From positions 1 through 64,000 of the forward strand of contig JAGUYG010000016.1 of the NCBI GenBank assembly GCA_020061465.1: a stretch of 64,000 bases of DNA. Reading direction: 5' to 3'. A model generated the notes under the pieces. It saw only the letters and a list, made by a program, of their open reading frames with translations, did not search any database and was not told where the DNA came from. The position numbers and the translations under genes were made by a program. Below, piece by piece: positions 1 to 64,000 of the stretch. Within the stretch, counting starts at the first letter, position 1, and the number at the start of each line of letters is the position of its first letter. This DNA comes from Ignavibacteriales bacterium (lineage in GTDB: Bacteria; Bacteroidota; Ignavibacteria; Ignavibacteriales; Ignavibacteriaceae).

Positions 1-1
1 C

Positions 2-2452
2 ACATTTGACATACAAGTAAAAAATGATATAGAAGGATTGGGTTATGGTCAAATGAGAGTAAACGGCGAAATTATAGATATCGAAAATGATGAAGATGGG
101 ACACCGATTCAGACTCGTCCTTTTATTCAATATACTTTTGAAATTGTTGATGAGCTTTATGTTCTCAATAATAGTTATTATAAGTTTCGTAATTGGGAGA
201 ATGGTTCTTATGAACAAATAACAACCTTCAATTATGATTATTCAAATTTTGAATCTGACTTAAAGGTTTACAATTTTTACCGATTAACTCACCCTCTTAC
301 CGTAACCAACAACCTGGAAGGGGGTAGCAACACTAAATATAAAGTTAAATGGTTAGTAACCGGAGAAGAAGAAACAGTATTAACTAATAATCCTCCTTAT
401 TATGCATTTGATTTTATCGCTACTGGTGACAGATACGATATCACAGCTTTTCAGTCAATTGATGCATTAAATACAAACTGGCAATTCTTAAATTGGAATG
501 ATGGCACAAGTTCTTTAATCAGATCAGGAGAAGATATTACTTCAAATAATAATACCTTCACCGCCAACTACAAAGGCATAAACCGGTCCAATTATGCAGG
601 TGCTTATGCAAACAACAGCCAGAGAAAATTTGTAAGAACTTCAAATGGTCATTTACACCAGGTTTATGAAAGCTTAGGGAGGGTATGGTATGAAAGAAGT
701 ACCGATAATGGTACAACCTGGGAAATAATGAATGGCGGAGGACCATTGGATAATGGTCAAGGTAAATTACCTTCAATCGATTATAGAGGTGATGCCGTCG
801 GAATAGTATGGCAAGAAAACGATGAGGGTGTATTAAAAATTCAGCTTGCATATTTTTTTAATGGAATAATGGATAATGATTATCCACAGAACGTGTTTTG
901 GGACGTATCTCAATCTTACGATAATAATACAAATCCGGTGATAGGGTGGGAATACAATTACCGTGCAATCGTTGCCTGGGAGAATAAATCGAGTGATGTA
1001 TATCCGGTAGGAATTGTTTGTAAATATGGCTCATTTAGTTCCTCCGGTGTAAATTGGTTTGATACTGAAAATATATCTACAAGTATTAATGCTATCAATC
1101 CTACAATAGCGGCTAATAAAATAGATAATTTAGATAGAATCTTTTATCTGGCATGGCAGCAATCAAACGAAATCAAATACTGCAAAATAAACGGCGATAG
1201 TTATAATCAAATAATACTATCTGCAGTTGAAACTCCATCAAGTGGAAATGGCTATTCAATAAATATCAAACCTAGTATAGCATTCTATTACACAAGCTTT
1301 TATCCTACAATAATCTGGTTGGTAGAAGAACCGATTACCTATATTCAAAAAGTTCAGCTTAGAATAAAATATGGAACTAATTGGAGCCAGTTTTGGACTT
1401 GGGCTTACGGAGGAGGTAACGATATCCTTAGTGCAAACATAAATAATAATTCAAGCGGAAAGTTTGTATTAGCTTGGGGAGGAGATCTAAATGATAAATA
1501 TTTAACAAGCCAATCAACAACGCAAACGTACAACTTAACAACTCAAGGCGATGTTCAGGTATCGAATGCCGGTTCAACCATGGGTGATATGAAGATAATG
1601 TCATTTGATAAATGGAATGTCCCTCATGCATTCACGGCATCACCGGTTACACAAGGATTGTATAAAACAAATGGCAGTGAGATAGTAAGCAAGGGATTTT
1701 GCTTAACAAAAGAAGAAGAGGTGTATGCATTTGATATCGGTGGCATTGAAGCTGACGGGATTAGAATTCTGTTCACTGATTCATTTGATGAAGATACAAC
1801 AGAAGCAGAAAACAGAATAGAGAGCGAAGCATTTTTATTAACCAATAACTCTAACTTTAGCTTAAAGATGGATTATTATTCTGTAGCGAAAGAGAAGGCT
1901 AAACCGTCTGAAGTGGTTTTTAAGGTTAAACTGGTAGATGCAAAAAGCGGAGAGGTATTAGGAGTTCTGAAAGAGGAGAATAAACAAAATGAGCATTATA
2001 AAAATAGCGGTTTAAAAATTAGTACTGAAGGAATAGGAAACCGGGAAGTAAAACTATTGCTGGAATTTTTCTCCGAAGGTTACAGCGCAGTAAAATATAT
2101 TTCTGTAATCACAGACTCCTCAAAGCTTGATAAACAAAATTATCAAACTATCGATTATACCGGCGATGAAGTCATTAAGGATTATGTTTTACTTCAAAAC
2201 TATCCCAATCCCTTTAACCCGGTAACAACAATTAGTTACCAATTACCGTCAGATGGAATGGTAAAATTAGTTGTTTATGATATGCTCGGAAAAGAAGTGG
2301 AAACGCTTATAAATAAATATCAAAGCAAAGGAAAATACGAGGTCAAATTTAATACAGAGTCCACAGCAAGCGGATTGGCAAGCGGAATGTACCTGTATCG
2401 GTTAACCGCTGGAGATGTAATAATAACTAAGAAAATGTTGTTGTTGAAATAA
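2..2452 (+). CDS. T9SS-exported protein, C-terminal sorting domain (5' partial)
   Basis: The reading frame is open to the left edge, so this is the 3' part of a longer gene; the first in-frame TTG near position 38 is not a convincing start. About 816 residues are visible. Residues ~90-192 resemble an InlB B-repeat-like beta domain, ending in an F-L-N-W-N-D-G ... F-T-A-N-Y-K-G pattern. A sialidase-like (BNR) region follows, with an Asp-box STDNGTTW at ~233-240 and recurring V-W-Q-E-N / A-W-Q-Q-S strands that suggest a beta-propeller. The last ~88 residues are a type A T9SS sorting domain with NYPNPFNPVTTISY, a YDMLGKEV strand, SGMYLYRL and a basic KKMLLLK end. The protein is probably translocated by T9SS and displayed or released outside the cell. 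Ligand or enzymatic activity is unknown, and no catalytic sialidase arginine triad could be assigned. Confidence 0.9.
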   Translation, partial: TFDIQVKNDIEGLGYGQMRVNGEIIDIENDEDGTPIQTRPFIQYTFEIVDELYVLNNSYYKFRNWENGSYEQITTFNYDYSNFESDLKVYNFYRLTHPLTVTNNLEGGSNTKYKVKWLVTGEEETVLTNNPPYYAFDFIATGDRYDITAFQSIDALNTNWQFLNWNDGTSSLIRSGEDITSNNNTFTANYKGINRSNYAGAYANNSQRKFVRTSNGHLHQVYESLGRVWYERSTDNGTTWEIMNGGGPLDNGQGKLPSIDYRGDAVGIVWQENDEGVLKIQLAYFFNGIMDNDYPQNVFWDVSQSYDNNTNPVIGWEYNYRAIVAWENKSSDVYPVGIVCKYGSFSSSGVNWFDTENISTSINAINPTIAANKIDNLDRIFYLAWQQSNEIKYCKINGDSYNQIILSAVETPSSGNGYSINIKPSIAFYYTSFYPTIIWLVEEPITYIQKVQLRIKYGTNWSQFWTWAYGGGNDILSANINNNSSGKFVLAWGGDLNDKYLTSQSTTQTYNLTTQGDVQVSNAGSTMGDMKIMSFDKWNVPHAFTASPVTQGLYKTNGSEIVSKGFCLTKEEEVYAFDIGGIEADGIRILFTDSFDEDTTEAENRIESEAFLLTNNSNFSLKMDYYSVAKEKAKPSEVVFKVKLVDAKSGEVLGVLKEENKQNEHYKNSGLKISTEGIGNREVKLLLEFFSEGYSAVKYISVITDSSKLDKQNYQTIDYTGDEVIKDYVLLQNYPNPFNPVTTISYQLPSDGMVKLVVYDMLGKEVETLINKYQSKGKYEVKFNTESTASGLASGMYLYRLTAGDVIITKKMLLLK

Positions 2453-2508
2453 CGACATTTTATAAAATAAGTTGAGTCAAAGTTCTAATTTGTAAAATAG
2501 TGAATGTT

Positions 2509-2561
2509 TAAAGATGACATCTTTTAGCGCCCGATTTCGCATGTAAAGATGTCATCTTTTA
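2509..2561. repeat. Inverted pair of 13-bp palindromes (GATGACATC family)
   Basis: Two near-identical 18-mers, TAAAGATGACATCTTTTA (2509-2526) and TAAAGATGTCATCTTTTA (2544-2561), face each other across 17 nt. Each copy is also an odd-length palindrome by itself. The same family recurs at 4512-4561. The pair lies between the T9SS cargo gene and truA, and could act as a terminator-like hairpin or be a mobile palindromic repeat. Confidence 0.85.
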
Positions 2562-2587
2562 CCATTATCTTTAACCAGGAAGCTTGA

Positions 2588-3394
2588 ATGGCAAAATTTA
2601 AACTTTTAATAGAATATGAGGGTACTCGTTACAGCGGCTGGCAGATGCAGCAAAACGCTAAAACCATTCAAGGAAAACTCTACGAAGCAGCCGAAAAAAT
2701 ATTTAAAGGAGAAAAGGTTGATATACAAGGTTCCGGCAGAACCGATGCCGGAGTTCATGCACTTTTTCAGGCTGCACATCTCGATGTAAAAACAATGCTT
2801 GCCACGGAAATTATTAAATTTAAGTTTAATGACCTCCTTCCTTCAGATATAAATATTTTAGCAGTTGAAAAAGCCGATAAAAATTTTCATGCGAGACACA
2901 GTGCTGTGAGCAGAAGTTATATATATCAAATCTCGCGCAGACGGACTGCCTTCGGTAAAAATTTTGTGTGGTGGATTAAAGACAAACTTGATGTAAACAA
3001 AATAAGCAGCGCTGCGGAGTTATTTATCGGCTTGCATGATTTTGCTTCTTTTGCCGATCAAGACCCGGAAGAAAAATCAACTAAGGTTATGATAAGTGAC
3101 ATCCAAATAAAAGAGCATGGAGAATTATTGTTAATCAGAATTATAGGCTCACACTTTCTATGGAAAATGGTAAGAAGAATGGTGGGAATCTTAGTTGAAA
3201 TCGGAAGAGGCAACAAATCAGCCGAAGATATTCTTTTTTATTTAGCTGATAAATCTAAAGAGCCGGCAAAATTTACTGCGCCTCCAAGCGGATTATTTTT
3301 GGAACATATATCTTATAATAAAGATGACTCACCCGGCGAACTTTTGCCGGTTCTAAACCTAAGAACCTTTCCAAATCGATTCCGGGGAAAATGA
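2588..3394 (+). CDS. truA: tRNA pseudouridine(38-40) synthase TruA
   Basis: This enzyme isomerises uridines 38-40 in the anticodon arm of many tRNAs to pseudouridine, in the cytoplasm. The 268-residue length is normal for the family. The catalytic motif GSGRTDAGVHA is intact, with the nucleophilic aspartate at D53. The N-terminal YEGTRYSGWQ and the later GSHFLWKMVRRMVG and APPSGLFL blocks are also typical. The ATG start fits the family N-terminus. The ribosome-binding region (CCAGGAAGCTTGA) has an AGGA core. The gene stands alone, converging on the aldo/keto reductase gene downstream. Confidence 0.97.
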   Translation: MAKFKLLIEYEGTRYSGWQMQQNAKTIQGKLYEAAEKIFKGEKVDIQGSGRTDAGVHALFQAAHLDVKTMLATEIIKFKFNDLLPSDINILAVEKADKNFHARHSAVSRSYIYQISRRRTAFGKNFVWWIKDKLDVNKISSAAELFIGLHDFASFADQDPEEKSTKVMISDIQIKEHGELLLIRIIGSHFLWKMVRRMVGILVEIGRGNKSAEDILFYLADKSKEPAKFTAPPSGLFLEHISYNKDDSPGELLPVLNLRTFPNRFRGK

Positions 3395-3428
3395 TTAAAA
3401 CTAATACAAACTTCTGATATTATTTTTT

Positions 3429-4403
3429 TTATTCTTTCTTCAATACTTCTCTTATAAATTCAAAATCTTCATCGGTTAATGGTTTGTCTTTTCCGGCAAG
3501 ATTTGCTTTTACCTGCTTCAAATTTCTAAAACCCGGAATTACTGCGCCTACCACTTTATAATGCAGAATATATTGCAAAGCCATTCTTGCAAGCTGATCT
3601 ACGCTGCTTCCGAATCTGCTTTGCATCTTAGCTAATTTGGGTTCAAGCCTTTCGAGATTTTCTTTAGTAAATCTTTGAGAATTTACTCTATGATCACCGG
3701 GTTCAAATTTTGGTGGATTGTTTTTATCATATTTATCAAGAAGCAAACCCTGCTCTAATGGGCCAAAGGCGATGAAAGATATCTGATGCTCTTTCAATAA
3801 TTTTCTTGTAGGTGATCTTTCTTGAAGAAATTTATCATCCATTGCGCTGGCAAAACCCTGAATTGCGTCCGGTTTAACTCTTGGAATAAGCCGAACAAAA
3901 TCTTCGTGTGAATAAGCCGATTGTCCTATCAATCTAATCTTTCCTTCTTCTTTTAAGCGGTACATTACCTCAACCGCATCGTCAAGGTATTCGTCATTAT
4001 CACCGAAGTTGCCGTGATGGAAATAATATAAATCAATATAATCACGTTTAAGATTGATTAACGATTGCTCGCATTGATGCCTGATATGCTGCGGTTCATA
4101 AGCATGATGTGCTGTACCGGGGAACCATCCTACTTTAGTTGCGATAATGAAGTTATTGGTTCTTTTATCAAGAATTCTTCCGAGCATTCTTTCAGCACGT
4201 CCGTTGCCGTAAACATCTGCATTATCAAAATGGTTTACTCCTTGATCAATTGCATAGTTGATTGCTTCGGCAACTTCATTTTCATCAACATTAGCCCAGC
4301 CGTTGGGCACTCCATCAACCCAATTCAGCCCGCCCATCGTCCAGCAACCTAAACTTATTTCTGAAATTTCTACATCCGATTTACCGATTTTTCTGTAATT
4401 CAT
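3429..4403 (-). CDS. Aldo/keto reductase
   Basis: An NAD(P)H-dependent (beta/alpha)8-barrel oxidoreductase, 324 residues. I take the ATG at 4403 because a GGAAG ribosome-binding site lies just upstream; an in-frame TTG at 4415 lies within that leader. The family catalytic tetrad is visible as D60 and Y65 (HFDNADVYGNGRAE), K90 (IIATKVGW) and H129/H130 (DLYYFHHG). The later EQGLLLDKY and AVIPGFRNLKQV segments match the cofactor-binding end of the barrel. The substrate cannot be deduced. The gene is monocistronic, convergent with truA. Confidence 0.93.
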   Translation of the reverse strand: MNYRKIGKSDVEISEISLGCWTMGGLNWVDGVPNGWANVDENEVAEAINYAIDQGVNHFDNADVYGNGRAERMLGRILDKRTNNFIIATKVGWFPGTAHHAYEPQHIRHQCEQSLINLKRDYIDLYYFHHGNFGDNDEYLDDAVEVMYRLKEEGKIRLIGQSAYSHEDFVRLIPRVKPDAIQGFASAMDDKFLQERSPTRKLLKEHQISFIAFGPLEQGLLLDKYDKNNPPKFEPGDHRVNSQRFTKENLERLEPKLAKMQSRFGSSVDQLARMALQYILHYKVVGAVIPGFRNLKQVKANLAGKDKPLTDEDFEFIREVLKKE

Positions 4404-4511
4404 TTTTTCTTCCAAAAAATATTTGTTGGTCTATTAGTTTGTAAATTTCGTGCGGAATGACCGATTAATTAATTATGAATTAGTTCCCTAACATTAATGT
4501 TCAAAAATTAT

Positions 4512-4561
4512 AGAGATGACATCTTTTGATTCATAATCCCGCTGCGAAAGATGTCATCTCT
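4512..4561. repeat. Inverted palindrome pair, second copy of the GATGACATC family
   Basis: AGAGATGACATCTTT (4512-4526) and its exact reverse complement AAAGATGTCATCTCT (4547-4561) flank a 20-nt loop. The core is the same as at 2509-2561, 2 kb away. The repeat lies between two minus-strand genes, downstream of the gene at 4606-5325, so it may help end that transcript. Confidence 0.85.
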
Positions 4562-4605
4562 ATTTTCTCTGTACATTTTCAAATTCCAATATTCTGTCAC
4601 GCCGG

Positions 4606-5325
4606 TTAAAATATTTCCTCCAGAGTTTGATATTTTGTATGCATGTCTTCTACTGCATCTGGAATTTGAGAATTGTCGTTTCCATCCAAAAGCTTTGCAA
4701 GTTCCTTAACCGCTTCAAAAAGTTCGTTAGCTGCTTCGTTATATTTTTCAGTTTTAGCTTCGAGCCGTTTGGGTAGCGCTGCTTTGGTTACGGCTTCAGC
4801 CGTCTGAAGCATATCGTCTTTCACAGACCTTATGCTGTCAAAATCATCCTCCGGTAAATAGTAGTGATAGATTACGTACAAAATTTTGTGGAACTCGTCA
4901 ACCTCTATGAGCACCGGTCTGATAATTCTAACAAGCATTTCATACTTGGTATGCAGTTCCTCAGCCGCCTTTAATAAAGCAGCATCGTCCTCACCCGCAG
5001 CTTTTTCGTTATAATCTATAACAGATTTTTTAAATGCTTCAATCCCTTCATCCCATTTTTGTTTTTTATCACGAAGTATGCCGGGAAGTTCAGCGGAATA
5101 AATATCTTCTGCAAGTGCGTTCACTTCATCAACATAGCTTCGCAGAGCGGCATAATCTTTATCGGGATAAGCGGTATGCCAGATAGGATACATCACCTCG
5201 TGAAAAACCGATAACTCGGGAACATTGCTTTCGGTTTCACCCGGCTGATGTGTTTCCTGAGCTGTTAGATTAATTGTAAATGCAAAACAGACTGATAAAA
5301 AGATGTTAAATAGTGATTTGTTCAT
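4606..5325 (-). CDS. Secreted protein with a duplicated His-containing helical domain
   Basis: A 239-residue protein of unrecognised family. The start is the ATG at 5325, preceded by AGAGGGGATAAA; a farther ATG at 5340 overlaps that ribosome-binding site. Residues 1-23 form a signal peptide ending near LTAQ. The mature part is an internal duplication, residues ~38-135 and ~143-238, each predicted mostly alpha-helical. Each repeat begins with F-H-x3-Y-x-I-x-H and ends with (L/M)HTKY, placing histidines at 42/50/125 and 146/154/229, exactly 104 residues apart. The sequence has only one cysteine (in the signal peptide), so no CxxCH haem site. Conserved paired histidines suggest metal or non-covalent haem binding in a four-helix bundle, but this is inference. 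The nearby haem biosynthesis operon is suggestive only. Confidence 0.8.
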   Translation of the reverse strand: MNKSLFNIFLSVCFAFTINLTAQETHQPGETESNVPELSVFHEVMYPIWHTAYPDKDYAALRSYVDEVNALAEDIYSAELPGILRDKKQKWDEGIEAFKKSVIDYNEKAAGEDDAALLKAAEELHTKYEMLVRIIRPVLIEVDEFHKILYVIYHYYLPEDDFDSIRSVKDDMLQTAEAVTKAALPKRLEAKTEKYNEAANELFEAVKELAKLLDGNDNSQIPDAVEDMHTKYQTLEEIF

Positions 5326-5403
5326 TTTATCCCCTCTCATAATTATTATGAAAAATTTTTACGGATATAATTTAATAAATAAAAAATTCATGCGGTAGGA
5401 AAA

Positions 5404-5757
5404 TCATAATCTATCAAGCTGCTGCCTCTCCGATTTTTTTAGTCCAATAACAACAAGTTCATATGAATGATCAATCCATTTATAAATCAGCTTGTCAGGA
5501 ACTGAATTATCTATTATTACGGTATTCCAATGCGTTTTATTCATGTGGTAGCCAGGGGTTACCGCGTCATACCTTTCTCTTAATTCTACAGCTTTTTCCG
5601 GATCGCATTTTAAGTTTATGCTTACCGGCGGAGTAAGATTTGCAATTAAAAAAATCTTGCTCATTACTTTATATACAGGAGATTCTTCGTCAAACGGAGT
5701 GCTTTCAGCTACTCCTCTTTTCTTTAAACAGTAATTTCGAATTAGCTCTAAGTTCAT
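5404..5757 (-). CDS. MmcQ/YjbR family protein
   Basis: A small cytoplasmic protein of the MmcQ/YjbR (CyaY-like fold, DUF419) family, 117 residues from the ATG at 5757. An in-frame TTG at 5787 would add ten unlikely residues. Family hallmarks are the N-terminal LELIRNYCLKKRGVAESTPF, the INLKCDPEKAVELRERY segment and the central PGYHMNKTHWNTV with its invariant histidine and tryptophan. Members are annotated as DNA-binding, but the biochemical role is not established. The gene stands alone. Confidence 0.9.
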   Translation of the reverse strand: MNLELIRNYCLKKRGVAESTPFDEESPVYKVMSKIFLIANLTPPVSINLKCDPEKAVELRERYDAVTPGYHMNKTHWNTVIIDNSVPDKLIYKWIDHSYELVVIGLKKSERQQLDRL

Positions 5758-5795
5758 AGATTTCAACTTACAGGTTACCTTACACAATAGAGTAT

Positions 5796-5897
5796 AAAAC
5801 CTCCGGGGTTTTGTTAATTAATATGTTCTTAAACTTGTTTTTTAGTTTATAATCAAAATTATTTACGTAGAACCAATCATTAAAACCTCGGAGGTTT
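5796..5897. repeat. Pair of AAACCTC...GAGGTTT palindromes
   Basis: AAAACCTCCGGGGTTTT at 5796-5812 and AAAACCTCGGAGGTTT at 5882-5897 are two members of one palindromic family, about 70 bp apart, between the MmcQ gene and hemB. A second pair with the same core lies at 26420-26471. Dispersed paired copies suggest an REP-like element. Confidence 0.8.
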
Positions 5898-5961
5898 GGC
5901 ATTATGCGTAACGTGAGTTATAGGATATAACAACTTGTTTACCGCTTAATTGATAGATTGA

Positions 5962-6945
5962 TCATTTGCTCTTATCCAGCCATGTTGCTGCTTCTTTTGC
6001 GAAGTAAGTAAGAATCATATCCGCGCCGGCTCGTTTAATTGCGATTAGGGATTCGATCATTACACGCTCTTCATCAATCCAATTATTTCTGCCGGCAGCT
6101 TTAATCATGGCATACTCACCGCTTACCTGATATGCTGCTGTAGGTAAACCGAATTTTTGTTTTACTCGATAGATAATATCGAGATAAGGTCCAGCTGGTT
6201 TAACCATAACCATATCAGCTCCTTCTTCAATGTCTGTTTCAACTTCGCGTAGAGCCTCATTAGCGTTTCCGATATCCATTTGATGCGAACGTCTATCTCC
6301 AAATGCAGGGGTAGATTCGGCTGCATCCCTGAAGGGTCCGTAATAACCAGATGCATATTTTGCCGCATAGCTAAGAATCGGAATTTTTGTAAAGCCCTTT
6401 TCATCAAGAGCTTTTCTAATGGCGGCTACTCTCCCGTCCATCATATCGGAAGGTGCTATTATATCGGCGCCCGCCTCTGCGTGGGTTACTGCTTCTTTTG
6501 CAAGCAGTTCGATAGTTTCGTCATTCAAAATTTCTTCGCCTTCTAAAACACCGCAGTGACCATGAGAAGTGTATTCACACATGCAAACATCAGTAATAAC
6601 TACTAAATCTTTTACTTCAGATTTGATTGCTCTAACGGCTCTTTGAATTATTCCGTTCGGCTCGTAGGCTTCTGAACCTTTTTCATCTTTGTGCTCAGGT
6701 ATGCCGAATAATATCACTGCAGGAATTCCTAATGCAGAAACCTCCTTACATTCTTTAACAAGATTGTCTATCGATAATTGATAAACTCCCGGCATTGATT
6801 TTACTTCATTTTTAATTTTTTCACCAGGCACAACAAACAAGGGATAGATAAAATCATTCTTCGATAACTCGGTTTCACGCACCATATCGCGTATAATAGG
6901 ATTGTATCTTAATCTTCTTAATCTTTTTGTAGGAAAAACAGACAT
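5962..6945 (-). CDS. hemB: Delta-aminolevulinic acid dehydratase (porphobilinogen synthase)
   Basis: It condenses two 5-aminolevulinate molecules to porphobilinogen, the first common step of tetrapyrrole synthesis. The length of 327 residues is standard. The Schiff-base lysines are K196 ([17 protein letters not shown]) and K249 ([12 protein letters not shown]). The three zinc-site cysteines C121, C123 and C131 are present in [15 protein letters not shown], so this is a zinc-type enzyme. A GGAG ribosome-binding site precedes the ATG. It is the last gene of the hemH-hemG-hemB run, 61 nt after hemG. Confidence 0.97.
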
Positions 6946-7006
6946 GATTACTCCAATTTAAAATTTGAAAGTACAATTATAGTTACGTGGTTTTTATAAT
7001 TTTAGC

Positions 7007-8368
7007 TTATAGCTTATGAACAATTGCCGCCGCATTTTTTATGCAATCACCCACAGAAATTCCGCCGCGGTAATTGCCGCTTAAAATAATTCCGGGATTT
7101 CTCTTTTCAAATTCGTCAAAATAGTTTTCGTGTTCAATATAACCTAAATTGTATTGAGGAATAGCTTTAGCCCAATACCTATGGGCAGAATATATCGGGG
7201 AGCTTTTAATTTCCATTATCTCATTAAATTCTGTCAGAACTTTTTTAATCAATAACTCAACATCAGAATTATCAATTTCAGGATTTCTTGCACCTCCAAT
7301 GAACAGTGTAAATGCAGCTTTATCGTCCGGTGATCTGCCGGGAAAAATGATAGAACTCCATATTGCACCTAAAAAGGATTTATTTTCCCTAGAAGGAATT
7401 AAAAACCCGAATCCGTCAAGCGCCCGAGAAATATCCTTCTTTGCATATACAACATATAAAACTAAAACAGGCGGATAATAAATTTCCATTAAACGCTTAG
7501 CTGCTTCCTCATCAAAGTGTTTAATGATATTTGCAGCAATGTATGCAGGCAGCGTGCTTATAACAGAATCGCATTCAAGAGAATATCGTTCACCCCTCTT
7601 TGTGTAACTTACGATGTATCCGTTTCCTTTTGTCGTTACCTGATCAACTTCGGAATTATATAATACTCTTTCACCAAGATGTTTAGCTAATGCGAGGGGT
7701 AAAACCTGCATACCATCTTTAAATGACAACATCTTTGCGCTTTGCTTCGATTTTTCATCGCGTCTTTTCCTCTCTTTAATACTTTTGATTGTTCCCACAA
7801 TTAAACCGCCGTAAATTTCTTCCAATGCGTATAATTTTGGAAATGCAGACTTAACGCTTAATTCCTCCGGTCTACCCGCATAAACACCGGCAACAAACGG
7901 ATTAATTGCATAATCAAGAAATTCCTTTCCCAATCTTCGCGTAACAAACTCTGCGACACTTTGGTAGTAACCGTCTTTTGATTTAGCGATAAAAGGTTCG
8001 GCAAACAATCGCAATTTTGCTTTTGTGGAAAATAAGCCGGTCTTTAAAAAAGCGATAGGATTCATCGGCAAAGAATGTATTCGATTGTTTCTCAGAATAT
8101 ATCTTTTGTTTGCTGCTTTATTAGCATACACCAATTGGTCATGCAGATTCAATTCATCAATAAGTTTGGATATAACCGGTGTCGTTTCAAGTGCGCTATT
8201 TGGTCCTCTGTCAAATAAGTATCCGTTTTCTTTAACCGTTTCAATCGAACCGCCCGGCTCAGATTTTTTTTCAATTACAGTAACATCGTATCCTTTTTGA
8301 GCTAATAAATAAGCAGTAACCAATCCCGAGATTCCTGCACCGAGAACTATGATTTTCTTTTTATTCAT
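7007..8368 (-). CDS. hemG: Protoporphyrinogen oxidase (HemY/PPOX type)
   Basis: An FAD-dependent oxidase converting protoporphyrinogen IX (or coproporphyrinogen III) to the porphyrin. The 453-residue protein starts with a Rossmann GAGISG loop (residues 10-15) and the ribose-binding E33 (VIEKKSEPGGS). The mid-region KMLSFKDGMQVLP and C-terminal LSGNYRGGISVGDCIKNA are typical of the amine-oxidase-like PPOX family. It lies 12 nt after hemH and 61 nt before hemB. The name hemG follows the oxygen-dependent PPOX family model; the same enzyme is often called hemY. Whether it uses proto- or coproporphyrinogen cannot be told from sequence alone. Confidence 0.94.
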   Translation of the reverse strand: MNKKKIIVLGAGISGLVTAYLLAQKGYDVTVIEKKSEPGGSIETVKENGYLFDRGPNSALETTPVISKLIDELNLHDQLVYANKAANKRYILRNNRIHSLPMNPIAFLKTGLFSTKAKLRLFAEPFIAKSKDGYYQSVAEFVTRRLGKEFLDYAINPFVAGVYAGRPEELSVKSAFPKLYALEEIYGGLIVGTIKSIKERKRRDEKSKQSAKMLSFKDGMQVLPLALAKHLGERVLYNSEVDQVTTKGNGYIVSYTKRGERYSLECDSVISTLPAYIAANIIKHFDEEAAKRLMEIYYPPVLVLYVVYAKKDISRALDGFGFLIPSRENKSFLGAIWSSIIFPGRSPDDKAAFTLFIGGARNPEIDNSDVELLIKKVLTEFNEIMEIKSSPIYSAHRYWAKAIPQYNLGYIEHENYFDEFEKRNPGIILSGNYRGGISVGDCIKNAAAIVHKL

Positions 8369-8380
8369 TTAAAATTTTCA

Positions 8381-9331
8381 TTAAAGATTTTTTATTACTA
8401 TTTCTTTGAGAGCATCCACGAATAATTCGGAATCATTGAGTCCGGGCATAACCACATAATTTACAATTCCGGCATTTTCGGCAACGTGTCTGTATTCAAT
8501 ATCCAATTCGAATAAGGTTTCTATATGATCTGAAACGAAACTAATTGGAATAATTAGAAGATTCTTTTTTCCTTTTGCGGCAAGGTTTTCAATCATCTTA
8601 TCAGTGGCAGGCTCAAGCCACTTTGCAGGACCAACCTTACTTTGATAACAAATATGATATTCGTGTGAATAATCCCTTAATTTCATCACAGCTTCAATTG
8701 TTTTTTTGATTTGCTCGCTGTAAGGATCTCCTTTTTTTACATAACTAACCGGAGTCCCGTGGGCACTAAACACCAATTGAATTTCGTTCCTTATCTTTTC
8801 GGGGAATTTTAATATAGCTTCATCAATTCGATGATTTATTGCCTTGATATATAAAGGATGATCAAAGTAATCATTTATATAAATTACGTTATTGCTGTTA
8901 CCGTCGAAAACTCGTTTCCACTCATTAAATGATGAGCCGGTTGTCGAAATTGAATATTGCGGATAAAGTGGAAGTAAAATAATTTTATCATAATTTTTTT
9001 CTGCAACTATTGCGGCAGTTTCATGCGTAAGGGGTTTCCAATATCTCATAGCAATGTAGCAGTCAACGTCAAATGATTCATCGCGCAATTTTTGTTCTAA
9101 CATTTTCCTTTGTAATTCAGTCCACATTCCTATCGGTGATTTGCCGCCTATTAGTTTATATTCTTCCTGAACTTTAGGTGCTCTTTTTTTCGAAATAAAT
9201 CGAGCAAGAGTTTTTTGAAATGGGAGCTTAAAAATATCCGGGTCATTAAATAAATTTTCCAGGAATGGCTGCACAGCATCGAGCGAATCCGGACCTCCGA
9301 GATTTAACAACACTACTGCACTTTTTCTCAC
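8381..9331 (-). CDS. hemH: Ferrochelatase
   Basis: It inserts ferrous iron into the porphyrin ring, the last haem step. The 316-residue protein has the family landmarks: VVLLNLGGPDS at the N-terminus, IGGKSPI, PLYPQYSISTTGS, the catalytic H191 in LVFSAHGTPVSY, and SFVSDHIETLFELD with the acidic E271. No C-terminal [2Fe-2S] cysteine cluster is present. It is the first gene of the minus-strand haem operon. Gene order suggests one transcript with hemG and hemB. Confidence 0.96.
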   Translation of the reverse strand: MRKSAVVLLNLGGPDSLDAVQPFLENLFNDPDIFKLPFQKTLARFISKKRAPKVQEEYKLIGGKSPIGMWTELQRKMLEQKLRDESFDVDCYIAMRYWKPLTHETAAIVAEKNYDKIILLPLYPQYSISTTGSSFNEWKRVFDGNSNNVIYINDYFDHPLYIKAINHRIDEAILKFPEKIRNEIQLVFSAHGTPVSYVKKGDPYSEQIKKTIEAVMKLRDYSHEYHICYQSKVGPAKWLEPATDKMIENLAAKGKKNLLIIPISFVSDHIETLFELDIEYRHVAENAGIVNYVVMPGLNDSELFVDALKEIVIKNL

Positions 9332-9810
9332 TAATTATTCCATTGTTTTCTTTAACGTTGCGCAAATTTAAACATTTTTAAGCTGGGAATTAATTTTATA
9401 ACTGTCAAAAATAAAAAGAACTAACTCTGCGATAGGCATCCTCATAGGATAATGGGGCTGACAAAAAACTGATTTAAAAGCTTGTTCAGATTAAAATTAT
9501 CTGTAGGAGTGAAATTCCATTTCGCCCTTCATATTTATATTCCTCATTGTTCAAAAGATTCCTTAGAATGGATCGGTTTCATTGTTATAAAAAAATATTA
9601 TAGTATTTTAATTAATAAAAATAAATTCCCTGTTAGGGAATTATTTTAGCTACCACTGTACTGATCATCAATTGAGTGATTGATTTTTTCTTATTAAAAA
9701 TAAAAAATTATATTTATAACAAAGCATTATTTTAATGTAAACGGAAACGAGAGCAGAAAATGTTAAGTTTCCAGGTATCCGTATTAATAGAATGAAGGAG
9801 AGTATTTTAG
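9332..9810. other. 479-bp intergenic region
   Basis: This AT-rich spacer separates the divergent hemH and the LolA-like gene, and presumably holds both promoters. I see no RNA gene or small ORF with a good ribosome-binding site. AAGGAGAG immediately before the ATG at 9811 is the downstream gene's ribosome-binding site. Confidence 0.6.
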
Positions 9811-10695
9811 ATGAAACTAATTAATTCAAGGATGTTTTTTTTCAAAGTCTTTCTCTTCTCATTTACCCTAACTGCGATTCAGTCCAATTCCGCTCATGCA
9901 GCATCACAAGCAAAATTGAGTGAGATAATTTCCGCCTTAATAATAGCTGATAGTATTAAGGAGATTAATGCCAACATTCATCCATTCATCGATTCAAACA
10001 AAACATTTTCAGGAAGAGAGCTTTATGATTCTTCTGTTCAAACAATACCATCTGATTTAACTGCCGAAATGGTTATAGAGAGATATTTGTCTGCGTTGGG
10101 AGGAAGAGAAAATTTCGAGAAGATTAATGATCGAATAACAAAAATAACAGGATCAATGTCGGGTATTAATTTCGAAATGACCATCTACCAAAAAGAACCT
10201 AATAAGCTTAAGCAAATCATTAAAGCGGGAGACGTAAATCAAAAGATTGTTTATGACGGAACTAACGGTTATTCTTCGATGAACGGAAATAAAATGGAAA
10301 TTTCTGCTGCCGAACTTGAAAAATTAAAATATGAATCGATATTTAAACTTCTATTGTATCTTAATGAATACGCAGTGAGGCTGAACTTAATCGGTATTGA
10401 GGAAATTAACGGTATGAATGCTTATGAGATAGAATTACTTCTCCCCGGTGAAATAAAATGGATTCAGTATTATGATACAACAACAGGTTTAAAAATTAAA
10501 GAAAAAAAGTTCATCATTCTGCCGCACGGAACGTTTACTCAGGAAACTTATTTCGATGATTTTCGTGAGATTGATGGAATAAAATATCCATTCTTAATTA
10601 AGCAGACGTTAGGATCGCAATCAATGGAATTTAATGTGAAGTCAATAGAAATTAATAAAGGATTGATAGACAGAGAATTTGAGGGAGATGAATAA
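9811..10695 (+). CDS. Exported LolA-like outer-membrane lipoprotein-sorting domain protein
   Basis: A 294-residue exported protein with an N-terminal signal peptide (hydrophobic ~10-25, ending SAHAA). From residue ~85 it resembles the beta-rich domain often found alone or fused to M16 peptidases in Bacteroidota: a YLSALGGRENFEKI opening, an MTIYQKEPNKLKQII strand, YYDTTTGLKIKEK, and a DGIKYPFLIKQTLG plus VKSIEINKGLIDREFE ending. The fold is related to LolA/LolB, but the function of these stand-alone copies is not established. An AAGGAGAG ribosome-binding site supports the start. The gene ends before a strong inverted repeat at 10752-10823. Confidence 0.75.
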   Translation: MKLINSRMFFFKVFLFSFTLTAIQSNSAHAASQAKLSEIISALIIADSIKEINANIHPFIDSNKTFSGRELYDSSVQTIPSDLTAEMVIERYLSALGGRENFEKINDRITKITGSMSGINFEMTIYQKEPNKLKQIIKAGDVNQKIVYDGTNGYSSMNGNKMEISAAELEKLKYESIFKLLLYLNEYAVRLNLIGIEEINGMNAYEIELLLPGEIKWIQYYDTTTGLKIKEKKFIILPHGTFTQETYFDDFREIDGIKYPFLIKQTLGSQSMEFNVKSIEINKGLIDREFEGDE

Positions 10696-10751
10696 TAAAA
10701 CCGAAACGACTTAATTACGTATGTTTGTCAAAAATAATTTTAAAACAGAGA

Positions 10752-10829
10752 AGCCACTAATTAACACGAATTACGATAATTGGTTTAAAAATAATTCGTG
10801 GATATTAGTGTTAATTCGTGGCTGTTTTT
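10752..10829 (+). terminator. Long imperfect hairpin followed by T-run (AGCCACGAATT repeat family)
   Basis: AGCCACTAATTAACACGAAT (10752-10771) pairs with the segment ending at 10823 with two mismatches, and is followed by GTTTTTT. It can terminate the upstream LolA-like gene. The arm belongs to a repeat family with another single copy at 21040-21059. Confidence 0.7.
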
Positions 10830-10900
10830 TCACGGTTTAATAGAGCTATTAACTTAGATATATACTTTTAATTATGTCAACCTAAAGTTGTTAGAGTAAT

Positions 10901-11515
10901 ATGAATTCAAAAAAATATTCCGTTATAGTATTCGATCTCGGTAATGTATTAATACCTTTCGATTACAACTTAATGTTAGACAAGCTTAATCAAAAGCAAT
11001 CCGGGTTGGGGAAAAAATTTCATAACTATTATAAAGACAATTATGAAATTCACCGCGACTTTGAAAGAGGTAAAATAGCAGAAAAAGATTTTCTTTCCCG
11101 GATGCTCGGCGTATTAAATAGCTATGTAAGCGAAGAAGAGTTTTGCAATTATTACTCAAAAATATTTTCTGTTAATGAAGATGTGGCTTCTCTACTGCCG
11201 GTGTTAAAAGAAAAATATATTCTTGTGTTATTATCGAATACGAATTCAATTCACCGGAAGTATGGATGGGATGATTACTCATTTCTTAAATATTTCGATA
11301 AGCTCATCTTATCGTATGAAGTGGGTGCAGTAAAGCCTGAGAATAAAATCTATTTAGCCGTAGAAGAGTTTACCCAAAAACCATCAGGCGAACATCTCTT
11401 CATAGATGATATTAAAGAGTATGTTCAAGGTGCAAAAAATATTGGCTGGGATGCAGTACACTTCACAGGTTATCAAAAACTATTGGAAGAACTTAAAGGA
11501 AGAAAAATATTATAG
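10901..11515 (+). CDS. HAD-superfamily phosphatase (YihX-like)
   Basis: A 204-residue cytoplasmic hydrolase of HAD subfamily IA. Motif I is VFDLGNVLIPFD, with D12 as the likely nucleophile and glycine in place of the usual second Asp; this form occurs in YihX-type alpha-D-glucose-1-phosphatases. Motif II is LLSNTNSIH, motif III the lysine in AVKPENKIY, and motif IV the acidic pair in LFIDDIKEYV. The cap is the short helical type (residues ~20-95). Substrate is unknown; a sugar phosphate is plausible from the family. It appears monocistronic. Confidence 0.88.
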   Translation: MNSKKYSVIVFDLGNVLIPFDYNLMLDKLNQKQSGLGKKFHNYYKDNYEIHRDFERGKIAEKDFLSRMLGVLNSYVSEEEFCNYYSKIFSVNEDVASLLPVLKEKYILVLLSNTNSIHRKYGWDDYSFLKYFDKLILSYEVGAVKPENKIYLAVEEFTQKPSGEHLFIDDIKEYVQGAKNIGWDAVHFTGYQKLLEELKGRKIL

Positions 11516-11838
11516 ATACATTATGCCGCATTGAATTCAATTATATATTGAATGCATTAGGCTGCTTAAAAAGTTGATATTATCGAACTCAAATATCATT
11601 TTCGCTTCATGCAGTTATGCAGCCTTAATTCCATTATCTTTTTTTGATTTTTTTTTGATGGATTAATAAATACAAAGTAATTATACATCTAAGAACAGCC
11701 GCACAAGATACAATTTTAGCTAAGATGCAAAAAAATCAGTGACTCAACCAACAGCTTACCTCTGCATACCCCAATTTTACATTAGATTGAAAGCCTGTAA
11801 TTCGTATATTCGACATCATTAAAAAAATTAGGTGCAAT
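11516..11838. other. 323-bp intergenic region
   Basis: AT-rich spacer with long T-runs near 11640-11655 and loosely paired GGCTGC/GCAGCC segments at ~11560 and ~11619. I see no convincing gene. The promoter of the M49 peptidase gene should lie near its right end. Confidence 0.5.
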
Positions 11839-13896
11839 ATGAAGTTACTTAAATATTTTACTGTTCTTCTCTTTTCAATTTCACTTTTCAACTGCCAATC
11901 ACAAAAAGAAGAAACATCTACTATGGATCAAAATGGGGAATTCAAGTACCAAACCGAACAATTTGCCGATCTTGCCATTTTACGATACAAGGTGCCCGAC
12001 TTTGAAGAGCTTACTCTCAAAGAAAAAGAATTATTGTATTATTTATCGCAAGCCGCATTATCCGGAAGAGATATTTTCTACGATCAAAATTATAAGCACA
12101 ATTTAAAAATACGCCGTACGCTTGAGGCAATAGTAAACAGCTATTCAGGTGATAGAAGCGATGAAGATTTTCAAAAGTTTATGGTTTATACAAAGAGAGT
12201 GTGGTTCTCTAATGGGATTCATCATCATTATTCTACGGATAAAATTTTACCGGAGTTTTCAAGCGAGTATTTCACGCACTTGATTAGTAATTCAGACAAA
12301 AATCTTCTTCCGCTCGATAAAGAGGAAACAGTGGAAACACTAATTACAAAGTTGACACCTATTATTTTCGATCCGGATGCCGATGCTAAGCGGATTAATC
12401 TTAATCCCGATGATGATTTGATAGTAACCTCTGCCAATAATTATTACGAAGGCGTAACGCAGAAAGAAGCCGAAGAATTTTATAACAGGATGATTATTAA
12501 AAGTGACCCCACACCAATCTGGTACGGATTGAATTCAAAATTAGTAAAGGAAAACGGCGTAATTAAGGAAAAAGTATGGAAGGTTGGTGGGATGTATTCT
12601 GCCGCTATCGAAAAAATTGTTTACTGGCTTGAGAAAGCAGTAACAGTCGCAGAAAATGATTTGCAGAAAAAAACCCTCGAAAAATTAATTGAGTATTATA
12701 AGACAGGCGATTTGAGAAAGTTTGACGAATATAATATTCTTTGGGTGCAGGATACTCTTTCAGGAATTGATGCGGTTAACGGATTTATCGAAGTTTACGG
12801 AGACCCATTAGGACGCAAAGGGGCGTACGAATCTGTTGTATCGATGAAAGACCTTGATGCAACAAAAAGAATTGATGCAATCGGAAAGCAGGCACAGTGG
12901 TTTGAAGATAACTCTCCCATTCATCCCGAATATAAAAAGAAAAACGTCGTCGGTATTTCCGCTAAAGTCATCACGGTTTTAACGGAAGCCGGCGATGCTT
13001 CACCCTCTACTCCGATAGGAATAAATCTTCCAAACACCAATTGGATTAGACAGCAGCACGGTTCAAAATCTGTTTCGCTCGGAAATATTATTGAGTCATA
13101 CGACAAAGCAGCTTCCGAAGGCGTAATCCAGGAGTTTGCTTTTGATGAAGAAGAAATTCGTTTGGCAAAAGAGTATGGACCTTTAGCCGGCAAATTGAAT
13201 ACAGATTTGCACGAGGTAATCGGACACGCTTCAGGACAAATTAAACCGGGAGTTGCAGCGCCCAAACAAACCCTGAAGAACTATGCATCTGCGAGCGAAG
13301 AAACAAGAGCAGACCTGGTTGCTCTTTATTATATCATGGATCAAAAGATGATTGACATAGGCGTTATGCCAACACTTGATGCTGCAAAAGCTGAATATAA
13401 TGCCTATCTACGCAACGGCTTGATGCTTCAACTTAGAAGAATTCAACCCGGCAATAACATCGAACAAGCACACATGCGAAACAGACAGGCAATTTCCAAA
13501 TGGGTCTATGAAAAAGGAAAAGCCGATAAAATTATTGAAAAGAAAGTTAATGATGGTAAAACGTTCTTTGTAATTAATGATCACCCAAAATTAAGATCGT
13601 TATTCGGTGTACTGCTGCGGGAAATTCAGCGTATTACCTCAGAAGGAGATTATGAGGCGGCTAAAAACTTTATCGAAACTTACGGTGTGAAGGCAGATCA
13701 AGATTTACTAAAGGAGGTTCATAAGCGGCATGAAAAATTGAACATCGCTCCTTATAAAGGATTTATTAATCCAAAATTAATTCCGGTTTATGAGAACAAT
13801 ATGATTGTCGATGTGAAAATTGAATACCCCGATGACTTTACAACTCAAATGCTCGAATATGCAAAAGAATATTCCTTCCTTCCGAATTATAATTAG
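11839..13896 (+). CDS. Dipeptidyl peptidase III family (M49) lipoprotein
   Basis: A zinc metallopeptidase that removes dipeptides from peptide N-termini. The 685-residue protein opens with a lipoprotein signal (LLFSISLFNC, lipobox cysteine ~C19), so it is probably anchored to a membrane facing the periplasm. The zinc site is H458-E-V-I-G-H463, the M49 HExxGH form, followed by E487 in the SEETRAD motif, which supplies the third ligand. The length matches bacterial DPP III. It stands alone and ends 9 nt before a strong hairpin terminator. Peptide scavenging is the likely role. Confidence 0.93.
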   Translation: MKLLKYFTVLLFSISLFNCQSQKEETSTMDQNGEFKYQTEQFADLAILRYKVPDFEELTLKEKELLYYLSQAALSGRDIFYDQNYKHNLKIRRTLEAIVNSYSGDRSDEDFQKFMVYTKRVWFSNGIHHHYSTDKILPEFSSEYFTHLISNSDKNLLPLDKEETVETLITKLTPIIFDPDADAKRINLNPDDDLIVTSANNYYEGVTQKEAEEFYNRMIIKSDPTPIWYGLNSKLVKENGVIKEKVWKVGGMYSAAIEKIVYWLEKAVTVAENDLQKKTLEKLIEYYKTGDLRKFDEYNILWVQDTLSGIDAVNGFIEVYGDPLGRKGAYESVVSMKDLDATKRIDAIGKQAQWFEDNSPIHPEYKKKNVVGISAKVITVLTEAGDASPSTPIGINLPNTNWIRQQHGSKSVSLGNIIESYDKAASEGVIQEFAFDEEEIRLAKEYGPLAGKLNTDLHEVIGHASGQIKPGVAAPKQTLKNYASASEETRADLVALYYIMDQKMIDIGVMPTLDAAKAEYNAYLRNGLMLQLRRIQPGNNIEQAHMRNRQAISKWVYEKGKADKIIEKKVNDGKTFFVINDHPKLRSLFGVLLREIQRITSEGDYEAAKNFIETYGVKADQDLLKEVHKRHEKLNIAPYKGFINPKLIPVYENNMIVDVKIEYPDDFTTQMLEYAKEYSFLPNYN

Positions 13897-13904
13897 CGGA
13901 AATA

Positions 13905-13938
13905 AAAAACCCGGTTTCTAATTTGAAGCCGGGTTTTT
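13905..13938. terminator. Bidirectional rho-independent terminator
   Basis: A 14-bp stem with one G-U pair, AAAAACCCGGTTTC against GAAGCCGGGTTTTT around a 6-nt loop, has A- and T-runs on both sides. It sits between the converging M49 peptidase and VOC genes and can serve both. Confidence 0.92.
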
Positions 13939-13965
13939 CAATAAATATATTTTATTCAGATCGAA

Positions 13966-14316
13966 TTAATTACCCTGATACAATCCGATTGTATTTCCTT
14001 CGGGATCATGTATTAAAGCATAATAACCCATTGCCGGTATTGTTGTTTTACCGCGGTAAACTCTTCCGCCTAATTCGTCGGCTTTTTTTAATTTCTCCTC
14101 AATATTATCAACGCGGACATGGAAGATGGTTGTGTCACCGGAGTTGATTTTTTCAGCCTTCCTTAAGCCGATAGTAAAGCCTTTGTGAGTATTGTATAGA
14201 AGATAATCTTTTCCAAATGGCTTAAACTCCCAATCAAAAAGTTGTTTATAAAATTCTGAGGTGCTATCTAAATGTGTCGTAGGAATTTCAACATGAGCTA
14301 TTAAATTTGTAGACAT
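13966..14316 (-). CDS. VOC (glyoxalase/bleomycin-resistance) family protein
   Basis: A single-module, 116-residue VOC protein. It shows the two beta-alpha-beta-beta-beta halves: residues ~5-50 (AHVEIPTTHLDSTSEFYKQL) and ~62-114 (FHVRVDNIEEKLKKADELGG ... ALIHDPEGNTIGLYQ). Candidate metal ligands H8, H66 and E108 fit the usual pattern, but the substrate is unknown. Many such proteins act as dimers. An AAGG precedes the ATG by a normal distance. Confidence 0.88.
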   Translation of the reverse strand: MSTNLIAHVEIPTTHLDSTSEFYKQLFDWEFKPFGKDYLLYNTHKGFTIGLRKAEKINSGDTTIFHVRVDNIEEKLKKADELGGRVYRGKTTIPAMGYYALIHDPEGNTIGLYQGN

Positions 14317-14433
14317 AATTAAACCTTACTGTTTTTATGATTTAATATCGTCCGCCAAATTGGAACCGGCGGGATTTATTAGAAGAATTCGATGTAAATT
14401 TCCTAATAAAATTTATTTAAGTAAAGAGGAATT

Positions 14434-14646
14434 TTAATTATTCGTTTCTTCTGCCTTTTTTTTCTTCCCGGGCAGCACAAATACAAAACCAATTAACGCC
14501 CCGTACGTGGTGCTAATGTAAGGATTACTTTGGATAGGACAGGTTCCACTGTAGCAGCCTATGTAGTAATAATATGCATATCCAATCAATGCACCTGCTA
14601 AAACCGGAAGAGTTTTCTTTAAGTATTTTAGGAATGTTTTTTTCAT
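14434..14646 (-). CDS. DUF6132-like small membrane protein
   Basis: A 70-residue protein with two transmembrane helices (~13-30 and ~46-60) joined by a short loop bearing YYIGCYSGTCPIQSNPYIS, a two-cysteine CxxxxC motif typical of the DUF6132 family, and a lysine-rich C-terminus. Family members are widespread in Bacteroidota, and their function is unknown. It lies alone between the VOC and hydrolase genes. Confidence 0.8.
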   Translation of the reverse strand: MKKTFLKYLKKTLPVLAGALIGYAYYYYIGCYSGTCPIQSNPYISTTYGALIGFVFVLPGKKKKAEETNN

Positions 14647-14804
14647 ACAAGAATATTCATTTTAAATTTGAACGTAAGATGAGAAAATAAGAGGAAAGAT
14701 TCAGGGCAATTCAGGGATACTAAAATGCATGTTTGCTATCGCTGCTAAGTTGTTAAGAGTTTGAAATCGATCAACTAAATTATCAAATCTGACATCCTTC
14801 TATT

Positions 14805-15599
14805 TCAACTAATGTGCCTTCCGAGAAACTTTTTCAATGCCATATTAACCTTCTCCGGATTTTCAACCGGAGTCAAATGACCCGCTTGCGGAATCAAGAC
14901 AAATTCTGAATTTGGAATTTGTGCACCCAAGCTTTTCATTACATCGGGTGGAGTTAAAGTATCATCTTCGCCGCAGATTAAAAGCACGGGAATTTTAATC
15001 TTAGCTAAGTATGAGGTTGTATCGGTTCTTGCCGCCATAGCAAGTAAGCAGCCCTTTAATCCGGTGGGATTATTCGTTAATGACCTGTTCAAAATCTCAA
15101 TAAAAACTTCAGGTTTATTTTTGATAGTCTTAGGTGAAAAGCAGCCGGTTACAAAATCCCTCACAAATTTTTCTGCTCCATCGGAATTAATTGATTTAAT
15201 TCCCGCGGCTCTTTTTAACTTTGCTTCATCATTATCGGCAGCGGATTTAGTATCGCACAGAATGAGTGCGCTAAACTTATTCTCAAATCTTTCAACTGCT
15301 CTCAAAGCAATATATCCGCCCATCGATAGTCCGCAAATAATAGGTTTCACTAAATCAAGCTCATCGATCAAATCTTCAAGGTCATCGGCAAACATATCGA
15401 TAGTAAATTGTCCGTCGCCGGGTGCCGAATTTCCCAATCCTCTGATGTCATAGGTAACGCAAAAGAATTTCTTCTGCAAATAAATGACCTGATGCCTCCA
15501 CATCTCATGATCGAAAGGAAAGCCATGGATGAAAATGATCGGGCTGTTGTTTTTATTTCCCGAAGTAAAATATGCAATCTGATTTTTTAGTAAATTCAT
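14805..15599 (-). CDS. Alpha/beta hydrolase
   Basis: A 264-residue serine hydrolase. The oxyanion-region motif HGFPFD (25-30), the nucleophile elbow GLSMGG with S92, an acid at D212/D213 (CGEDDTLTPP) and H241 (QAGHLTPVENPE) form a complete triad. It resembles 3-oxoadipate enol-lactonase-like and carboxylesterase members, but specificity cannot be assigned. No signal peptide is seen, so it is cytoplasmic. Its start lies 47 bp from the divergent DUF3078 gene, so the two promoters overlap. Confidence 0.9.
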   Translation of the reverse strand: MNLLKNQIAYFTSGNKNNSPIIFIHGFPFDHEMWRHQVIYLQKKFFCVTYDIRGLGNSAPGDGQFTIDMFADDLEDLIDELDLVKPIICGLSMGGYIALRAVERFENKFSALILCDTKSAADNDEAKLKRAAGIKSINSDGAEKFVRDFVTGCFSPKTIKNKPEVFIEILNRSLTNNPTGLKGCLLAMAARTDTTSYLAKIKIPVLLICGEDDTLTPPDVMKSLGAQIPNSEFVLIPQAGHLTPVENPEKVNMALKKFLGRHIS

Positions 15600-15646
15600 G
15601 CCCTATAATTCCCACATTATATATATCTAAAATTAAGGATAATAAT

Positions 15647-16492
15647 ATGAAATATAAATTTGCGGTATTTGCATTCATCATTCTATTTTGTAATACGTAT
15701 TTTGCGCAAAGCGATACTTCTAAAGCAAATAAATGGATATCCACTGCAGTAATCGGTTTAAATATCAGCCAATTAGCCTTAAGCAATTGGACTCAAGGCG
15801 GGGATAATTCACTTACATGGACACTTGTGGGGCGCGGCGGCTTAAATTATGCTGGAGAATATTGGTCAAGCAGAAACAATCTTAAAATTGCTTTCGGCAG
15901 AACAAAATTAGGCAGCGAAGATTTTAGGACCAACGATAATGAGTTATACCTCGAAAATGTTATTTCACGTAAAATAGGATGGGCTATTGATCCTTATTTC
16001 AGCAATACTGTGAGGACTGCTTTGACAACAGGATATAAATATACAAAGGATGACCGCACAGCAATTGCAGACTTCTTTGACCCGGGCTACGTTACTCAAA
16101 GCCTTGGTTTTACTTATGACAGAATCCCCGGATTTAAAACAAGACTTGGCTTTGCAGTTCAAGAAGTTTTTACTAACAAATTTAGACAGTACAGCGATGA
16201 TACCTCAACCGCTAAATTAGAAACATTTAAGCTCGAAACAGGACTGGAATCGGTTACCTCGGCAGAGTATGAAGTCTTCGAAAATATTTTGGCTAAGAGC
16301 AGCCTCCGCTTATTCTCTAGATATGAAAGCCTTGATGTTTGGGATGTAAGATGGGACAACTCAATCGTAGCAAAAGTAAATAACTTTTTAAATGTAAATT
16401 TCACCTTCCTTTTGGTGTATGAAAAAGCACAATCATTAACAGCTCAAATGAAGCAAGCACTGCAGCTTGGGTTTGTTTATACAATATTTTAA
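15647..16492 (+). CDS. DUF3078 outer-membrane beta-barrel protein
   Basis: A 281-residue exported protein. I choose the ATG at 15647 because AAGGATAATA precedes it and a clean signal peptide (MKYKFAVFAFIILF...YFAQ) follows; upstream in-frame codons lie inside the divergent gene's leader. The mature part has alternating beta strands with NISQLALSNWTQGGDNSL near the N-terminus, a DUF3078 signature, and ends in aromatic F-V-Y-T-I-F, typical of outer-membrane barrels. The role is unknown. Its stop lies 17 nt before glgA, so the two may be co-transcribed. Confidence 0.85.
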   Translation: MKYKFAVFAFIILFCNTYFAQSDTSKANKWISTAVIGLNISQLALSNWTQGGDNSLTWTLVGRGGLNYAGEYWSSRNNLKIAFGRTKLGSEDFRTNDNELYLENVISRKIGWAIDPYFSNTVRTALTTGYKYTKDDRTAIADFFDPGYVTQSLGFTYDRIPGFKTRLGFAVQEVFTNKFRQYSDDTSTAKLETFKLETGLESVTSAEYEVFENILAKSSLRLFSRYESLDVWDVRWDNSIVAKVNNFLNVNFTFLLVYEKAQSLTAQMKQALQLGFVYTIF

Positions 16493-16509
16493 TTCAAAAC
16501 AGGATCAAC

Positions 16510-17982
16510 TTGAAAATTGTATTTGTTTCTTCCGAAGTATTTCCGTTTTCAAAAACCGGCGGTTTAGCCGACGTAACAGGTGCACTGCCTAAAGCGCTTT
16601 CAAGCTTAGGATGCGAAGTGAAAATCTTTACTCCGAAATATTCCTCGATCGATGAGGATAAATTCGGATTAAAATATAATTGGAAGATTGGCGAAATGCC
16701 GATTAGAGTAAATTCGATTATTCGTTCGGCGCATCTTCATCAGGCATTATTGCCGGACTCAAATGTAGAAGTAAATTTTATTGACTGCCCGCATTATTTT
16801 TTTAGAGGGCAAATTTACACCGAGCATCCCGACGAAGACGAAAGGTTCATTCTGTTTTCCAAAGCTGTTTTGGAAACACTCCAACGTTTCAATTGGGCGC
16901 CGGATGTTATTCATTGCAATGATTGGCAAACCGGTTTGCTGCCCCTTTTCTTAAGAGATAATTATAATTGGGATAAGCTTTTTGAAAACACAGCTACGCT
17001 TTATACAATTCATAACATGGGATATCAGGGGAAATTTTCAACTTCTACTCTACTAAGTGCAGAGATTAGGAGTGGTTTTTACTTTCCCGGAGGTCCTGTT
17101 GAGTTTGAAGATAGCGTTTCATTCATGAAAACAGGAATATTATTTTCCGATATTATAAATACAGTAAGCAAAACCTATGCACAGGAAATTCTAACACCCG
17201 AATATGGCGCCGGTTTAGACGGAGTGCTTAGGGAACGGAAAGATGATCTTTACGGAATCTTAAACGGTGCAGATTACTCAACTTGGGATCCGGCACACGA
17301 TAAACATTTACCTTACCATTACTCAAGCAATGATCTGTCCGGCAAATTAAAAAACAAAAAATTTTTGTTGGAGCATCTCAAATTACCTTTTGCGGAAGAT
17401 ATCCCTTTGATAGGAATTATTTCAAGGATGGTTCACCAAAAAGGATTTGATATCGTTACCGGCGCTTCAACCGATTTGATGAATCTTGATGCGCAATGGG
17501 TTATTTTAGGTAATGGCTTAAGTGAGTTTGAAAATTTAATTAGGTCGTTAAGCAAAAAGTATCCCGGTAAGGTTTCGGCTTACATAGGTTATAACAATGA
17601 ACTTGCACATTTAATTGAAGCCGGAGCAGATATATTCCTGATGCCTTCAAAATATGAACCATGCGGTTTGAACCAAATTTACAGCCTGCGTTACGGTACA
17701 GTTCCGGTTGTAAGAAAAACAGGCGGGCTTGCAGATACGGTGCACGATTGGCATCATTTAAAATCGTTGGGCGATGAAAGCGGAACCGGATTCACATTCG
17801 ATGATTATTCTTCTTACACATTATACACAACCGTAAAACGCTCTGTAGAAACTTTCCCTGATAAATCCACCTGGCATAAAATTCAAATGAACGGAATGAA
17901 GAAAGAATATTCCTGGGAAACTTCAGCAAAGGAATATCTGAAGCTGTATCAAAAAGCTGTTGAAAAACGCAGAAATATTTAG
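16510..17982 (+). CDS. glgA: Glycogen (starch) synthase, GT5
   Basis: It transfers glucose from ADP-glucose to the growing alpha-1,4-glucan. The length of 490 residues is typical. The ADP-glucose-binding K15 lies in KTGGLADVTGALPKAL. The GT-B C-terminal domain shows ISRMVHQKGFD and, at ~378-390, PSKYEPCGLNQIYS with the catalytic-region glutamate, then GTVPVVRKTGGLADTV. The start is a TTG, directly after AGGATCAAC, and no nearby ATG gives the family N-terminus. No other glg genes are in the window. Confidence 0.96.
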   Translation: MKIVFVSSEVFPFSKTGGLADVTGALPKALSSLGCEVKIFTPKYSSIDEDKFGLKYNWKIGEMPIRVNSIIRSAHLHQALLPDSNVEVNFIDCPHYFFRGQIYTEHPDEDERFILFSKAVLETLQRFNWAPDVIHCNDWQTGLLPLFLRDNYNWDKLFENTATLYTIHNMGYQGKFSTSTLLSAEIRSGFYFPGGPVEFEDSVSFMKTGILFSDIINTVSKTYAQEILTPEYGAGLDGVLRERKDDLYGILNGADYSTWDPAHDKHLPYHYSSNDLSGKLKNKKFLLEHLKLPFAEDIPLIGIISRMVHQKGFDIVTGASTDLMNLDAQWVILGNGLSEFENLIRSLSKKYPGKVSAYIGYNNELAHLIEAGADIFLMPSKYEPCGLNQIYSLRYGTVPVVRKTGGLADTVHDWHHLKSLGDESGTGFTFDDYSSYTLYTTVKRSVETFPDKSTWHKIQMNGMKKEYSWETSAKEYLKLYQKAVEKRRNI

Positions 17983-18122
17983 CATGTGGAATTCAAAAAG
18001 AATTAAATGAAATTTAATCGCATGATGATTAAGAGTTATGTACTAAAATAAAACCAATTGCTAAAGTCTTAATAATGGTATAAATTATGAGCGTAATTAT
18101 GACAAATAAAGGACTCAAAAAA

Positions 18123-18413
18123 ATGAAAAATATATCAGTTACAAACGATATAATTCCGGTCGGTCAATTCAAATCAAGTTTAGCCAAATATCTTAAAGAG
18201 ATTCAAGAAAAGAAAAATTCTTTAATAATTACACAAAATGGAAAGCCTGCCGGGGTACTAATATCACCTTCAGAATTTGATGAATTGCGGCAGACTAAAT
18301 TGTTTATCGATTCAATCTCACGTGGTTTAGCGGATTCGGAAAAAGGTGAAACGTATACAACATCTCAATTGAAAAAAGAATTAAAGGCAGCCCGGTCAAA
18401 AAGAAAGATATGA
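18123..18413 (+). CDS. Phd/YefM family antitoxin
   Basis: A 96-residue antitoxin. The start chosen is the ATG at 18123, which has AAAGGA nine nt upstream; earlier in-frame ATGs at 18087 and 18099 lack one. Residues ~5-60 form the Phd/YefM DNA-binding fold (VGQFKSSLAKYLKEIQEKKNSLIITQNGKPAGVLIS), normally used for autorepression. The tail ~65-96 is charged and is likely the toxin-binding segment. Its stop overlaps the toxin start by 4 nt (ATGA), which implies translational coupling. Confidence 0.93.
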   Translation: MKNISVTNDIIPVGQFKSSLAKYLKEIQEKKNSLIITQNGKPAGVLISPSEFDELRQTKLFIDSISRGLADSEKGETYTTSQLKKELKAARSKRKI

Positions 18414-18718
18414 GATTATCTTGGACGAAAGAAGCTTTAAATCGCCTTCAAGGAATTGAAGAATATATCGCCCGGGATAATTCACAAATTGCAATTCAAT
18501 TTGTTGATAAAATAATCTCAGTTGCAGAGACAATCACTGCCAATCCGGAAAAGGGGAGAATGGTTCCGGAACTTTCCATTGAGCAAATTAGAGAGTTATT
18601 ATTTAAAAATTATAGAATAGTTTATTATCGAAAGAAAACAATAATTGAAATCTTAACAGTTTTCGAAGGACATCAACTATTAAAGAAAGAAGAATTGCTT
18701 CGAGTTATTCAAAAGTAA
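18410..18718 (+). CDS. RelE/ParE family toxin
   Basis: A 102-residue partner of the preceding antitoxin. The ParE-like layout is clear: LSWTKEALNRLQGIEEYIARDN helices, ANPEKGRMVPEL, then the strand pair IRELLFKNYRIVYYRKK and IIEILTVFEGHQL. Specific RelE catalytic residues are not evident, and ParE-type (gyrase-directed) versus RelE-type (mRNA-cleaving) activity cannot be settled here. An attC-like inverted repeat begins 16 nt after its stop. Confidence 0.92.
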   Translation: MRLSWTKEALNRLQGIEEYIARDNSQIAIQFVDKIISVAETITANPEKGRMVPELSIEQIRELLFKNYRIVYYRKKTIIEILTVFEGHQLLKKEELLRVIQK

Positions 18719-18734
18719 AAACACATAAAAAGCG

Positions 18735-18883
18735 GTTCAACCCGACAGCCCGTCCTGGCTAGGCTTTAGAATTAAATTAGAATAATACTTCTTAATTGTG
18801 TACTTGTATAAATTTATTAAATAAAATCAGAAGCAAAGCCGGCGGGCAAGTTGGGTGGCAGCTTAGGCACAACCCCGTTAGAT
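18735..18883. other. GC-rich imperfect inverted repeat, attC-like (tentative)
   Basis: Just after the toxin gene lies GTTCAAC (18735, RYYYAAC form). GCCCG (18748) pairs with CGGGC (18843) and GGCTTT (18762) with AAAGCC (18835). GTTRRRY-form boxes occur at 18850 (GTTGGGT) and 18877 (GTTAGAT). The dCMP deaminase gene starts 13 nt later. This outline matches an integron attC site, but spacer lengths are uneven and no integrase is in the window. Confidence 0.3.
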
Positions 18884-18895
18884 GAAGGAATTAAA

Positions 18896-19390
18896 ATGAA
18901 TAATAAACGCCCATCATGGGATGAATATTTTCTTAAGCTTGCAATGCTTGCATCGGAGAGGTCAACCTGTCCGAGAATGCACTGCGGTTGTGTACTCGTT
19001 AAGAATAGATTCGTTTTAGCGACTGGTTATAACGGTTCATTGCCGGGTCAGCCGCACTGTAACGATGTAGGCTGCCTTATTGTGGATAATCACTGTGTAA
19101 GAACAAATCATGCCGAAATAAATGCGCTGGTTCAAGCGGCTATACACGGAGTGAGCGTAAAAGGAAGTACGGCGTACATAACAAATATGTCGTGCACTAC
19201 TTGTGCTAAAGCGCTTATTGCCGCAGGGATTGTGAGGGTCGTAGTTTTTTCTGAATTCCACGATACGCTTGCCACACAGTTTTATACTGATTCGGGTGTT
19301 GAAATAGTTAAGCTTAAAATGCCGGTTAGAAAAATTAATTACGACTTGAAGAATTACTCATCGGCACGTAAAACCAATAACTCAAAGTAG
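18896..19390 (+). CDS. Deoxycytidylate (dCMP) deaminase
   Basis: It deaminates dCMP to dUMP, feeding dTTP synthesis. I use the ATG at 18896 with GATGAAGGAATTAA upstream. The resulting 164-residue protein begins with the family's RPSWDEYFLKLAMLASERSTC. The zinc and catalytic residues are H72 and E74 (NHAEINAL), C100 and C103 (SCTTCAKALI). The second cysteine-rich segment CPRMHCGCVLV and GLPGQPHC-like loop match ComEB-type dCMP deaminases. It lies 14 nt before the EamA transporter gene. Confidence 0.93.
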   Translation: MNNKRPSWDEYFLKLAMLASERSTCPRMHCGCVLVKNRFVLATGYNGSLPGQPHCNDVGCLIVDNHCVRTNHAEINALVQAAIHGVSVKGSTAYITNMSCTTCAKALIAAGIVRVVVFSEFHDTLATQFYTDSGVEIVKLKMPVRKINYDLKNYSSARKTNNSK

Positions 19391-19404
19391 CATCCTTAAT
19401 AAGT

Positions 19405-20313
19405 GTGAAAGCGATAGCGTTAATTTACTGGAAGCCTCTGCTGGCAGTTACGTTGTGGGGGGCATCTTTCATAGCCACAAAATATGCACTGTCCGAACTT
19501 AATCCATTAACTGTTATTCTGCTCAGATTATTTTTAGGAATTGTACTGCTTAGCACTTTAGCTGTTTATGCAAGAAAAGATTTTTCGATAAGCATAAAAA
19601 ATCATCGCGGCATTTTGTTGCTTGCGTTGATTGCCGTTTTTCATTTGTGGATTCAGGTGACGGGCTTACAATTTACTACCGCATCGAATACCGGCTGGAT
19701 AATCGGATTTACACCGGTATTTATGGCGCTGCTTGCGGTATTTGTTTTCAAAGAAAAAATTACAATTATTAAAACTGTGGGAATTTTAATTGCCTTTTTT
19801 GGCTTATTACTTTTAATGAGCAAGGGTGATTTGTCATCGATAGATTTAATTTCAAACAAAGGTGATTTCCTTGTCCTTGCAAGTGCCTTAACGTGGAGCG
19901 TTTACTCAATGGTTAATAAAAAAGTATCCGTTAGTTATTCACCATTGATGACCATTCTTTATCTTTTCATAATGATGGCGGTTGTCCTGCTTCCATTCAC
20001 CGTTAACGCTAAAAATTTCGATTTGGTACTTAACCTTTCAGGAGTCGGATGGGTATCAATTCTATTTCTCGGAATATTTTGCTCGGGTGTTGCTTATGTT
20101 TTGTGGGCACAGGCACTGCAAGAGATGGAATCATCAAAGGTTGGTGCATTTCTGTACTTCGAACCATTTGTTACGGTATTTGCCGCATGGCTGCTGCTTA
20201 AAGAAGAAATTACTTTGCTGATAATTTTAAGCGGTGTGATTATTACATTTGGTGTTTTGCTTGTAAATATTGAAAGTCATCTAAAATTTTATTTGAAAAA
20301 CTTTAGAAAATAA
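19405..20313 (+). CDS. EamA/DMT-family transporter
   Basis: An inner-membrane protein of 302 residues with about ten hydrophobic helices in two EamA repeats (~10-135 and ~150-290). The first opens with WGASFIATKYALSELNPLTV and the second has ASALTWSVYSMVNKK. The end has GAFLYFEPFVTVFAAWLLLKEE, a hallmark of the family. The start is GTG. Members export metabolites or amino acids, but this one's substrate is unknown. It may be co-transcribed with the deaminase gene upstream and the outer-membrane gene 20 nt downstream. Confidence 0.92.
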   Translation: MKAIALIYWKPLLAVTLWGASFIATKYALSELNPLTVILLRLFLGIVLLSTLAVYARKDFSISIKNHRGILLLALIAVFHLWIQVTGLQFTTASNTGWIIGFTPVFMALLAVFVFKEKITIIKTVGILIAFFGLLLLMSKGDLSSIDLISNKGDFLVLASALTWSVYSMVNKKVSVSYSPLMTILYLFIMMAVVLLPFTVNAKNFDLVLNLSGVGWVSILFLGIFCSGVAYVLWAQALQEMESSKVGAFLYFEPFVTVFAAWLLLKEEITLLIILSGVIITFGVLLVNIESHLKFYLKNFRK

Positions 20314-20333
20314 TTTTTAGTAGAGAATAGAAG

Positions 20334-20915
20334 ATGAATTACATTTTAATTTTTGTCTTGTTCACAGGGTTAACATTTACTCAGGAACTTTCAATCGGTG
20401 CGGGTCCGATTTTCTCAGCAAAAAATAAGTCAGTAAATTCAAGCATCGGAGCTAACGGTTATATTCATTACCGCTTTAATGAAATATTTTCTTTGCGTTC
20501 TGTCTATGGTTATTATTCTTCCTCCTTTTCTAATTCGATTAAGCGCGCGGCAGAGGATACTTATTCGCTAAATTGGATTGAGGCAAACTTGCTTTTTCAT
20601 ATTCCGGTTTCAAAAACAATTTTCTATCTCGGCAGTGGGATAGGATATTTTTTCCCAAAGCGCAGTATATTTCAACATGGGACATTAGGAACTACCATAA
20701 AAGATATTGAACGGGGACCAAGTTATGCTTTAATACTTGGGAGTAATGTAATAACTGTAAAAAGCCTGTCACTAAATATTGAAGCGGAATATTTTTTATT
20801 TAATTCTAAAATGAAAGGATATTATTGGGCTGATGAAAAAATTCCTTTTTCAGAATCCGTTAACCTGAATACTTTTTTGATCAAGCTCATTTTTGAGTAT
20901 CGTTTTGTGTTATGA
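20334..20915 (+). CDS. Small outer-membrane beta-barrel protein
   Basis: A 193-residue exported protein of unrecognised family. A short signal peptide (MNYILIFVLFTGLTFTQ) is followed by alternating amphipathic strands (ELSIGAGPIF, GYIHYRFNEIFSLRSVYGYY, IFYLGSGIGYFF, SLNIEAEYFLFN) and the terminal LIKLIFEYRFVL, the pattern of an 8-strand porin-like barrel. No enzymatic motif is seen. It lies 20 nt after the EamA gene. Confidence 0.7.
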   Translation: MNYILIFVLFTGLTFTQELSIGAGPIFSAKNKSVNSSIGANGYIHYRFNEIFSLRSVYGYYSSSFSNSIKRAAEDTYSLNWIEANLLFHIPVSKTIFYLGSGIGYFFPKRSIFQHGTLGTTIKDIERGPSYALILGSNVITVKSLSLNIEAEYFLFNSKMKGYYWADEKIPFSESVNLNTFLIKLIFEYRFVL

Positions 20916-21039
20916 ATTTCAGCTATTGAAAAAATTAAGATTTTGGCTTTGGTTAGCACATAATCTTCTTTTATTAGGTATCATCCGATTTAGCTTTGTA
21001 GATTGATGCCGAGAGATCAATTTAATGTAGAGGCAATTT

Positions 21040-21059
21040 AGCCACGAATTATCACTAAT
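21040..21059 (+). repeat. Single copy of the AGCCACGAATT repeat
   Basis: AGCCACGAATTATCACTAAT differs by one base from the consensus arm of the inverted repeat at 10752-10823. It lies in the 432-bp spacer 20916-21347, which otherwise holds only a short tandem repeat (21193-21240) and no recognisable gene. Confidence 0.6.
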
Positions 21060-21192
21060 AAAGAGCCGGAGCTAATAACTTTTAAGTGTTTAATACAAAT
21101 CGCCTTTCTCTTATTTATCACCAAAACATTCATTCATCTTCTAAGAACCCTACGGACACTCATGCACTCTTGCTCAAATAATCTTGCGAAAA

Positions 21193-21240
21193 ATCATGCG
21201 TTCATTCAACCATTCAATCATGCATTCATTCAGCCATTCA
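21193..21240 (+). repeat. 24-bp tandem duplication
   Basis: Two adjacent 24-mers, 21193-21216 and 21217-21240, share the frame ATCATGC-TTCATTCA-CCATTCA with two differences. They sit about 110 bp upstream of the histidine kinase gene and could carry regulator sites or be simple slippage products. Confidence 0.75.
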
Positions 21241-21347
21241 TTAAGGCGTTTGTCGATTAGCAATATCACTCGATTTCTAATCGGCTTTCGTCAATCATGA
21301 ATCTTGCGGCAAAATTAGTTATTTTTTCCGCAAAGAAATGAAGACTC

Positions 21348-22919
21348 ATGAACAAAACAGTTAAAAAGATTGGCGTTAGTTTACTGCTGGTTATATTGCT
21401 TCCACTATTAATCTTTGTTGTTCTTGAAATAAGTTCGCTCAAAGAAAATGAAAAAGTTATAGAAAGAATTTACGAAAACCAGTTAGACGCGATTTTATTT
21501 TCGGTTAATCAATATTCGGAAGACATTGCAGGAAGCTGGCGCGGCAGAATAAATTCTTCGATTGCATTAAATGAACCGGAGACATCAGCATTCAGGGAAG
21601 TAACAAAAAATTTCCTAAATGAAAATCCGTCAATTCTTACCATCATTATTTCCGATGAAAAGGGAAATAGCATTACTATTTTTAATAACGATAATGCTAA
21701 TCAGATAGAGAAGACAGATACCAAAGCAATTAAAAATTTTTTTACAAACAACAGCGATAAAATCAATCGTTTATTCTTGTACGAGAAAAGCGGCTATCTG
21801 AAAATAGAACCCGTAGAAGAAAAACTTCTTCCCGGTTCTTCAACGCTGCTCTTTTTGTTAGATGCCATAAACAACGAGTCAAAATATTGTGTAATGTTAA
21901 TTGATGCGGAGAGTTTCATTCGACTGGTTCTTTCACGCAAAATTCTTTCGGTTGCACAGGACGAATTTGCCGTGTTCGTTTATAACAGCGATATAAAAAT
22001 CGGATTCAACGCACCGGCTAATTTAAAAACGGACGATGTTAAGATAGAAAAGGCACTATGGCTTTTACCCGAATATAAGCTCGGCATAACATTAAAGAGC
22101 GGGACAATTGAAAGTTTGGTTAAAGAAAGAACGGTAACGAACTTTATTTTAATTCTCGTTCTTACTCTCGTTTTAATTGCGGGATTAATAATTGTTTTCC
22201 GAAATATTAAAAAAGAAGTGGAACTTGCTCAAATAAAATCCGATTTTGTTTCGAATGTTTCGCACGAGCTTAGAACTCCTCTCTCACTAATCAGTATGTT
22301 TGCGGAAACTCTTGAGCTTGGAAGAGTTAAATCCGACGAGAAGCGGCAGGAATATTATAAAATCATCAGCAGTGAAACTTCGCGCCTAGGCGGCATCGTG
22401 AATAAAATATTAAACTTCTCTCAAATAGAAGCCGGTAAAAGAAAGTATCATATTGAAAAAGTAAATATTAATGACTTAGCCGAGAACGTAGTTAATACTT
22501 ACCGGTTTCATCTGCAAAGTAAGGGATTTAAATTTTCTTACGAACTGGAGGATAAACTGCCTTCAATTAAGGCAGACGGTGAAGCTGTATCAGAGGCAGT
22601 AATAAATTTGATAGATAATGCAGTAAAGTACAGTTTGTATCGTAAAGAAATATTGCTTAAAACAGGCATAACCAATGGCAAAGTTTTTATTGAAGTGCGG
22701 GATAAAGGAATTGGAATAAGCGAAGAAAACCGGCAAAAAATATTCGAAAAATTTTTCAGAGTAACATCCGGCAATTTACACAACACAAAAGGTACGGGAT
22801 TGGGGTTAACAATTGTTAAACACATAATGGATGCTCACGGCGGAGAAGTTACGCTCGAAAGCAAAGCCGGTGCGGGCAGCAGCTTCAAATTAAATTTTAA
22901 TTTAAAGGATGAAAAATGA
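21348..22919 (+). CDS. Membrane sensor histidine kinase
   Basis: A 523-residue two-component sensor. A transmembrane helix at ~9-28 and another at ~265-284 bracket a ~235-residue extracytoplasmic sensing domain of no clear family. The cytoplasmic part has a HisKA phospho-acceptor H306 (SNVSHELRTPLSLI) and a HATPase_c domain with N-box (INLIDNAVKYS), G1 (DKGIGI), F-box (KIFEKFFR) and G2 (GTGLGLTIV). No HAMP domain is obvious. Its stop overlaps the response regulator start by 4 nt, so the pair is a translationally coupled operon. Confidence 0.95.
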   Translation: MNKTVKKIGVSLLLVILLPLLIFVVLEISSLKENEKVIERIYENQLDAILFSVNQYSEDIAGSWRGRINSSIALNEPETSAFREVTKNFLNENPSILTIIISDEKGNSITIFNNDNANQIEKTDTKAIKNFFTNNSDKINRLFLYEKSGYLKIEPVEEKLLPGSSTLLFLLDAINNESKYCVMLIDAESFIRLVLSRKILSVAQDEFAVFVYNSDIKIGFNAPANLKTDDVKIEKALWLLPEYKLGITLKSGTIESLVKERTVTNFILILVLTLVLIAGLIIVFRNIKKEVELAQIKSDFVSNVSHELRTPLSLISMFAETLELGRVKSDEKRQEYYKIISSETSRLGGIVNKILNFSQIEAGKRKYHIEKVNINDLAENVVNTYRFHLQSKGFKFSYELEDKLPSIKADGEAVSEAVINLIDNAVKYSLYRKEILLKTGITNGKVFIEVRDKGIGISEENRQKIFEKFFRVTSGNLHNTKGTGLGLTIVKHIMDAHGGEVTLESKAGAGSSFKLNFNLKDEK

Positions 22920-23605
22920 TAAAAATTCTCATTATTGAAGATGAACCCAATATGCGACTCGGATTAAAGGATAATTTAGAGTTCGAAAGTTATGAGGTTG
23001 AATCAGCCGATGACGGTGAAACCGGACTTCAAAAAATATTAGACGATAACTTCAATCTCGTTCTGCTCGATGTGATGCTTCCAAAATTATCCGGCTTTGA
23101 AGTTTGTAAGGCAGTAAGAAAAAAGGGATTAACCGTTCCGATAATTTTATTAACCGCAAAAGGAGAGGAAATAGATAAAGTACTTGGACTGGAATTAGGT
23201 GCCGATGACTATGTTACCAAACCCTTCAGTATTAGAGAATTGCTTGCAAGAATTAAAGCAGTGTTACGACGCGGCGAAAATTTTGTAAGTTCACTGTCTT
23301 CAGAAAACAAAATAAAAATAGGATTGCTGCAGGTAAACTTCGATTCGTATAACGCTTTTTCGGATGATGAGCCTGTGCAAATGTCGCACAAGGAATTTGA
23401 AATTTTATACTACCTGTGGAAACATCGCAATAGAACCGTAAGCAGAGATGACCTTCTGCAGGAAATATGGGGCTATGAAGAATCACCCACTACAAGAACC
23501 GTTGATAATTTTATTCTTAAGCTTCGCCAAAAAATTGAAAAAGAACCAAATCATCCGCAGATTATTTTAACGGTACATGGCATCGGTTATAAACTGGTGG
23601 ATTAA
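22916..23605 (+). CDS. OmpR/PhoB-family response regulator
   Basis: A 229-residue DNA-binding regulator and partner of the preceding kinase. The receiver domain (1-~120) has the acidic pair in IIEDEPNMR, the phospho-acceptor D52 (LLDVMLPK), and the switch residues T and K (LLTAKG, YVTKPFS). The C-terminal winged helix (~130-229) includes SRDDLLQEIWGYEE, the recognition region TRTVDNFILKLRQKIE and VHGIGYKL. Targets are unknown; envelope stress is a common theme for such pairs but is not shown here. A hairpin 77 bp downstream (23682-23709) could end the transcript. Confidence 0.96.
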   Translation: MIKILIIEDEPNMRLGLKDNLEFESYEVESADDGETGLQKILDDNFNLVLLDVMLPKLSGFEVCKAVRKKGLTVPIILLTAKGEEIDKVLGLELGADDYVTKPFSIRELLARIKAVLRRGENFVSSLSSENKIKIGLLQVNFDSYNAFSDDEPVQMSHKEFEILYYLWKHRNRTVSRDDLLQEIWGYEESPTTRTVDNFILKLRQKIEKEPNHPQIILTVHGIGYKLVD

Positions 23606-23681
23606 AATCGTTTGCTTTCGGCGGTGTCCAAAATAATTTTTTAGATAAAGTTAATTGTAAAAAAATATAGCATTCTTCTCC

Positions 23682-23709
23682 AAAGGATCGTTCCGACGAA
23701 CGATCTTTT
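23682..23709 (+). terminator. Hairpin with T-run after the response regulator
   Basis: GATCGTTC (23686-23693) and GAACGATC (23698-23705) flank a CGAC loop, extended by AAA/TTT pairs, and are followed by TTTT. This fits a rho-independent terminator for the kinase/regulator operon, although the sequence also shares the GGATC core of the dispersed repeats nearby. Confidence 0.6.
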
Positions 23710-23838
23710 GGGAATGTTTTTTATTATAAGGGAACTCATCCCAACGAGGGTGACCAAAAAGTAATTTTTACCGTATGAATTTTCATGAAAATGAATATGA
23801 AAGATATATGTATTGGTTAGATTGTTTTTAAAATAATT

Positions 23839-24085
23839 GAACTCTATCCAACCTTTCCCTTATCCAATGGATCCATAGGACAAAGGGAAAGGCTTATTTG
23901 CTGTAATGACATATTATAATCTTCTTAACTTTTTATTTGCATCGAAAAAATCGGTTTACTCAATAATGAACTGATAAGGAAGGATAAGAATAGGTTTTAT
24001 TGACAATCTAAAGATCCTACGGACAAGTCTCTCTCCTCTTAGGAGAGAGATTATCCCGAAGGGATGCCTTCGGCAGAGTGAGGTC
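23839..24085. repeat. Composite intergenic repeat, copy A
   Basis: Two blocks lie in this 596-bp gene-free stretch. Block 1 (23839-23892) has arms CCTTTCCCTT and AAGGGAAAGG around a GGATCCATAGGA core. Block 2 (24026-24085) has TCTCTCTCCT/AGGAGAGAGA followed by CCGAAGG/CCTTCGG hairpins. Both blocks recur, in the same order but opposite orientation, at 31556-31739. No ORF with a ribosome-binding site is seen here. Confidence 0.85.
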
Positions 24086-24201
24086 AATTTATTTTGAATA
24101 GATATCTTTATCATCCATTTTTAGGATGAATGGTTTTAAGCAGCACCTGGAAATTTTTATTTTTGTTCAAAAAAAATCTGCTCAATAATTAGAGGGAATA
24201 A

Positions 24202-25137
24202 ATGAATGCTTTAGAAGTTCACAACCTCAGGAAAACATTCGGCAGTATAAAAGCAGTCGATAATATTTCCTTTGGTGTACCGGAAGGATCGGTATTTGGA
24301 TTAATCGGCAGAAACGGTGCCGGCAAAACTACTACCATCAGAATGATAATGAATATTTATCTCCCCGATTCGGGTGAAGTTATTTTTAGGGGAGCAAAAA
24401 TAGGACAGGACTTTCGAGACAAAGTGGGTTACTTACCTGAAGAGCGAGGGTTGTATAAAAAATTAAAAGTGATGGAAACTCTGCTTTACTTTGCCGAACT
24501 TAAAGGCAAAACAGGAAAAGAAATTGAAAACAAAGCTTATAAATACTTAAATAAATTTGAATTGTATGACAGAAGAAACTCTAAGCTTGAAGACCTGTCA
24601 AAAGGAAATCAGCAAAAAGTTCAATTTCTTACTACCATACTTCACTCACCTGACTTCCTTATACTTGATGAACCATTTGCCGGTCTTGATCCGATAAATA
24701 CAAACCTGCTTAAAGAAATTATTCTCGAACTGAAGAGCCAGGGAAAGGTTATAATCTTTTCAACTCACTTGATGGATTTTGCCGAAAAGATGTGCGATCA
24801 TCTTGCAATGATTGATCGCGGTAAAATTATTCTTAACGGTTCCTTGAGTGAGATTAAAAGCAAATATGCTCAGCGGAATGTAAGCCTTAATTATTCGGGA
24901 GATATTTCCTTCTTGAGGAATCATCCTTTCGTTGAGAAGATTGAAGACTACGGCAACTCAACAGGAATTCGGGTTAAAGACAATTCATACATACAACAGC
25001 TTTTGCGCCTTCTGATCGATAATAATGTTACAATAAATAAATTCAGTGCGAACGAAATTTCTCTGCACGAAATTTTTATTGAGCTTGCCGGAAAAGATGA
25101 TACCAATATCTTAAGTAAGGAGGTTAATAATGTTTAA
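24202..25137 (+). CDS. ABC transporter ATP-binding protein (NatA-like)
   Basis: A 311-residue ATPase of an ABC-2 type exporter. Walker A is GRNGAGKTT (36-44), the signature is LSKGNQQKVQF (the form usual in NatA-like proteins), and Walker B is LILDEPFAGLDP, followed by the switch histidine in FSTHLMDFAEK. A ~90-residue C-terminal extension (NVSLNYSGDISFLRN...) is of the type seen in DrrA/NatA relatives. It overlaps its permease gene by 8 nt. The exported substrate is unknown; sodium, antibiotics or lipids are family possibilities. Confidence 0.94.
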   Translation: MNALEVHNLRKTFGSIKAVDNISFGVPEGSVFGLIGRNGAGKTTTIRMIMNIYLPDSGEVIFRGAKIGQDFRDKVGYLPEERGLYKKLKVMETLLYFAELKGKTGKEIENKAYKYLNKFELYDRRNSKLEDLSKGNQQKVQFLTTILHSPDFLILDEPFAGLDPINTNLLKEIILELKSQGKVIIFSTHLMDFAEKMCDHLAMIDRGKIILNGSLSEIKSKYAQRNVSLNYSGDISFLRNHPFVEKIEDYGNSTGIRVKDNSYIQQLLRLLIDNNVTINKFSANEISLHEIFIELAGKDDTNILSKEVNNV

Positions 25138-26398
25138 CAGAAGAACATTAGCAGTTGTAAAGCGCGAGTTAAGAACAAGGCTCTTAAGCAAATCTTTTAT
25201 TTTGATGACAACACTTATACCCGTATTCCTTTTCGGTGTTATCGCTGTTCAAACATTTATTTATAAATACGAAGGCGATGAAAAAGCAGTTCTTCATGTA
25301 ATATCCGAATCTGAAGAAATTATTTCGGACTTAAAATCAGCTTTTGAAGAGAGCGATTATGTGAAATCTGGAAGCATAAAAGTTTCATTCAATGCTTCCG
25401 GCAGAGAATTGATAATGGATTACGTTAATTCAATAAAGAAAGATTTGTTAGACGATAAAATCACCGGAATTGTCTTTATCCCGAAGGATGCGCTTAAAGA
25501 TAAAAAGCTTGAATACTATTCAAAGAATCCGAACAACAACTCGTTATTCAATAAAATCCGGGAAACGATAAATAAAGTTTTAATGGATGAATATTTTGCA
25601 GGCAGACAGCTATCGAACGAAGAAATTTTATTCGCAAAGAAGAATGTTGATTTCAGCGGATTCAGGGTATCGAAAGAAGATAAAGTTGAAGAAGAGGGAG
25701 TAGGAAACCAAATAGTATCGTTTCTATTTACATTCCTTTTATACTTCAGCTTAATCTTTATAGGAACCATAATAATGCGTGCGGTTGTTGAAGAGAAAAA
25801 CAATAAGATTGTCGAGGTGCTGCTTTCATCGCTTGACGCAAAAGAATTAATGACAGGGAAAATTTTGGGCATGTCGATTATGGGTGTAATTCAGATGACA
25901 ATCTGGCTTCTGCCTGTAATTGTGCTCATATCTTCTACATGGTTTATGCTGCCGCCGGAATTCACACTAACTATTAGTCTCGGTCATGTTGGATACTTAC
26001 TGATAAACTTTTTTATCGGCTTGGTTACATATTTAGGATTATTTGCCGCAGTGGGCGCTATGTTCGATAACGACCAGGATGCGCAGTCGGGTGTTTGGCC
26101 TATCATGATTTTGATAATGATACCGTTTTTTATTTCTATTGCAATGCAGTCAAATCCGGAAAATCAAATTGCTAAAATTACCTCGATGGTTCCGTTCTTT
26201 TCGCTTATTGTTATGCCCGCACGAATGACCATAATTGATGTACCAGCCTGGCAGTTCATTTTATCATTTGCGGTAAACATTGCAACAATGCTGCTCATCT
26301 TTCCAATAGCAGGGAAGATATACCGGGTCGGAATACTTAGGACCGGAAAGAAACCATCGCTGGGTGAAATAATTATGTGGTTGAAATATAAGTATTGA
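25130..26398 (+). CDS. ABC-2 type transporter permease (NatB-like)
   Basis: A 422-residue membrane partner of the preceding ATPase. One helix lies near the N-terminus (~20-42). A ~150-residue soluble extracytoplasmic domain follows, then five or six helices from ~195 on. The motif RAVVEEKNNKIVEVLLSSLDAKELMTGKI-like segment (split about residues 222-250) is the conserved ABC-2 coupling region. The 8-nt overlap with the ATPase gene shows one operon. The gene is followed by a palindromic repeat at 26420. Confidence 0.93.
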   Translation: MFNRRTLAVVKRELRTRLLSKSFILMTTLIPVFLFGVIAVQTFIYKYEGDEKAVLHVISESEEIISDLKSAFEESDYVKSGSIKVSFNASGRELIMDYVNSIKKDLLDDKITGIVFIPKDALKDKKLEYYSKNPNNNSLFNKIRETINKVLMDEYFAGRQLSNEEILFAKKNVDFSGFRVSKEDKVEEEGVGNQIVSFLFTFLLYFSLIFIGTIIMRAVVEEKNNKIVEVLLSSLDAKELMTGKILGMSIMGVIQMTIWLLPVIVLISSTWFMLPPEFTLTISLGHVGYLLINFFIGLVTYLGLFAAVGAMFDNDQDAQSGVWPIMILIMIPFFISIAMQSNPENQIAKITSMVPFFSLIVMPARMTIIDVPAWQFILSFAVNIATMLLIFPIAGKIYRVGILRTGKKPSLGEIIMWLKYKY

Positions 26399-26419
26399 TT
26401 AATAGGGGAGAGTATATCC

Positions 26420-26471
26420 AAACCTCTGAGGTTTCCACATGAAGCTAATCTGCCTAAAACCCCGGAGGTTT
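26420..26471. repeat. Second pair of AAACCTC...GAGGTTT palindromes
   Basis: AAACCTCTGAGGTTT (26420-26434) and AAAACCCCGGAGGTTT (26456-26471) match the family at 5796-5897. The pair lies just after the ABC permease gene. The rest of the 507-bp spacer to 26905 contains a decayed sorting-domain remnant and otherwise nothing recognisable. Confidence 0.75.
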
Positions 26472-26481
26472 ACAAGTGAAT

Positions 26482-26562
26482 CTATTTACTCAATACAATC
26501 TTTTTCGTTAACACACTTTGCAGGCTTACAAAGTAAGAATACGAACATAAACACCGGAATTA
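26482..26562 (-). pseudogene. Decayed T9SS sorting-domain remnant
   Basis: Read on the minus strand, 26562-26536 encodes NSGVYVRIL and, after a frameshift, 26526-26482 encodes SLQSVLTKKIVLSK and a stop. Together these match the end of a type A sorting domain (SGVYxYxL...KKxxLxK). Upstream sequence is too degenerate to read. I interpret it as the last trace of a lost secreted-protein gene. Confidence 0.5.
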
Positions 26563-26905
26563 ACTTCTCTTTCTTCTAATCTTGTTGATTTATTGTGAAT
26601 GATAACAGCCATTCTATTAGTTGAAACAATATAATAACAACAATAGCCTAATAAATTCCGATGGTGGTTTATTTCATTTAAAAAACCTCTGCCTCTCATC
26701 GATAAAAATCAGCCGCCTGCCGAATTATAGTGTAAGTCGCCTTTTACTTCTTTTCAACACTTGATCGATTTAGTATGTTTGGCACGGAGTCATTAGAGAT
26801 AGTCTTTTGAGGAAAGGATTGCCGAAGGATTAAATCAATTCTTTCTCTCAATTTTAAAAATTGCTTAATAACTAATTTTTATAATTTTTCGGGAGGGTTG
26901 AAATA

Positions 26906-27031
26906 ATGTCTCTTTACGCGTTAATAGTTACATCAATTCTCATTTTTGCGGGATCGATGGTTTTGCTTATAGGCGGGTCATATATCGCTTATAGAATCAA
27001 GAGGCGATCCCCTTATGAGATTAATTCTTAG
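26906..27031 (+). CDS. Small single-span membrane protein A
   Basis: A 41-residue ORF with a strong ribosome-binding site (GGGAGGG, 11 nt before the ATG). It has a hydrophobic helix at about residues 5-26 (LIVTSILIFAGSMVLLIG) and a basic end YRIKRRSPYE, predicting N-out/C-in topology. It is followed 152 nt later by a second protein of the same design. No family is recognised. Tandem placement and good initiation signals argue that both are real. A role as a regulatory or accessory micro-peptide is possible but unknown. Confidence 0.65.
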   Translation: MSLYALIVTSILIFAGSMVLLIGGSYIAYRIKRRSPYEINS

Positions 27032-27183
27032 TGAGATTAAGTTCAATAACGCTGCGGGCAGATTAAGTAAATCCGTCAGTTTTACTTTACCAATAAAGAT
27101 TCTCCGGCAATAATCGATTCAGCTAAAATTAGCATGCGGTATAGGCAAGGGACAAAGGAAAATTATATTACTTGGAGGGCGAA

Positions 27184-27306
27184 ATGGATGTTTATTCAAG
27201 ATTAATTCCATTACTTATCGGATCTATAGGTATCTTTTTTATTATTGTTGTAATTTCTTATTTGCTGTATAAGATACGTAAAAAAATCAGCGGAAATATC
27301 CGTTAG
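27184..27306 (+). CDS. Small single-span membrane protein B
   Basis: A 40-residue ORF preceded by GGAGGGCGAA. It has one helix (~7-30, LIPLLIGSIGIFFIIVVISY) and a basic C-terminus YKIRKKISGNIR. It mirrors protein A in length, topology and the S/G-I-x-Y-(R/K)-I-(K/R)-(R/K) helix exit, suggesting duplication. It lies upstream of, and converges with, the AGCS symporter gene. Function is unknown. Confidence 0.65.
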   Translation: MDVYSRLIPLLIGSIGIFFIIVVISYLLYKIRKKISGNIR

Positions 27307-27424
27307 ACCGAACAAAAATATTTTTACCGATACGAACCAATATTGAACAAAACCCGGGAGGTAAAGGTGCTACCCCCCACCGCAAATTCTTCCGGGCAGT
27401 TCAACCCCTCCTAATTTCCGATTC

Positions 27425-28774
27425 TCATCTGTTTTTATTTTCAAAATAATTTTTTGTTTCGGCGGCAACAACTCCGCCTAAGCCTAACAAACCAATTAAA
27501 TTTGGCAAAGCCATTAGCCCATTCATGATATCGGCAAAGCTCCAAACCATATCCAATTGTGAAATAGCTCCGATAAATACTGCTATTACAAACAGCACTC
27601 TGTAAGGTTTTACGGCTTTAACACCAAGCAGAAACTCAAGTGATTTTTCACCGTAATAACACCAGCCAAGAATAGTGGAATAAGCAAAAAGAATAATACC
27701 GATTGATACTATTATTCCTCCCCATTCTCCCGGCAGTGCAGTTGTAAATGCCATTGAAGTCAACGGAACACCATTCGCTCCCGAAGTCCATACTTCGCTT
27801 ACGAGTATAGCAAATCCGGTGAAAGAACAAACTACGATAGTATCGATAAATGTTTGAGTCATCGATACCAAAGCCTGTGTAACGGGATGTTTTGTTTGAG
27901 CGGCAGCAGCAGCTATCGGTGCGCTTCCTAATCCTGATTCGTTTGAAAAAACTCCGCGGGCAACTCCTATTCTAATTGTAAGCATTATGGTAGCGCCTGT
28001 AAAACCGCCCGCTGCTGCAGTGCCTGTAAATGCTTCGGTTAATACTAAAACAATTACCGATGGAACATGCTCAATGTGAATAAAAACCACTAATAGTGCA
28101 GCAAGCATATAAAAACAAACCATTACCGGAACAAGAACTTGCGTAACTCTGCCGATGCTTTTTATTCCGCCGAGAATAACTAATCCGGTTGCAGCAGCTA
28201 ATATGATTCCAGTCATGTAAACGGGGATATCAAAAGAGTGCCGCACAGCATCGGCAACAGAATTTGATTGAACCATATTTCCAATTCCGAAGGCTGCTAT
28301 TGATGCGAATACGGCGAAGAGAACGCCAAGCCACTTCATCTTCAAGCCTTTGGAGATGTAGTACATTGGACCGCCGCTCATTTCACCCTTTTCATCCTGC
28401 TCTCTGTATTTTACTGCTAAAACAGCTTCGGCATATTTTGTTGCCATACCGAAAAGTCCTGTTATCCACATCCAAAAAAGTGCACCGGGTCCGCCGATAG
28501 CAATCGCTGTGGCAACGCCCGCAATATTTCCTGTGCCGACCGTTGCCGCTAATGCGGTCATCAATGCCTGAAAATGTGAAATGTCTCCGGGATTATCGCC
28601 TTCATCCTTTCTTTTGATTAATGCTAACCATAAAGAATGAAGTAAGGTTCTAAACTGCAATCCTTTTAACAAAAAAGTTAAATATATACCTGTCCCCACT
28701 AAAAGAATAAGCATGGGTGGTCCCCATACGAAATTTGATACTTCAGTAAGAAAAGATTGAATTTGTTCCTCCAT
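27425..28774 (-). CDS. Sodium:alanine symporter (AGCS family)
   Basis: An inner-membrane amino-acid:Na+ (or H+) symporter of 449 residues with about eleven helices. Family landmarks include [24 protein letters not shown] near residues 68-92, [12 protein letters not shown] and [20 protein letters not shown]. Alanine or glycine is the usual substrate. A GGAG lies 6 nt before the ATG. The gene is monocistronic. The 395-bp upstream spacer (28775-29169) carries the repeated hairpin at 28999-29048 and no other gene. Confidence 0.95.
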
Positions 28775-28998
28775 TGTATCTCCTCGATTAATTTTGGATT
28801 GTAAAATTAAATGAGAGTATTAAGAATGATCGAATCGATTTGTTCAACAGCTTGATGCAATACTTGATAGCATTATTGTTTTATTTTTCGGAGTAGAATA
28901 TCAGAAAAGAAATGACAAAAATCTATTCTGCGGAAAATTTATTTGCGCTTAATCCCAGATATTAAATCGCATTTGTAAAAATCGCCTCAACAAAAATT

Positions 28999-29048
28999 GC
29001 GTCACCATAAATAGTGACGCTAACCGAAGAAAGCCTGATAAATCAGGC
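28999..29048 (+). repeat. Double hairpin, GCGTCAC family
   Basis: GCGTCAC/GTGACGC (28999-29020, 8-nt loop) is followed by GCCTGAT/ATCAGGC (29033-29048). A related copy of the first hairpin with the same downstream GAA-AAAG tract lies at 38699-38724. The position 120 bp before the GH47 start would allow a leader role, but no known riboswitch class is matched. Confidence 0.6.
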
Positions 29049-29169
29049 GGAAAGGAAAATTATAAAAAGTGGTTATTCTTAGTTTTAAAATAATTATTAA
29101 CTTTACAACAACAGATTAATTCCCGAATAAATTTTTTCCTGCTTTATAAAAGTTACAAGGAATGTAACC

Positions 29170-30561
29170 ATGATAACTGATTCGATAGTGAAATTATCTA
29201 TTTCCACTGTTTGCATAATTGTTCTGTTCTTAACCGTGCTTTCTCCTTTGTCATTCGGCGGAAATGAGCGGCAAAACAAAAAAGAGCTTGCCGATTCGGT
29301 AAAAAAAGAATTTCTTCATGCGTGGAACGGTTATAAAAAATATGCATGGGGGTTTGATGCCCTTAAGCCTTTGAGCAAATCCGGGCACAATTGGTACAGC
29401 GAATCTCTTTTAATGACACCCATCGACGCATTCGATACAATGATTCTAATGGACTTAAAAGATGAAGCCGCTGAAGCAAAGGAATTAATTTTAAATAATC
29501 TTTCCTTTGATAAAGATATTTTTGTTCAAAATTTTGAAATAACTATTCGTCTGTTGGGCGGACTGCTTTCATGCTACCAATTAGATGGCGATGAACGATT
29601 TCTTCAGTTTGCCAAAGATCTTGGCAATCGGCTTCTTCCGGTATTTAATTCACCAACCGGAATGCCTTATGTGATGGTTAATCTTAAAACAGGTGAAACA
29701 CGCGGAAAAATAAACAATCCTGCAGAGATTGGTACATTGATGATTGAATTCGGAGTACTAAGCAAACTTACTTCAAATAATGTTTATTACGATAAAGCGA
29801 AGAAAGCCATTTCCGCACTGTTTGAAAGAAGATCGGCAATTGACCTTGTGGGAACAACCATAAATGTAGAGACCGGCGAGTGGCAAAATAAAGAAAGTCA
29901 TTTAAGCGGTATGATTGATTCTTACTACGAATATCTGCTTAAAAGCTGGCTGCTGTTTGACGACAGTAATTTTAAAGAAATGTACGAAATAAGTATCGCT
30001 GCTGTAAAAAAATATTTGACCGATAACCGGGATACAGGATTATGGTTCGGGCGAGCTGATATGAATACGGGTGAAAGAACAGCCACTAAATTCGGTGCGC
30101 TCGATGCTTTCTTTCCTGCAGTGCTTGCTTTGGGAGGCGATATAACAACCGCTGAAGAGCTTCAGAAATCTTGTTTTAAAATGTGGAATCTTTACGATAT
30201 CGAACCCGAACAAATTGACTATGCAAGTATGAATGTACTTTATGCTTCCTATGTACTAAGACCCGAAATAATTGAATCTGCTTACTACCTGTATAGTTTA
30301 ACAAAAAATGATAAATACTTACACATGGGAAAGAAGATGTTTGGGGATATCGTAAAGCATTGCAGAACCGAGTCGGGTTATGCCGCTCTAAAAAGCGTGA
30401 TAACAAAAGAAAAAGATGATTCGATGGAGAGTTTTTTTCTTGCCGAAACGTTAAAGTATTTTTATTTGTTATTTGCGCCTTCGGATAAAATCGATTTAAG
30501 CATGGTAATATTTAATACCGAAGCTCACCCGATGTTTAAGAGTTTTATTATAAAAAAATGA
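29170..30561 (+). CDS. GH47 alpha-mannosidase-like enzyme
   Basis: A 463-residue glycoside hydrolase of family GH47 (class I alpha-1,2-mannosidase), with an N-terminal signal or anchor segment (~10-30), so it acts outside the cytoplasm. The full set of family landmarks is present: HAWNGYKKYAWGFDALKP (50-67), E123 in NFEITIRLLGG, D250 in MIDSYYEYLLKSW, E366 in LRPEIIES, E420 in DSMESFFLAETLKY and the calcium-binding T450 in FNTEAHPM. These align with the catalytic acid/base residues and Ca2+ ligand of eukaryotic ER mannosidase I. The family is mainly eukaryotic, with few bacterial members. The likely substrate is alpha-1,2-mannose in glycans taken from hosts, fungi or other organisms. Confidence 0.93.
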   Translation: MITDSIVKLSISTVCIIVLFLTVLSPLSFGGNERQNKKELADSVKKEFLHAWNGYKKYAWGFDALKPLSKSGHNWYSESLLMTPIDAFDTMILMDLKDEAAEAKELILNNLSFDKDIFVQNFEITIRLLGGLLSCYQLDGDERFLQFAKDLGNRLLPVFNSPTGMPYVMVNLKTGETRGKINNPAEIGTLMIEFGVLSKLTSNNVYYDKAKKAISALFERRSAIDLVGTTINVETGEWQNKESHLSGMIDSYYEYLLKSWLLFDDSNFKEMYEISIAAVKKYLTDNRDTGLWFGRADMNTGERTATKFGALDAFFPAVLALGGDITTAEELQKSCFKMWNLYDIEPEQIDYASMNVLYASYVLRPEIIESAYYLYSLTKNDKYLHMGKKMFGDIVKHCRTESGYAALKSVITKEKDDSMESFFLAETLKYFYLLFAPSDKIDLSMVIFNTEAHPMFKSFIIKK

Positions 30562-30691
30562 TTCTAGATTTATCTGCAACTTTTGTAAGTTATTGATGGG
30601 TAAATAAGAACGATTATTTTTTGCTGCGTAAATTACCATCGTTTATTTTACTAGCGGTGAATTGATAAACTAATCAATCAGATTGTATTGA

Positions 30692-31135
30692 ATGAAATTT
30701 AGAATTCAAAAGATATTTTTTATTACAGCAGCTATCATCTTTTTAATGGGTAAGATATATTCACAGCAGCAAGATTCTGCAAGCGTTGAGTATGATAAGC
30801 CGCCCTTATTTAACAGTGAAACTCCTCCCTCTGCAATAAATATTGATTATGACGAATTTGAAATAATATTAGACTTAAGCCTTCTCAAATCAGGCATCTT
30901 CATTTCAGACAAACTATTTAACAGCAGTCCATTCACTTCATTCGGACTATTATCGGACTTCAACTCATTTGGTGAAATGAATGAATCGCAAATAAATTTC
31001 ACGAATCCTTTGATGTTTCAATATCAAAAAGAACAAAAGATTTCAGGTATAAGATTTTTTTTTGGTGCAATGCAAACTGCCGCTGTCGGATATCTTGCAT
31101 ATAAGCACATTAAAAAGTACGGGCTATTTAAATAA
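30692..31135 (+). CDS. Exported hypothetical protein
   Basis: A 147-residue protein with a signal peptide (ITAAIIFLMGKIYSQQ, ~10-26). The mature part is acidic at first (SVEYDKPPLFNSETPPSAINIDYDEFEI) and ends with a possible transmembrane or amphipathic helix IRFFFGAMQTAAVGYLAYKHIKK. No family is recognised. It follows the GH47 gene by 130 bp in the same direction. The 288-bp spacer after it holds only a weak terminator at 31264. Confidence 0.65.
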   Translation: MKFRIQKIFFITAAIIFLMGKIYSQQQDSASVEYDKPPLFNSETPPSAINIDYDEFEIILDLSLLKSGIFISDKLFNSSPFTSFGLLSDFNSFGEMNESQINFTNPLMFQYQKEQKISGIRFFFGAMQTAAVGYLAYKHIKKYGLFK

Positions 31136-31263
31136 CAGATAAACTGCTCTGATTTACAATTCTTATTTATGTCCTTCAGCCAGCTTAATTTTCATTCTGA
31201 AACGAGATTCATATCTCACTTTTTTACTTATAAAAAAAATTGGTTGCATCTGAGTATCTCAAT

Positions 31264-31285
31264 AAGCAATTTCCGATTGCTTTTT
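31264..31285 (+). terminator. Short hairpin with T-run
   Basis: AAGCAAT and ATTGCTT flank a TTCCG loop and run into TTTT. It lies 129 bp after the exported-protein gene and may end that transcript. The stem is short, so support is moderate. Confidence 0.5.
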
Positions 31286-31423
31286 CGGGCGCATAAATTA
31301 ATTGCTTTCATTCGGTAACTCATAAAATAACAGTCCAGACTTTGTATCAAAAAAAAGCGTGGTCTAATTTTTCCTCTTCTCATAGTATTAATAAATAATC
31401 AATTATAATAAAAGGAGCTCATC

Positions 31424-31477
31424 ATGAGAAATACTTCCTTTCTGTTCATCGTGCTACTACGTAAAAAAATGTTGTAA
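31424..31477 (+). pseudogene. 5' fragment of a split secreted-protein gene
   Basis: A strong ribosome-binding site (AAAGGAG) precedes an ATG that reads MRNTSFLFIVLL, the start of a signal peptide, and then runs into a stop inside inserted sequence. The missing remainder resumes in frame at 31807. Joining 31424-31450 to 31807-32220 restores a clean signal peptide and a 146-residue protein. Confidence 0.75.
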
Positions 31478-31806
31478 TTTTAACAAACTTTTCCGAAGGA
31501 TCAGTCTGATTTGTTACTTTTCCAAAGGATCAATCTGATAATTTTCCCGGTACTTAAACTCTCTCTGCCGAAGGCATCCCTTCGGGATAATCTCTCTCTT
31601 AAAAAAAGAGAGACTTATTATCAGTGCTAACTTTGTATTTGTATTTCTGTCAGAACTGCGAATAAAAAGAAATCACTATTAATAAACCCTTCTCTTGTTC
31701 CTATGGATCCTTTGGATAAGAGAAGGGTAGGGTTGAGTTCTACTTTTCCGATCGAAGATTCCTTTGGAAAGGATCAGCCTGATTGTTTGTAGCTTTCTGC
31801 TACGCT
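31459..31806. mobile_element. 348-bp non-coding repeat-rich insertion with 8-bp flanking direct repeat
   Basis: GTGCTACT occurs at 31451-31458 and again at 31807-31814, bracketing 348 bp of non-coding sequence. The insert contains three copies of an AAGGATCA(G/A)(T/C)CTGAT-type motif (about 31497, 31527, 31769) and blocks 1 and 2 of the composite repeat also seen at 23839-24085. Removing the insert plus one 8-bp copy restores an open gene. This is the signature of transposition with target duplication, MITE-like, with no transposase of its own. Clear terminal inverted repeats were not found. Confidence 0.75.
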
Positions 31807-32220
31807 GTGCTACTTTTTGTCCTGGTTTTACTAAACAAAACCATGTACTCTCAAGCTCAAACGGGGAATGCTGTAGTTATAACAACTTTGGAACTCAACT
31901 TGGACTCGGGCGGAACTATAGCAGAGTTTGATTCATTAAGTGCTCTTTATACAGAGAAAGTAATAAAGAGGAATGAGCACATTCTCAGTCATCGCACAGT
32001 AAGACATTGGTGGGGGCATAATAATCGTGATTTTTTAGTGATCTATGAGGTAAAAGGCTGGGAAGATATTCCAAAAGCCAATCAACGGAATAATGAATTG
32101 TTTAGGGAATCCTGGGAAACCCCTGAAGAAAGAAAACAATTTAATGATGCGTACAATAAATATTTTACAGGTAATCACTCTGACGAGATTTATCAAGAGG
32201 TAAAGAGCGGAAGAAAATAA
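31783..32220 (+). CDS. Small secreted protein, 5' end rebuilt by insertion
   Basis: The main part of the gene interrupted at 31451. Codons 31807 onward encode the rest of a signal peptide (VLLFVLVLLNKTMYSQAQ) and a mature domain of ~115 residues resembling a dimeric alpha/beta-barrel-like fold (VVITTLELNLDSGGTIAEFDS ... DFLVIYEVKGWEDIPKANQ), with NKYFTGNHSDEIY near the end. It may still be expressed: a TTG at 31783 has AAAGGA nine nt upstream, supplied by the insertion, and gives a new hydrophobic leader. Otherwise it is a pseudogene. Function is unknown. Confidence 0.6.
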   Translation: MFVAFCYAVLLFVLVLLNKTMYSQAQTGNAVVITTLELNLDSGGTIAEFDSLSALYTEKVIKRNEHILSHRTVRHWWGHNNRDFLVIYEVKGWEDIPKANQRNNELFRESWETPEERKQFNDAYNKYFTGNHSDEIYQEVKSGRK

Positions 32221-32248
32221 CCGGTAAGAAGTAAATAATAATTTCAAC

Positions 32249-32341
32249 TACCGCCATAAAGTTTTAGCTAATGATTTAATCTGACATTTTTTTATGGCGG
32301 TATGTTTTTGTGTAAATGAGGTGTCGAGTCGGAGACTCGAC
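32249..32341. terminator. Two hairpins between convergent genes
   Basis: TACCGCCATAAA (32249-32260) pairs perfectly with TTTATGGCGGTA (32291-32302), which is followed by TGTTTTTG. Next, GTCGAGTC/GACTCGAC with a GGA loop (32323-32341) lies immediately after the PAP2 stop codon. They lie between the small secreted-protein gene and the PAP2 gene and probably end both transcripts. The second hairpin looks like a dispersed-repeat type. Confidence 0.65.
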
Positions 32342-32977
32342 CTACAATTTTAATTCATTATTGCCAAACAGTTTAATTAGCCTATATGCACCATAGCTAA
32401 AAAAGGGAGCTGCAATTACATCCACAGTGTAGTGCACATGCTGAATTAATAACGCTGCGCCAACCGCAATTGATGCTAATAAAAACACCATCTTAATTCC
32501 TTTTTTATCCACTATTAAAAGCAATAAAAATAATGTGGCTGTGTGTCCCGAAAAGAATAAGTCTTTTGTAAGAAGCTTCCCTGTTCCGAAATATTCGACG
32601 AACGGATCGGCTAATGGAATCATAAACTGCGGCGGTTCTAACGGAAGAGAGTACATCGCTGCAATTCTAAATAAAATCATAACAACATACGATTGAATTG
32701 CAGAAAGTAATAATGCCGGTTTATTCATGAGGTAAATAATTGCATAACCAAGCGAAAGATAAATGACTCCGAATGTAAACCATGTTAAATCAACAGGATT
32801 AAAAAGCTTGAGAAAGGGATCGGGTAATTGAACTCCATTTCGTAGCTCGATATAGTTTAAAAATTGAGTAAGACAGGGAAGGGTTATTACTAGCGATATA
32901 ACTGTGATTGTAAGTTCTATCTTAAATTTTGAATCACGAAGAAGAGGTTTCCATGTGCGGAGAAATTTCAAGTTCAT
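32342..32977 (-). CDS. PAP2-like (sphingomyelin-synthase-type C-terminal) membrane protein
   Basis: A 211-residue inner-membrane protein with five or six helices. The active-site pattern of the PAP2-like C-terminal domain is present: H145 in LFFSGHTATLF, and H182 and D186 in HVHYTVDVIAAP. In this family these residues carry out phosphate-ester transfer or hydrolysis on lipid head groups (sphingomyelin/phosphatidylcholine-type synthases and PAP2 phosphatases). The exact lipid is unknown. The AGGGA before the ATG at 32977 supports the start. Confidence 0.82.
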   Translation of the reverse strand: MNLKFLRTWKPLLRDSKFKIELTITVISLVITLPCLTQFLNYIELRNGVQLPDPFLKLFNPVDLTWFTFGVIYLSLGYAIIYLMNKPALLLSAIQSYVVMILFRIAAMYSLPLEPPQFMIPLADPFVEYFGTGKLLTKDLFFSGHTATLFLLLLIVDKKGIKMVFLLASIAVGAALLIQHVHYTVDVIAAPFFSYGAYRLIKLFGNNELKL

Positions 32978-33085
32978 TCATTCCCTAATGGAATTCTTAA
33001 TATCGATAAGATTTTATCATTGAACAACTATAACAAAATTGAATCGGCATAGAGAATTAATCTTCAACACTTACTCTACTGTTCT

Positions 33086-34603
33086 TTATCTTTCAATTAT
33101 ATCATGCAAGGAAGTTATTAAGTCTTTTTTAGTAAAAGGTTTTATAAGAAACTTATTCGCACCGGCATCATAAAACTCTTGAATTTTTTCTTCCAGATAT
33201 TCACTCGAAAGGATAAGGATAGGTCTTTTATAAGGATCGTTAGATTTAATTTGACGGCAAAGAGATAATCCCTCTTTCCAGGAATTTTGATTTACATCGA
33301 AAATTATTACGGTATATTTTTTATCATTCAGCAATTCGGTATTGAAAGAATCATGATCGAAATTTTGAATTAAGAATTGATTTTTTAGAAAGGCTCTCAA
33401 TAAATTATTTGATTCATTAGATTCATCAATCATGAGTGCATGCTGCAGCTCTTCCTTCTTTTCAGATTCTTTTTGAAAGCCGTGCTTTAAATGTTTAGCG
33501 GACAAAGGTAATGTGAATGTAAAAGTGGAGCCAACCCCTTTGATACTATCAACCACCAATGAGCCGCCCATTTTTTCGATATAACGTTTCACCAAAGCAA
33601 GCCCTAATCCATTCCCTTCGTAATTTCTGCCGATATGCAAATCCTCCTGACTGAATGGCTGAAAGAGGTGTTCCATATAGTCCGCAGAAATGCCTATACC
33701 GGAATCTCTGATTTTACAGACTGCAAGCTCTTTCTCTACAAGAATATCTGTCTCTATTTCAATAAAGCCCTGCCTAGTGAATTTTATAGCGTTGTTCAGA
33801 AGATTATTCACTGCATTCTCTACGCTTTGATAATCAACATCCACAAAAATTTTTCCCCTCGAAAATTGCGTTTTAATTTTTAAATGTTTTTCTTCCGCGT
33901 TCTTTCTAATTGAATTAATACACGTTGACAACAGTGAAATTAAATCAATCGTCTCAATGTTCAGGCTATAAATACCGGATTCGATTTGCGCAAAGTCAAG
34001 CATCTGCGTAATACTATTGAATAATCTTTCGCTGCCGGATTTAAGGTTTTCGATGTAAACTTTTTCCTCTTCGCTTAATTTTCCTTCAAGGGTTTCACGA
34101 AGAATGGAAGCGTATCCGAGCACGATATTCAAAGGAGTGCGTAATTCATGTGAAAGAACATTCAAAAAATTATTTTTTAATCTCTCTGCTTCCTTATTTA
34201 TGTCTCTTGCACGTTTAACTTCTTCTTCGGCTAAAATTATTTCGGTTTGATCTTCATGAAAAAACAACGCATAATTTTCTTCTTCGATTGTGATGTGAAA
34301 GATATTTGTTCTGAATATGGGATATGCAGTATCTCTGTTTTTTAACAGCGTATCTATGTAATTGTTCACGACAGCGAAATTCTTGTTTTGAAATACCTGT
34401 TTAATTACTGTCAGAATCCCCAATCTGATTAATTCGGAATCTTCAAAGACAGAATATTCTTTCAATTCCGAAAGTCCGAAGCCCCATTGCACTCTGAAAG
34501 CCTGGTTCACATAAACGATATTACCGTTTTCGTCAATTACATTTATTGGGAAAGGGAGAAGATCATACGCTTTCGAAAGGTATTTTTCTGTTGATGGATT
34601 CAT
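33086..34603 (-). CDS. PAS-containing hybrid histidine kinase/response regulator
   Basis: A 505-residue soluble kinase. A PAS domain (~10-115, FPINVIDENGNIVYVNQAF) and a short coiled coil lead to HisKA with H152 (NVLSHELRTPLNIVLGY). The HATPase_c domain (~245-368) has N-box NLLNNAIKF, G1 DSGIGI and G2 GNGLGLALV. A C-terminal receiver (~388-505) has acidic D393/E394, phospho-acceptor D436 (VIIFDVNQN) and K488 (FLIKPF). It starts 3 nt after the GAF kinase gene, so both are in one operon and may form a phosphorelay. No membrane segment is seen. Confidence 0.94.
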   Translation of the reverse strand: MNPSTEKYLSKAYDLLPFPINVIDENGNIVYVNQAFRVQWGFGLSELKEYSVFEDSELIRLGILTVIKQVFQNKNFAVVNNYIDTLLKNRDTAYPIFRTNIFHITIEEENYALFFHEDQTEIILAEEEVKRARDINKEAERLKNNFLNVLSHELRTPLNIVLGYASILRETLEGKLSEEEKVYIENLKSGSERLFNSITQMLDFAQIESGIYSLNIETIDLISLLSTCINSIRKNAEEKHLKIKTQFSRGKIFVDVDYQSVENAVNNLLNNAIKFTRQGFIEIETDILVEKELAVCKIRDSGIGISADYMEHLFQPFSQEDLHIGRNYEGNGLGLALVKRYIEKMGGSLVVDSIKGVGSTFTFTLPLSAKHLKHGFQKESEKKEELQHALMIDESNESNNLLRAFLKNQFLIQNFDHDSFNTELLNDKKYTVIIFDVNQNSWKEGLSLCRQIKSNDPYKRPILILSSEYLEEKIQEFYDAGANKFLIKPFTKKDLITSLHDIIER

Positions 34604-34606
34604 TCT

Positions 34607-35914
34607 TTAATTTACAGGGAAAGAGATTTGAACAGCGGCGCCTGCCGGTTTATCTAATATCTTAATGCTGCCGTTATGACGGTCTATTATGCTCTTGCAC
34701 AAAAATAGTCCGTAGCCTTTTCTATGAGGCGAAGGAAACTCAAAGAAAGAATCCGGATTATCGGTTTTAAACCCGGGTCCATCGTCATGAACCTCAATGA
34801 TTATTTGTCCGTTTTCAAAATAGGATTTAACCAGAATGTTTATGTTAGGTTTTGCTTCGGCTGAATTTGAGAAAAGATGAACAAGAAGATGCTGTATTTG
34901 TTCCGAATCATAATTACACATAGGAAGATTCTTTAGTTCGGTATTAAAAATAACTTTTTGAAATTTTTTCATTGGAGATATGTAACGAATAACGGATTGG
35001 ATTGTTTTGTTCAGATCCTCATTTCCTCTATTCATATTCATTAATGAAGTTTCAAGCAGTATTTGCGCATACTTCTGTATGTTTCTAATGCTGTCAACTG
35101 CGACTTTTGATTTTAGCTTTATCCGGTCGAACAAAAAGGATTGAGAATCATCAAACTTGCTTTCAATTTCTTTTTGTGCTTTTTCGATAATTCTTAAAAG
35201 GCTTTCAGTTTCGAGCAGAGCAAAATGAACCAAACCTTGCAGCGCCTGTCCAAGCTCTGCATCGATGCTTGATTTGAGTGCTTTTCTTTCCGCTTGAATA
35301 AGCTGTGTATTAGCTTCTTGCAAGGCATTATAAGCACTTACCTGGTTATTGAAGAGTTGTGCGTTACGGATTGCAATAGCAGCCTGTCCGGCTAATATTT
35401 CAAACGTATCGGTTATTTCGCGTATCTTTATTTTATGCAGGTGTTTGCTGTCTACGTAAATTACACCGATGTTTCTTTCGTGGGTTAGAAGCGACGAACA
35501 TAATATTGTTTGAAGCTCGAGTTTGAGTATGCTTCTGCTCGGATCGTGTTCGGTATCGCTTTGCGCGCCTTCAATAAATTTCGATTGACCGGTGTAAAAC
35601 ACATCTTCAACAACTGTCATGCTAACTTGAAATGACGATTCGGGAAGTATATTCGCTTTGTCGTCCAAGCCGAGTTTATATTCAAGTTTTCCTTCATTGT
35701 TGCGAAGAACGATGAATCCCCTGTCGGAGCCGGTTAATTGAATTGCATTTTTCAGGACAAGTTCAAGAACGTCCTCAAGAATTAGTGATCGGTTAATGCT
35801 CTTGGTGACGTCTAAAATAAATTCAAGATTTCTTATTCTACCGACAGGTTCTTCTGCAGCCTTGTCAGCTTTTTCTTCCTTATCAAGTTTTGATTTAAAG
35901 TCAGAGAATTTCAT
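34607..35914 (-). CDS. GAF-domain sensor kinase-like protein
   Basis: A 435-residue soluble protein. A GAF domain (~30-190, ending FEILAGQAAIAIRNAQLFNN) is followed by a long helical region and a HATPase_c domain with N-box LVHLFSNSAEA (N350), G1 HDDGPGF and G2 KGYGLFLCKSIIDRHNG. The dimerisation region lacks the usual H-E-x-R/N-T/S-P phospho-acceptor box; H230 in GLVHFALLE is the nearest histidine. It may be an atypical kinase or an ATP-binding sensor that works with the hybrid kinase 3 nt downstream. First gene of that operon. Confidence 0.88.
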   Translation of the reverse strand: MKFSDFKSKLDKEEKADKAAEEPVGRIRNLEFILDVTKSINRSLILEDVLELVLKNAIQLTGSDRGFIVLRNNEGKLEYKLGLDDKANILPESSFQVSMTVVEDVFYTGQSKFIEGAQSDTEHDPSRSILKLELQTILCSSLLTHERNIGVIYVDSKHLHKIKIREITDTFEILAGQAAIAIRNAQLFNNQVSAYNALQEANTQLIQAERKALKSSIDAELGQALQGLVHFALLETESLLRIIEKAQKEIESKFDDSQSFLFDRIKLKSKVAVDSIRNIQKYAQILLETSLMNMNRGNEDLNKTIQSVIRYISPMKKFQKVIFNTELKNLPMCNYDSEQIQHLLVHLFSNSAEAKPNINILVKSYFENGQIIIEVHDDGPGFKTDNPDSFFEFPSPHRKGYGLFLCKSIIDRHNGSIKILDKPAGAAVQISFPVN

Positions 35915-36083
35915 TTTTTAAGAATCGAATTCCTATCTTTTTAGTCAATATGTTTTTACTTCTACAACTATGATACGCAAAATTAATACAAATTTCAGAA
36001 TATAAAAGAGCTATAGGATAAGCCAAGCGTTTATAACTTCGGTTAACAACATATCTAAAATATTTTCCACGATTAAAACATAA

Positions 36084-36107
36084 GGAGAGCGCAATTACGC
36101 GCTCTCC
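36084..36107. terminator. Stable hairpin after the lipoprotein/TPR operon
   Basis: GGAGAGCGC and GCGCTCTCC flank an AATTAC loop. It lies 139 bp downstream of the TPR gene and upstream of the GAF kinase gene, without a strong T-run. It may be a terminator or processing hairpin. The surrounding 331-bp spacer (35915-36245) shows no other supported feature. Confidence 0.5.
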
Positions 36108-36245
36108 AAATTTGCAGCGATAGGTGAAACGGCATACATAATTAGAGAGGTATAATGTTAAGCGATCGGCACTTTATTATTGAAGAACAAACAAAGCCCA
36201 ATCACATCAAAAACCGCTCTTTCCGGGAAAAGCCGCTTCATGAAC

Positions 36246-37496
36246 TCAACTGCTGTCTAAGTAAGCTTTGATTCTGGAAACATCCTGCGATGCACCAATC
36301 TTATTATAATAAGAAAGTGCATTCTTGAAATGCTTCCGGGCATCATCTTTCTTTTTAAGCTCGAGGTAAAGCAGTCCCAGCTCAAATGAAGTTTCGGCAT
36401 GATTCAAGTAATTTTTGTATTCTTTGTTCATTCGGAGGCTGGTTAAAAGATAATTCTCCGATTCTTTGTAGTTTTTTCTTTTCCTGGCAATAATTCCTTT
36501 GATTTTATATCCGTCAGCCAGCGATAGTCTGTCATTAAGCTGTTGACCTAACTCCAATCCCTTTTCGGCATAGGCGTTAGCCAGCTCCAGGTCATTAAGC
36601 TCGGAATAAATATAACCCTTGCTCAAATAGGAAACAGTTACCGTTGGCAAATAACGGGCTTCGATAGAAACATTTATGCTAGAATCAAATTCTTTTATTG
36701 CCGAAGAATACTCCTTTCTGTGAGTAAACAACATGCCTAAATTATGCCTTACTTCAGCGACCTTTCTCCAGTCCCCAATTTCTTCGAACTGCATCAGCGC
36801 TCTTCTGTAATGAGTGTAAGCGAGATCCAAATTACCCTGGATATTATTAATAATGCCAAGATTTATATCAATCATGCTCATTATTACTTTATCCTTTTTA
36901 GGATTAAGATAAGCCTGACTCTTTTCAAAGTGCGCTTTGGCTCTTTTCAGTTCACCTTTATCGCCATAGATTGTTCCCATCAAGTTCTGACACATGGCGG
37001 AGCCTTTCAGGTCTTTTTGTTTGCTGAACAGTTCCCCGGCTTGGTTTATGTATCTAAGGCTTTCTTTCCACATTGCCTGCCTGCTGAAGATTTCGCCGAG
37101 CGCTAAAATGCCATAGGCAGCAATGTTCCCGAAGCGTTCATCGTCTTTAGCTTTTGAAATTATTTCAGTATGAATTTCCGAAGCCAAAGAGAATTCGCCT
37201 TGCGTAATAGCAAGCTTGCCCAGGCTCAGCAAGAAGTCTAAATATTTTTCTTTACTGAGCCTTTTTTGGGCAAAAGTGATTAATCGGTCGGCCTGGTGAC
37301 GAATATTCTCAGACGTCACCGGGCCAAGCTGAAAGTCCCTTTGTTTCTTTAAACCGGGTTTCTTTTGTTTTTCGGGAAAAGGTTTTTGCCGGATTTCATT
37401 TAGGAATTCTTCTGCCTGTTTTGAGTCGAAGAATTTTTCCAGCACATCTCTAATCCCTTCTAAAATACCATTAAGGTATTTTTTGCCTCGTTTCAT
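36246..37496 (-). CDS. TPR-repeat protein
   Basis: A 416-residue protein made almost wholly of tetratricopeptide repeats from ~95 to the end; several units show the W/L-G-Y-A-F-A-P-like spacing (for example NLMGTIYGDKGELKRAKAHFEK and YLSKGYIYSELNDLELANAY, split here by position). The first ~85 residues are basic and charged, with no signal peptide, so it is likely cytoplasmic. It follows the lipoprotein gene by 11 nt and shares its sigma-54 promoter. Its repeats resemble those in the C-terminal half of the kinase at 40137-43718, which suggests a partner or scaffold role in the same circuit (inference). Confidence 0.88.
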   Translation of the reverse strand: MKRGKKYLNGILEGIRDVLEKFFDSKQAEEFLNEIRQKPFPEKQKKPGLKKQRDFQLGPVTSENIRHQADRLITFAQKRLSKEKYLDFLLSLGKLAITQGEFSLASEIHTEIISKAKDDERFGNIAAYGILALGEIFSRQAMWKESLRYINQAGELFSKQKDLKGSAMCQNLMGTIYGDKGELKRAKAHFEKSQAYLNPKKDKVIMSMIDINLGIINNIQGNLDLAYTHYRRALMQFEEIGDWRKVAEVRHNLGMLFTHRKEYSSAIKEFDSSINVSIEARYLPTVTVSYLSKGYIYSELNDLELANAYAEKGLELGQQLNDRLSLADGYKIKGIIARKRKNYKESENYLLTSLRMNKEYKNYLNHAETSFELGLLYLELKKKDDARKHFKNALSYYNKIGASQDVSRIKAYLDSS

Positions 37497-37507
37497 TTCA
37501 TTCCATT

Positions 37508-38074
37508 TTATTTGATAAATGCATAACGAGAAAAATGAGTTAAGACAGCTTTATTGACCGATAAATTACCTGAAGCTGCATCTACCTTTAGATTTTCCTT
37601 CTGAACAGGCTGGAATTGATTTTCACCGGCAATATACGCAAAATCTACAGAATTTGCGGATACGCTCGATAAATCAATCCCTCCGTATGAGAGGTCTAAA
37701 GATAGAGGAACATCGAATTGCATAGACGGCAGTAACTCAACTGCTGCTAGTGCGTCCTCAAATGTTACCGAGATATCTTTCGTGCCTTGAAAGGCTCCGG
37801 CAGGTACGGTTAATACAGCACTAATTGAAACCGAACCGCTGCCCGAAGGGTACTCGGCATTCAGAACAACGCTTCCTCCAACTTGACCATCGATGGTTTC
37901 AACAGCAGTAAACTGCGCTTCTACAGCAAGCGACGATCTTGAAGGAATCTTAACAATTTCCTTTTTAGCACCCTGAGAATTGGGGCTTTCGGGGAAATCG
38001 CTGTTTGTCCCTATATCGGAGCATCCCGCCAAAAGTAAGAACGAGAGACCGATAGAAAACAGTAGTTTCTTCAT
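37508..38074 (-). CDS. Lipoprotein, likely sigma-54-controlled
   Basis: A 188-residue lipoprotein with signal MKKLLFSIGLSFLLLAGC and lipobox cysteine C18. The mature part is beta-rich, with a ~110-residue region (GGSVVLNAEYPSGSGSVSIS ... VPAGAFQGTKDISVTFEDAL ... LTHFSRYAFIK) resembling ZU5-like or autotransporter-adjacent beta domains; the family is not certain. It is the first gene after the sigma-54 promoter at 38132-38147 and is followed by the TPR gene. Envelope display of a signalling output is possible, not shown. Confidence 0.8.
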   Translation of the reverse strand: MKKLLFSIGLSFLLLAGCSDIGTNSDFPESPNSQGAKKEIVKIPSRSSLAVEAQFTAVETIDGQVGGSVVLNAEYPSGSGSVSISAVLTVPAGAFQGTKDISVTFEDALAAVELLPSMQFDVPLSLDLSYGGIDLSSVSANSVDFAYIAGENQFQPVQKENLKVDAASGNLSVNKAVLTHFSRYAFIK

Positions 38075-38108
38075 AACACCCTCTAAAAATAGTTATTAGT
38101 TATTATTC

Positions 38109-38120
38109 CCCAGCGCTGGG
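38109..38120. promoter_or_regulatory. Perfect 12-bp palindrome at the predicted transcription start
   Basis: CCCAGCGCTGGG sits where transcription from the sigma-54 promoter should begin (near 38121). It is GC-rich in an AT-rich spacer, so it may be an operator or a 5'-UTR hairpin. Confidence 0.5.
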
Positions 38121-38131
38121 ATAACTTTTAA

Positions 38132-38147
38132 TGCAACGTTAATGCCA
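38132..38147 (-). promoter_or_regulatory. Sigma-54 (RpoN) -24/-12 promoter
   Basis: On the minus strand the sequence reads TGGCATTAACGTTGCA. It has the invariant GG and GC dinucleotides exactly 10 nt apart and matches TGGCAC-N5-TTGC in all but one conserved base. The predicted start, near 38121, lies 47 nt before the lipoprotein ATG. A sigma-54 activator gene lies next upstream on the same strand. Confidence 0.75.
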
Positions 38148-38230
38148 TTAAAAAACTCTTGTTTTTAATATTTTTTTGCGGTTGAAAAAATTCAACACGG
38201 TAATTTTTACTTACGGAATAGAATAAAAAT

Positions 38231-38264
38231 TTACATGTGTAATATTTTTTTACAACCAGTGTAA
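38231..38264. promoter_or_regulatory. Candidate upstream activator sites
   Basis: Two inverted repeats with the same half-sites, TTACA-N2-TGTAA (38231-38242) and TTACA-N5-TGTAA (38250-38264), lie about 110-143 bp upstream of the predicted sigma-54 start. This is the usual distance for enhancer-binding-protein sites. A further GTTACAC half-site is near 38288. Confidence 0.45.
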
Positions 38265-38395
38265 TGACTTTTTAGTTAAGAAGTTATGTTACACAAAAAG
38301 TTCAGTATTAAAAGTAAATATCAGCTTAATTGAAACAGGATTATGAAAAATTATTGAGTTGATAATGAAAAATTATTTTTAATTCTGAACGTAAA

Positions 38396-38413
38396 GACGG
38401 GGCATGCCCCGTC
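38396..38413. repeat. 18-bp perfect palindrome
   Basis: GACGGGGCATGCCCCGTC, extended imperfectly outward, stands in AT-rich intergenic DNA. It resembles dispersed palindromic repeats of this genome type. It lies in the 690-bp gene-free stretch 38075-38764, which also holds the sigma-54 promoter, its candidate enhancer sites and the repeat at 38699. Confidence 0.7.
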
Positions 38414-38698
38414 TCTACAACTTAATAACAAATAACCAATTATATAGTTTGATAATTATTTCAAACATTTGTTTGGAGATTTGCGTAAGGTGAGTTGATA
38501 AATCATATTACCAGGATTATTTCATAAGAGAGCTTGTTAAGAATCTATTTTAAAAAATCAGTGGGACTCTGATTTTCTAAGTTGTTCACTGTGTAACTAC
38601 CGCTTTTAATAATTACACAGAGTTTCAGAGTGCAGAGACGAGAGGAACAGAGGTATTAACCGCAAGACAAAATACTTCACATAAAACTACAAATTTCC

Positions 38699-38724
38699 GC
38701 ATCAGCATAAACGGTGACGCTGAT
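38699..38724 (+). repeat. Second GCGTCAC-family hairpin copy
   Basis: This segment aligns with 28999-29035 at roughly 27 of 35 positions, keeping CATAAA, GTGACGCT and GAA-AAAG. The stem is less perfect. It lies 40 bp past the stop of the sigma-54 activator gene. Confidence 0.5.
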
Positions 38725-38764
38725 TGAAAAAAGATTAATAACTCAGTCCATTTGGTAGTTTAGA

Positions 38765-40135
38765 TTAATCTCTCAATAACCTATCTAACTTTGGGCGTGA
38801 AATTCCGAGTGTTTTTGCAGTTTGGGATTTATTCCCGTCGAATTTTTGCAGGACTTCCTTAACGTATAATTTTTCCAGGTCGCTTAAATCTGTGGATTTA
38901 TAATTAACTTCCAAACGAAGGTTGTTTGGAGCCAGATGACCATTGTTATCAATTTTCTTTTCGGCAGGTTTGCTTACTAAATTTTCAAAATATTTTAAAC
39001 GGAGAGTGCTATCTTGTGTAAGCAGCACCGCTCGCTCTAAGCTGTTGCGTAGCTGTCTAATATTCCCGGGCCAATCATAAGATCGAATGAAATCTAAAAC
39101 ATCGTTTTCAATTTTGTTAATCTTTTTTTGAAAGAGTCGGCAAAAATCTTCAACAAAATATTCGGTAAGAATGAGTAAATCTTCGCCGCGCTCCCTGAGC
39201 GGCGGCAGGGTAATGGTAAGGGCATTCAGCCGGTAATAGAGATCATTACGAAAGAGCTTATCTTGAACCATCTTTTCAAGATTCTGATTTGTAGCAGCTA
39301 TGATTCTTGTATTTAACGGAATATCATACACACCTCCTAATCGCCTTATTACTTTCTTCTCGATTACTCTTAATAATTTAGATTGAAGGTTTAAGCTTAA
39401 GTCACCTATTTCATCTAAAAAGAGAGTGCCGTTTTCTGCCAGCTCAAACAAGCCAAGTTTCTTATTTGTTGCATTTGTAAAGGCGCCTTTTTCATAACCG
39501 AATAGTTCCGATTCAAGCAGCGTTTCGGGTATTGCAGTGCATAAAACATCTATGAACGGAGCGGGCTTTTCATTTGCAGCATTGTGAATTGATTTTGCCA
39601 GCACTCCTTTACCGGTACCGGTTTCACCTAAAATTAAAATATTTAAGGAAGTACTTGCCGCTACACTTTCAGCCAGTTCAATGGCTTTTATTACCGGTTT
39701 GGATTTACCTATAAAAGACGAAAAGCTGTCTTTCTTGGAAATGTTTGATAGGTTTAGTCTGTTAATTCTTCTTAGGTTTACTCTCTCCAACGTTTCTTTA
39801 ATAAAAGTAGTAAACTTAAAAACTTCATACGGGAAGACGTATATATCCGTAAATCCGAGTTTGGCAACCGTGCTAACTACTAACGGATTTCCGTTGTTTA
39901 CTACACATACCGCAATGCTGCCTAAATTACTTTTCAATTCAATTAGACCGGTAAGGATTGGAGAATCCAAATCGTCTATCTGTACGATAATAATATCATC
40001 GGGAGCCGCTTCTATGTTTTGAGACGGTTCAATACTGATCTCATAATTAGGGAAATCCACTTTGCTTAGAGCAGATTCGATTGCAAGCACATCGTTGGAA
40101 TCGGAAAAAATTTTTATTAAAAGTTTGTTGTTCAA
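38765..40135 (-). CDS. Sigma-54-dependent transcriptional activator
   Basis: A 456-residue enhancer-binding protein. The N-terminal ~120 residues look like a receiver fold without the phospho-acceptor Asp arrangement (IIIVQIDDLDSP). The AAA+ domain has Walker A GETGTGKG (170-177), the sigma-54 loop as GAFTNA (217-222) instead of GAFTGA, Walker B GTLFLDEIGD (D241/E242) and arginine-finger region FRNDLYYRL. A Fis-type helix-turn-helix closes the protein (~418-456, GNKSQTAKTLGISRPKL). It begins 1 nt after the kinase gene stop, so it is translated with it. The likely target is the sigma-54 promoter at 38132, directly downstream. Confidence 0.95.
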   Translation of the reverse strand: MNNKLLIKIFSDSNDVLAIESALSKVDFPNYEISIEPSQNIEAAPDDIIIVQIDDLDSPILTGLIELKSNLGSIAVCVVNNGNPLVVSTVAKLGFTDIYVFPYEVFKFTTFIKETLERVNLRRINRLNLSNISKKDSFSSFIGKSKPVIKAIELAESVAASTSLNILILGETGTGKGVLAKSIHNAANEKPAPFIDVLCTAIPETLLESELFGYEKGAFTNATNKKLGLFELAENGTLFLDEIGDLSLNLQSKLLRVIEKKVIRRLGGVYDIPLNTRIIAATNQNLEKMVQDKLFRNDLYYRLNALTITLPPLRERGEDLLILTEYFVEDFCRLFQKKINKIENDVLDFIRSYDWPGNIRQLRNSLERAVLLTQDSTLRLKYFENLVSKPAEKKIDNNGHLAPNNLRLEVNYKSTDLSDLEKLYVKEVLQKFDGNKSQTAKTLGISRPKLDRLLRD

Positions 40136-40136
40136 A

Positions 40137-43100
40137 TTATTCGTTTATTTTTTGTTCTAAAAATTCCAATCTTTCTAAAGCTGCTTTTCTTTCGCTTTTT
40201 TGTAAGTATTTTTGCTGCAGTACCGGATTGGTTATCCTGCCGGCTAAAAAATGAATAAGCGATTTAGCGTATCCCGAAAAATCTTTTACTCTTCCCGGGT
40301 TGCCTCTTTCATAAAAAAGATTTGCCATTGCTAACAGCACTTTCCATGTTACCTCCGAAATTTGTTCGTTCTGTAAAATCTCAAATGCTTCCTCAAAGAA
40401 CGAAGCCGGTGACGGAAGATTCAGATGCCTGTTAATTAGCGAAATTTTTCCTAAAAGTAAATTTCTTTCCGCTTTAAAAAACGGGTTTTGATTTGAAAAA
40501 GCAACAAAGTTTTCATCCTCTAATTCTTTAAGGGCAGTTGGGTAGGCTTCTAAATTCATTAAAACATCGGAAAGAACAAAGCTTGCTTTGATAAAATTAT
40601 TTTTATCATCTTTTTTTCTATACTCATCCCGTATGTCTGTTAAATCCTTCCAAACATTTGTACGGTACGAGCGCTGCACAAAATTTAAAATTTCCAGAAA
40701 CTTGAAATTTGTTTTTTGTTTATCGGTCAATTGATGGTTTTTGAGCAGCTTTTCGAAATCAGCAATAACTTCGTTCATCCCATGTTCATCTCCGATATCA
40801 TAATAAAACTTACCTAACATGAATAATACTTCAACTTCTTCACCTGGATTTGATAATTCCCTAAAAAATTTTTTTGAATCGGTAAGAGAATCATACGCTT
40901 TTTGATATTCGCAAATTGTGTGGTATACTTCGCCTAAATTCGAAAGCACAAGACCCTGGCTGTGTTTGTCTCCCAAACTTCTAAATATCGAATGAGCGCG
41001 CGTGTAATGCTCGATTGATTTTTCAAAATTTAAATGATCGAAATAATATATACCGTAGTTAAAAACTGTTTTAGATTCCTGTTCAATATTTCCGATAGAA
41101 AGATTTGTTTCCAGAGAATTATTCCAATATTGCTCGGCATTTTCATAATCGCCTTTGATGTTATAGATGTTGCCTATATTCACCTCTATACCGGCTGCCT
41201 GCATTGCAAGATTGGATTCTTTATAAAGCTCGAGCGCTTTTTTAAATCCGGTAATTGCACCGCCAAGGTTTTCATCCTGGTAAAACTCAATCAATCCTTC
41301 GAGATTATAAGCTTTGGCAGCAATTTCTTTATCTGAATCTTTGCTTTCGATTATTTGCCTGCAAATTTTTTCTGCCGATGAAAAATCATTTAAATCAAAA
41401 TAAATATTTGCTATTTCTATTAAAATGCGCTGCTTTTTGTTGTCGTCATTAATTATTGGAAATAATTTGAGCAGCAATTCTTTACCGTAGTTCAGTTCGC
41501 CGGTACCGATTAAACAAAGGCTCTTTTGAAAAGTAAGTTCGTGTAAAATTTCTTTATCTAAATTTTCCGGCAAAAGCTCTTCGGTTAAGGCTAAACATAA
41601 TTTTTTCTCGCCTATTCTGAACAGAACCTTACTTAATCTGAATTTTACATAAAACTTATCTTCATCATCCAACGGAAATTCAATCAGATGCTCCAAAATT
41701 TTTCTTTCGTAGGTGGAAGCAGACATTTGCTCTGCACGCTGCAATTCTTTTTTATATATATTGAAGCTTAACCGGTACTCTCCGGCTAACTCAAATTGAC
41801 GGGCAATTTCCGCAGGATAAAATTCCGGAAAATGGTTTAGAATATGCTTTGCAGCAAATAGATGAATTGGTTTTTTATTTTCTATCCTTTCGTAAATGAA
41901 TTGTTTAATGCTTTCAGAAATAAATTTAGGTTGAAGGCTGAGATTAATCGGCTGCAAAATATTTTTCTCCCGCAGCCCGGAAATAATACCGGTAACAGCC
42001 GCAGCAGGAAAAGAGACAAGTAAAGCCAACAGATTCTCATCGATGCCTGTTTGAAATAATGCTAAAAGTTGTACCGCTTTGGTTTCATTCTCGTCTAAGT
42101 CTTTTAATCTTAGAATAAAAATATCTTCTTGTGAACTTTTTAATAATTTTTCTGAGTCTTTGTCATAATTCAGAAATGCACCGTCGCGGTTAAATGAAAG
42201 TAGTTCTAGTAGGATCAAATCTTTAATGAATGAAGCAATATTCCCGGGAAGAAGATCGGCATACAATAAGATAAGTTTCTTTATTTCACCGCGTGGAAAT
42301 TTATCCCAATAATTTATTTCCAGATATTCATTTACATTTGCTTCGGTAAACGGAGTAAGGTTTAATGTAAGTACGTTCTGAAACGAATTTGAAATGTAAG
42401 GTAAACCCGTATCCTCTGCGGTGATAATTCTGATATTGTTCACCAATAAAATTGGAAATAATTGTTCAAATAAATCGAGAGTAAAAGAATCATATCGATT
42501 AAAGTCGTCAAGCAGAATAATGAATTTAGCTGTAAGAGAAATCCTGGCTATAAGCGACTTTAATTTGTCGATCTCTATCGGAGCGCTGTCTTCAAGAAGA
42601 TTAAGTATTTCATTAATCAACTGACTGTCTGCTTTTTTATAAACGGCTTCATTAAAAATTATATTACGAAGTAATCTTTTCCAGAGATGCTCCTCTGCCG
42701 CATCGGATAGGTGAATGATTATAGCATTAGGATTTTCAAAGTACAGCTTTTGTAGCAGCATTGATTTTCCCGCACCTTCAGTTCCGCGAATCGAAAGTAA
42801 ATTACCGCCTGCATCTGACGATACGTAAGAATTAACTACCGCAAAAACGTCCTTCCGGTTGCAAAATATTTTAGCGGGAGTCCATTCTTGCTTGAGCGAT
42901 TGGGTTGTCGGAATATTTAAGTCATCCAAAATTTCTAATGAGTTTTGGTATCTGTTTTCCGGTTCTTTTACGAGCAGCCGTTTAACAACCGAAGTTAGTA
43001 CGGCAGAATAATTGTTTTCAGGAAATTCAAAATCTTTTTCGAGATGAGCCTTAAGTGTGTCTAAGGCGGTAGTTACGGCAAACGGAAATTTGTGATAAAT

Positions 43101-43718
43101 AATTCTGTACAAAATTATACCAAGCGAGTAAAGATCTGCCCGATGATCCGCTTGTCCGGCTAACAACATTTCCGGAGCGATATATTCTAAAGTTCCGCGG
43201 GGAGTAAATTCAAACTCCGAATCTTTACGGTGAGTAAAACCAAAATCAATGAACTTTATTACAGGATGTTTGCCATCTTTATGAATAAGAATGTTCTCGG
43301 GTTTTACATCGAAATGAATGAAGTTCGATTGATGTAAATAAAACAACACCGAACAAATCTGCTTTATGATTTCGCGGATTTTCTCTTCATCGTCAATCGA
43401 GGGATAATCGTAAAGTGAAGTCCCTTCAAAATAATCTAAAGTAATGAATGTGCTGCCCTGCTGAAGGTTGAATTCATTTTGGTTATCGATGTGCAGGAGT
43501 GTACCAAAGTTGTGTGCCGCAATTATATTCCGATGATTAAAACTTTTTAACAGCAGAAACTCATTCCTAAAAGTTTCTTTTTCTTCAATGCTGCTGTTTT
43601 CGGCTAAAACTTTAATTGCGTACATCGAACCCGAAATTAGTAAATCTTCAGCAAGGAAAACAACGCTGCGCCCTTCTCCGATTTTTTTGATAAGCCTATA
43701 TCGTTTATTGATGATCAT
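40137..43718 (-). CDS. Ser/Thr protein kinase - STAND-like ATPase - TPR protein
   Basis: A 1193-residue cytoplasmic multidomain protein. The kinase (1-~268) has the glycine loop GEGRSVVF, lysine K36 (YAIKVLAE), catalytic HFDVKPEN (D137, so a non-RD type), DFG at 158-160 and the APE motif. An AAA/STAND-like ATPase follows with Walker A GTEGAGKS (312-319) and Walker B FIILLDDF (399-406). From ~640 to the end lie many TPR units. This build resembles PknK/AfsR-type regulators that sense a ligand through TPRs. Its start overlaps the permease gene by 4 nt and its stop is 1 nt from the sigma-54 activator, so all are in one operon. The kinase may phosphorylate that activator (inference). Confidence 0.93.
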   Translation of the reverse strand: MIINKRYRLIKKIGEGRSVVFLAEDLLISGSMYAIKVLAENSSIEEKETFRNEFLLLKSFNHRNIIAAHNFGTLLHIDNQNEFNLQQGSTFITLDYFEGTSLYDYPSIDDEEKIREIIKQICSVLFYLHQSNFIHFDVKPENILIHKDGKHPVIKFIDFGFTHRKDSEFEFTPRGTLEYIAPEMLLAGQADHRADLYSLGIILYRIIYHKFPFAVTTALDTLKAHLEKDFEFPENNYSAVLTSVVKRLLVKEPENRYQNSLEILDDLNIPTTQSLKQEWTPAKIFCNRKDVFAVVNSYVSSDAGGNLLSIRGTEGAGKSMLLQKLYFENPNAIIIHLSDAAEEHLWKRLLRNIIFNEAVYKKADSQLINEILNLLEDSAPIEIDKLKSLIARISLTAKFIILLDDFNRYDSFTLDLFEQLFPILLVNNIRIITAEDTGLPYISNSFQNVLTLNLTPFTEANVNEYLEINYWDKFPRGEIKKLILLYADLLPGNIASFIKDLILLELLSFNRDGAFLNYDKDSEKLLKSSQEDIFILRLKDLDENETKAVQLLALFQTGIDENLLALLVSFPAAAVTGIISGLREKNILQPINLSLQPKFISESIKQFIYERIENKKPIHLFAAKHILNHFPEFYPAEIARQFELAGEYRLSFNIYKKELQRAEQMSASTYERKILEHLIEFPLDDEDKFYVKFRLSKVLFRIGEKKLCLALTEELLPENLDKEILHELTFQKSLCLIGTGELNYGKELLLKLFPIINDDNKKQRILIEIANIYFDLNDFSSAEKICRQIIESKDSDKEIAAKAYNLEGLIEFYQDENLGGAITGFKKALELYKESNLAMQAAGIEVNIGNIYNIKGDYENAEQYWNNSLETNLSIGNIEQESKTVFNYGIYYFDHLNFEKSIEHYTRAHSIFRSLGDKHSQGLVLSNLGEVYHTICEYQKAYDSLTDSKKFFRELSNPGEEVEVLFMLGKFYYDIGDEHGMNEVIADFEKLLKNHQLTDKQKTNFKFLEILNFVQRSYRTNVWKDLTDIRDEYRKKDDKNNFIKASFVLSDVLMNLEAYPTALKELEDENFVAFSNQNPFFKAERNLLLGKISLINRHLNLPSPASFFEEAFEILQNEQISEVTWKVLLAMANLFYERGNPGRVKDFSGYAKSLIHFLAGRITNPVLQQKYLQKSERKAALERLEFLEQKINE

Positions 43719-44992
43719 GATTTTAATAGCGGATTGTAGTAAGCGCTCAGCTTTCTTGCAATATTATTCGCTGCAAAAAGAGTAATAAATAATGCGAAGC
43801 CCGGTGGAAAGATCATCCACCATGCTTTTGTTAGATATTGTTGTCCGGAGTCGATCATTGCACCCCATGACGGATACATACCGCCGGTGCCAAGTCCTAA
43901 ATAACTTAGGGCTGATTCGGCAAGTATTACATTGCCGTACTGAAATATCAAGTTAACCAAAACAGGTGCTGCAATTACGGGCATAATTTCCTTAAATAAT
44001 AAATTTCTTTTTGGCAGTCCTAACATTTGCGCAGTTATAAAGTAATCTCTGTTTTTTATCGATATAACTTCACTTCGAACAATTTTGAATAAGCTCATCC
44101 AGCCCGAATATCCAAGAACTAAAATTACCGCAAAGAGAGAATTACCGAACAATGCAAGAATCAGAATAATAAGAAAAACAATCGGGAATGCCATTAGCAT
44201 ATCGGCAATCCGGTTTAATGCAGAATCGATTATACCTCCGAAATAACCGGCTAAAAATCCTAAGAACAAACCGAAAATTAAGGTAATAGCAACACTTCCA
44301 AAGCCGACAAACAAAGATATTCGCGCTCCGAAAATTAATCTTGTAAAAACATCTCTGCCATATTCATCCGTTCCGAATAAAAATACTCTTTTCTCGAATA
44401 ATTTTCCGTCAGCTTCTTGAAGAAGTTCACGTTTAATATGAAACTCTTTTTCTTTTTGATAATAAATTATCGAATCGTTTTCCTTAAGACTGTCTGCAAA
44501 AATTATTTGTTCATCGAAAGAACGTTTTACCACTTTATTTTTTTGATATAAAAATTTTGTTTTCATATCGGCAGCAGCATCCGGCTCTTTGAGTTTAAGC
44601 ATATAAACCCGACTTAAGGGAGGAAGTAATTTTGTAACACCGATATTCTTCTGGAAGTCAGGATTTGTATCTGTTATTAGTGGCGCATAGATAAAGATGA
44701 ATGTTAAAATTGTAATAGTTCCGGAAGGAAAACTTACCTCTAGTTGAGGTAGACGGAATTTGTTTCTTGCAATAATTATCAGAACAGGCAGCAATAGAAT
44801 TGTAATCGTCGAGAAAAAATAATCTGCTAATTGCAAATTGAGTTGATTGAAAGCCCAGGTAAAATCCTTAAACAGAAGTAAGAAAAATTTTGTAAATAAC
44901 ACTACCGATTCATAAATGAGAGAAAACCTTGTTGTGATTAAAAGCAGAGACAATAACAAAATCATGTGCCATATTTTAATATGCTTACTCAT
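43715..44992 (-). CDS. Peptide-type ABC transporter permease (OppC/DppC-like), extended
   Basis: A 425-residue inner-membrane permease, longer than usual (~300). The first ~120 residues hold about three extra hydrophobic helices. A ~100-residue charged, probably extracytoplasmic segment (KNIGVTKLLPPLSRV ... FHIKRELLQEADG) precedes the classic FGTDEYGRDVFTR entry. The C-terminal ~200 residues carry the conserved permease core with the EAA-type loop (FKEIMPVIAAPVLVN) and LSYLGLGTGGMYPSWG. Its stop overlaps the kinase start by 4 nt. It begins directly after the first permease gene. Confidence 0.92.
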   Translation of the reverse strand: MSKHIKIWHMILLLSLLLITTRFSLIYESVVLFTKFFLLLFKDFTWAFNQLNLQLADYFFSTITILLLPVLIIIARNKFRLPQLEVSFPSGTITILTFIFIYAPLITDTNPDFQKNIGVTKLLPPLSRVYMLKLKEPDAAADMKTKFLYQKNKVVKRSFDEQIIFADSLKENDSIIYYQKEKEFHIKRELLQEADGKLFEKRVFLFGTDEYGRDVFTRLIFGARISLFVGFGSVAITLIFGLFLGFLAGYFGGIIDSALNRIADMLMAFPIVFLIILILALFGNSLFAVILVLGYSGWMSLFKIVRSEVISIKNRDYFITAQMLGLPKRNLLFKEIMPVIAAPVLVNLIFQYGNVILAESALSYLGLGTGGMYPSWGAMIDSGQQYLTKAWWMIFPPGFALFITLFAANNIARKLSAYYNPLLKS

Positions 44993-45979
44993 TTAATTAA
45001 GCATTCCCTTCGCTAACCGTTTATCAATTTTTGCTTTCAACAAGTCGGCGGCAAGATTACTGATTATAACAAATACCCCTGCGGTGAATGCACAGCCTAT
45101 CACCAGCGGAAAGTCGCGCGACAGTATTGCTTGAACCGTTAACCTTCCCATGCCCGGCAGACCGAAAATAACTTCGGTAATAAGCGCCCCGCTGAAGAGC
45201 ATCCCTATTTCAACTCCTGCAACGGAAATTAATGGATTAACAGCATTCGGAAGCACATGTTTTAAGGTAATTGTTTTTTCGGAATAACCGTGTGCACGCA
45301 AATTCAGAACAAATGTTTGATCGTAAATATTTTCAAGATTTTCCCTTAGGTATTTATAATAGACTGCAATACCACCTAATGTAATAGTTGCAAGCGGAAG
45401 GATTAAGTGATTTATGTAATCTGCAAGCTGTAAATGAAGCGGCAGTTTTTCTATGCCGAAAGATTTTAATCCTGAAGTAGGCAGCAGCCCAAGCTTCTCT
45501 GCAAAGATGTAAATGAGCAAAACTCCGATTACGAAAGACGGAGTTGAATACAACATTAAAGTAAATCTTGATAAAAATTTATCTAATTTCCCGTTAATCC
45601 GTTTGACGGCAGTCAATGCGAGTATGATTGACAAGCAGATTTGAATAATGATTGCCGTAGAAAATAAAAACAGAGTGAAAGGGAAAAACTCTTTTATTAC
45701 AGAAAGAACGGGCTGTCTGTAAGTATATGAAATTCCAAGCTCGCCCTTCGATAGGTTAATTAAAAAAGTTTTATACTGTGTAATGATCGGTTTGTCAAGG
45801 TTAAAAGATTTTTCAATTTGATGAATTAGTTCGGGTGAAAAATTTGGAGAGATATATTTTTGAGCCGGGTTTCCGGGTGAAATCCGTAAAAGTACGAACA
45901 GAAAGCTTACCAGCAGAAACAACGCTAAAAAAGAAACCGCAATTCTTTTAATTAGCAGCGTTAAAATTTCATTGCTCAT
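44993..45979 (-). CDS. Peptide-type ABC transporter permease (OppB/DppB-like)
   Basis: A 328-residue membrane protein with six helices. It starts with one helix (~10-30), then the family segment LRISPGNPAQKYISPNFSPELI and the coupling loop LKHVLPNAVNPLISVAG, ending LITEVIFGLPGMGRLTVQAI. The next permease gene follows with no gap, and the binding-protein gene lies 9 nt upstream. Together these form the membrane core of a nickel/dipeptide/oligopeptide-type importer. Confidence 0.95.
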   Translation of the reverse strand: MSNEILTLLIKRIAVSFLALFLLVSFLFVLLRISPGNPAQKYISPNFSPELIHQIEKSFNLDKPIITQYKTFLINLSKGELGISYTYRQPVLSVIKEFFPFTLFLFSTAIIIQICLSIILALTAVKRINGKLDKFLSRFTLMLYSTPSFVIGVLLIYIFAEKLGLLPTSGLKSFGIEKLPLHLQLADYINHLILPLATITLGGIAVYYKYLRENLENIYDQTFVLNLRAHGYSEKTITLKHVLPNAVNPLISVAGVEIGMLFSGALITEVIFGLPGMGRLTVQAILSRDFPLVIGCAFTAGVFVIISNLAADLLKAKIDKRLAKGMLN

Positions 45980-45988
45980 AAGTAATTA

Positions 45989-47647
45989 TCATTCTACTTT
46001 CCATTTCCAGCAGTTACTTATTATGCCAAGCGGACTATTCACTACATTTTTTATTCTCCCGTTATAAGCAGTAATATTATCCACCCAGTATAAAAAAGTA
46101 ACCGGCTCATCTTCGTGAATTATTTTTTGAAATTCTTTGTATAACATATTCCGGGTGCCTTCGTTCACGCTCTTTTCAATATCTAACAAAATTTTATCTA
46201 CTTTTTTGTTTTGATAGCTGACCAAATTCAAAGGGGTAATGTTGAGGTCGGAATACCAGAATGATTTTAGATCGATTGGAATAGAAACAAACCAGCTTGC
46301 AAGCCAGGCATCAAGCTTTTTGCCGTATAAATTTTCAATTAAAATGCCTATTTCAACTGTTTGCACTTTCATATCGATGCCTGCTGCTTTCAAATTATTT
46401 CTGATTACTGTTGCGGCAAATTCGCGACGAGGATTTCCGCCCGGAATATATAGAATAAAAGAAAAATTAATTCCGTTTTTATCAAGTATGCCGTCGTTGT
46501 TCCGATCTTTCCAACCCTCGCTTGCTAAAAGCTCTTTTGCCTTGTTTAAATCGAAAGGATAAGGTACAACTTCCGAATTCATTGCATCACTGAAAATCAG
46601 AGTTACCGGACTGTAAGCTATTTGACCGTAATTGCCTAAATACTCTTCTAACAACTCTTCCCTATTTATTGCTAAAGTTAAAGCCCTTCTTACGGCAGCA
46701 TTGCCAAATAGTTTATTAGGACTTATTGTTTTATTCTTTGCATATAAATCCGGATCGATATTATTCCAGCCAAGGTATTCATACTCTCTTCCCTTTAACG
46801 GAAGGATGTTAAGATGATTTAGGTTTTTCAATTCAACAACGTCATCGGTTTTAATATCTTCTATCATATCAATTTCACCGCGTTTCAACTGCGTTAGACG
46901 CGAAGTGTAATCGGGGATAATTTTAAAAATAATTTCTTTAATGTTGTCAGGTTCATTGAGGAACGATTCAGGATTTGACTTTATTATAATCGATTGATTC
47001 TTCTCCCACTTCGATAGTAAAAATGCACTGTTTGTAACCGGTGCGGAATTAAATAGAGCAGAAGCTATATCTTGCCTTGGGATTTTTTCTAGAATATGCT
47101 TGGGTATTAGAGGAAAATCCAAATTAAAAAGCGATGGTACTGTACCCGGTTTGAAATGAATAATAAATTCAAAGGGTGAGATTACCTCAAAAGTCTTTTC
47201 AATATCAATCTTCTGTTTCTCATCGATATAAAATACTTCAAAGCTTCCGTAAAGCTTACTGCCCACCTCCGGGTCGGAGTAAGCGTCAAACGAGAAGATG
47301 ACATCCTCAACAGTGCAAATTATACCATCCGTCCATTTTACATCATCTCTTAAAAAAAATCGAATCGAACTTTTATTATCTTTCCACTCCCATTGTTCGG
47401 CAAGCATCGGGATGGCTTCGATTAATTCTTTTCCCGGATTCCATACATGCTTTAAGAGAGGGAGAAAAAGCAGCTCGGTGATATATCCTTCATTTATTCC
47501 GAAAGCATACAGCGGATTTAGCGATTCAATATCGCCGGATATTCCGATCACGATGCGCGATTCGTCGATCAGGCGGTCGGTTTTACAGCTTGATAGCAGC
47601 AGCGCAACTGTAAAGAGTATAAAACACTTCTGAAAAGTTTTTATCAT
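45989..47647 (-). CDS. Extracellular solute-binding lipoprotein, family 5
   Basis: A 552-residue binding protein with a lipoprotein signal (LFTVALLLSSC, C21). The family-5 signatures are present: GISGDIESLNPLYAFGINEGYI, DDVKWTDGIICTVEDVIFSF, and the middle IGWNNIDPDLYAKNKTISP-like peptide-pocket region. Ligands of the family are peptides, nickel complexes or sugars. It is the first gene of the operon with two permeases, the kinase and the sigma-54 activator. It may deliver ligand for uptake, for sensing, or both. Confidence 0.94.
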   Translation of the reverse strand: MIKTFQKCFILFTVALLLSSCKTDRLIDESRIVIGISGDIESLNPLYAFGINEGYITELLFLPLLKHVWNPGKELIEAIPMLAEQWEWKDNKSSIRFFLRDDVKWTDGIICTVEDVIFSFDAYSDPEVGSKLYGSFEVFYIDEKQKIDIEKTFEVISPFEFIIHFKPGTVPSLFNLDFPLIPKHILEKIPRQDIASALFNSAPVTNSAFLLSKWEKNQSIIIKSNPESFLNEPDNIKEIIFKIIPDYTSRLTQLKRGEIDMIEDIKTDDVVELKNLNHLNILPLKGREYEYLGWNNIDPDLYAKNKTISPNKLFGNAAVRRALTLAINREELLEEYLGNYGQIAYSPVTLIFSDAMNSEVVPYPFDLNKAKELLASEGWKDRNNDGILDKNGINFSFILYIPGGNPRREFAATVIRNNLKAAGIDMKVQTVEIGILIENLYGKKLDAWLASWFVSIPIDLKSFWYSDLNITPLNLVSYQNKKVDKILLDIEKSVNEGTRNMLYKEFQKIIHEDEPVTFLYWVDNITAYNGRIKNVVNSPLGIISNCWKWKVE

Positions 47648-47729
47648 TAAACAATCTTATGAAATATTGCTAAGAATTTTCCTCTTAATTTATTATTTTG
47701 TTTGACAAATACAAAAATCATAATTTCCG

Positions 47730-48449
47730 ATGTTAAAAGTAAATATTAAAAAGGTTGAATTGACTTCAAATTCTGACAGCAAAATTATTTTGAAGAATAT
47801 AAATTTTGTTATTGAACCTCAAAGAATATTCACAATAATCGGTGCTAACGGCAGTGGAAAAACTACTTTAATTAAAGCAATTACAGGATTGTTAGATGAC
47901 AGAATTTTTTCGGTTGACGGGGAAGTATTTTTTCAGGGGAAGGATGTTCTAAAATTATCGGATGATGAACTAACTAATCTTCGGATAAAAGAAATTAAGT
48001 ATGTTTTTCAAGATCCTATAAACAGCTTCGATCCGCTTAAAAGATTAAGCTATTATTTTGAATCAAGTATATTTAAACAAGAGAAGATATCGGAAGTCTT
48101 TAACAAGCTTATGCTTCCGCGAAAAGAAATGATGTTAAAGTTATATCCGTTTGAGGTTAGCGGAGGTATGGCGCAAAGGCTTAGTCTTGCTCTTGCACTT
48201 TTGTATGAACCTTCTTTACTTATTCTCGATGAACCGACTTCGGGAATAGACACGGCAAATTCTAATTTGCTGCTGTTAATGCTGAAAGAATTTATTCAGA
48301 AGGAAAACCGCGCGGTGCTGCTTGTAACTCACGACTTAAATTTTGCCGAAGCAGCCAGCAGCAAAGCTGCTTTATTATCTGATTCCAAATTATCTGAATT
48401 TTATGACCGGGAATTCTTCTTTAAAAATGTTTTAACGGCATCTGAATAG
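47730..48449 (+). CDS. Peptide-type ABC transporter ATPase (OppD-like, short)
   Basis: A 239-residue ATPase. Walker A is GANGSGKTT, the signature VSGGMAQRLSLA and Walker B LLILDEPTSGID, followed by the switch histidine in LLVTHDLNFAE. It lacks the C-terminal oligopeptide domain usual in OppD. It diverges from the binding-protein/permease operon across 82 bp and is followed 27 nt later by a second ATPase. The pair probably powers the permeases encoded on the other strand. Confidence 0.92.
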   Translation: MLKVNIKKVELTSNSDSKIILKNINFVIEPQRIFTIIGANGSGKTTLIKAITGLLDDRIFSVDGEVFFQGKDVLKLSDDELTNLRIKEIKYVFQDPINSFDPLKRLSYYFESSIFKQEKISEVFNKLMLPRKEMMLKLYPFEVSGGMAQRLSLALALLYEPSLLILDEPTSGIDTANSNLLLLMLKEFIQKENRAVLLVTHDLNFAEAASSKAALLSDSKLSEFYDREFFFKNVLTASE

Positions 48450-48476
48450 AAGCATAATTTATTAAACGCAAATAAG

Positions 48477-49268
48477 ATGCATATCGTAATTGAAATAAAT
48501 AATGTATCATACTTCGTAACGGAAAAAATCGGTATTTGGAGTAAGCCGAAACGTAAGTATATCCTTAAAAATATTAATTTAAGTTTGTCAAAGAAGGAAA
48601 TACTTGGCATTGCCGGCGAATCCGGAAGCGGTAAAACTACTCTTGCTAAAATTATCGCCGGAATTATCGAACCATCCGAAGGAAATCTAACCTATAATTT
48701 CACAACGTATAGAAGCAAAGCAAATCCGGTTCAAATTCTTTTTCAGAATAACAGCGATCTGCTCAATCCGTACAGAGTTGTGGGTGAAATGTTGGATGAA
48801 GCCATTAGGCTGAATAAAAACAAAATTATACCACCACCTTCAATTGAAGTCCTTCTTTCTCTTGTTGGGCTGCCGGTTGAAGTAATTACAAAAAGATGTT
48901 TTGAATTAAGCGGTGGTGAAAGGCAGCGGGTTGCGCTTGCACGACTAATAGCAATTATGCCGCAATTATTAATTCTTGATGAACCGTTTTCCGCTCAGGA
49001 CAATGTATCGAAAGAGAATTTGATAAATCTATTTTCAGTATTAAGAGAAAAGTACGGCATAACAATTCTCTGTATTTCTCACGATCTTGATTCACTAAGA
49101 AATTTATGTGAAAGAGCTATTATTCTATACAAGGGAGAAATTGTTGAACAAGGTAAAATTGAAACGGTACTGAAAAATCCCGAACACCCTTATACAAAAT
49201 TTTTAATTAGAGCAGAAGAATTTAACTTAAGCTATGATGAAATTATGAGAGAGATTGACTTGTTGTAA
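48477..49268 (+). CDS. Peptide-type ABC transporter ATPase (OppF-like)
   Basis: A 263-residue ATPase with Walker A GESGSGKTT, signature LSGGERQRVALA, Walker B LLILDEPFSAQD and switch histidine LCISHDLDSL. The C-terminal NPEHPYTKFLIRAEE segment is diagnostic of the OppD/F-DppD/F subfamily. It lies 27 nt after the first ATPase gene and completes an ABC importer with the divergent operon. No sigma-54 motif was seen in the 82-bp divergent region. Confidence 0.94.
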   Translation: MHIVIEINNVSYFVTEKIGIWSKPKRKYILKNINLSLSKKEILGIAGESGSGKTTLAKIIAGIIEPSEGNLTYNFTTYRSKANPVQILFQNNSDLLNPYRVVGEMLDEAIRLNKNKIIPPPSIEVLLSLVGLPVEVITKRCFELSGGERQRVALARLIAIMPQLLILDEPFSAQDNVSKENLINLFSVLREKYGITILCISHDLDSLRNLCERAIILYKGEIVEQGKIETVLKNPEHPYTKFLIRAEEFNLSYDEIMREIDLL

Positions 49269-49797
49269 GTGTTGTATTATTTACGTTAAATCTGAGAGGA
49301 GAATTTACCATAAAAGTTTAACACAGCATATCCGGTTAATCAATTATTCAACAGATTGCGTTAACGCAGATTTTGTCTGCTAAACTAATATTATCAACTA
49401 TGCTGAAATCAGAGGTGGTAAATTACCCGTTAAATCTGGTTTAATGATTCCATATCTGTCCGAGGCAAATGAACTCTCTATAATGAGAATGACGCGGAAG
49501 AAATTTCCACTTGTGATATTTTGTGTTTTTGTGGCATAAAGAATATTTATTTTTATTCAAAAAATTAGCAATTGCCACCAAGACACAAGGGCACTAAATT
49601 CCTCAAAGAACATTTGTATAATCTCAAAGGAATGAATTTAGTATTACCTAAAGAAATTGAAATATTTTATTTATTCTCAACAAAATCTTGATGTCAAATT
49701 TAATTAAGTAAACAGTGAATGGATCAATTTCTTATACAGAACTTTCATTTATAAGTGCTATTCAATATATTTATGCTCAAAATTATTAGGAGAAAAA
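49269..49797. other. 529-bp intergenic region
   Basis: AT-rich spacer with a perfect 12-bp palindrome TGCGTTAACGCA at 49357-49368, a GGTAAATTACC palindrome near 49431, and loosely inverted GCCAC/GTGGC-containing tracts at ~49527 and ~49573. No RNA gene or ORF with initiation signals is seen before the small gene at 49798. A ribosome-binding site TTAGGAG closes the spacer. Confidence 0.5.
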
Positions 49798-49962
49798 ATG
49801 GCTAAAGCAATCGGATTTGCCGATAAATTAAAGGCAAAAAAGAAAGATTCACACGTTAACGTAAAACTTATCAAGGCTGTAAAATCTGCAAAAGGAACCA
49901 TTAAGTTTAACGAAAAATTTGTGCGGCTTGACGACATAAGCAAAGTGGTTGACATTAAATAA
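49798..49962 (+). CDS. Small basic conserved-looking protein (54 aa)
   Basis: A 54-residue ORF with a good ribosome-binding site (AGGAGAAAAA) and an immediate terminator after its stop, both signs of a true gene. The product is basic (many lysines) with AIGFADKLKAKKK at the N-terminus, and ends in FVRLDDISKVVDIK. It has no signal peptide or transmembrane helix, so it is cytoplasmic and perhaps binds nucleic acid. The family is not recognised. Confidence 0.75.
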   Translation: MAKAIGFADKLKAKKKDSHVNVKLIKAVKSAKGTIKFNEKFVRLDDISKVVDIK

Positions 49963-49986
49963 AGCGGCGTTCGACCGCTTTTTTTT
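49961..49986 (+). terminator. Rho-independent terminator after the 54-aa gene
   Basis: AAAGCGG (49961-49967) pairs with CCGCTTT (49975-49981) across a 7-nt loop, and a run of eight T follows. It begins inside the stop codon region of the small gene. Confidence 0.88.
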
Positions 49987-50176
49987 GCTCTTTCAGCATA
50001 TTATCGCATAATATAGCCTCCCGCCCTTGATTTAATCAGTAAAAATTTTATATTGCGTCTTACTGCGGTACTGATAAAGCCGTCTTCAATTACATCTTAC
50101 ATACAAGTTGACGCGATTTGAATTTATCACTTTCGGATCGTGGAGATTATTTTGTCCAACAAAAGGAGATGCTGCA

Positions 50177-51565
50177 ATGATAACACCAAGAAAAATGAAA
50201 TTTTACAGTGCGAAGGATATCGACAAAATCCCGCAGCTAAAAAAGCTTGATGAAGAACAATTATTTGCTCTTCGGGTTGTTTCGGAAGTGCTGCCATTCA
50301 GAACCAACAATTATGTTGTTGAAGAGTTAATTGATTGGAATAACATTCCGGACGATCCTATTTATCAACTTACCTTCCTCCAAAAAGATATGCTCGCAGA
50401 AGAACAATACAATCGAATAGCTGAAGCAATAATAAGAAGCGGCGATAAGGAGGATATAAAAAATGTTGCAAACGAAATAAGATTGGAATTGAATCCGCAT
50501 CCCTCTGCGCAGCTTACTGTTAACGTTCCGCAGATGGACGATGAACCCGTGCCCGGTGTTCAACATAAATACAAAGAGACTGTATTAATTTTCCCTTCAA
50601 GCGGACAAACATGCCATGCATACTGTACCTTCTGTTTCCGATGGGCACAGTTTGTTGGAATGAACGATTTAAAATTAGCCACCGACGAATCAAAAAGATT
50701 TCAGAAATATTTATTGCAGCATAAAGAAGTTACCGATGTTCTTTTAACCGGCGGTGACCCGATGATAATGGGATTAAAGAACTTGAAAGCATATATAGAA
50801 CCCTTACTTCAACCGGGATTCGACCATATCAGAACGATAAGAATAGGAACCAAAGCCGTTGCTTATTGGCCCTTTAAATTTGTTACAGATAAGGAAGCAG
50901 ACGGTGTTCTTCGTTTGTTCGAGAAGGTAATAAAATCAGGCAAACACCTTGCAATAATGGGGCATTATAATCACTGGAAGGAGTTAACTACTGAAGTATC
51001 GCACGAAGCAATAAAAAGAATTAGAAATACGGGAGCTCAGATCCGAACTCAATCTCCCCTGGTAAAACATATTAACGACGATCCGAATGTATGGTCAAAA
51101 TTGTGGCAAATGCAGGTAGAACTTGGCTGCATTCCTTATTACTTCTTTGTAGAAAGAAATACGGGAGCAAAAAATTATTTTATGATTCCTTTAGTACGTG
51201 CTTATGAAATATTCAAAGAAGCATATAGAAACGTTTCCGGTTTAGCGCGAACAGTTCGAGGTCCATCTATGTCTGCTTTACCCGGGAAGGTAGCAATTGA
51301 CGGAATAGCAGAGATTAAAGGTGAAAAAGTTTTTGTCTTGAAGTTCATTCAAGGCAGGAATCCCGAATGGTGCAAAAAACCTTTCTTTGCCAAGTATGAT
51401 GAAAAAGCGAGATGGCTTACGGACCTTAAACCGGCATTTGGCGAAGAAAAATTCTACTATCAAGATGAGCTTAATGAAATAATTAGACGCAGCAACGGGC
51501 AGTTATATTTCGGAACCGGTGTAAGGGAAGAAGAGGAAGTAGCCGACAATGTTGTTGAATTTTGA
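50177..51565 (+). CDS. Lysine 2,3-aminomutase family radical SAM enzyme
   Basis: A 462-residue radical SAM, PLP-dependent aminomutase relative. The ATG at 50177 follows AAAAGGAG; earlier in-frame codons from 50108 lack a ribosome-binding site. The 4Fe-4S motif CHAYCTFC (C146, C150, C153) and the SAM-binding LLTGGDPMIMG are clear. In place of the PGGGGK loop of clostridial lysine aminomutase there is GPSMSALPGKVAIDG, whose lysine may hold PLP. Substrate is therefore uncertain: L-lysine to beta-lysine (osmolyte or EF-P modification precursor) is the default, but another amino acid is possible. It stands alone. Confidence 0.88.
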   Translation: MITPRKMKFYSAKDIDKIPQLKKLDEEQLFALRVVSEVLPFRTNNYVVEELIDWNNIPDDPIYQLTFLQKDMLAEEQYNRIAEAIIRSGDKEDIKNVANEIRLELNPHPSAQLTVNVPQMDDEPVPGVQHKYKETVLIFPSSGQTCHAYCTFCFRWAQFVGMNDLKLATDESKRFQKYLLQHKEVTDVLLTGGDPMIMGLKNLKAYIEPLLQPGFDHIRTIRIGTKAVAYWPFKFVTDKEADGVLRLFEKVIKSGKHLAIMGHYNHWKELTTEVSHEAIKRIRNTGAQIRTQSPLVKHINDDPNVWSKLWQMQVELGCIPYYFFVERNTGAKNYFMIPLVRAYEIFKEAYRNVSGLARTVRGPSMSALPGKVAIDGIAEIKGEKVFVLKFIQGRNPEWCKKPFFAKYDEKARWLTDLKPAFGEEKFYYQDELNEIIRRSNGQLYFGTGVREEEEVADNVVEF

Positions 51566-51669
51566 TGGAATTCTGTGAAGCAAAAAAATGAAAATTTAAT
51601 TTCTATAAAATATTTTCTTTTTGCGGTTACCAAAATTCTATTTATGTTTTGGGAGAGGTGATATTAGGT

Positions 51670-52110
51670 ATGAAGAAAATATTTTTATTAGCAGTTATTT
51701 TCATTGCTGCAAATTTACATGGGCAATTTAAGTATTCGGTTAAGTTTGAGCCTTTCGCTGTAATCAATAACGGCGGTGGAAAATATGAATTCATGCAGTT
51801 TTATAATTTTAAATTTTCCATAAAAGATAACAGCGACTCAGTTTTCTTTTATGAAATTGAACCAGCCATAATGTTTAATCAACTCTCTCCTAATATAACC
51901 TTATCAATTGGTGCTACAGTTACAAATGTATATTTCAGATTGGGGATTTGGTATCTTGTCGATATCGCCGGTGGAGGACACTTAGGTCCATCTATAAGCA
52001 CAAGCTTTCTTCCTTTGTTAAGCTCCGGGGTTTATGTACACAAAAATATTTTTATTGAAGCAAATTATTTGTTAGGACTCATATCGTTAGGCGTGGGGAT
52101 GACTCTATGA
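51670..52110 (+). CDS. Exported beta-rich hypothetical protein
   Basis: A 146-residue protein of unknown family. The ATG at 51670 gives a clean signal peptide (MKKIFLLAVIFIAANLHG) and follows GGGAGAGGTGATATTAGG. The mature part has alternating aromatic strands (FKYSVKFEPFAVI, YEFMQFYNFKFSI, VFFYEIEPAIMF, NIFIEANYLLGLISLGVGM), suggesting a small outer-membrane beta-barrel. It converges with the MGMT gene 8 bp downstream. Confidence 0.65.
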   Translation: MKKIFLLAVIFIAANLHGQFKYSVKFEPFAVINNGGGKYEFMQFYNFKFSIKDNSDSVFFYEIEPAIMFNQLSPNITLSIGATVTNVYFRLGIWYLVDIAGGGHLGPSISTSFLPLLSSGVYVHKNIFIEANYLLGLISLGVGMTL

Positions 52111-52118
52111 AAGAATCT

Positions 52119-52631
52119 TCATCCAAAAATATCCATGCTCAAACTTCCTTCAAGTTCAAGTAATTTTTCTTTTACCGATATTCCGCCGGTGTAACCGCCC
52201 AATCCTCCGCCCGTATTTATTACACGATGGCATGGAATAACTATCGAGATGGGATTTGTACTTACCGCTTTACCGACGGCTCTAACGTATTTCTCATTAA
52301 ATAATTTTTCAGCTATGAATTTGTAGCTTACTGTTTTCCCGAACGGAATTTTCATCAACTCCTTCCATACTTTTTTTTGAAAATCGGTCCCCTGCAAATC
52401 CAACGGTATACTGAATTTTTTTCGCTGGCGGTTAAAGTACTCTTTAAGCTGATTGAAGACATCAAACATGTATGGATCATCGAAGTGAAGTTTGGTGGGA
52501 TTCAAAAATTTTAAAATGCTTTGTGCTTCGTTAATAATAATCTTCCGTATTCCGTTTTCAGAAGAAATTACTTTGAATTTTATGCCTGCAATTTCGGCTG
52601 CGGCAAAAAAGAGATTTTCTAAGTTTTTCAT
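52119..52631 (-). CDS. ogt: Methylated-DNA-protein-cysteine methyltransferase
   Basis: It repairs O6-alkylguanine by transferring the alkyl group to its own cysteine, C134, in the invariant IPCHRVI motif. The 170-residue protein has the N-terminal Ogt-type domain, the helix-turn-helix FQKKVWKELMKIPFGKTVSYKFIA and the closing GGLGGYTGG loop. It is a stand-alone Ogt without an AdaA domain, constitutive by analogy. The gene lies downstream of the Nfu gene, separated from it by a terminator. Confidence 0.95.
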   Translation of the reverse strand: MKNLENLFFAAAEIAGIKFKVISSENGIRKIIINEAQSILKFLNPTKLHFDDPYMFDVFNQLKEYFNRQRKKFSIPLDLQGTDFQKKVWKELMKIPFGKTVSYKFIAEKLFNEKYVRAVGKAVSTNPISIVIPCHRVINTGGGLGGYTGGISVKEKLLELEGSLSMDIFG

Positions 52632-52681
52632 TTTAACAACATGGTATCAAAACTTTCAATGGCTAATTTATGAAAAAAGAA

Positions 52682-52717
52682 TAAAAAAAGGGGAAGAAAT
52701 CGTTCGATTTCTTCCCC
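52682..52717 (-). terminator. Strong terminator downstream of the Nfu gene
   Basis: A 13-bp perfect stem, GGGGAAGAAATCG (52690-52702) against CGATTTCTTCCCC (52705-52717), continues on the minus strand into TTTTTTT. It ends the Nfu transcript before ogt. Confidence 0.92.
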
Positions 52718-52739
52718 GCAGTATTCGGAAAAAAATTAT

Positions 52740-53282
52740 TTATGCCGCTACTACCTGGATAGCGGGATTTATATCTCTTCTCAATAATCCTTCTATTGCC
52801 AACAACGTTCCATTTATTGAACTTGGGCAGCTTCCGCAGGCACCTTGATATCGTATTTTAACTGTAAAGCCTTCGATTCCAATAACTTGTAAACCACCTC
52901 CGTCGCCTGCTAAAGCCGGACGAACTCTGTTTTCAAGCAGTTCATTTATTTGTCTAAGCAATTCACCGGCATTTTCATCTAAGCCTTTAACTTCTTTTTC
53001 TTCAGGGATTAAATTTTTATCGAATGTTTTAAGAAAATTAATAAAAGGCTTTTGAATTTGTCCCCAATTGCTCTCTTCCGATTTTTCAATAGCTACAAAT
53101 TTATCCATATAAAAAACTGATACGACACCGTCGATTTCAAAAATTCCTTTTGCGAACGGATCGGTCTCGGCTTCTTCCTTATTCGAATATTGTCTTGTCT
53201 CAAGTTTCAATAATCGTTCGTTAAGAATAAATTTTAATGCGTGAGGATTTGGCGTTAAATCTACATCTTGAACGTACAGCAT
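52740..53282 (-). CDS. NifU-like Fe-S scaffold/carrier protein (Nfu)
   Basis: A 180-residue protein with an N-terminal Nfu/NifU_N domain (1-~90, LTPNPHALKFILNERLL) and a C-terminal NifU domain (~105-180) with RPALAGDGGGLQVI and the cluster-ligating C149 and C152 (GACGSCPSS). It carries [4Fe-4S] clusters to apoproteins in the cytoplasm. It ends at a strong terminator and diverges from the asparaginase gene across 140 bp that holds two palindromes. Confidence 0.94.
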   Translation of the reverse strand: MLYVQDVDLTPNPHALKFILNERLLKLETRQYSNKEEAETDPFAKGIFEIDGVVSVFYMDKFVAIEKSEESNWGQIQKPFINFLKTFDKNLIPEEKEVKGLDENAGELLRQINELLENRVRPALAGDGGGLQVIGIEGFTVKIRYQGACGSCPSSINGTLLAIEGLLRRDINPAIQVVAA

Positions 53283-53297
53283 CTTAGCTCCTTAATT

Positions 53298-53353
53298 ATT
53301 TTTGATCAAAAATAAACTTATTTTTCGACTGCTTCAAGGTAATTAACCTTGAA
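53298..53353. promoter_or_regulatory. Two palindromes in the Nfu/asparaginase divergent region
   Basis: ATTTTTGATCAAAAAT (53298-53313) is a perfect 16-bp palindrome 15 bp before the Nfu start codon. TTCAAGGT-N5-ACCTTGAA (53333-53353) has perfect 8-bp arms. Their symmetry and location fit operators for one or both divergent genes. No regulator was identified. Confidence 0.5.
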
Positions 53354-53422
53354 AGTAAAGAAACGGCTGATAAAAAAGTAAGCTTCCATAAAGAATTTAA
53401 AAATAAAACTTTGGCTGACAAC

Positions 53423-54397
53423 ATGAAAAAAATATTAATTGTTTTTACCGGCGGTACGTTTTCAATGATGATAGACAAGAAAACCGGCGGGGCTGTTCCA
53501 TGGTATTCCGGCGAAGAACTTTTAGGCATGATACCCGAAGCTGCGAAGCTGGCTGATATAACATGTTATGATTTTGGCAAATATCCCGGTCCGCACATGA
53601 CACCCGAACTTATGTTTGATCTATCTAAAAAGATTAAACAACAATTGGTAGAAAAAGAATACGATGGTGTTATTGTTACTCACGGAACAGATACGCTTGA
53701 AGAAACTGCTTACCTGCTCGACCTTACTATAAATACTGAAAAACCTATTGTGGTAATCGGCTCTATGAAAAATAGTTCTGAGCCTGATTGGGATGGTCCA
53801 CGAAATCTAATAGATGCAATTCACATTTGCCTTAATGAAAATTCAAAAAATATGGGAGTGCTTGTTTGTCTCAACGGCGAAATAAATGCCGCAAGCGAGG
53901 TAACAAAAACGTACACCGAAGAGATCGACAGCTTTCACAGCTTAGATTTCGGCTCACTCGGTTTTGTTCAAAAGGGAAGAGTGGTATTTAATCGTTTGCC
54001 AAGACTGCTTGAAACTTTAGATGCGGAAAAAATTGTTACAAATGTTGATATGTTAACAGCTTATGCTGGAATGAATGACAAGTTCTTCAAATTTACGACT
54101 GACAGCGGTACCGAGGGAATTGTGGTAGAAGCACTGGGTGTCGGAAACGTTCCGCCGCCTGCATTCGAAGGAATAAAATATGCGGTTAACAAAGGAATTC
54201 CTGTAGTTTTAGTATCGCGCTGCCCCGCAGGCGAAACGCTTGATATTTACAGTTATCCCGGCGCCGGAAAACACCTCCACAATATCGGTGTAATATTTGC
54301 CGAATACTTAAACGGACAAAAAGCAAGAATTAAATTGATGCTTGCATTGGGAGTCACTAAAGACCAAACCAGGGTTAAAGAGATTTTCGAAAAATAA
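53423..54397 (+). CDS. L-asparaginase
   Basis: It hydrolyses L-asparagine to aspartate and ammonia. The 324-residue protein starts at the ATG 53423 (an in-frame TTG at 53411 is less likely). The catalytic threonines are T12 in FTGGTFSM and T86/T89 with D90 in VIVTHGTDTLEET, the standard asparaginase/glutaminase signatures. No signal peptide is present, so it is the cytoplasmic (type I-like) form. It shares a palindrome-bearing divergent promoter region with the Nfu gene. Confidence 0.92.
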   Translation: MKKILIVFTGGTFSMMIDKKTGGAVPWYSGEELLGMIPEAAKLADITCYDFGKYPGPHMTPELMFDLSKKIKQQLVEKEYDGVIVTHGTDTLEETAYLLDLTINTEKPIVVIGSMKNSSEPDWDGPRNLIDAIHICLNENSKNMGVLVCLNGEINAASEVTKTYTEEIDSFHSLDFGSLGFVQKGRVVFNRLPRLLETLDAEKIVTNVDMLTAYAGMNDKFFKFTTDSGTEGIVVEALGVGNVPPPAFEGIKYAVNKGIPVVLVSRCPAGETLDIYSYPGAGKHLHNIGVIFAEYLNGQKARIKLMLALGVTKDQTRVKEIFEK

Positions 54398-54414
54398 AGC
54401 TCGTAGTTCCCTTC

Positions 54415-54661
54415 TTGCCTGTCCGTCCGAAACGAAGTGAAGGCTGAAGAAGAGATGTGTTGAAAATCTCTAATTACAAATTTTATTTATAAAAGCCAGA
54501 CTCTTTAGAAGATAAAAAGCATTCAAAGTTGAACACACCCCTCGCCCCTCTCGAGAGGGGACAATACCCTTATTAAAGGGTGAAATGATTTCATATCTTG
54601 CATTATAAAAAAAAGGCGCAGTGACCCCTTATTGCCTGTCCGTCCGAAACGAAGTGAAGGC
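54415..54661 (+). repeat. Two identical 30-bp repeats with a palindromic centre
   Basis: The 30-mers at 54415-54444 and 54632-54661 are identical, begin TTGCCTGTCCGTCC and end GTGAAGGC, and have partly complementary outer arms (CTTC/GAAG types). Between them lie a perfect CCCCTCTCGAGAGGGG palindrome (54545-54560) and an ACCCTT/AAGGGT hairpin (54566-54581). They fill the 487-bp spacer 54398-54884, which has no gene. Confidence 0.85.
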
Positions 54662-54884
54662 GGAAGAAGGGACGAAGGGATGTGCTAAAAATTAAGAAAT
54701 GAGTTGTAGCTATCTTAACGGAATAAGCATATTTAAGAAGAATATTTCTTTGCGGTCTTTAAACTTAAATAGTTGTAAAAAAGTTATTAATTTTAGTTTA
54801 TAACTTCTAAATATTTCCAGGTCACAATTATAATTTTAAATCGAGGCAGAAAAATTAGCCATCGTAATTATTAAAGGGACTAAT

Positions 54885-55157
54885 TTACAATTTGCCGGAT
54901 GAGCTATTAATCATTTTCTCTAAGATTTCTTTGAGGTAAACTAATTCCATTTTTGTTGATTCCTTAATGCCTGCAGGAGGATTTTCGGTAATAGATGTAT
55001 TCAACGAATCAAAAATCCTTTGAGCAGCCACGGCGAATGTATGCCGGTAGTGATCACGTTTCCATTCATCGTCTTTATTCTTGTCTGCGATTAACGATAA
55101 ATCATCCTTTAACTTTTCGATCCAATAATCGAGTGATTGTTTTAGTTTGTTGTGCAT
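54885..55157 (-). CDS. Hypothetical helical protein (90 aa)
   Basis: A 90-residue charged, mostly helical cytoplasmic protein (LDYWIEKLKDDLSLIADK, VYLKEILEKMINSSSG). No family is recognised. It follows murI by 25 nt on the same strand and is the last gene of the long minus-strand run, which supports it as real. A central DEWKRDHYRHTFAVAAQRIF segment has the only notable His/Arg cluster. Confidence 0.65.
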   Translation of the reverse strand: MHNKLKQSLDYWIEKLKDDLSLIADKNKDDEWKRDHYRHTFAVAAQRIFDSLNTSITENPPAGIKESTKMELVYLKEILEKMINSSSGKL

Positions 55158-55182
55158 GTTAAATTACTCATAATTAAAGTAT

Positions 55183-56007
55183 TCAAACACTAAGCGTCTC
55201 TAATTCAACCTTATAGACGTCAGTAATAGGTTTGCCGAGAAATAATTCGGCTATTTCTTTGAACTTTAACGGAATATCGCTTACGTAAAATGTCTGATTA
55301 CCGGGTGAATGACTGTTTGTATTTAAATCTATTCTATCTAATTCTCTTTTTACGGCTACGGCAGAGGCAACACCCGAATCGATTAAAGTAACTCCGTTCC
55401 CCATCACTTCACTAATCACATCGGCTAAAATAGGATAGTGAGTACATCCAAGCACCAAAGTATCAATTTCAAATTCTCTTAATTCTTTCAGATAATCTTC
55501 AGCGGCTGCATAAGTTGCTTTGTGCTTGGTCCATCCTTCTTCGGCTAAAGGAACAAAAAGCGGACATGCTTTTTCCATTATCTCTACTTCAGCATCGAGT
55601 TTTTTAATCTCCTTTGAATATGCTTTATTGCTTATCGTAGCTCTTGTTCCGATTACACCGACTCTTTTGTTTTTGGTTGTGCTTACTGCATGTCGGGTTC
55701 CGGGTTCAATCATACCAATAATGGGTACATCGAATTGTTTTCTGAGTTCCTCCATAGCAATTGAAGAAGCCGTATTGCAGGCAACAACAATTGCTTTCAC
55801 ATTCTTTCCTATTAAAAATTTGGCATTTTGCAGGGAGTATTCAATCACGGTTGAATTAGATTTTGATCCGTAAGGAACCCGCGCAGTATCACCGAAATAA
55901 ATTATATTTTCCATAGGCAGCACTGAAGTAATCCTTTTAACAACAGTTAATCCGCCGATACCGGAATCGAATACGCCTACGGGCTTTTCTTTTTCCATAA
56001 AGTTCAT
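55183..56007 (-). CDS. murI: Glutamate racemase
   Basis: It makes D-glutamate for peptidoglycan. The 274-residue protein carries both catalytic cysteines, C77 (VVACNTASS) and C188 (VLGCTHYPIL), and D14 in VFDSGIGGLTV. The ATG at 56007 follows TAGG at a normal distance; a second ATG three codons later is a possible alternative. The gene starts 9 nt after glnD, so they are probably co-transcribed. Confidence 0.97.
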   Translation of the reverse strand: MNFMEKEKPVGVFDSGIGGLTVVKRITSVLPMENIIYFGDTARVPYGSKSNSTVIEYSLQNAKFLIGKNVKAIVVACNTASSIAMEELRKQFDVPIIGMIEPGTRHAVSTTKNKRVGVIGTRATISNKAYSKEIKKLDAEVEIMEKACPLFVPLAEEGWTKHKATYAAAEDYLKELREFEIDTLVLGCTHYPILADVISEVMGNGVTLIDSGVASAVAVKRELDRIDLNTNSHSPGNQTFYVSDIPLKFKEIAELFLGKPITDVYKVELETLSV

Positions 56008-56016
56008 TGAGTGAAC

Positions 56017-58587
56017 CTACAACATTTCATTCATTGTTTCAGTCAATTCTGTCTTAATTAGTTCGTAATCGTTCGGGGATATTTTTCTACCGTTTCTATC
56101 TAAGACATAAAACGAGTCAACAATGTCATCTCCTTTTGTGGATATTTTAGCGAAGTAAATAATCAAGCCAAGCTCATTCATTTTTTTTGTTACCTGGTAC
56201 AAAAAGCCCAGCCTGTCGGGTGAAAATACATCAATTATAGTATACTTCTCATGATCTTCAAAAGCAACGTTTACTTTTCCCGAACGTTTAAAGAATTTAC
56301 TTTCAATCCTCCACCATTTCGATTTCATCTTTGCGAATTCCTGATTTAGCCGCAGCAAACCGGATACAACGTCAACCAAATCCCTTTTGATTTTAGGATA
56401 ACGTTCCGGATTAATTTTTTTGTGCGTTCTGAAATCGGTTACGTTAAACGAGTCTATTATAATTTTATCTTTTCGCGTAAATATTTTGGCATCGTGGATG
56501 TTGGCATCGTTAATAGAAAGAACCCCGCAAATTTTTGAAAGCAATGAAGGGAAATCTTTTGTAATGACAGTAATATTTGTGAACTCATTCAATTCGGTAA
56601 ACAGAGCTGAAAGAGTAACTCCTTTTTGAATTTCCTCAACATGCCTGGCTATTTCTTTATCCGAGAATTGATGTGCATAAGCAATATCGTTTATCGAGTC
56701 TATATGTTCCCTAACATGGGATTCGGATATGTGCGGAGAATGTTTGCTGATCTCTTTTGGAACGAGGTAAGTAGTTGAAACTAACAGCTCTTCGCCGGTG
56801 ATTTGTTCTTCCAGCATTGATTTAGTTTTTCGATATAATTCGGAAAGAAGATCGCTCTTCCATGATGTCCAAACAACAGGATTAACGGCGGATAGGTCGG
56901 CATAAGTAACAAGATAAAGCAAATCAAGCTCTCTTGTCGAGGTGAATCTCGAAGTAAAGCTGTTCAAGGTTTCAGGATCATTTAAGTTTCTTCTGAAAGC
57001 AATCTGCTCCATTATTAGATGATTTTTTACGAGAAAAATAACCTGTTCGGTTTCTTCTTCGCTGTAGCCTAAACGGTGCATTATGGAGGAAGCCATTTCA
57101 GCGCCGATTATTTCATGACCCGAAATATTAATCGGCTTTGCAATATCATGAAACAAAAACGCCAGGTAAAGTATTTCTTTGTCTTTTATGCCGTTAAATA
57201 TTTTTCCAAGTGTAGATTTATCTTTTTCAAGCTTTTCGATATTTTGAATTGTCATCAAGGTATGTTCATCTGCCGTATAGCAATGATATACGCCGTGCTG
57301 TAAAAACCCAACCAGCTCTTTAAATTCAGATAAGAAGGCAGAAAGCACTCCGAGTTCATTCATTACAGCTAAAGTTTGTCCAACATTTTTTGGAAGCTTT
57401 AATATTTCTCTAAAGAAAACCGATGATTCCGGTTCCTGCTGGTTCACTTCATCATAATTCTCAACTATTTCGACTATAAGCGAGCGTAGATTTTCATCGA
57501 AGTGAGCGCCGTATAATCCGCGGTAATAGAATGCACGTAAAATATCTGACAGAGCCAACTGTCTTTTATTGATCAATGAAATTGTTTTACCTTTTAAAAT
57601 AAAATCTTCGTCAAGTTCGATTCCCAGAGAATCGGGAAGGGGCAGTGTAATTTCCTCCTGGAATTTTTTTATCATGGATTTGGAAAACCGGTTTATAACG
57701 TTTGAAGCCTGAAAATACCTTTGCATGAATACAGCAAGTGCATCTTTTGAATGATAGAACATGTGAGAGATTTTATTTTGTGCAGAAAATTCGAATCGAT
57801 CATTTTTTTGACGTGAATGCAGGTGAAGCAGATTTCGAACGGCAAGAACAGTGCTGTAGCTTTGAAGCAGCCTTCCGCATTCATTTGGAGTAGTGTAATC
57901 GTTTTCACGAAGAAGTTCTATAAAATTTTCAGCTTGAGTTCTTTCGTTTTGCTTATTTAACAGGGTTTTGTTTTTTAGGATATACATCCATTCGATAGCT
58001 TGAAAATCCCTCAATCCCCCGGCTGAAAGTTTAACATTGGGTTCAAGCACTTTAGGACTTTCTCCGTATTTAGCATACCTGTCATTTATATCTTCGAACA
58101 TCTCCCGGAGCAGCTTTACCTCAACTTCTTCATTAAGCAATGAGAACAAGATTTTATTCCACTCCGCATAAATTTTTTCCGAGCCTAAAAGAAATCTTGT
58201 TTCGAAGAATTGAGTAAAGGTATGTAAATCGGAATTAAGGAATTTTTTTATGTCGCTGAATTCTCTAACGGTATGCGAAACCTCTAATCCGCTGTCCCAC
58301 AAGGCTGTAACAAGCCAGCTAATTTCAGAATCGTTTTCGGTTATTGATTTTGCAATAAACATTAAATCAATATCGGAATAGGGAGAGAGTTCGCGCCGGC
58401 TAAAGCTGCCCGCCGAAGTCAAAGCGAAGTTATATTTCGTCCCGGATGCTACAGCTCTGATGTGTTCTTCCACAAGGATGCTGTATTCCATGCTGAACTT
58501 AAGTGGGTTTTCCTGGCGGGAATTTTTACTGAACAGGTTATCTCTTCTTCTGATAAAATCTTTCTTAAGCTCTTTTGCTTCTGCCAT
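56017..58587 (-). CDS. glnD: [Protein-PII] uridylyltransferase
   Basis: A bifunctional 856-residue sensor of nitrogen status that uridylylates and de-uridylylates PII in response to glutamine. The nucleotidyltransferase active site is G60-S61 ... D72/D74 (AGSFSRRELSPYSDIDLMFI). An HD hydrolase domain in the middle has YHCYTADEHTLMTI and FLFHDIAKP. Two ACT domains for glutamine sensing lie at ~690-760 and ~780-856. The length matches the family (~890). No glnB is in the window. It lies 18 nt after queF and 9 nt before murI. Confidence 0.95.
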   Translation of the reverse strand: MAEAKELKKDFIRRRDNLFSKNSRQENPLKFSMEYSILVEEHIRAVASGTKYNFALTSAGSFSRRELSPYSDIDLMFIAKSITENDSEISWLVTALWDSGLEVSHTVREFSDIKKFLNSDLHTFTQFFETRFLLGSEKIYAEWNKILFSLLNEEVEVKLLREMFEDINDRYAKYGESPKVLEPNVKLSAGGLRDFQAIEWMYILKNKTLLNKQNERTQAENFIELLRENDYTTPNECGRLLQSYSTVLAVRNLLHLHSRQKNDRFEFSAQNKISHMFYHSKDALAVFMQRYFQASNVINRFSKSMIKKFQEEITLPLPDSLGIELDEDFILKGKTISLINKRQLALSDILRAFYYRGLYGAHFDENLRSLIVEIVENYDEVNQQEPESSVFFREILKLPKNVGQTLAVMNELGVLSAFLSEFKELVGFLQHGVYHCYTADEHTLMTIQNIEKLEKDKSTLGKIFNGIKDKEILYLAFLFHDIAKPINISGHEIIGAEMASSIMHRLGYSEEETEQVIFLVKNHLIMEQIAFRRNLNDPETLNSFTSRFTSTRELDLLYLVTYADLSAVNPVVWTSWKSDLLSELYRKTKSMLEEQITGEELLVSTTYLVPKEISKHSPHISESHVREHIDSINDIAYAHQFSDKEIARHVEEIQKGVTLSALFTELNEFTNITVITKDFPSLLSKICGVLSINDANIHDAKIFTRKDKIIIDSFNVTDFRTHKKINPERYPKIKRDLVDVVSGLLRLNQEFAKMKSKWWRIESKFFKRSGKVNVAFEDHEKYTIIDVFSPDRLGFLYQVTKKMNELGLIIYFAKISTKGDDIVDSFYVLDRNGRKISPNDYELIKTELTETMNEML

Positions 58588-58605
58588 AAAAATAACTTGC
58601 CTGTG

Positions 58606-58977
58606 TTAAATCGTTTCCAAAAAATCTTTTTGTTTGTATTCTGCTTTAATAATGGAGCTAATTCCGCCGCGCACATTAAACTTTGCGGTAATTTTCATAA
58701 AACGAGGCTGGCAAACTTCAACAAGGTCATCTAATATTTTGTTTGTCACGCTTTCAAAGTAGATACCATCATTGCGGTATGAGTTTAAATAAAACTTAAG
58801 AGATTTTAACTCTACACAAAGTTTATCAGGAATGTATTCCATCGTGATCTCGGCAAAATCCGGCTGACCGGTTTTAGGACAAAGCGAAGTAAATTCCGGT
58901 GCGATGTGTGTAATTAAATAATTCCTTTCCGAATTGGTATTAGGAAAAGTTTCTAGGAGATTGAGTTTCGGGGTCAT
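58606..58977 (-). CDS. queF: NADPH-dependent 7-cyano-7-deazaguanine reductase QueF
   Basis: It reduces the nitrile preQ0 to preQ1 in queuosine biosynthesis. The 123-residue length is the unimodular (YkvM-type) form. The catalytic C33 and D40 lie in TSLCPKTGQPD, and the QueF motif ELKSLKFYLNSYRNDG is complete. Its start overlaps the stop of the upstream restriction gene by 4 nt (ATGA), so translation is coupled. queC lies 4 kb upstream on the same strand, beyond the two restriction systems. Confidence 0.96.
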   Translation of the reverse strand: MTPKLNLLETFPNTNSERNYLITHIAPEFTSLCPKTGQPDFAEITMEYIPDKLCVELKSLKFYLNSYRNDGIYFESVTNKILDDLVEVCQPRFMKITAKFNVRGGISSIIKAEYKQKDFLETI

Positions 58978-59723
58978 AAGTCAACCTTAAATTTTTCTTT
59001 ACCGGAATTAAATTTTACAATTTTTTCCCAATGAATCATTCCATCTACACAAAAGACTTTAACAAACTGCTGGGTGAAAATGTTTATTTGCCTTGCATAT
59101 TCTCTTTCATATTCCTGGTTTCTTTCTTTTGCTTTGTATGCTAATGGGTCTATTATTTCCGTGTATAAATCTGAATTACCGGAAATCAACTCCCAAAATA
59201 CTTGTCCGGCTATTTTTTGATATTCACCCTTATCAGTTTTGATAACCCTTCCATAACAGCAACCATTTATAGCTTCAACGGACATTCTTTTAGCATTTGT
59301 TCTAAGTCTTTGCCTTGCTTTCCGAAAGTTTTCTTTCATCTTTGCAATCTGCGAAGAATTTCCCCAATTTGTTCCAGATTTAACTGCGACTATATATATT
59401 ACATTATCTTTAACAAATTCAAGATCTAATCCCTCAGCAGCAGACTTTTTTCCACCATAGGCTTTACTACAAACAAAGATTGCTAGTCTTTCAAGAAAAC
59501 CACCAAACATTGTCTCCTCTTGTGATGATATATGGGCATTTACTAAGCTTCTTACAAAACTCTCTGCTGTAAGTATATTCTTTGCCTTAAATAAATACGG
59601 ATTTTTCGCAAGAAGAATCTTGGAAAGCTTTAAATCTTGTAAGCCCTTCTCTCTCGCCTCGTGAAAATCACCTATATTTTCCTCAATGTACCTTTTTACT
59701 TCGTTTAATTTTAGTTTTGTCAT
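58974..59723 (-). CDS. Type II restriction endonuclease, PmeII-like
   Basis: A 249-residue nuclease of the PmeII-like type II family. I start at the ATG 59723, preceded by AAAGGATAGTT; it overlaps the end of the methyltransferase gene by 41 nt. A PD-(D/E)xK-type core is visible: E69/E70 (SSQEETMFGGFLERLA), D100 (SAAEGLDLEFVKD) and K115 (VAVKSGTNWGNSSQ). The SGTNWGNSSQIAKMK segment is characteristic of the family. The recognition site cannot be read from sequence. Partner methyltransferase: the beta-class gene just upstream. Confidence 0.88.
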   Translation of the reverse strand: MTKLKLNEVKRYIEENIGDFHEAREKGLQDLKLSKILLAKNPYLFKAKNILTAESFVRSLVNAHISSQEETMFGGFLERLAIFVCSKAYGGKKSAAEGLDLEFVKDNVIYIVAVKSGTNWGNSSQIAKMKENFRKARQRLRTNAKRMSVEAINGCCYGRVIKTDKGEYQKIAGQVFWELISGNSDLYTEIIDPLAYKAKERNQEYEREYARQINIFTQQFVKVFCVDGMIHWEKIVKFNSGKEKFKVDL

Positions 59724-60558
59724 AACTATCCTTTGGTTCTGCGACAAATAAATTTTGACGTAATTGATTATCCGCTAAGTCAAAATATTCCTTTACAATC
59801 TCAATTCCTAAGCCGATCCTTCCCATGTTATTGGCTACAATAACAGTTGTTCCGGAACCCATAAAAGGATCAAGCACCACCTCACCTTCCTTAGTAAAAA
59901 GTTTAATGAACCATTCAGGGAGTTCATCAGGAAAAGCTGCGCTGTGATTTTTATTGCTGCATTCAGTAGCAAGATGAAGAACATTTGTTGGGTAAACATA
60001 ATTACGTCCTAACCAATTGGATACATTCTTTCCAAATCCGCTCAAGTTCTTTGCATTATCGCGAATTTTATCTGTCTCACTAAGTTTTTTTAATCTTCCG
60101 TTTGCCCAGTCACCTATTGGAATCATTACTTCCTCTTGGTACATATTGAATGAGCGAGTCTTATTAAATTGATAAAGATGCTCCCATGAATCTCTAAACC
60201 TGTTCGGCCACTTTCCAGGATAAGAATTCTTCTTATGCCAAATGAATTCTTCAGTCCATAACCAACCCTGTCTCTTTAATGCTAGTACTAATTCGATAAC
60301 ATAAGTATGTCTTTCTCCCCTATCCGCTTTTTCCTTAATATTTAGTATAAATGTGCCGCTTGGTTTTAATACGCGAAAAAGCTGTTGACCAATGGGCAAA
60401 AACCAATCAACATAATCCTCCGGTTTAATTCCACCGTAAGTATTTTTTCTTCTGTCTGCATAAGGCGGCGATGTGAATATTAAATCGACCGAATTTGACT
60501 CAAAATCTTTTAGTACTTCTTTCGCATCGCCAAGATATATTTTTGTTTTGTTATTCAT
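59683..60558 (-). CDS. Beta-class DNA amino-methyltransferase
   Basis: A 291-residue N4-cytosine or N6-adenine methyltransferase. Motif IV TSPPY (29-33) comes before motif I DPFMGSGTT (230-238), the beta-class order. The ATG at 60558 has a perfect GGAGGA ribosome-binding site. This start overlaps the stop of an upstream remnant reading frame by 8 nt (ATGAATAA). It pairs with the PmeII-like nuclease gene, which overlaps its 3' end, forming one complete restriction-modification system. Confidence 0.93.
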   Translation of the reverse strand: MNNKTKIYLGDAKEVLKDFESNSVDLIFTSPPYADRRKNTYGGIKPEDYVDWFLPIGQQLFRVLKPSGTFILNIKEKADRGERHTYVIELVLALKRQGWLWTEEFIWHKKNSYPGKWPNRFRDSWEHLYQFNKTRSFNMYQEEVMIPIGDWANGRLKKLSETDKIRDNAKNLSGFGKNVSNWLGRNYVYPTNVLHLATECSNKNHSAAFPDELPEWFIKLFTKEGEVVLDPFMGSGTTVIVANNMGRIGLGIEIVKEYFDLADNQLRQNLFVAEPKDSYDKTKIKRSKKVH

Positions 60559-60650
60559 ATTCCTCCGCCTCAAACGCATCATTCGTGGCCATTTCAATTT
60601 TATCAATCACGAAATTGAATTTCTCTTTTTCCTTTTTAGTATAACTCGGA
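60551..60650 (-). pseudogene. 3' remnant of a coding region cut by the hairpin element
   Basis: In frame and upstream of the methyltransferase ATG, minus-strand codons read KKEKEKFNFVIDKIEMAT and NDAFEAEEYE before a TAA at 60553-60551 that overlaps the ATG. The coupling arrangement says this was a real gene end. Upstream it runs straight into the multi-hairpin element. It is probably the lost C-terminus of the nuclease encoded on the other side of the element, or of a small separate gene. Confidence 0.6.
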
Positions 60651-60651
60651 A

Positions 60652-60824
60652 ACCCACCGCCTAAGGCGGTGGTTATGTTCTTTTGGCTATGCCGTAAAAT
60701 AGTCCCGCATGCCTACCTGTGCAACAGGTGCGTGTCCGCCTGCCTGCTGCAGGCAGGCGGCACTGTAGTATTCTGAATTAGCCCTTTGGGCTGAACCTTC
60801 AAGCCACCGCCTTTGGCGGTGGTA
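60652..60824. mobile_element. GC-rich multi-hairpin (REP/PATE-like) element
   Basis: Five palindromes in ~173 bp: CCACCGCCT/AGGCGGTGG (60654-60672), ACCTGT/ACAGGT (60715-60729), CCGCCTGCCTG/CAGGCAGGCGG (60736-60760, extended by GTG/CAC with one bulge), AGCCC/GGGCT (60780-60792) and CCACCGCC/GGCGGTGG (60804-60822). The outer two are near-copies and mark both ends. The base composition is far from that of its surroundings. It carries no gene and resembles non-autonomous elements moved by Y1/REP transposases. Its right end supplies the last codons of the nuclease gene. Confidence 0.85.
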
Positions 60825-61566
60825 ATTGACTAATAAATAAATCGTAAGTACCAATACCTCCTATAAAATCCCAGAATTCTCTACCAATCATAACAACACT
60901 ATCCTCTTTCATATTAAACCATCGAAGTGGAAATGACCAAGAATAATTTTCTTTTTTACCAAAAGGATTGTAAGGTAATACATAGTAAGCTTTGTCAATT
61001 TCTCGAGGTTCCATGCTGTAAAGCTTGAACAATTTCTCTTTGCTAACTTTTGTAATATCACTATTTGGGAGGGGGGATTTTAATTCAAAAGCGTATTTTT
61101 TATTATTGATAGTATCCTCGGCATAAACGTCACATTCTACTGTGGTCGGCAACAATTCTCCTCCACCTTTTAAAATATATTTAAGTTCAAATTCCCAATC
61201 TGGTTTTATTCTTTTCTTGCCTTCCTCAGGATGTTCTAATCTGGCTAGTATTTCATAAATTCTTCTAAGTCTTTCTTGAGGAATATTCCCCGATATTTTT
61301 TTATGGGTTTCTGAATAACCCAGCCCAAATTCTGCTGAAAGTTTTGCAAGTTTTTCCCAAACATTTCCAAAAGGTGTCACAAATCTTCTCTCAAAATGCG
61401 AACCTTTGAAAATCTCATCCGGAACTAATGCTGCATATAAAGGTTTGTGTGCCCTAAAGTTTTCTATGATAAAAGGATCTTCTTGTAAAACTCTTATCAT
61501 AACTCGTTCCATTAATTCTTTTATTAAATCTTTGATGCCCTCTGCAATCATTTTATTCTTGTTCAT
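60799..61566 (-). CDS. Type II restriction endonuclease, TdeIII-like, altered C-terminus
   Basis: A 255-residue nuclease of the TdeIII-like type II group. PD-(D/E)xK residues are D146 (TTVECDVYAED) and E161/K163 (YAFELKSPL). The final residues PPPKAVA and the stop codon are encoded by the palindrome of the multi-hairpin element, so the native C-terminus has been replaced. A plausible lost tail lies beyond the element at 60551-60650. The catalytic core is intact and activity may persist. It overlaps the upstream methyltransferase gene by 4 nt. Confidence 0.85.
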   Translation of the reverse strand: MNKNKMIAEGIKDLIKELMERVMIRVLQEDPFIIENFRAHKPLYAALVPDEIFKGSHFERRFVTPFGNVWEKLAKLSAEFGLGYSETHKKISGNIPQERLRRIYEILARLEHPEEGKKRIKPDWEFELKYILKGGGELLPTTVECDVYAEDTINNKKYAFELKSPLPNSDITKVSKEKLFKLYSMEPREIDKAYYVLPYNPFGKKENYSWSFPLRWFNMKEDSVVMIGREFWDFIGGIGTYDLFISQLPPPKAVA

Positions 61567-63146
61567 TTATTCTCCTTTAAATGAAAAATGCTTTCTGAAT
61601 ACGCCCCTTTATCTTTCTCGGTTCTATTCAAAACCGGTCTTTTAAATTGCTGAACTATTCTCATTCCAGCTTTTTCAGCAATAGTCGGATAAAAATTATA
61701 TTTATCGTTAGCAACAAGAAAGACATTATAATCTTCAGCTAAAAAGTTTTTACAATTATTCAAAACTTTAGTAATTCCCTCAACATAAGATTCTTTAGCT
61801 TCACGGCTCTGTCCTTTGGAGAGCGGACCAATTTCCAATTCGTCATGCCGTTCAAATCCGAACAAACTATATGCATACTCATGCTGTTCGTGGTAATTTA
61901 TCAAGCCGACATACGGCGGACTCGAAAATATTCCAGCTATTTTTTGTTTCTTCAACTGTTTTTCAAAATCCGGATTGATTTTTTCTACGGCATCAAACAG
62001 ATCAATCGTTCTGCCGTCGCCGGTATAGCAATGTTGATAAGTTTGAGTTCTCAAGGAATTAAATTCTGTTACTCTCTTTAAAGTATCTTTTGAATATCTG
62101 TCCCACCAACTTAAAATAGAAAACAGAGGTTTGCATATTTTTCCATGTTTTGAGCAATAGTAAGTTGTTGAAATTGGTTCAATCAACGTAGCAAGATCAG
62201 AGTGTGTTGTGGCACGGCACGAACGAATTGTACGGCTAAGAATAATGGTAGCAATTTTTTTCGTTGTCTGGTTTTTAATCTTTTTTATTAATCCAAAAAC
62301 AAAGTCTATCTCTGTCCGAACATGTTTTAGATACCATCTATCTAAAAAACTATCCGATTTCTCTTGCTTTAATTCAATCCCGTATTCATTTATTAACTTT
62401 TTATATACCGGCAAGTATTCTTTTTCTTTCTCCGCTCCATATTGATCTTCATTGATAGTCCCGAACCGGACTTTTCTCTTAAAATCCGGTGAAGGGAAAT
62501 ATTCATTGTTAAATTTTGATAGCTCTTCAAGAAGTTTCTGTTCAAATTTCACTGTATTGGAACCTACTATAAATTGTCTAAGAGCTTCCGAAATTTTCTT
62601 CAGCTCATTGTTCAAATCGTACAGATCATATTTACCAACTTTAACATTGCTTATCAGGGAATTAAAAGCCGAAATGTCTATTCCAATTGCGTGCATACCA
62701 AGTTCATTGGATTGAACAAGTGTTGTTCCGCTGCCGCAGAAAGGGTCGAGAATTATGTCTCCTTTTTTAAAGTAAATTTCTTTTTTGAATTCGTCGGTAT
62801 GGCTGTTTAAAAAATATTCAACTAGCTGCGGAATGAATTTCCCTTTATAGGGATGTAGCCGGTGAACATGTTTAGTTGTTTCTGCCTCTTTATATTGCTC
62901 AAATGACAAATGCCAGTCAATATTATCACCAAGTTTTTCTTTCCAGTTTAATTGTCGATTACCATAAAAAGATTTATAATAATTAAGCAATTCAGATTTA
63001 TTTACATAAGTATTTCCGTTATCCGCGTATTTTTTGATCCTTCCATAATTCACCAAATATGCAATATTCGAAGACGTAACTTTTCGTTTCAGTTCAACAC
63101 TGATCCATTCACTCGCTTCTTTTATGGTTATTAATTCACTTTGCAT
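61563..63146 (-). CDS. Alpha-class-order DNA amino-methyltransferase
   Basis: A 527-residue methyltransferase with an N-terminal helix-turn-helix/excisionase-like segment (~5-60, TIKEASEWISVELKRKVTS). Motif I LDPFCGSGTT (133-142) comes first and motif IV FSSPPYVG (407-414) near the end, with the target-recognition region between them: the alpha-class order. It modifies N4-C or N6-A. Its stop overlaps the TdeIII-like nuclease start by 4 nt, making a second complete restriction-modification system. The gene starts 7 nt after queC; its ribosome-binding site lies at the end of queC. Confidence 0.92.
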   Translation of the reverse strand: MQSELITIKEASEWISVELKRKVTSSNIAYLVNYGRIKKYADNGNTYVNKSELLNYYKSFYGNRQLNWKEKLGDNIDWHLSFEQYKEAETTKHVHRLHPYKGKFIPQLVEYFLNSHTDEFKKEIYFKKGDIILDPFCGSGTTLVQSNELGMHAIGIDISAFNSLISNVKVGKYDLYDLNNELKKISEALRQFIVGSNTVKFEQKLLEELSKFNNEYFPSPDFKRKVRFGTINEDQYGAEKEKEYLPVYKKLINEYGIELKQEKSDSFLDRWYLKHVRTEIDFVFGLIKKIKNQTTKKIATIILSRTIRSCRATTHSDLATLIEPISTTYYCSKHGKICKPLFSILSWWDRYSKDTLKRVTEFNSLRTQTYQHCYTGDGRTIDLFDAVEKINPDFEKQLKKQKIAGIFSSPPYVGLINYHEQHEYAYSLFGFERHDELEIGPLSKGQSREAKESYVEGITKVLNNCKNFLAEDYNVFLVANDKYNFYPTIAEKAGMRIVQQFKRPVLNRTEKDKGAYSESIFHLKENK

Positions 63147-63153
63147 TTTGAAC

Positions 63154-63846
63154 CTAAATATACTTCGGTTTTACCTTATAAGGAATCACATCCTCCACCC
63201 CCGCCTGCTGAAACCCTCTCAATCTCAATGCGCAGCTATCGCATACCCCGCAGGCTTCGTCTTCATTTTGATAGCACGACCATGTAAGATGCAATGGTGC
63301 GTTTAGTTCAATTCCTTTTTTGACAATTTCCGATTTCGAATAATGTATTATCGGTGTTACAATTTTTATCTTTGTTTCCGGCTTAGTGCCTGCTTTGATT
63401 GCATTCTCAAATGCTTCAAAAAATTCAGGACGGCAGTCAGGGTAACCGGATGAATCTTCAAAAACAGCTCCGACAAAAACAGCTTCGGCATTTAATACTT
63501 CAGCCCAGCTTACGCATACAGATAATATGTTTGCGTTTCTAAACGGAACATAAGACGTAGGAATTTTCTTTGACGATAAATTTGCAAGAGAAATATTTAT
63601 ACTCGCATCAGTGAGCGATGAACCGCCGATTTGAGCGAGATGTTTGAGATCAACAATTAATCGCTTCTCAATATTATAATAATCGGCGATATCGTTGAAT
63701 GCCTTCAGTTCTCTCCTCTCGGTTTTTTGCCCGTAATTAATATGAACAGCCGCCAGCGAGTAATCTTTTGCTGCAATTGCTGCTGTAACACAGCTATCCA
63801 TTCCGCCGCTCATTGCAACTACGGCTATTTTATTTTTTCTATTCAA
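63154..63846 (-). CDS. queC: 7-cyano-7-deazaguanine synthase QueC
   Basis: It converts 7-carboxy-7-deazaguanine to preQ0 using ATP and ammonia, upstream of QueF in queuosine synthesis. The 230-residue protein has the PP-loop SGGMDS (13-18) and four zinc-binding cysteines C191, C199, C202 and C205 (SCYQNEDEACGVCDSC). It is first in the long minus-strand run queC - RM - RM - queF - glnD - murI. queD, queE and tgt are not in the window. Confidence 0.97.
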   Translation of the reverse strand: MNRKNKIAVVAMSGGMDSCVTAAIAAKDYSLAAVHINYGQKTERRELKAFNDIADYYNIEKRLIVDLKHLAQIGGSSLTDASINISLANLSSKKIPTSYVPFRNANILSVCVSWAEVLNAEAVFVGAVFEDSSGYPDCRPEFFEAFENAIKAGTKPETKIKIVTPIIHYSKSEIVKKGIELNAPLHLTWSCYQNEDEACGVCDSCALRLRGFQQAGVEDVIPYKVKPKYI

Positions 63847-63988
63847 ATTATATCGGTTTAATATTGTGTATGTTAAAATAATAAATTCATCTATGCGAAT
63901 AAATTATTATCAGTAATTGGAGTAGTAAGCGGCATCCACTATTTTTGGAAACCTATTTACATTTTAATCTTATTTATTGAGGGAAACA

Positions 63989-64000
63989 ATGCGAAAAAAA
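63989..64000 (+). CDS. Start of a gene running off the right edge
   Basis: GAGGGAAACA precedes an ATG that reads M-R-K-K to the last base. The good ribosome-binding site and the promoter-like AT-rich upstream region (divergent from queC) suggest a real gene start. Product cannot be judged. Confidence 0.5.

Follow-up and report, generated by a model that had tools for sequence, protein, structure and literature searches.

In the window, the 64,000-nt stretch of Ignavibacteriales DNA that was analysed, a small secreted-protein gene has very probably been interrupted by a non-autonomous, hairpin-rich composite repeat of MITE-like character, which entered the coding sequence behind its tenth codon, a GTG. 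Comparison with homologues shows that this cut off the ribosome-binding site, the start codon and the N-terminal half of the signal peptide from the remainder of the gene. At the level of sequence, we regard this as a clean example of a conserved gene for an exported protein being broken by a structured bacterial repeat, and the insert shows how such repeats grow by nesting of smaller hairpin units. The interrupted gene is laid out as follows:

31410–31426, + strand: ribosome-binding site AAAAGGAG (31410–31417) and ATG (31424–31426), read from the sequence; the start matches that of 12 examined homologues.
31424–31453, + strand: first ten codons, MRNTSFLFIV, which make up the N-terminal half of the signal peptide and include the GTG at 31451–31453; from the in-frame fusion and the homologue leaders.
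31454–31809 (equivalently 31451–31806), + strand: inserted 356-bp repeat, CTACTACG...GCTACGCTGTG; from the family ends, the matches elsewhere in the genome and RNA folding.
31475–31477, + strand: stop codon, contributed by the insert, at which the original frame terminates after 17 codons; from translation.
31810–32220, + strand: remainder of the gene, with the rest of the signal peptide and a mature ABM/NIPSNAP-like domain; from homologues and predicted structure.

Deleting 31451–31806 in silico brings MRNTSFLFI and VLLFVLVLLNKTMYSQ into one reading frame downstream of AAAAGGAG, as the first-pass annotation had claimed, and yields an open frame of 146 codons starting MRNTSFLFIVLLFVLVLLNKTMYSQ. 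With the insert in place, the ATG frame runs for 17 codons only (MRNTSFLFIVLLRKKML). Of 79 other family genomes, 16 contain homologues of the 137 residues from 31807, and so do three named GTDB records, among them Ignavibacteriales bacterium UBA6490 and BMS3Abin03. No interruption is seen in the coding sequence of any of the 12 homologues examined, each of which begins with ATG and has a 24–26-residue leader ending in AQ followed by the mature domain, with an SD-like motif in most; the window gene minus its insert has the same layout. All 12 invariant columns of the homologue alignment are kept in its mature domain. Considering that 12 related genes are uninterrupted and each carries a leader of this kind, the splitting of the gene by the insert is well supported, and the earlier description of a dispersed non-coding repeat dividing a signal-peptide gene holds.

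The search for the uninterrupted gene in related genomes thus succeeded at the level of homologues, the closest being 63% identical, and failed at the level of an empty allele from the same species or genus, none of which was found; synteny of the neighbouring genes with those of the homologues was not detected. The missing close-relative empty site is a point in favour of the 356 bp being ancestral spacer or an assembly artefact. Such an origin has next to no probability, given the uninterrupted homologues, the exact restoration of the frame upon removal and the presence of the same sequence at many unrelated sites; moreover, both flanks encode parts of one conserved gene, which makes a chimeric joint unlikely.

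The product of the gene is predicted to be a small secreted dimeric alpha/beta-barrel protein of the ABM/NIPSNAP-like kind. Its model has a mean pLDDT of 86.8, and its Foldseek matches (best E 2.5e-5, TM by target 0.69) belong among the ferredoxin-like dimeric proteins of ABM/NIPSNAP type, so that the predicted ferredoxin-like fold resembles solved dimeric alpha/beta-barrel members; a Pfam search of the product gave zero families above cut-off. Elsewhere in the window, 29170–30561 encodes a member of glycosyl hydrolase family 47 (Pfam E 1.2e-127), which is best known from eukaryotes.

The octamer GTGCTACT is present at 31451–31458 and at 31807–31814, the two copies being separated by 348 bp, as had been reported. 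The initial reading of these octamers as an 8-bp target duplication fared less well when the ends of the family were compared. Left and right ends were gathered separately; the left set had 22 rows, one of them spurious, leaving 21 genuine ends. Twenty of the 21 start with GTG, mostly as GTGCTACTACG (GTG, then CTACTACGTT), in unrelated flanks. The 22 right ends mostly read GCTACGCYGTG followed by variable bases, of which the fourth and fifth are preferentially C and T. Both ends are known for nine copies (C96, which is the window copy, C27, C106, C120, C29, C97, C70, C21 and C7), many others sitting at contig ends, and among the nine only the window copy has an identical octamer on both sides. 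At the three variable bases, left and right agree at 13 of 30 positions, compared to a shuffled mean of 13.1 (permutation P = 0.64, ten pairs); one of the ten pairs, C42, is insecure on inspection, and without it the window copy is the sole identical pair. Beyond GTG and the CT preference, the left and right flanks show no agreement. An 8-bp duplication was rejected as a rule of the family by this comparison: GTGCTACTACG is the usual left end, and GTG alone is common to most copies.

A true 8-bp duplication, here GTGCTACT, could still have arisen by transposition with a target preference for GTGNNNCT and have decayed in older copies. The perfect octamer of the window copy is consistent with this, as are the agreement of C120 at seven of eight bases (GTGATACT/GTGATTCT) and the partial copies C7 and C54, both with GTGCTGCT, though these are possibly different copies. 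We consider it improbable, however, as near-constant left ends facing variable right ends are unexpected for two copies of one duplication, and an excess of pairing is lacking. The same observations place the left CTACT within the element and limit the duplication to GTG at most. Under the preferred insertion after GTG, the five further matching bases would reflect a chance fit between the target and the left end that the element usually has. Because the empty site is the same under both readings, the conclusion that the gene was split does not depend on the length of the duplication. An empty paralogous site for copy C29 was sought and not found.

The trend at the target is [TC]T[TC][AT]GTG-NNN-CT, with GTG at both ends of the insert. 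It is very unlikely that a successively nested, lineage-specific repeat moves as one unit in a site-specific manner, with a target CTGTG-NNN-CT resembling its own joined ends, and has in addition supplied a new element-encoded leader here. The repeat spreads as a block: in this genome, approximately 21 left ends and 22 right ends occur with flanks that are unrelated to one another. Runs such as CTGTGGCACTCTGTGTAAC and GTCTTAGTGTTTTAGTGGC occur beside several right ends (right flanks of L048, L049, L050 and L043); these runs look like another short intergenic repeat and may have a role as targets.

The inserted stretch matches approximately 50 other places in the same genome. Of 80 genomes searched, this one alone has clear matches to the outer ends, and in the 79 family relatives none rose above chance level; weak matches of 20–45 bp to the A/T-rich left end in 19 other genomes (E 3e-4 to 0.01) were treated as chance. 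Among 60 other family genomes, 18 have the inner element. Among the nine complete copies, the window copy is the one that lies inside an open frame of at least 80 codons. The nearest partial copies are two at 93–95% identity over 125–184 bp and a third at 87% over 200 bp. With such partial copies 87–95% identical, the insertion is young compared with the family as a whole and not demonstrably ongoing, and the original phrase 'in the act of moving' overstates the case, a same-species empty allele not having been found. Many contigs of this genome end within this repeat family, which makes the repeat a main cause of breaks in the assembly. We found nothing specific in the literature on repeats of Ignavibacteria.

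The insert is highly structured and layered, combining an outer frame, a two-hairpin inner element and several double-hairpin units of 17–22 bp. The folding energy of the whole insert as RNA is −113.4 kcal/mol, compared to −75.5 kcal/mol for shuffles (z = −8.6). The following parts were delineated:

31556–31740, + strand: inner element, usually GAACTC...GAGTTC, with two hairpins and, in this copy, micro-units; from alignment and fold of 24 copies.
31593–31613, + strand: first inner hairpin, terminator-like (TCTCTCTTAAAAAAAGAGAGA); from the fold.
31687–31727, + strand: second inner hairpin, stem CCCTTCTCTT / AAGAGAAGGG; from compensatory changes in other copies.
31492–31509, + strand: double-hairpin micro-unit TCCGAAGGATCAGTCTGA, with a similar unit at 31521–31538; from presence or absence at matching places in other copies.
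31567–31588, + strand: micro-unit GCCGAAGGCATCCCTTCGGGAT, missing from several other copies; from alignment.
31699–31716, + strand: micro-unit TCCTATGGATCCTTTGGA, occupying the second hairpin's loop and missing from most other copies; from alignment.
31789–31803, + strand: right subterminal hairpin GTAGC-TTTCT-GCTAC; from DNA folding.

In the alignment of the 24 inner elements both hairpins are conserved, and 5 of 21 pairs show compensatory changes. One terminator-like hairpin was found in the insert, compared to 0.5 expected by chance. An Rfam search returned sub-threshold matches only, none above the gathering score. In the least modified copies (L065, L069/L090), TACTTTT brackets the inner element on both sides, which suggests that the inner element was once inserted into the outer frame; the copies bracketed in this way may all descend from one insertion event. 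The inner element recurs in this genome in another shared setting, between ...CATATCTGTCCAAAATAAATT and CATTGTAGTGTAAAAACAG... (L016, L018, L019, L029, L030, L012 and L094), and so is part of two or more composite repeat families. The window has another, more divergent copy at 23839–24085 on the − strand, with double-hairpin micro-units of its own; the outer frame was not seen there.

The micro-units, each with two small hairpins (TCCGAAGGATCAGTCTGA, TCCTATGGATCCTTTGGA, TCCGTAGGATCTTTAGAT, TCCAAAGGACTCATTTGAG, GCCGAAGGCATCCCTTCGGGAT and others), are found in some copies and cleanly missing from others. When copies are compared, at least five kinds of these 17–22 bp units prove to be present or absent at exact positions, much as very small mobile elements would be. 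A general scan of the window for double hairpins revealed no excess over a Markov background, so that the case for micro-units derives from presence and absence in aligned copies and not from abundance. In consisting of two small hairpins and in being present or absent at exact places in matching sequences, the units resemble the double-hairpin elements known from mitochondrial genomes and the very small mobile repeats found in cyanobacteria; here, unlike in those systems, several sequence types are nested in a larger repeat of an Ignavibacteria-related bacterium. Exact presence or absence of the units could make the movement of elements of approximately 18 bp testable in a free-living bacterium.

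At its right end the insert carries a proposed new translation start:

31768–31785, + strand: AAAGGA (31768–31773) followed by TTG (31783); from the sequence, the neighbouring stretch recurring in most right ends.

Both motifs are where the first-pass annotation had placed them, and the TTG opens a frame of 145 codons in frame with the remainder of the gene. One proposal is that the insert thereby rebuilt a working signal peptide and that the protein is still exported. In favour of this proposal are the open frame, the hydrophobic core of the predicted leader, the retention of the 12 invariant mature-domain residues and a Yersinia precedent for a signal peptide formed by a MITE, a YPAL copy having been reported as part of the signal peptide of YPO1552 (PMC2229807). 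Nevertheless, the predicted TTG leader has no K or R in its first eight residues, compared to at least one in the fused window leader and in 10 of 10 scored homologue leaders. A terminator-like hairpin lies upstream within the insert, and the conserved residues would equally be left intact by a young insertion. The AGGATC...TTG stretch is element sequence common to most right ends, and so is no adaptation to this site. A rebuilt leader is thus not supported and is, in our estimation, unlikely; translation from 31783 itself is possible. Because the original frame ends after 17 codons, and other starts would give a leader without a basic residue or a leaderless protein, we infer that the split gene is probably crippled.

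Presumably, a transposase or recombinase acting in trans moves the element, and the Y1_Tnp and IS110 families were searched for a link to its ends. An IS110 origin was rejected, as the transposase is absent from the genome (no PF02371 match). The genome has ten Y1_Tnp genes, and element ends were not found near any of the ten loci; a Y1/RAYT link was rejected on this ground. A derivative of IS200/IS605, mobilised by a Y1 transposase and inserted 3' of GTG without target duplication, is possible but doubtful. The ten Y1_Tnp genes, the absence of terminal inverted repeats, the subterminal right hairpin and a fixed short motif adjoining the insertion are compatible with it. None of the ten Y1 loci has these ends nearby, however, and the mechanism would not predict the CT preference that follows the site. 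The right subterminal DNA fold is stable (z = −4.1), but the left one does not exceed shuffles in stability (consensus z = −0.5, window copy z = 0.5).

Judged from its sequence, the element is best filed as MITE-like and assigned to neither of the two IS-derived families, IS200/IS605 or IS110. It is dispersed, non-coding and multicopy, as are MITEs; its outer ends, CTACTACG... and ...GCTACGCYGTG, are not terminal inverted repeats, the inner element on its own has short GAACTC/GAGTTC ends, and ends common to an autonomous element were not seen beside the ten Y1 genes, IS110 being absent. The genome's Y1 transposase genes thus lack the ends that an IS200/IS605 derivative would have in common with them. 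REP or GTAG-tagged palindromes and RAYT/Y1 systems similarly show a GTAGC...GCTAC hairpin near one end, and Y1_Tnp genes are present here; in contrast to those systems, the unit is much larger and the Y1 genes lack these flanking ends (PMC3733652). The bacterial MITEs and small mobile repeats, such as Correia/NEMIS, RUP, ERIC and Yersinia YPAL/RU-2 (PMC2229807), are likewise non-coding, dispersed, structured and mostly intergenic, sometimes lying in genes, whereas the present family has no outer terminal inverted repeats, a duplication of at most GTG and a length of approximately 70–380 bp reached through nesting. As far as sequence comparison goes, the insertion is real and of a familiar kind, like those of bacterial MITEs, by a lineage-specific repeat with a layered anatomy.
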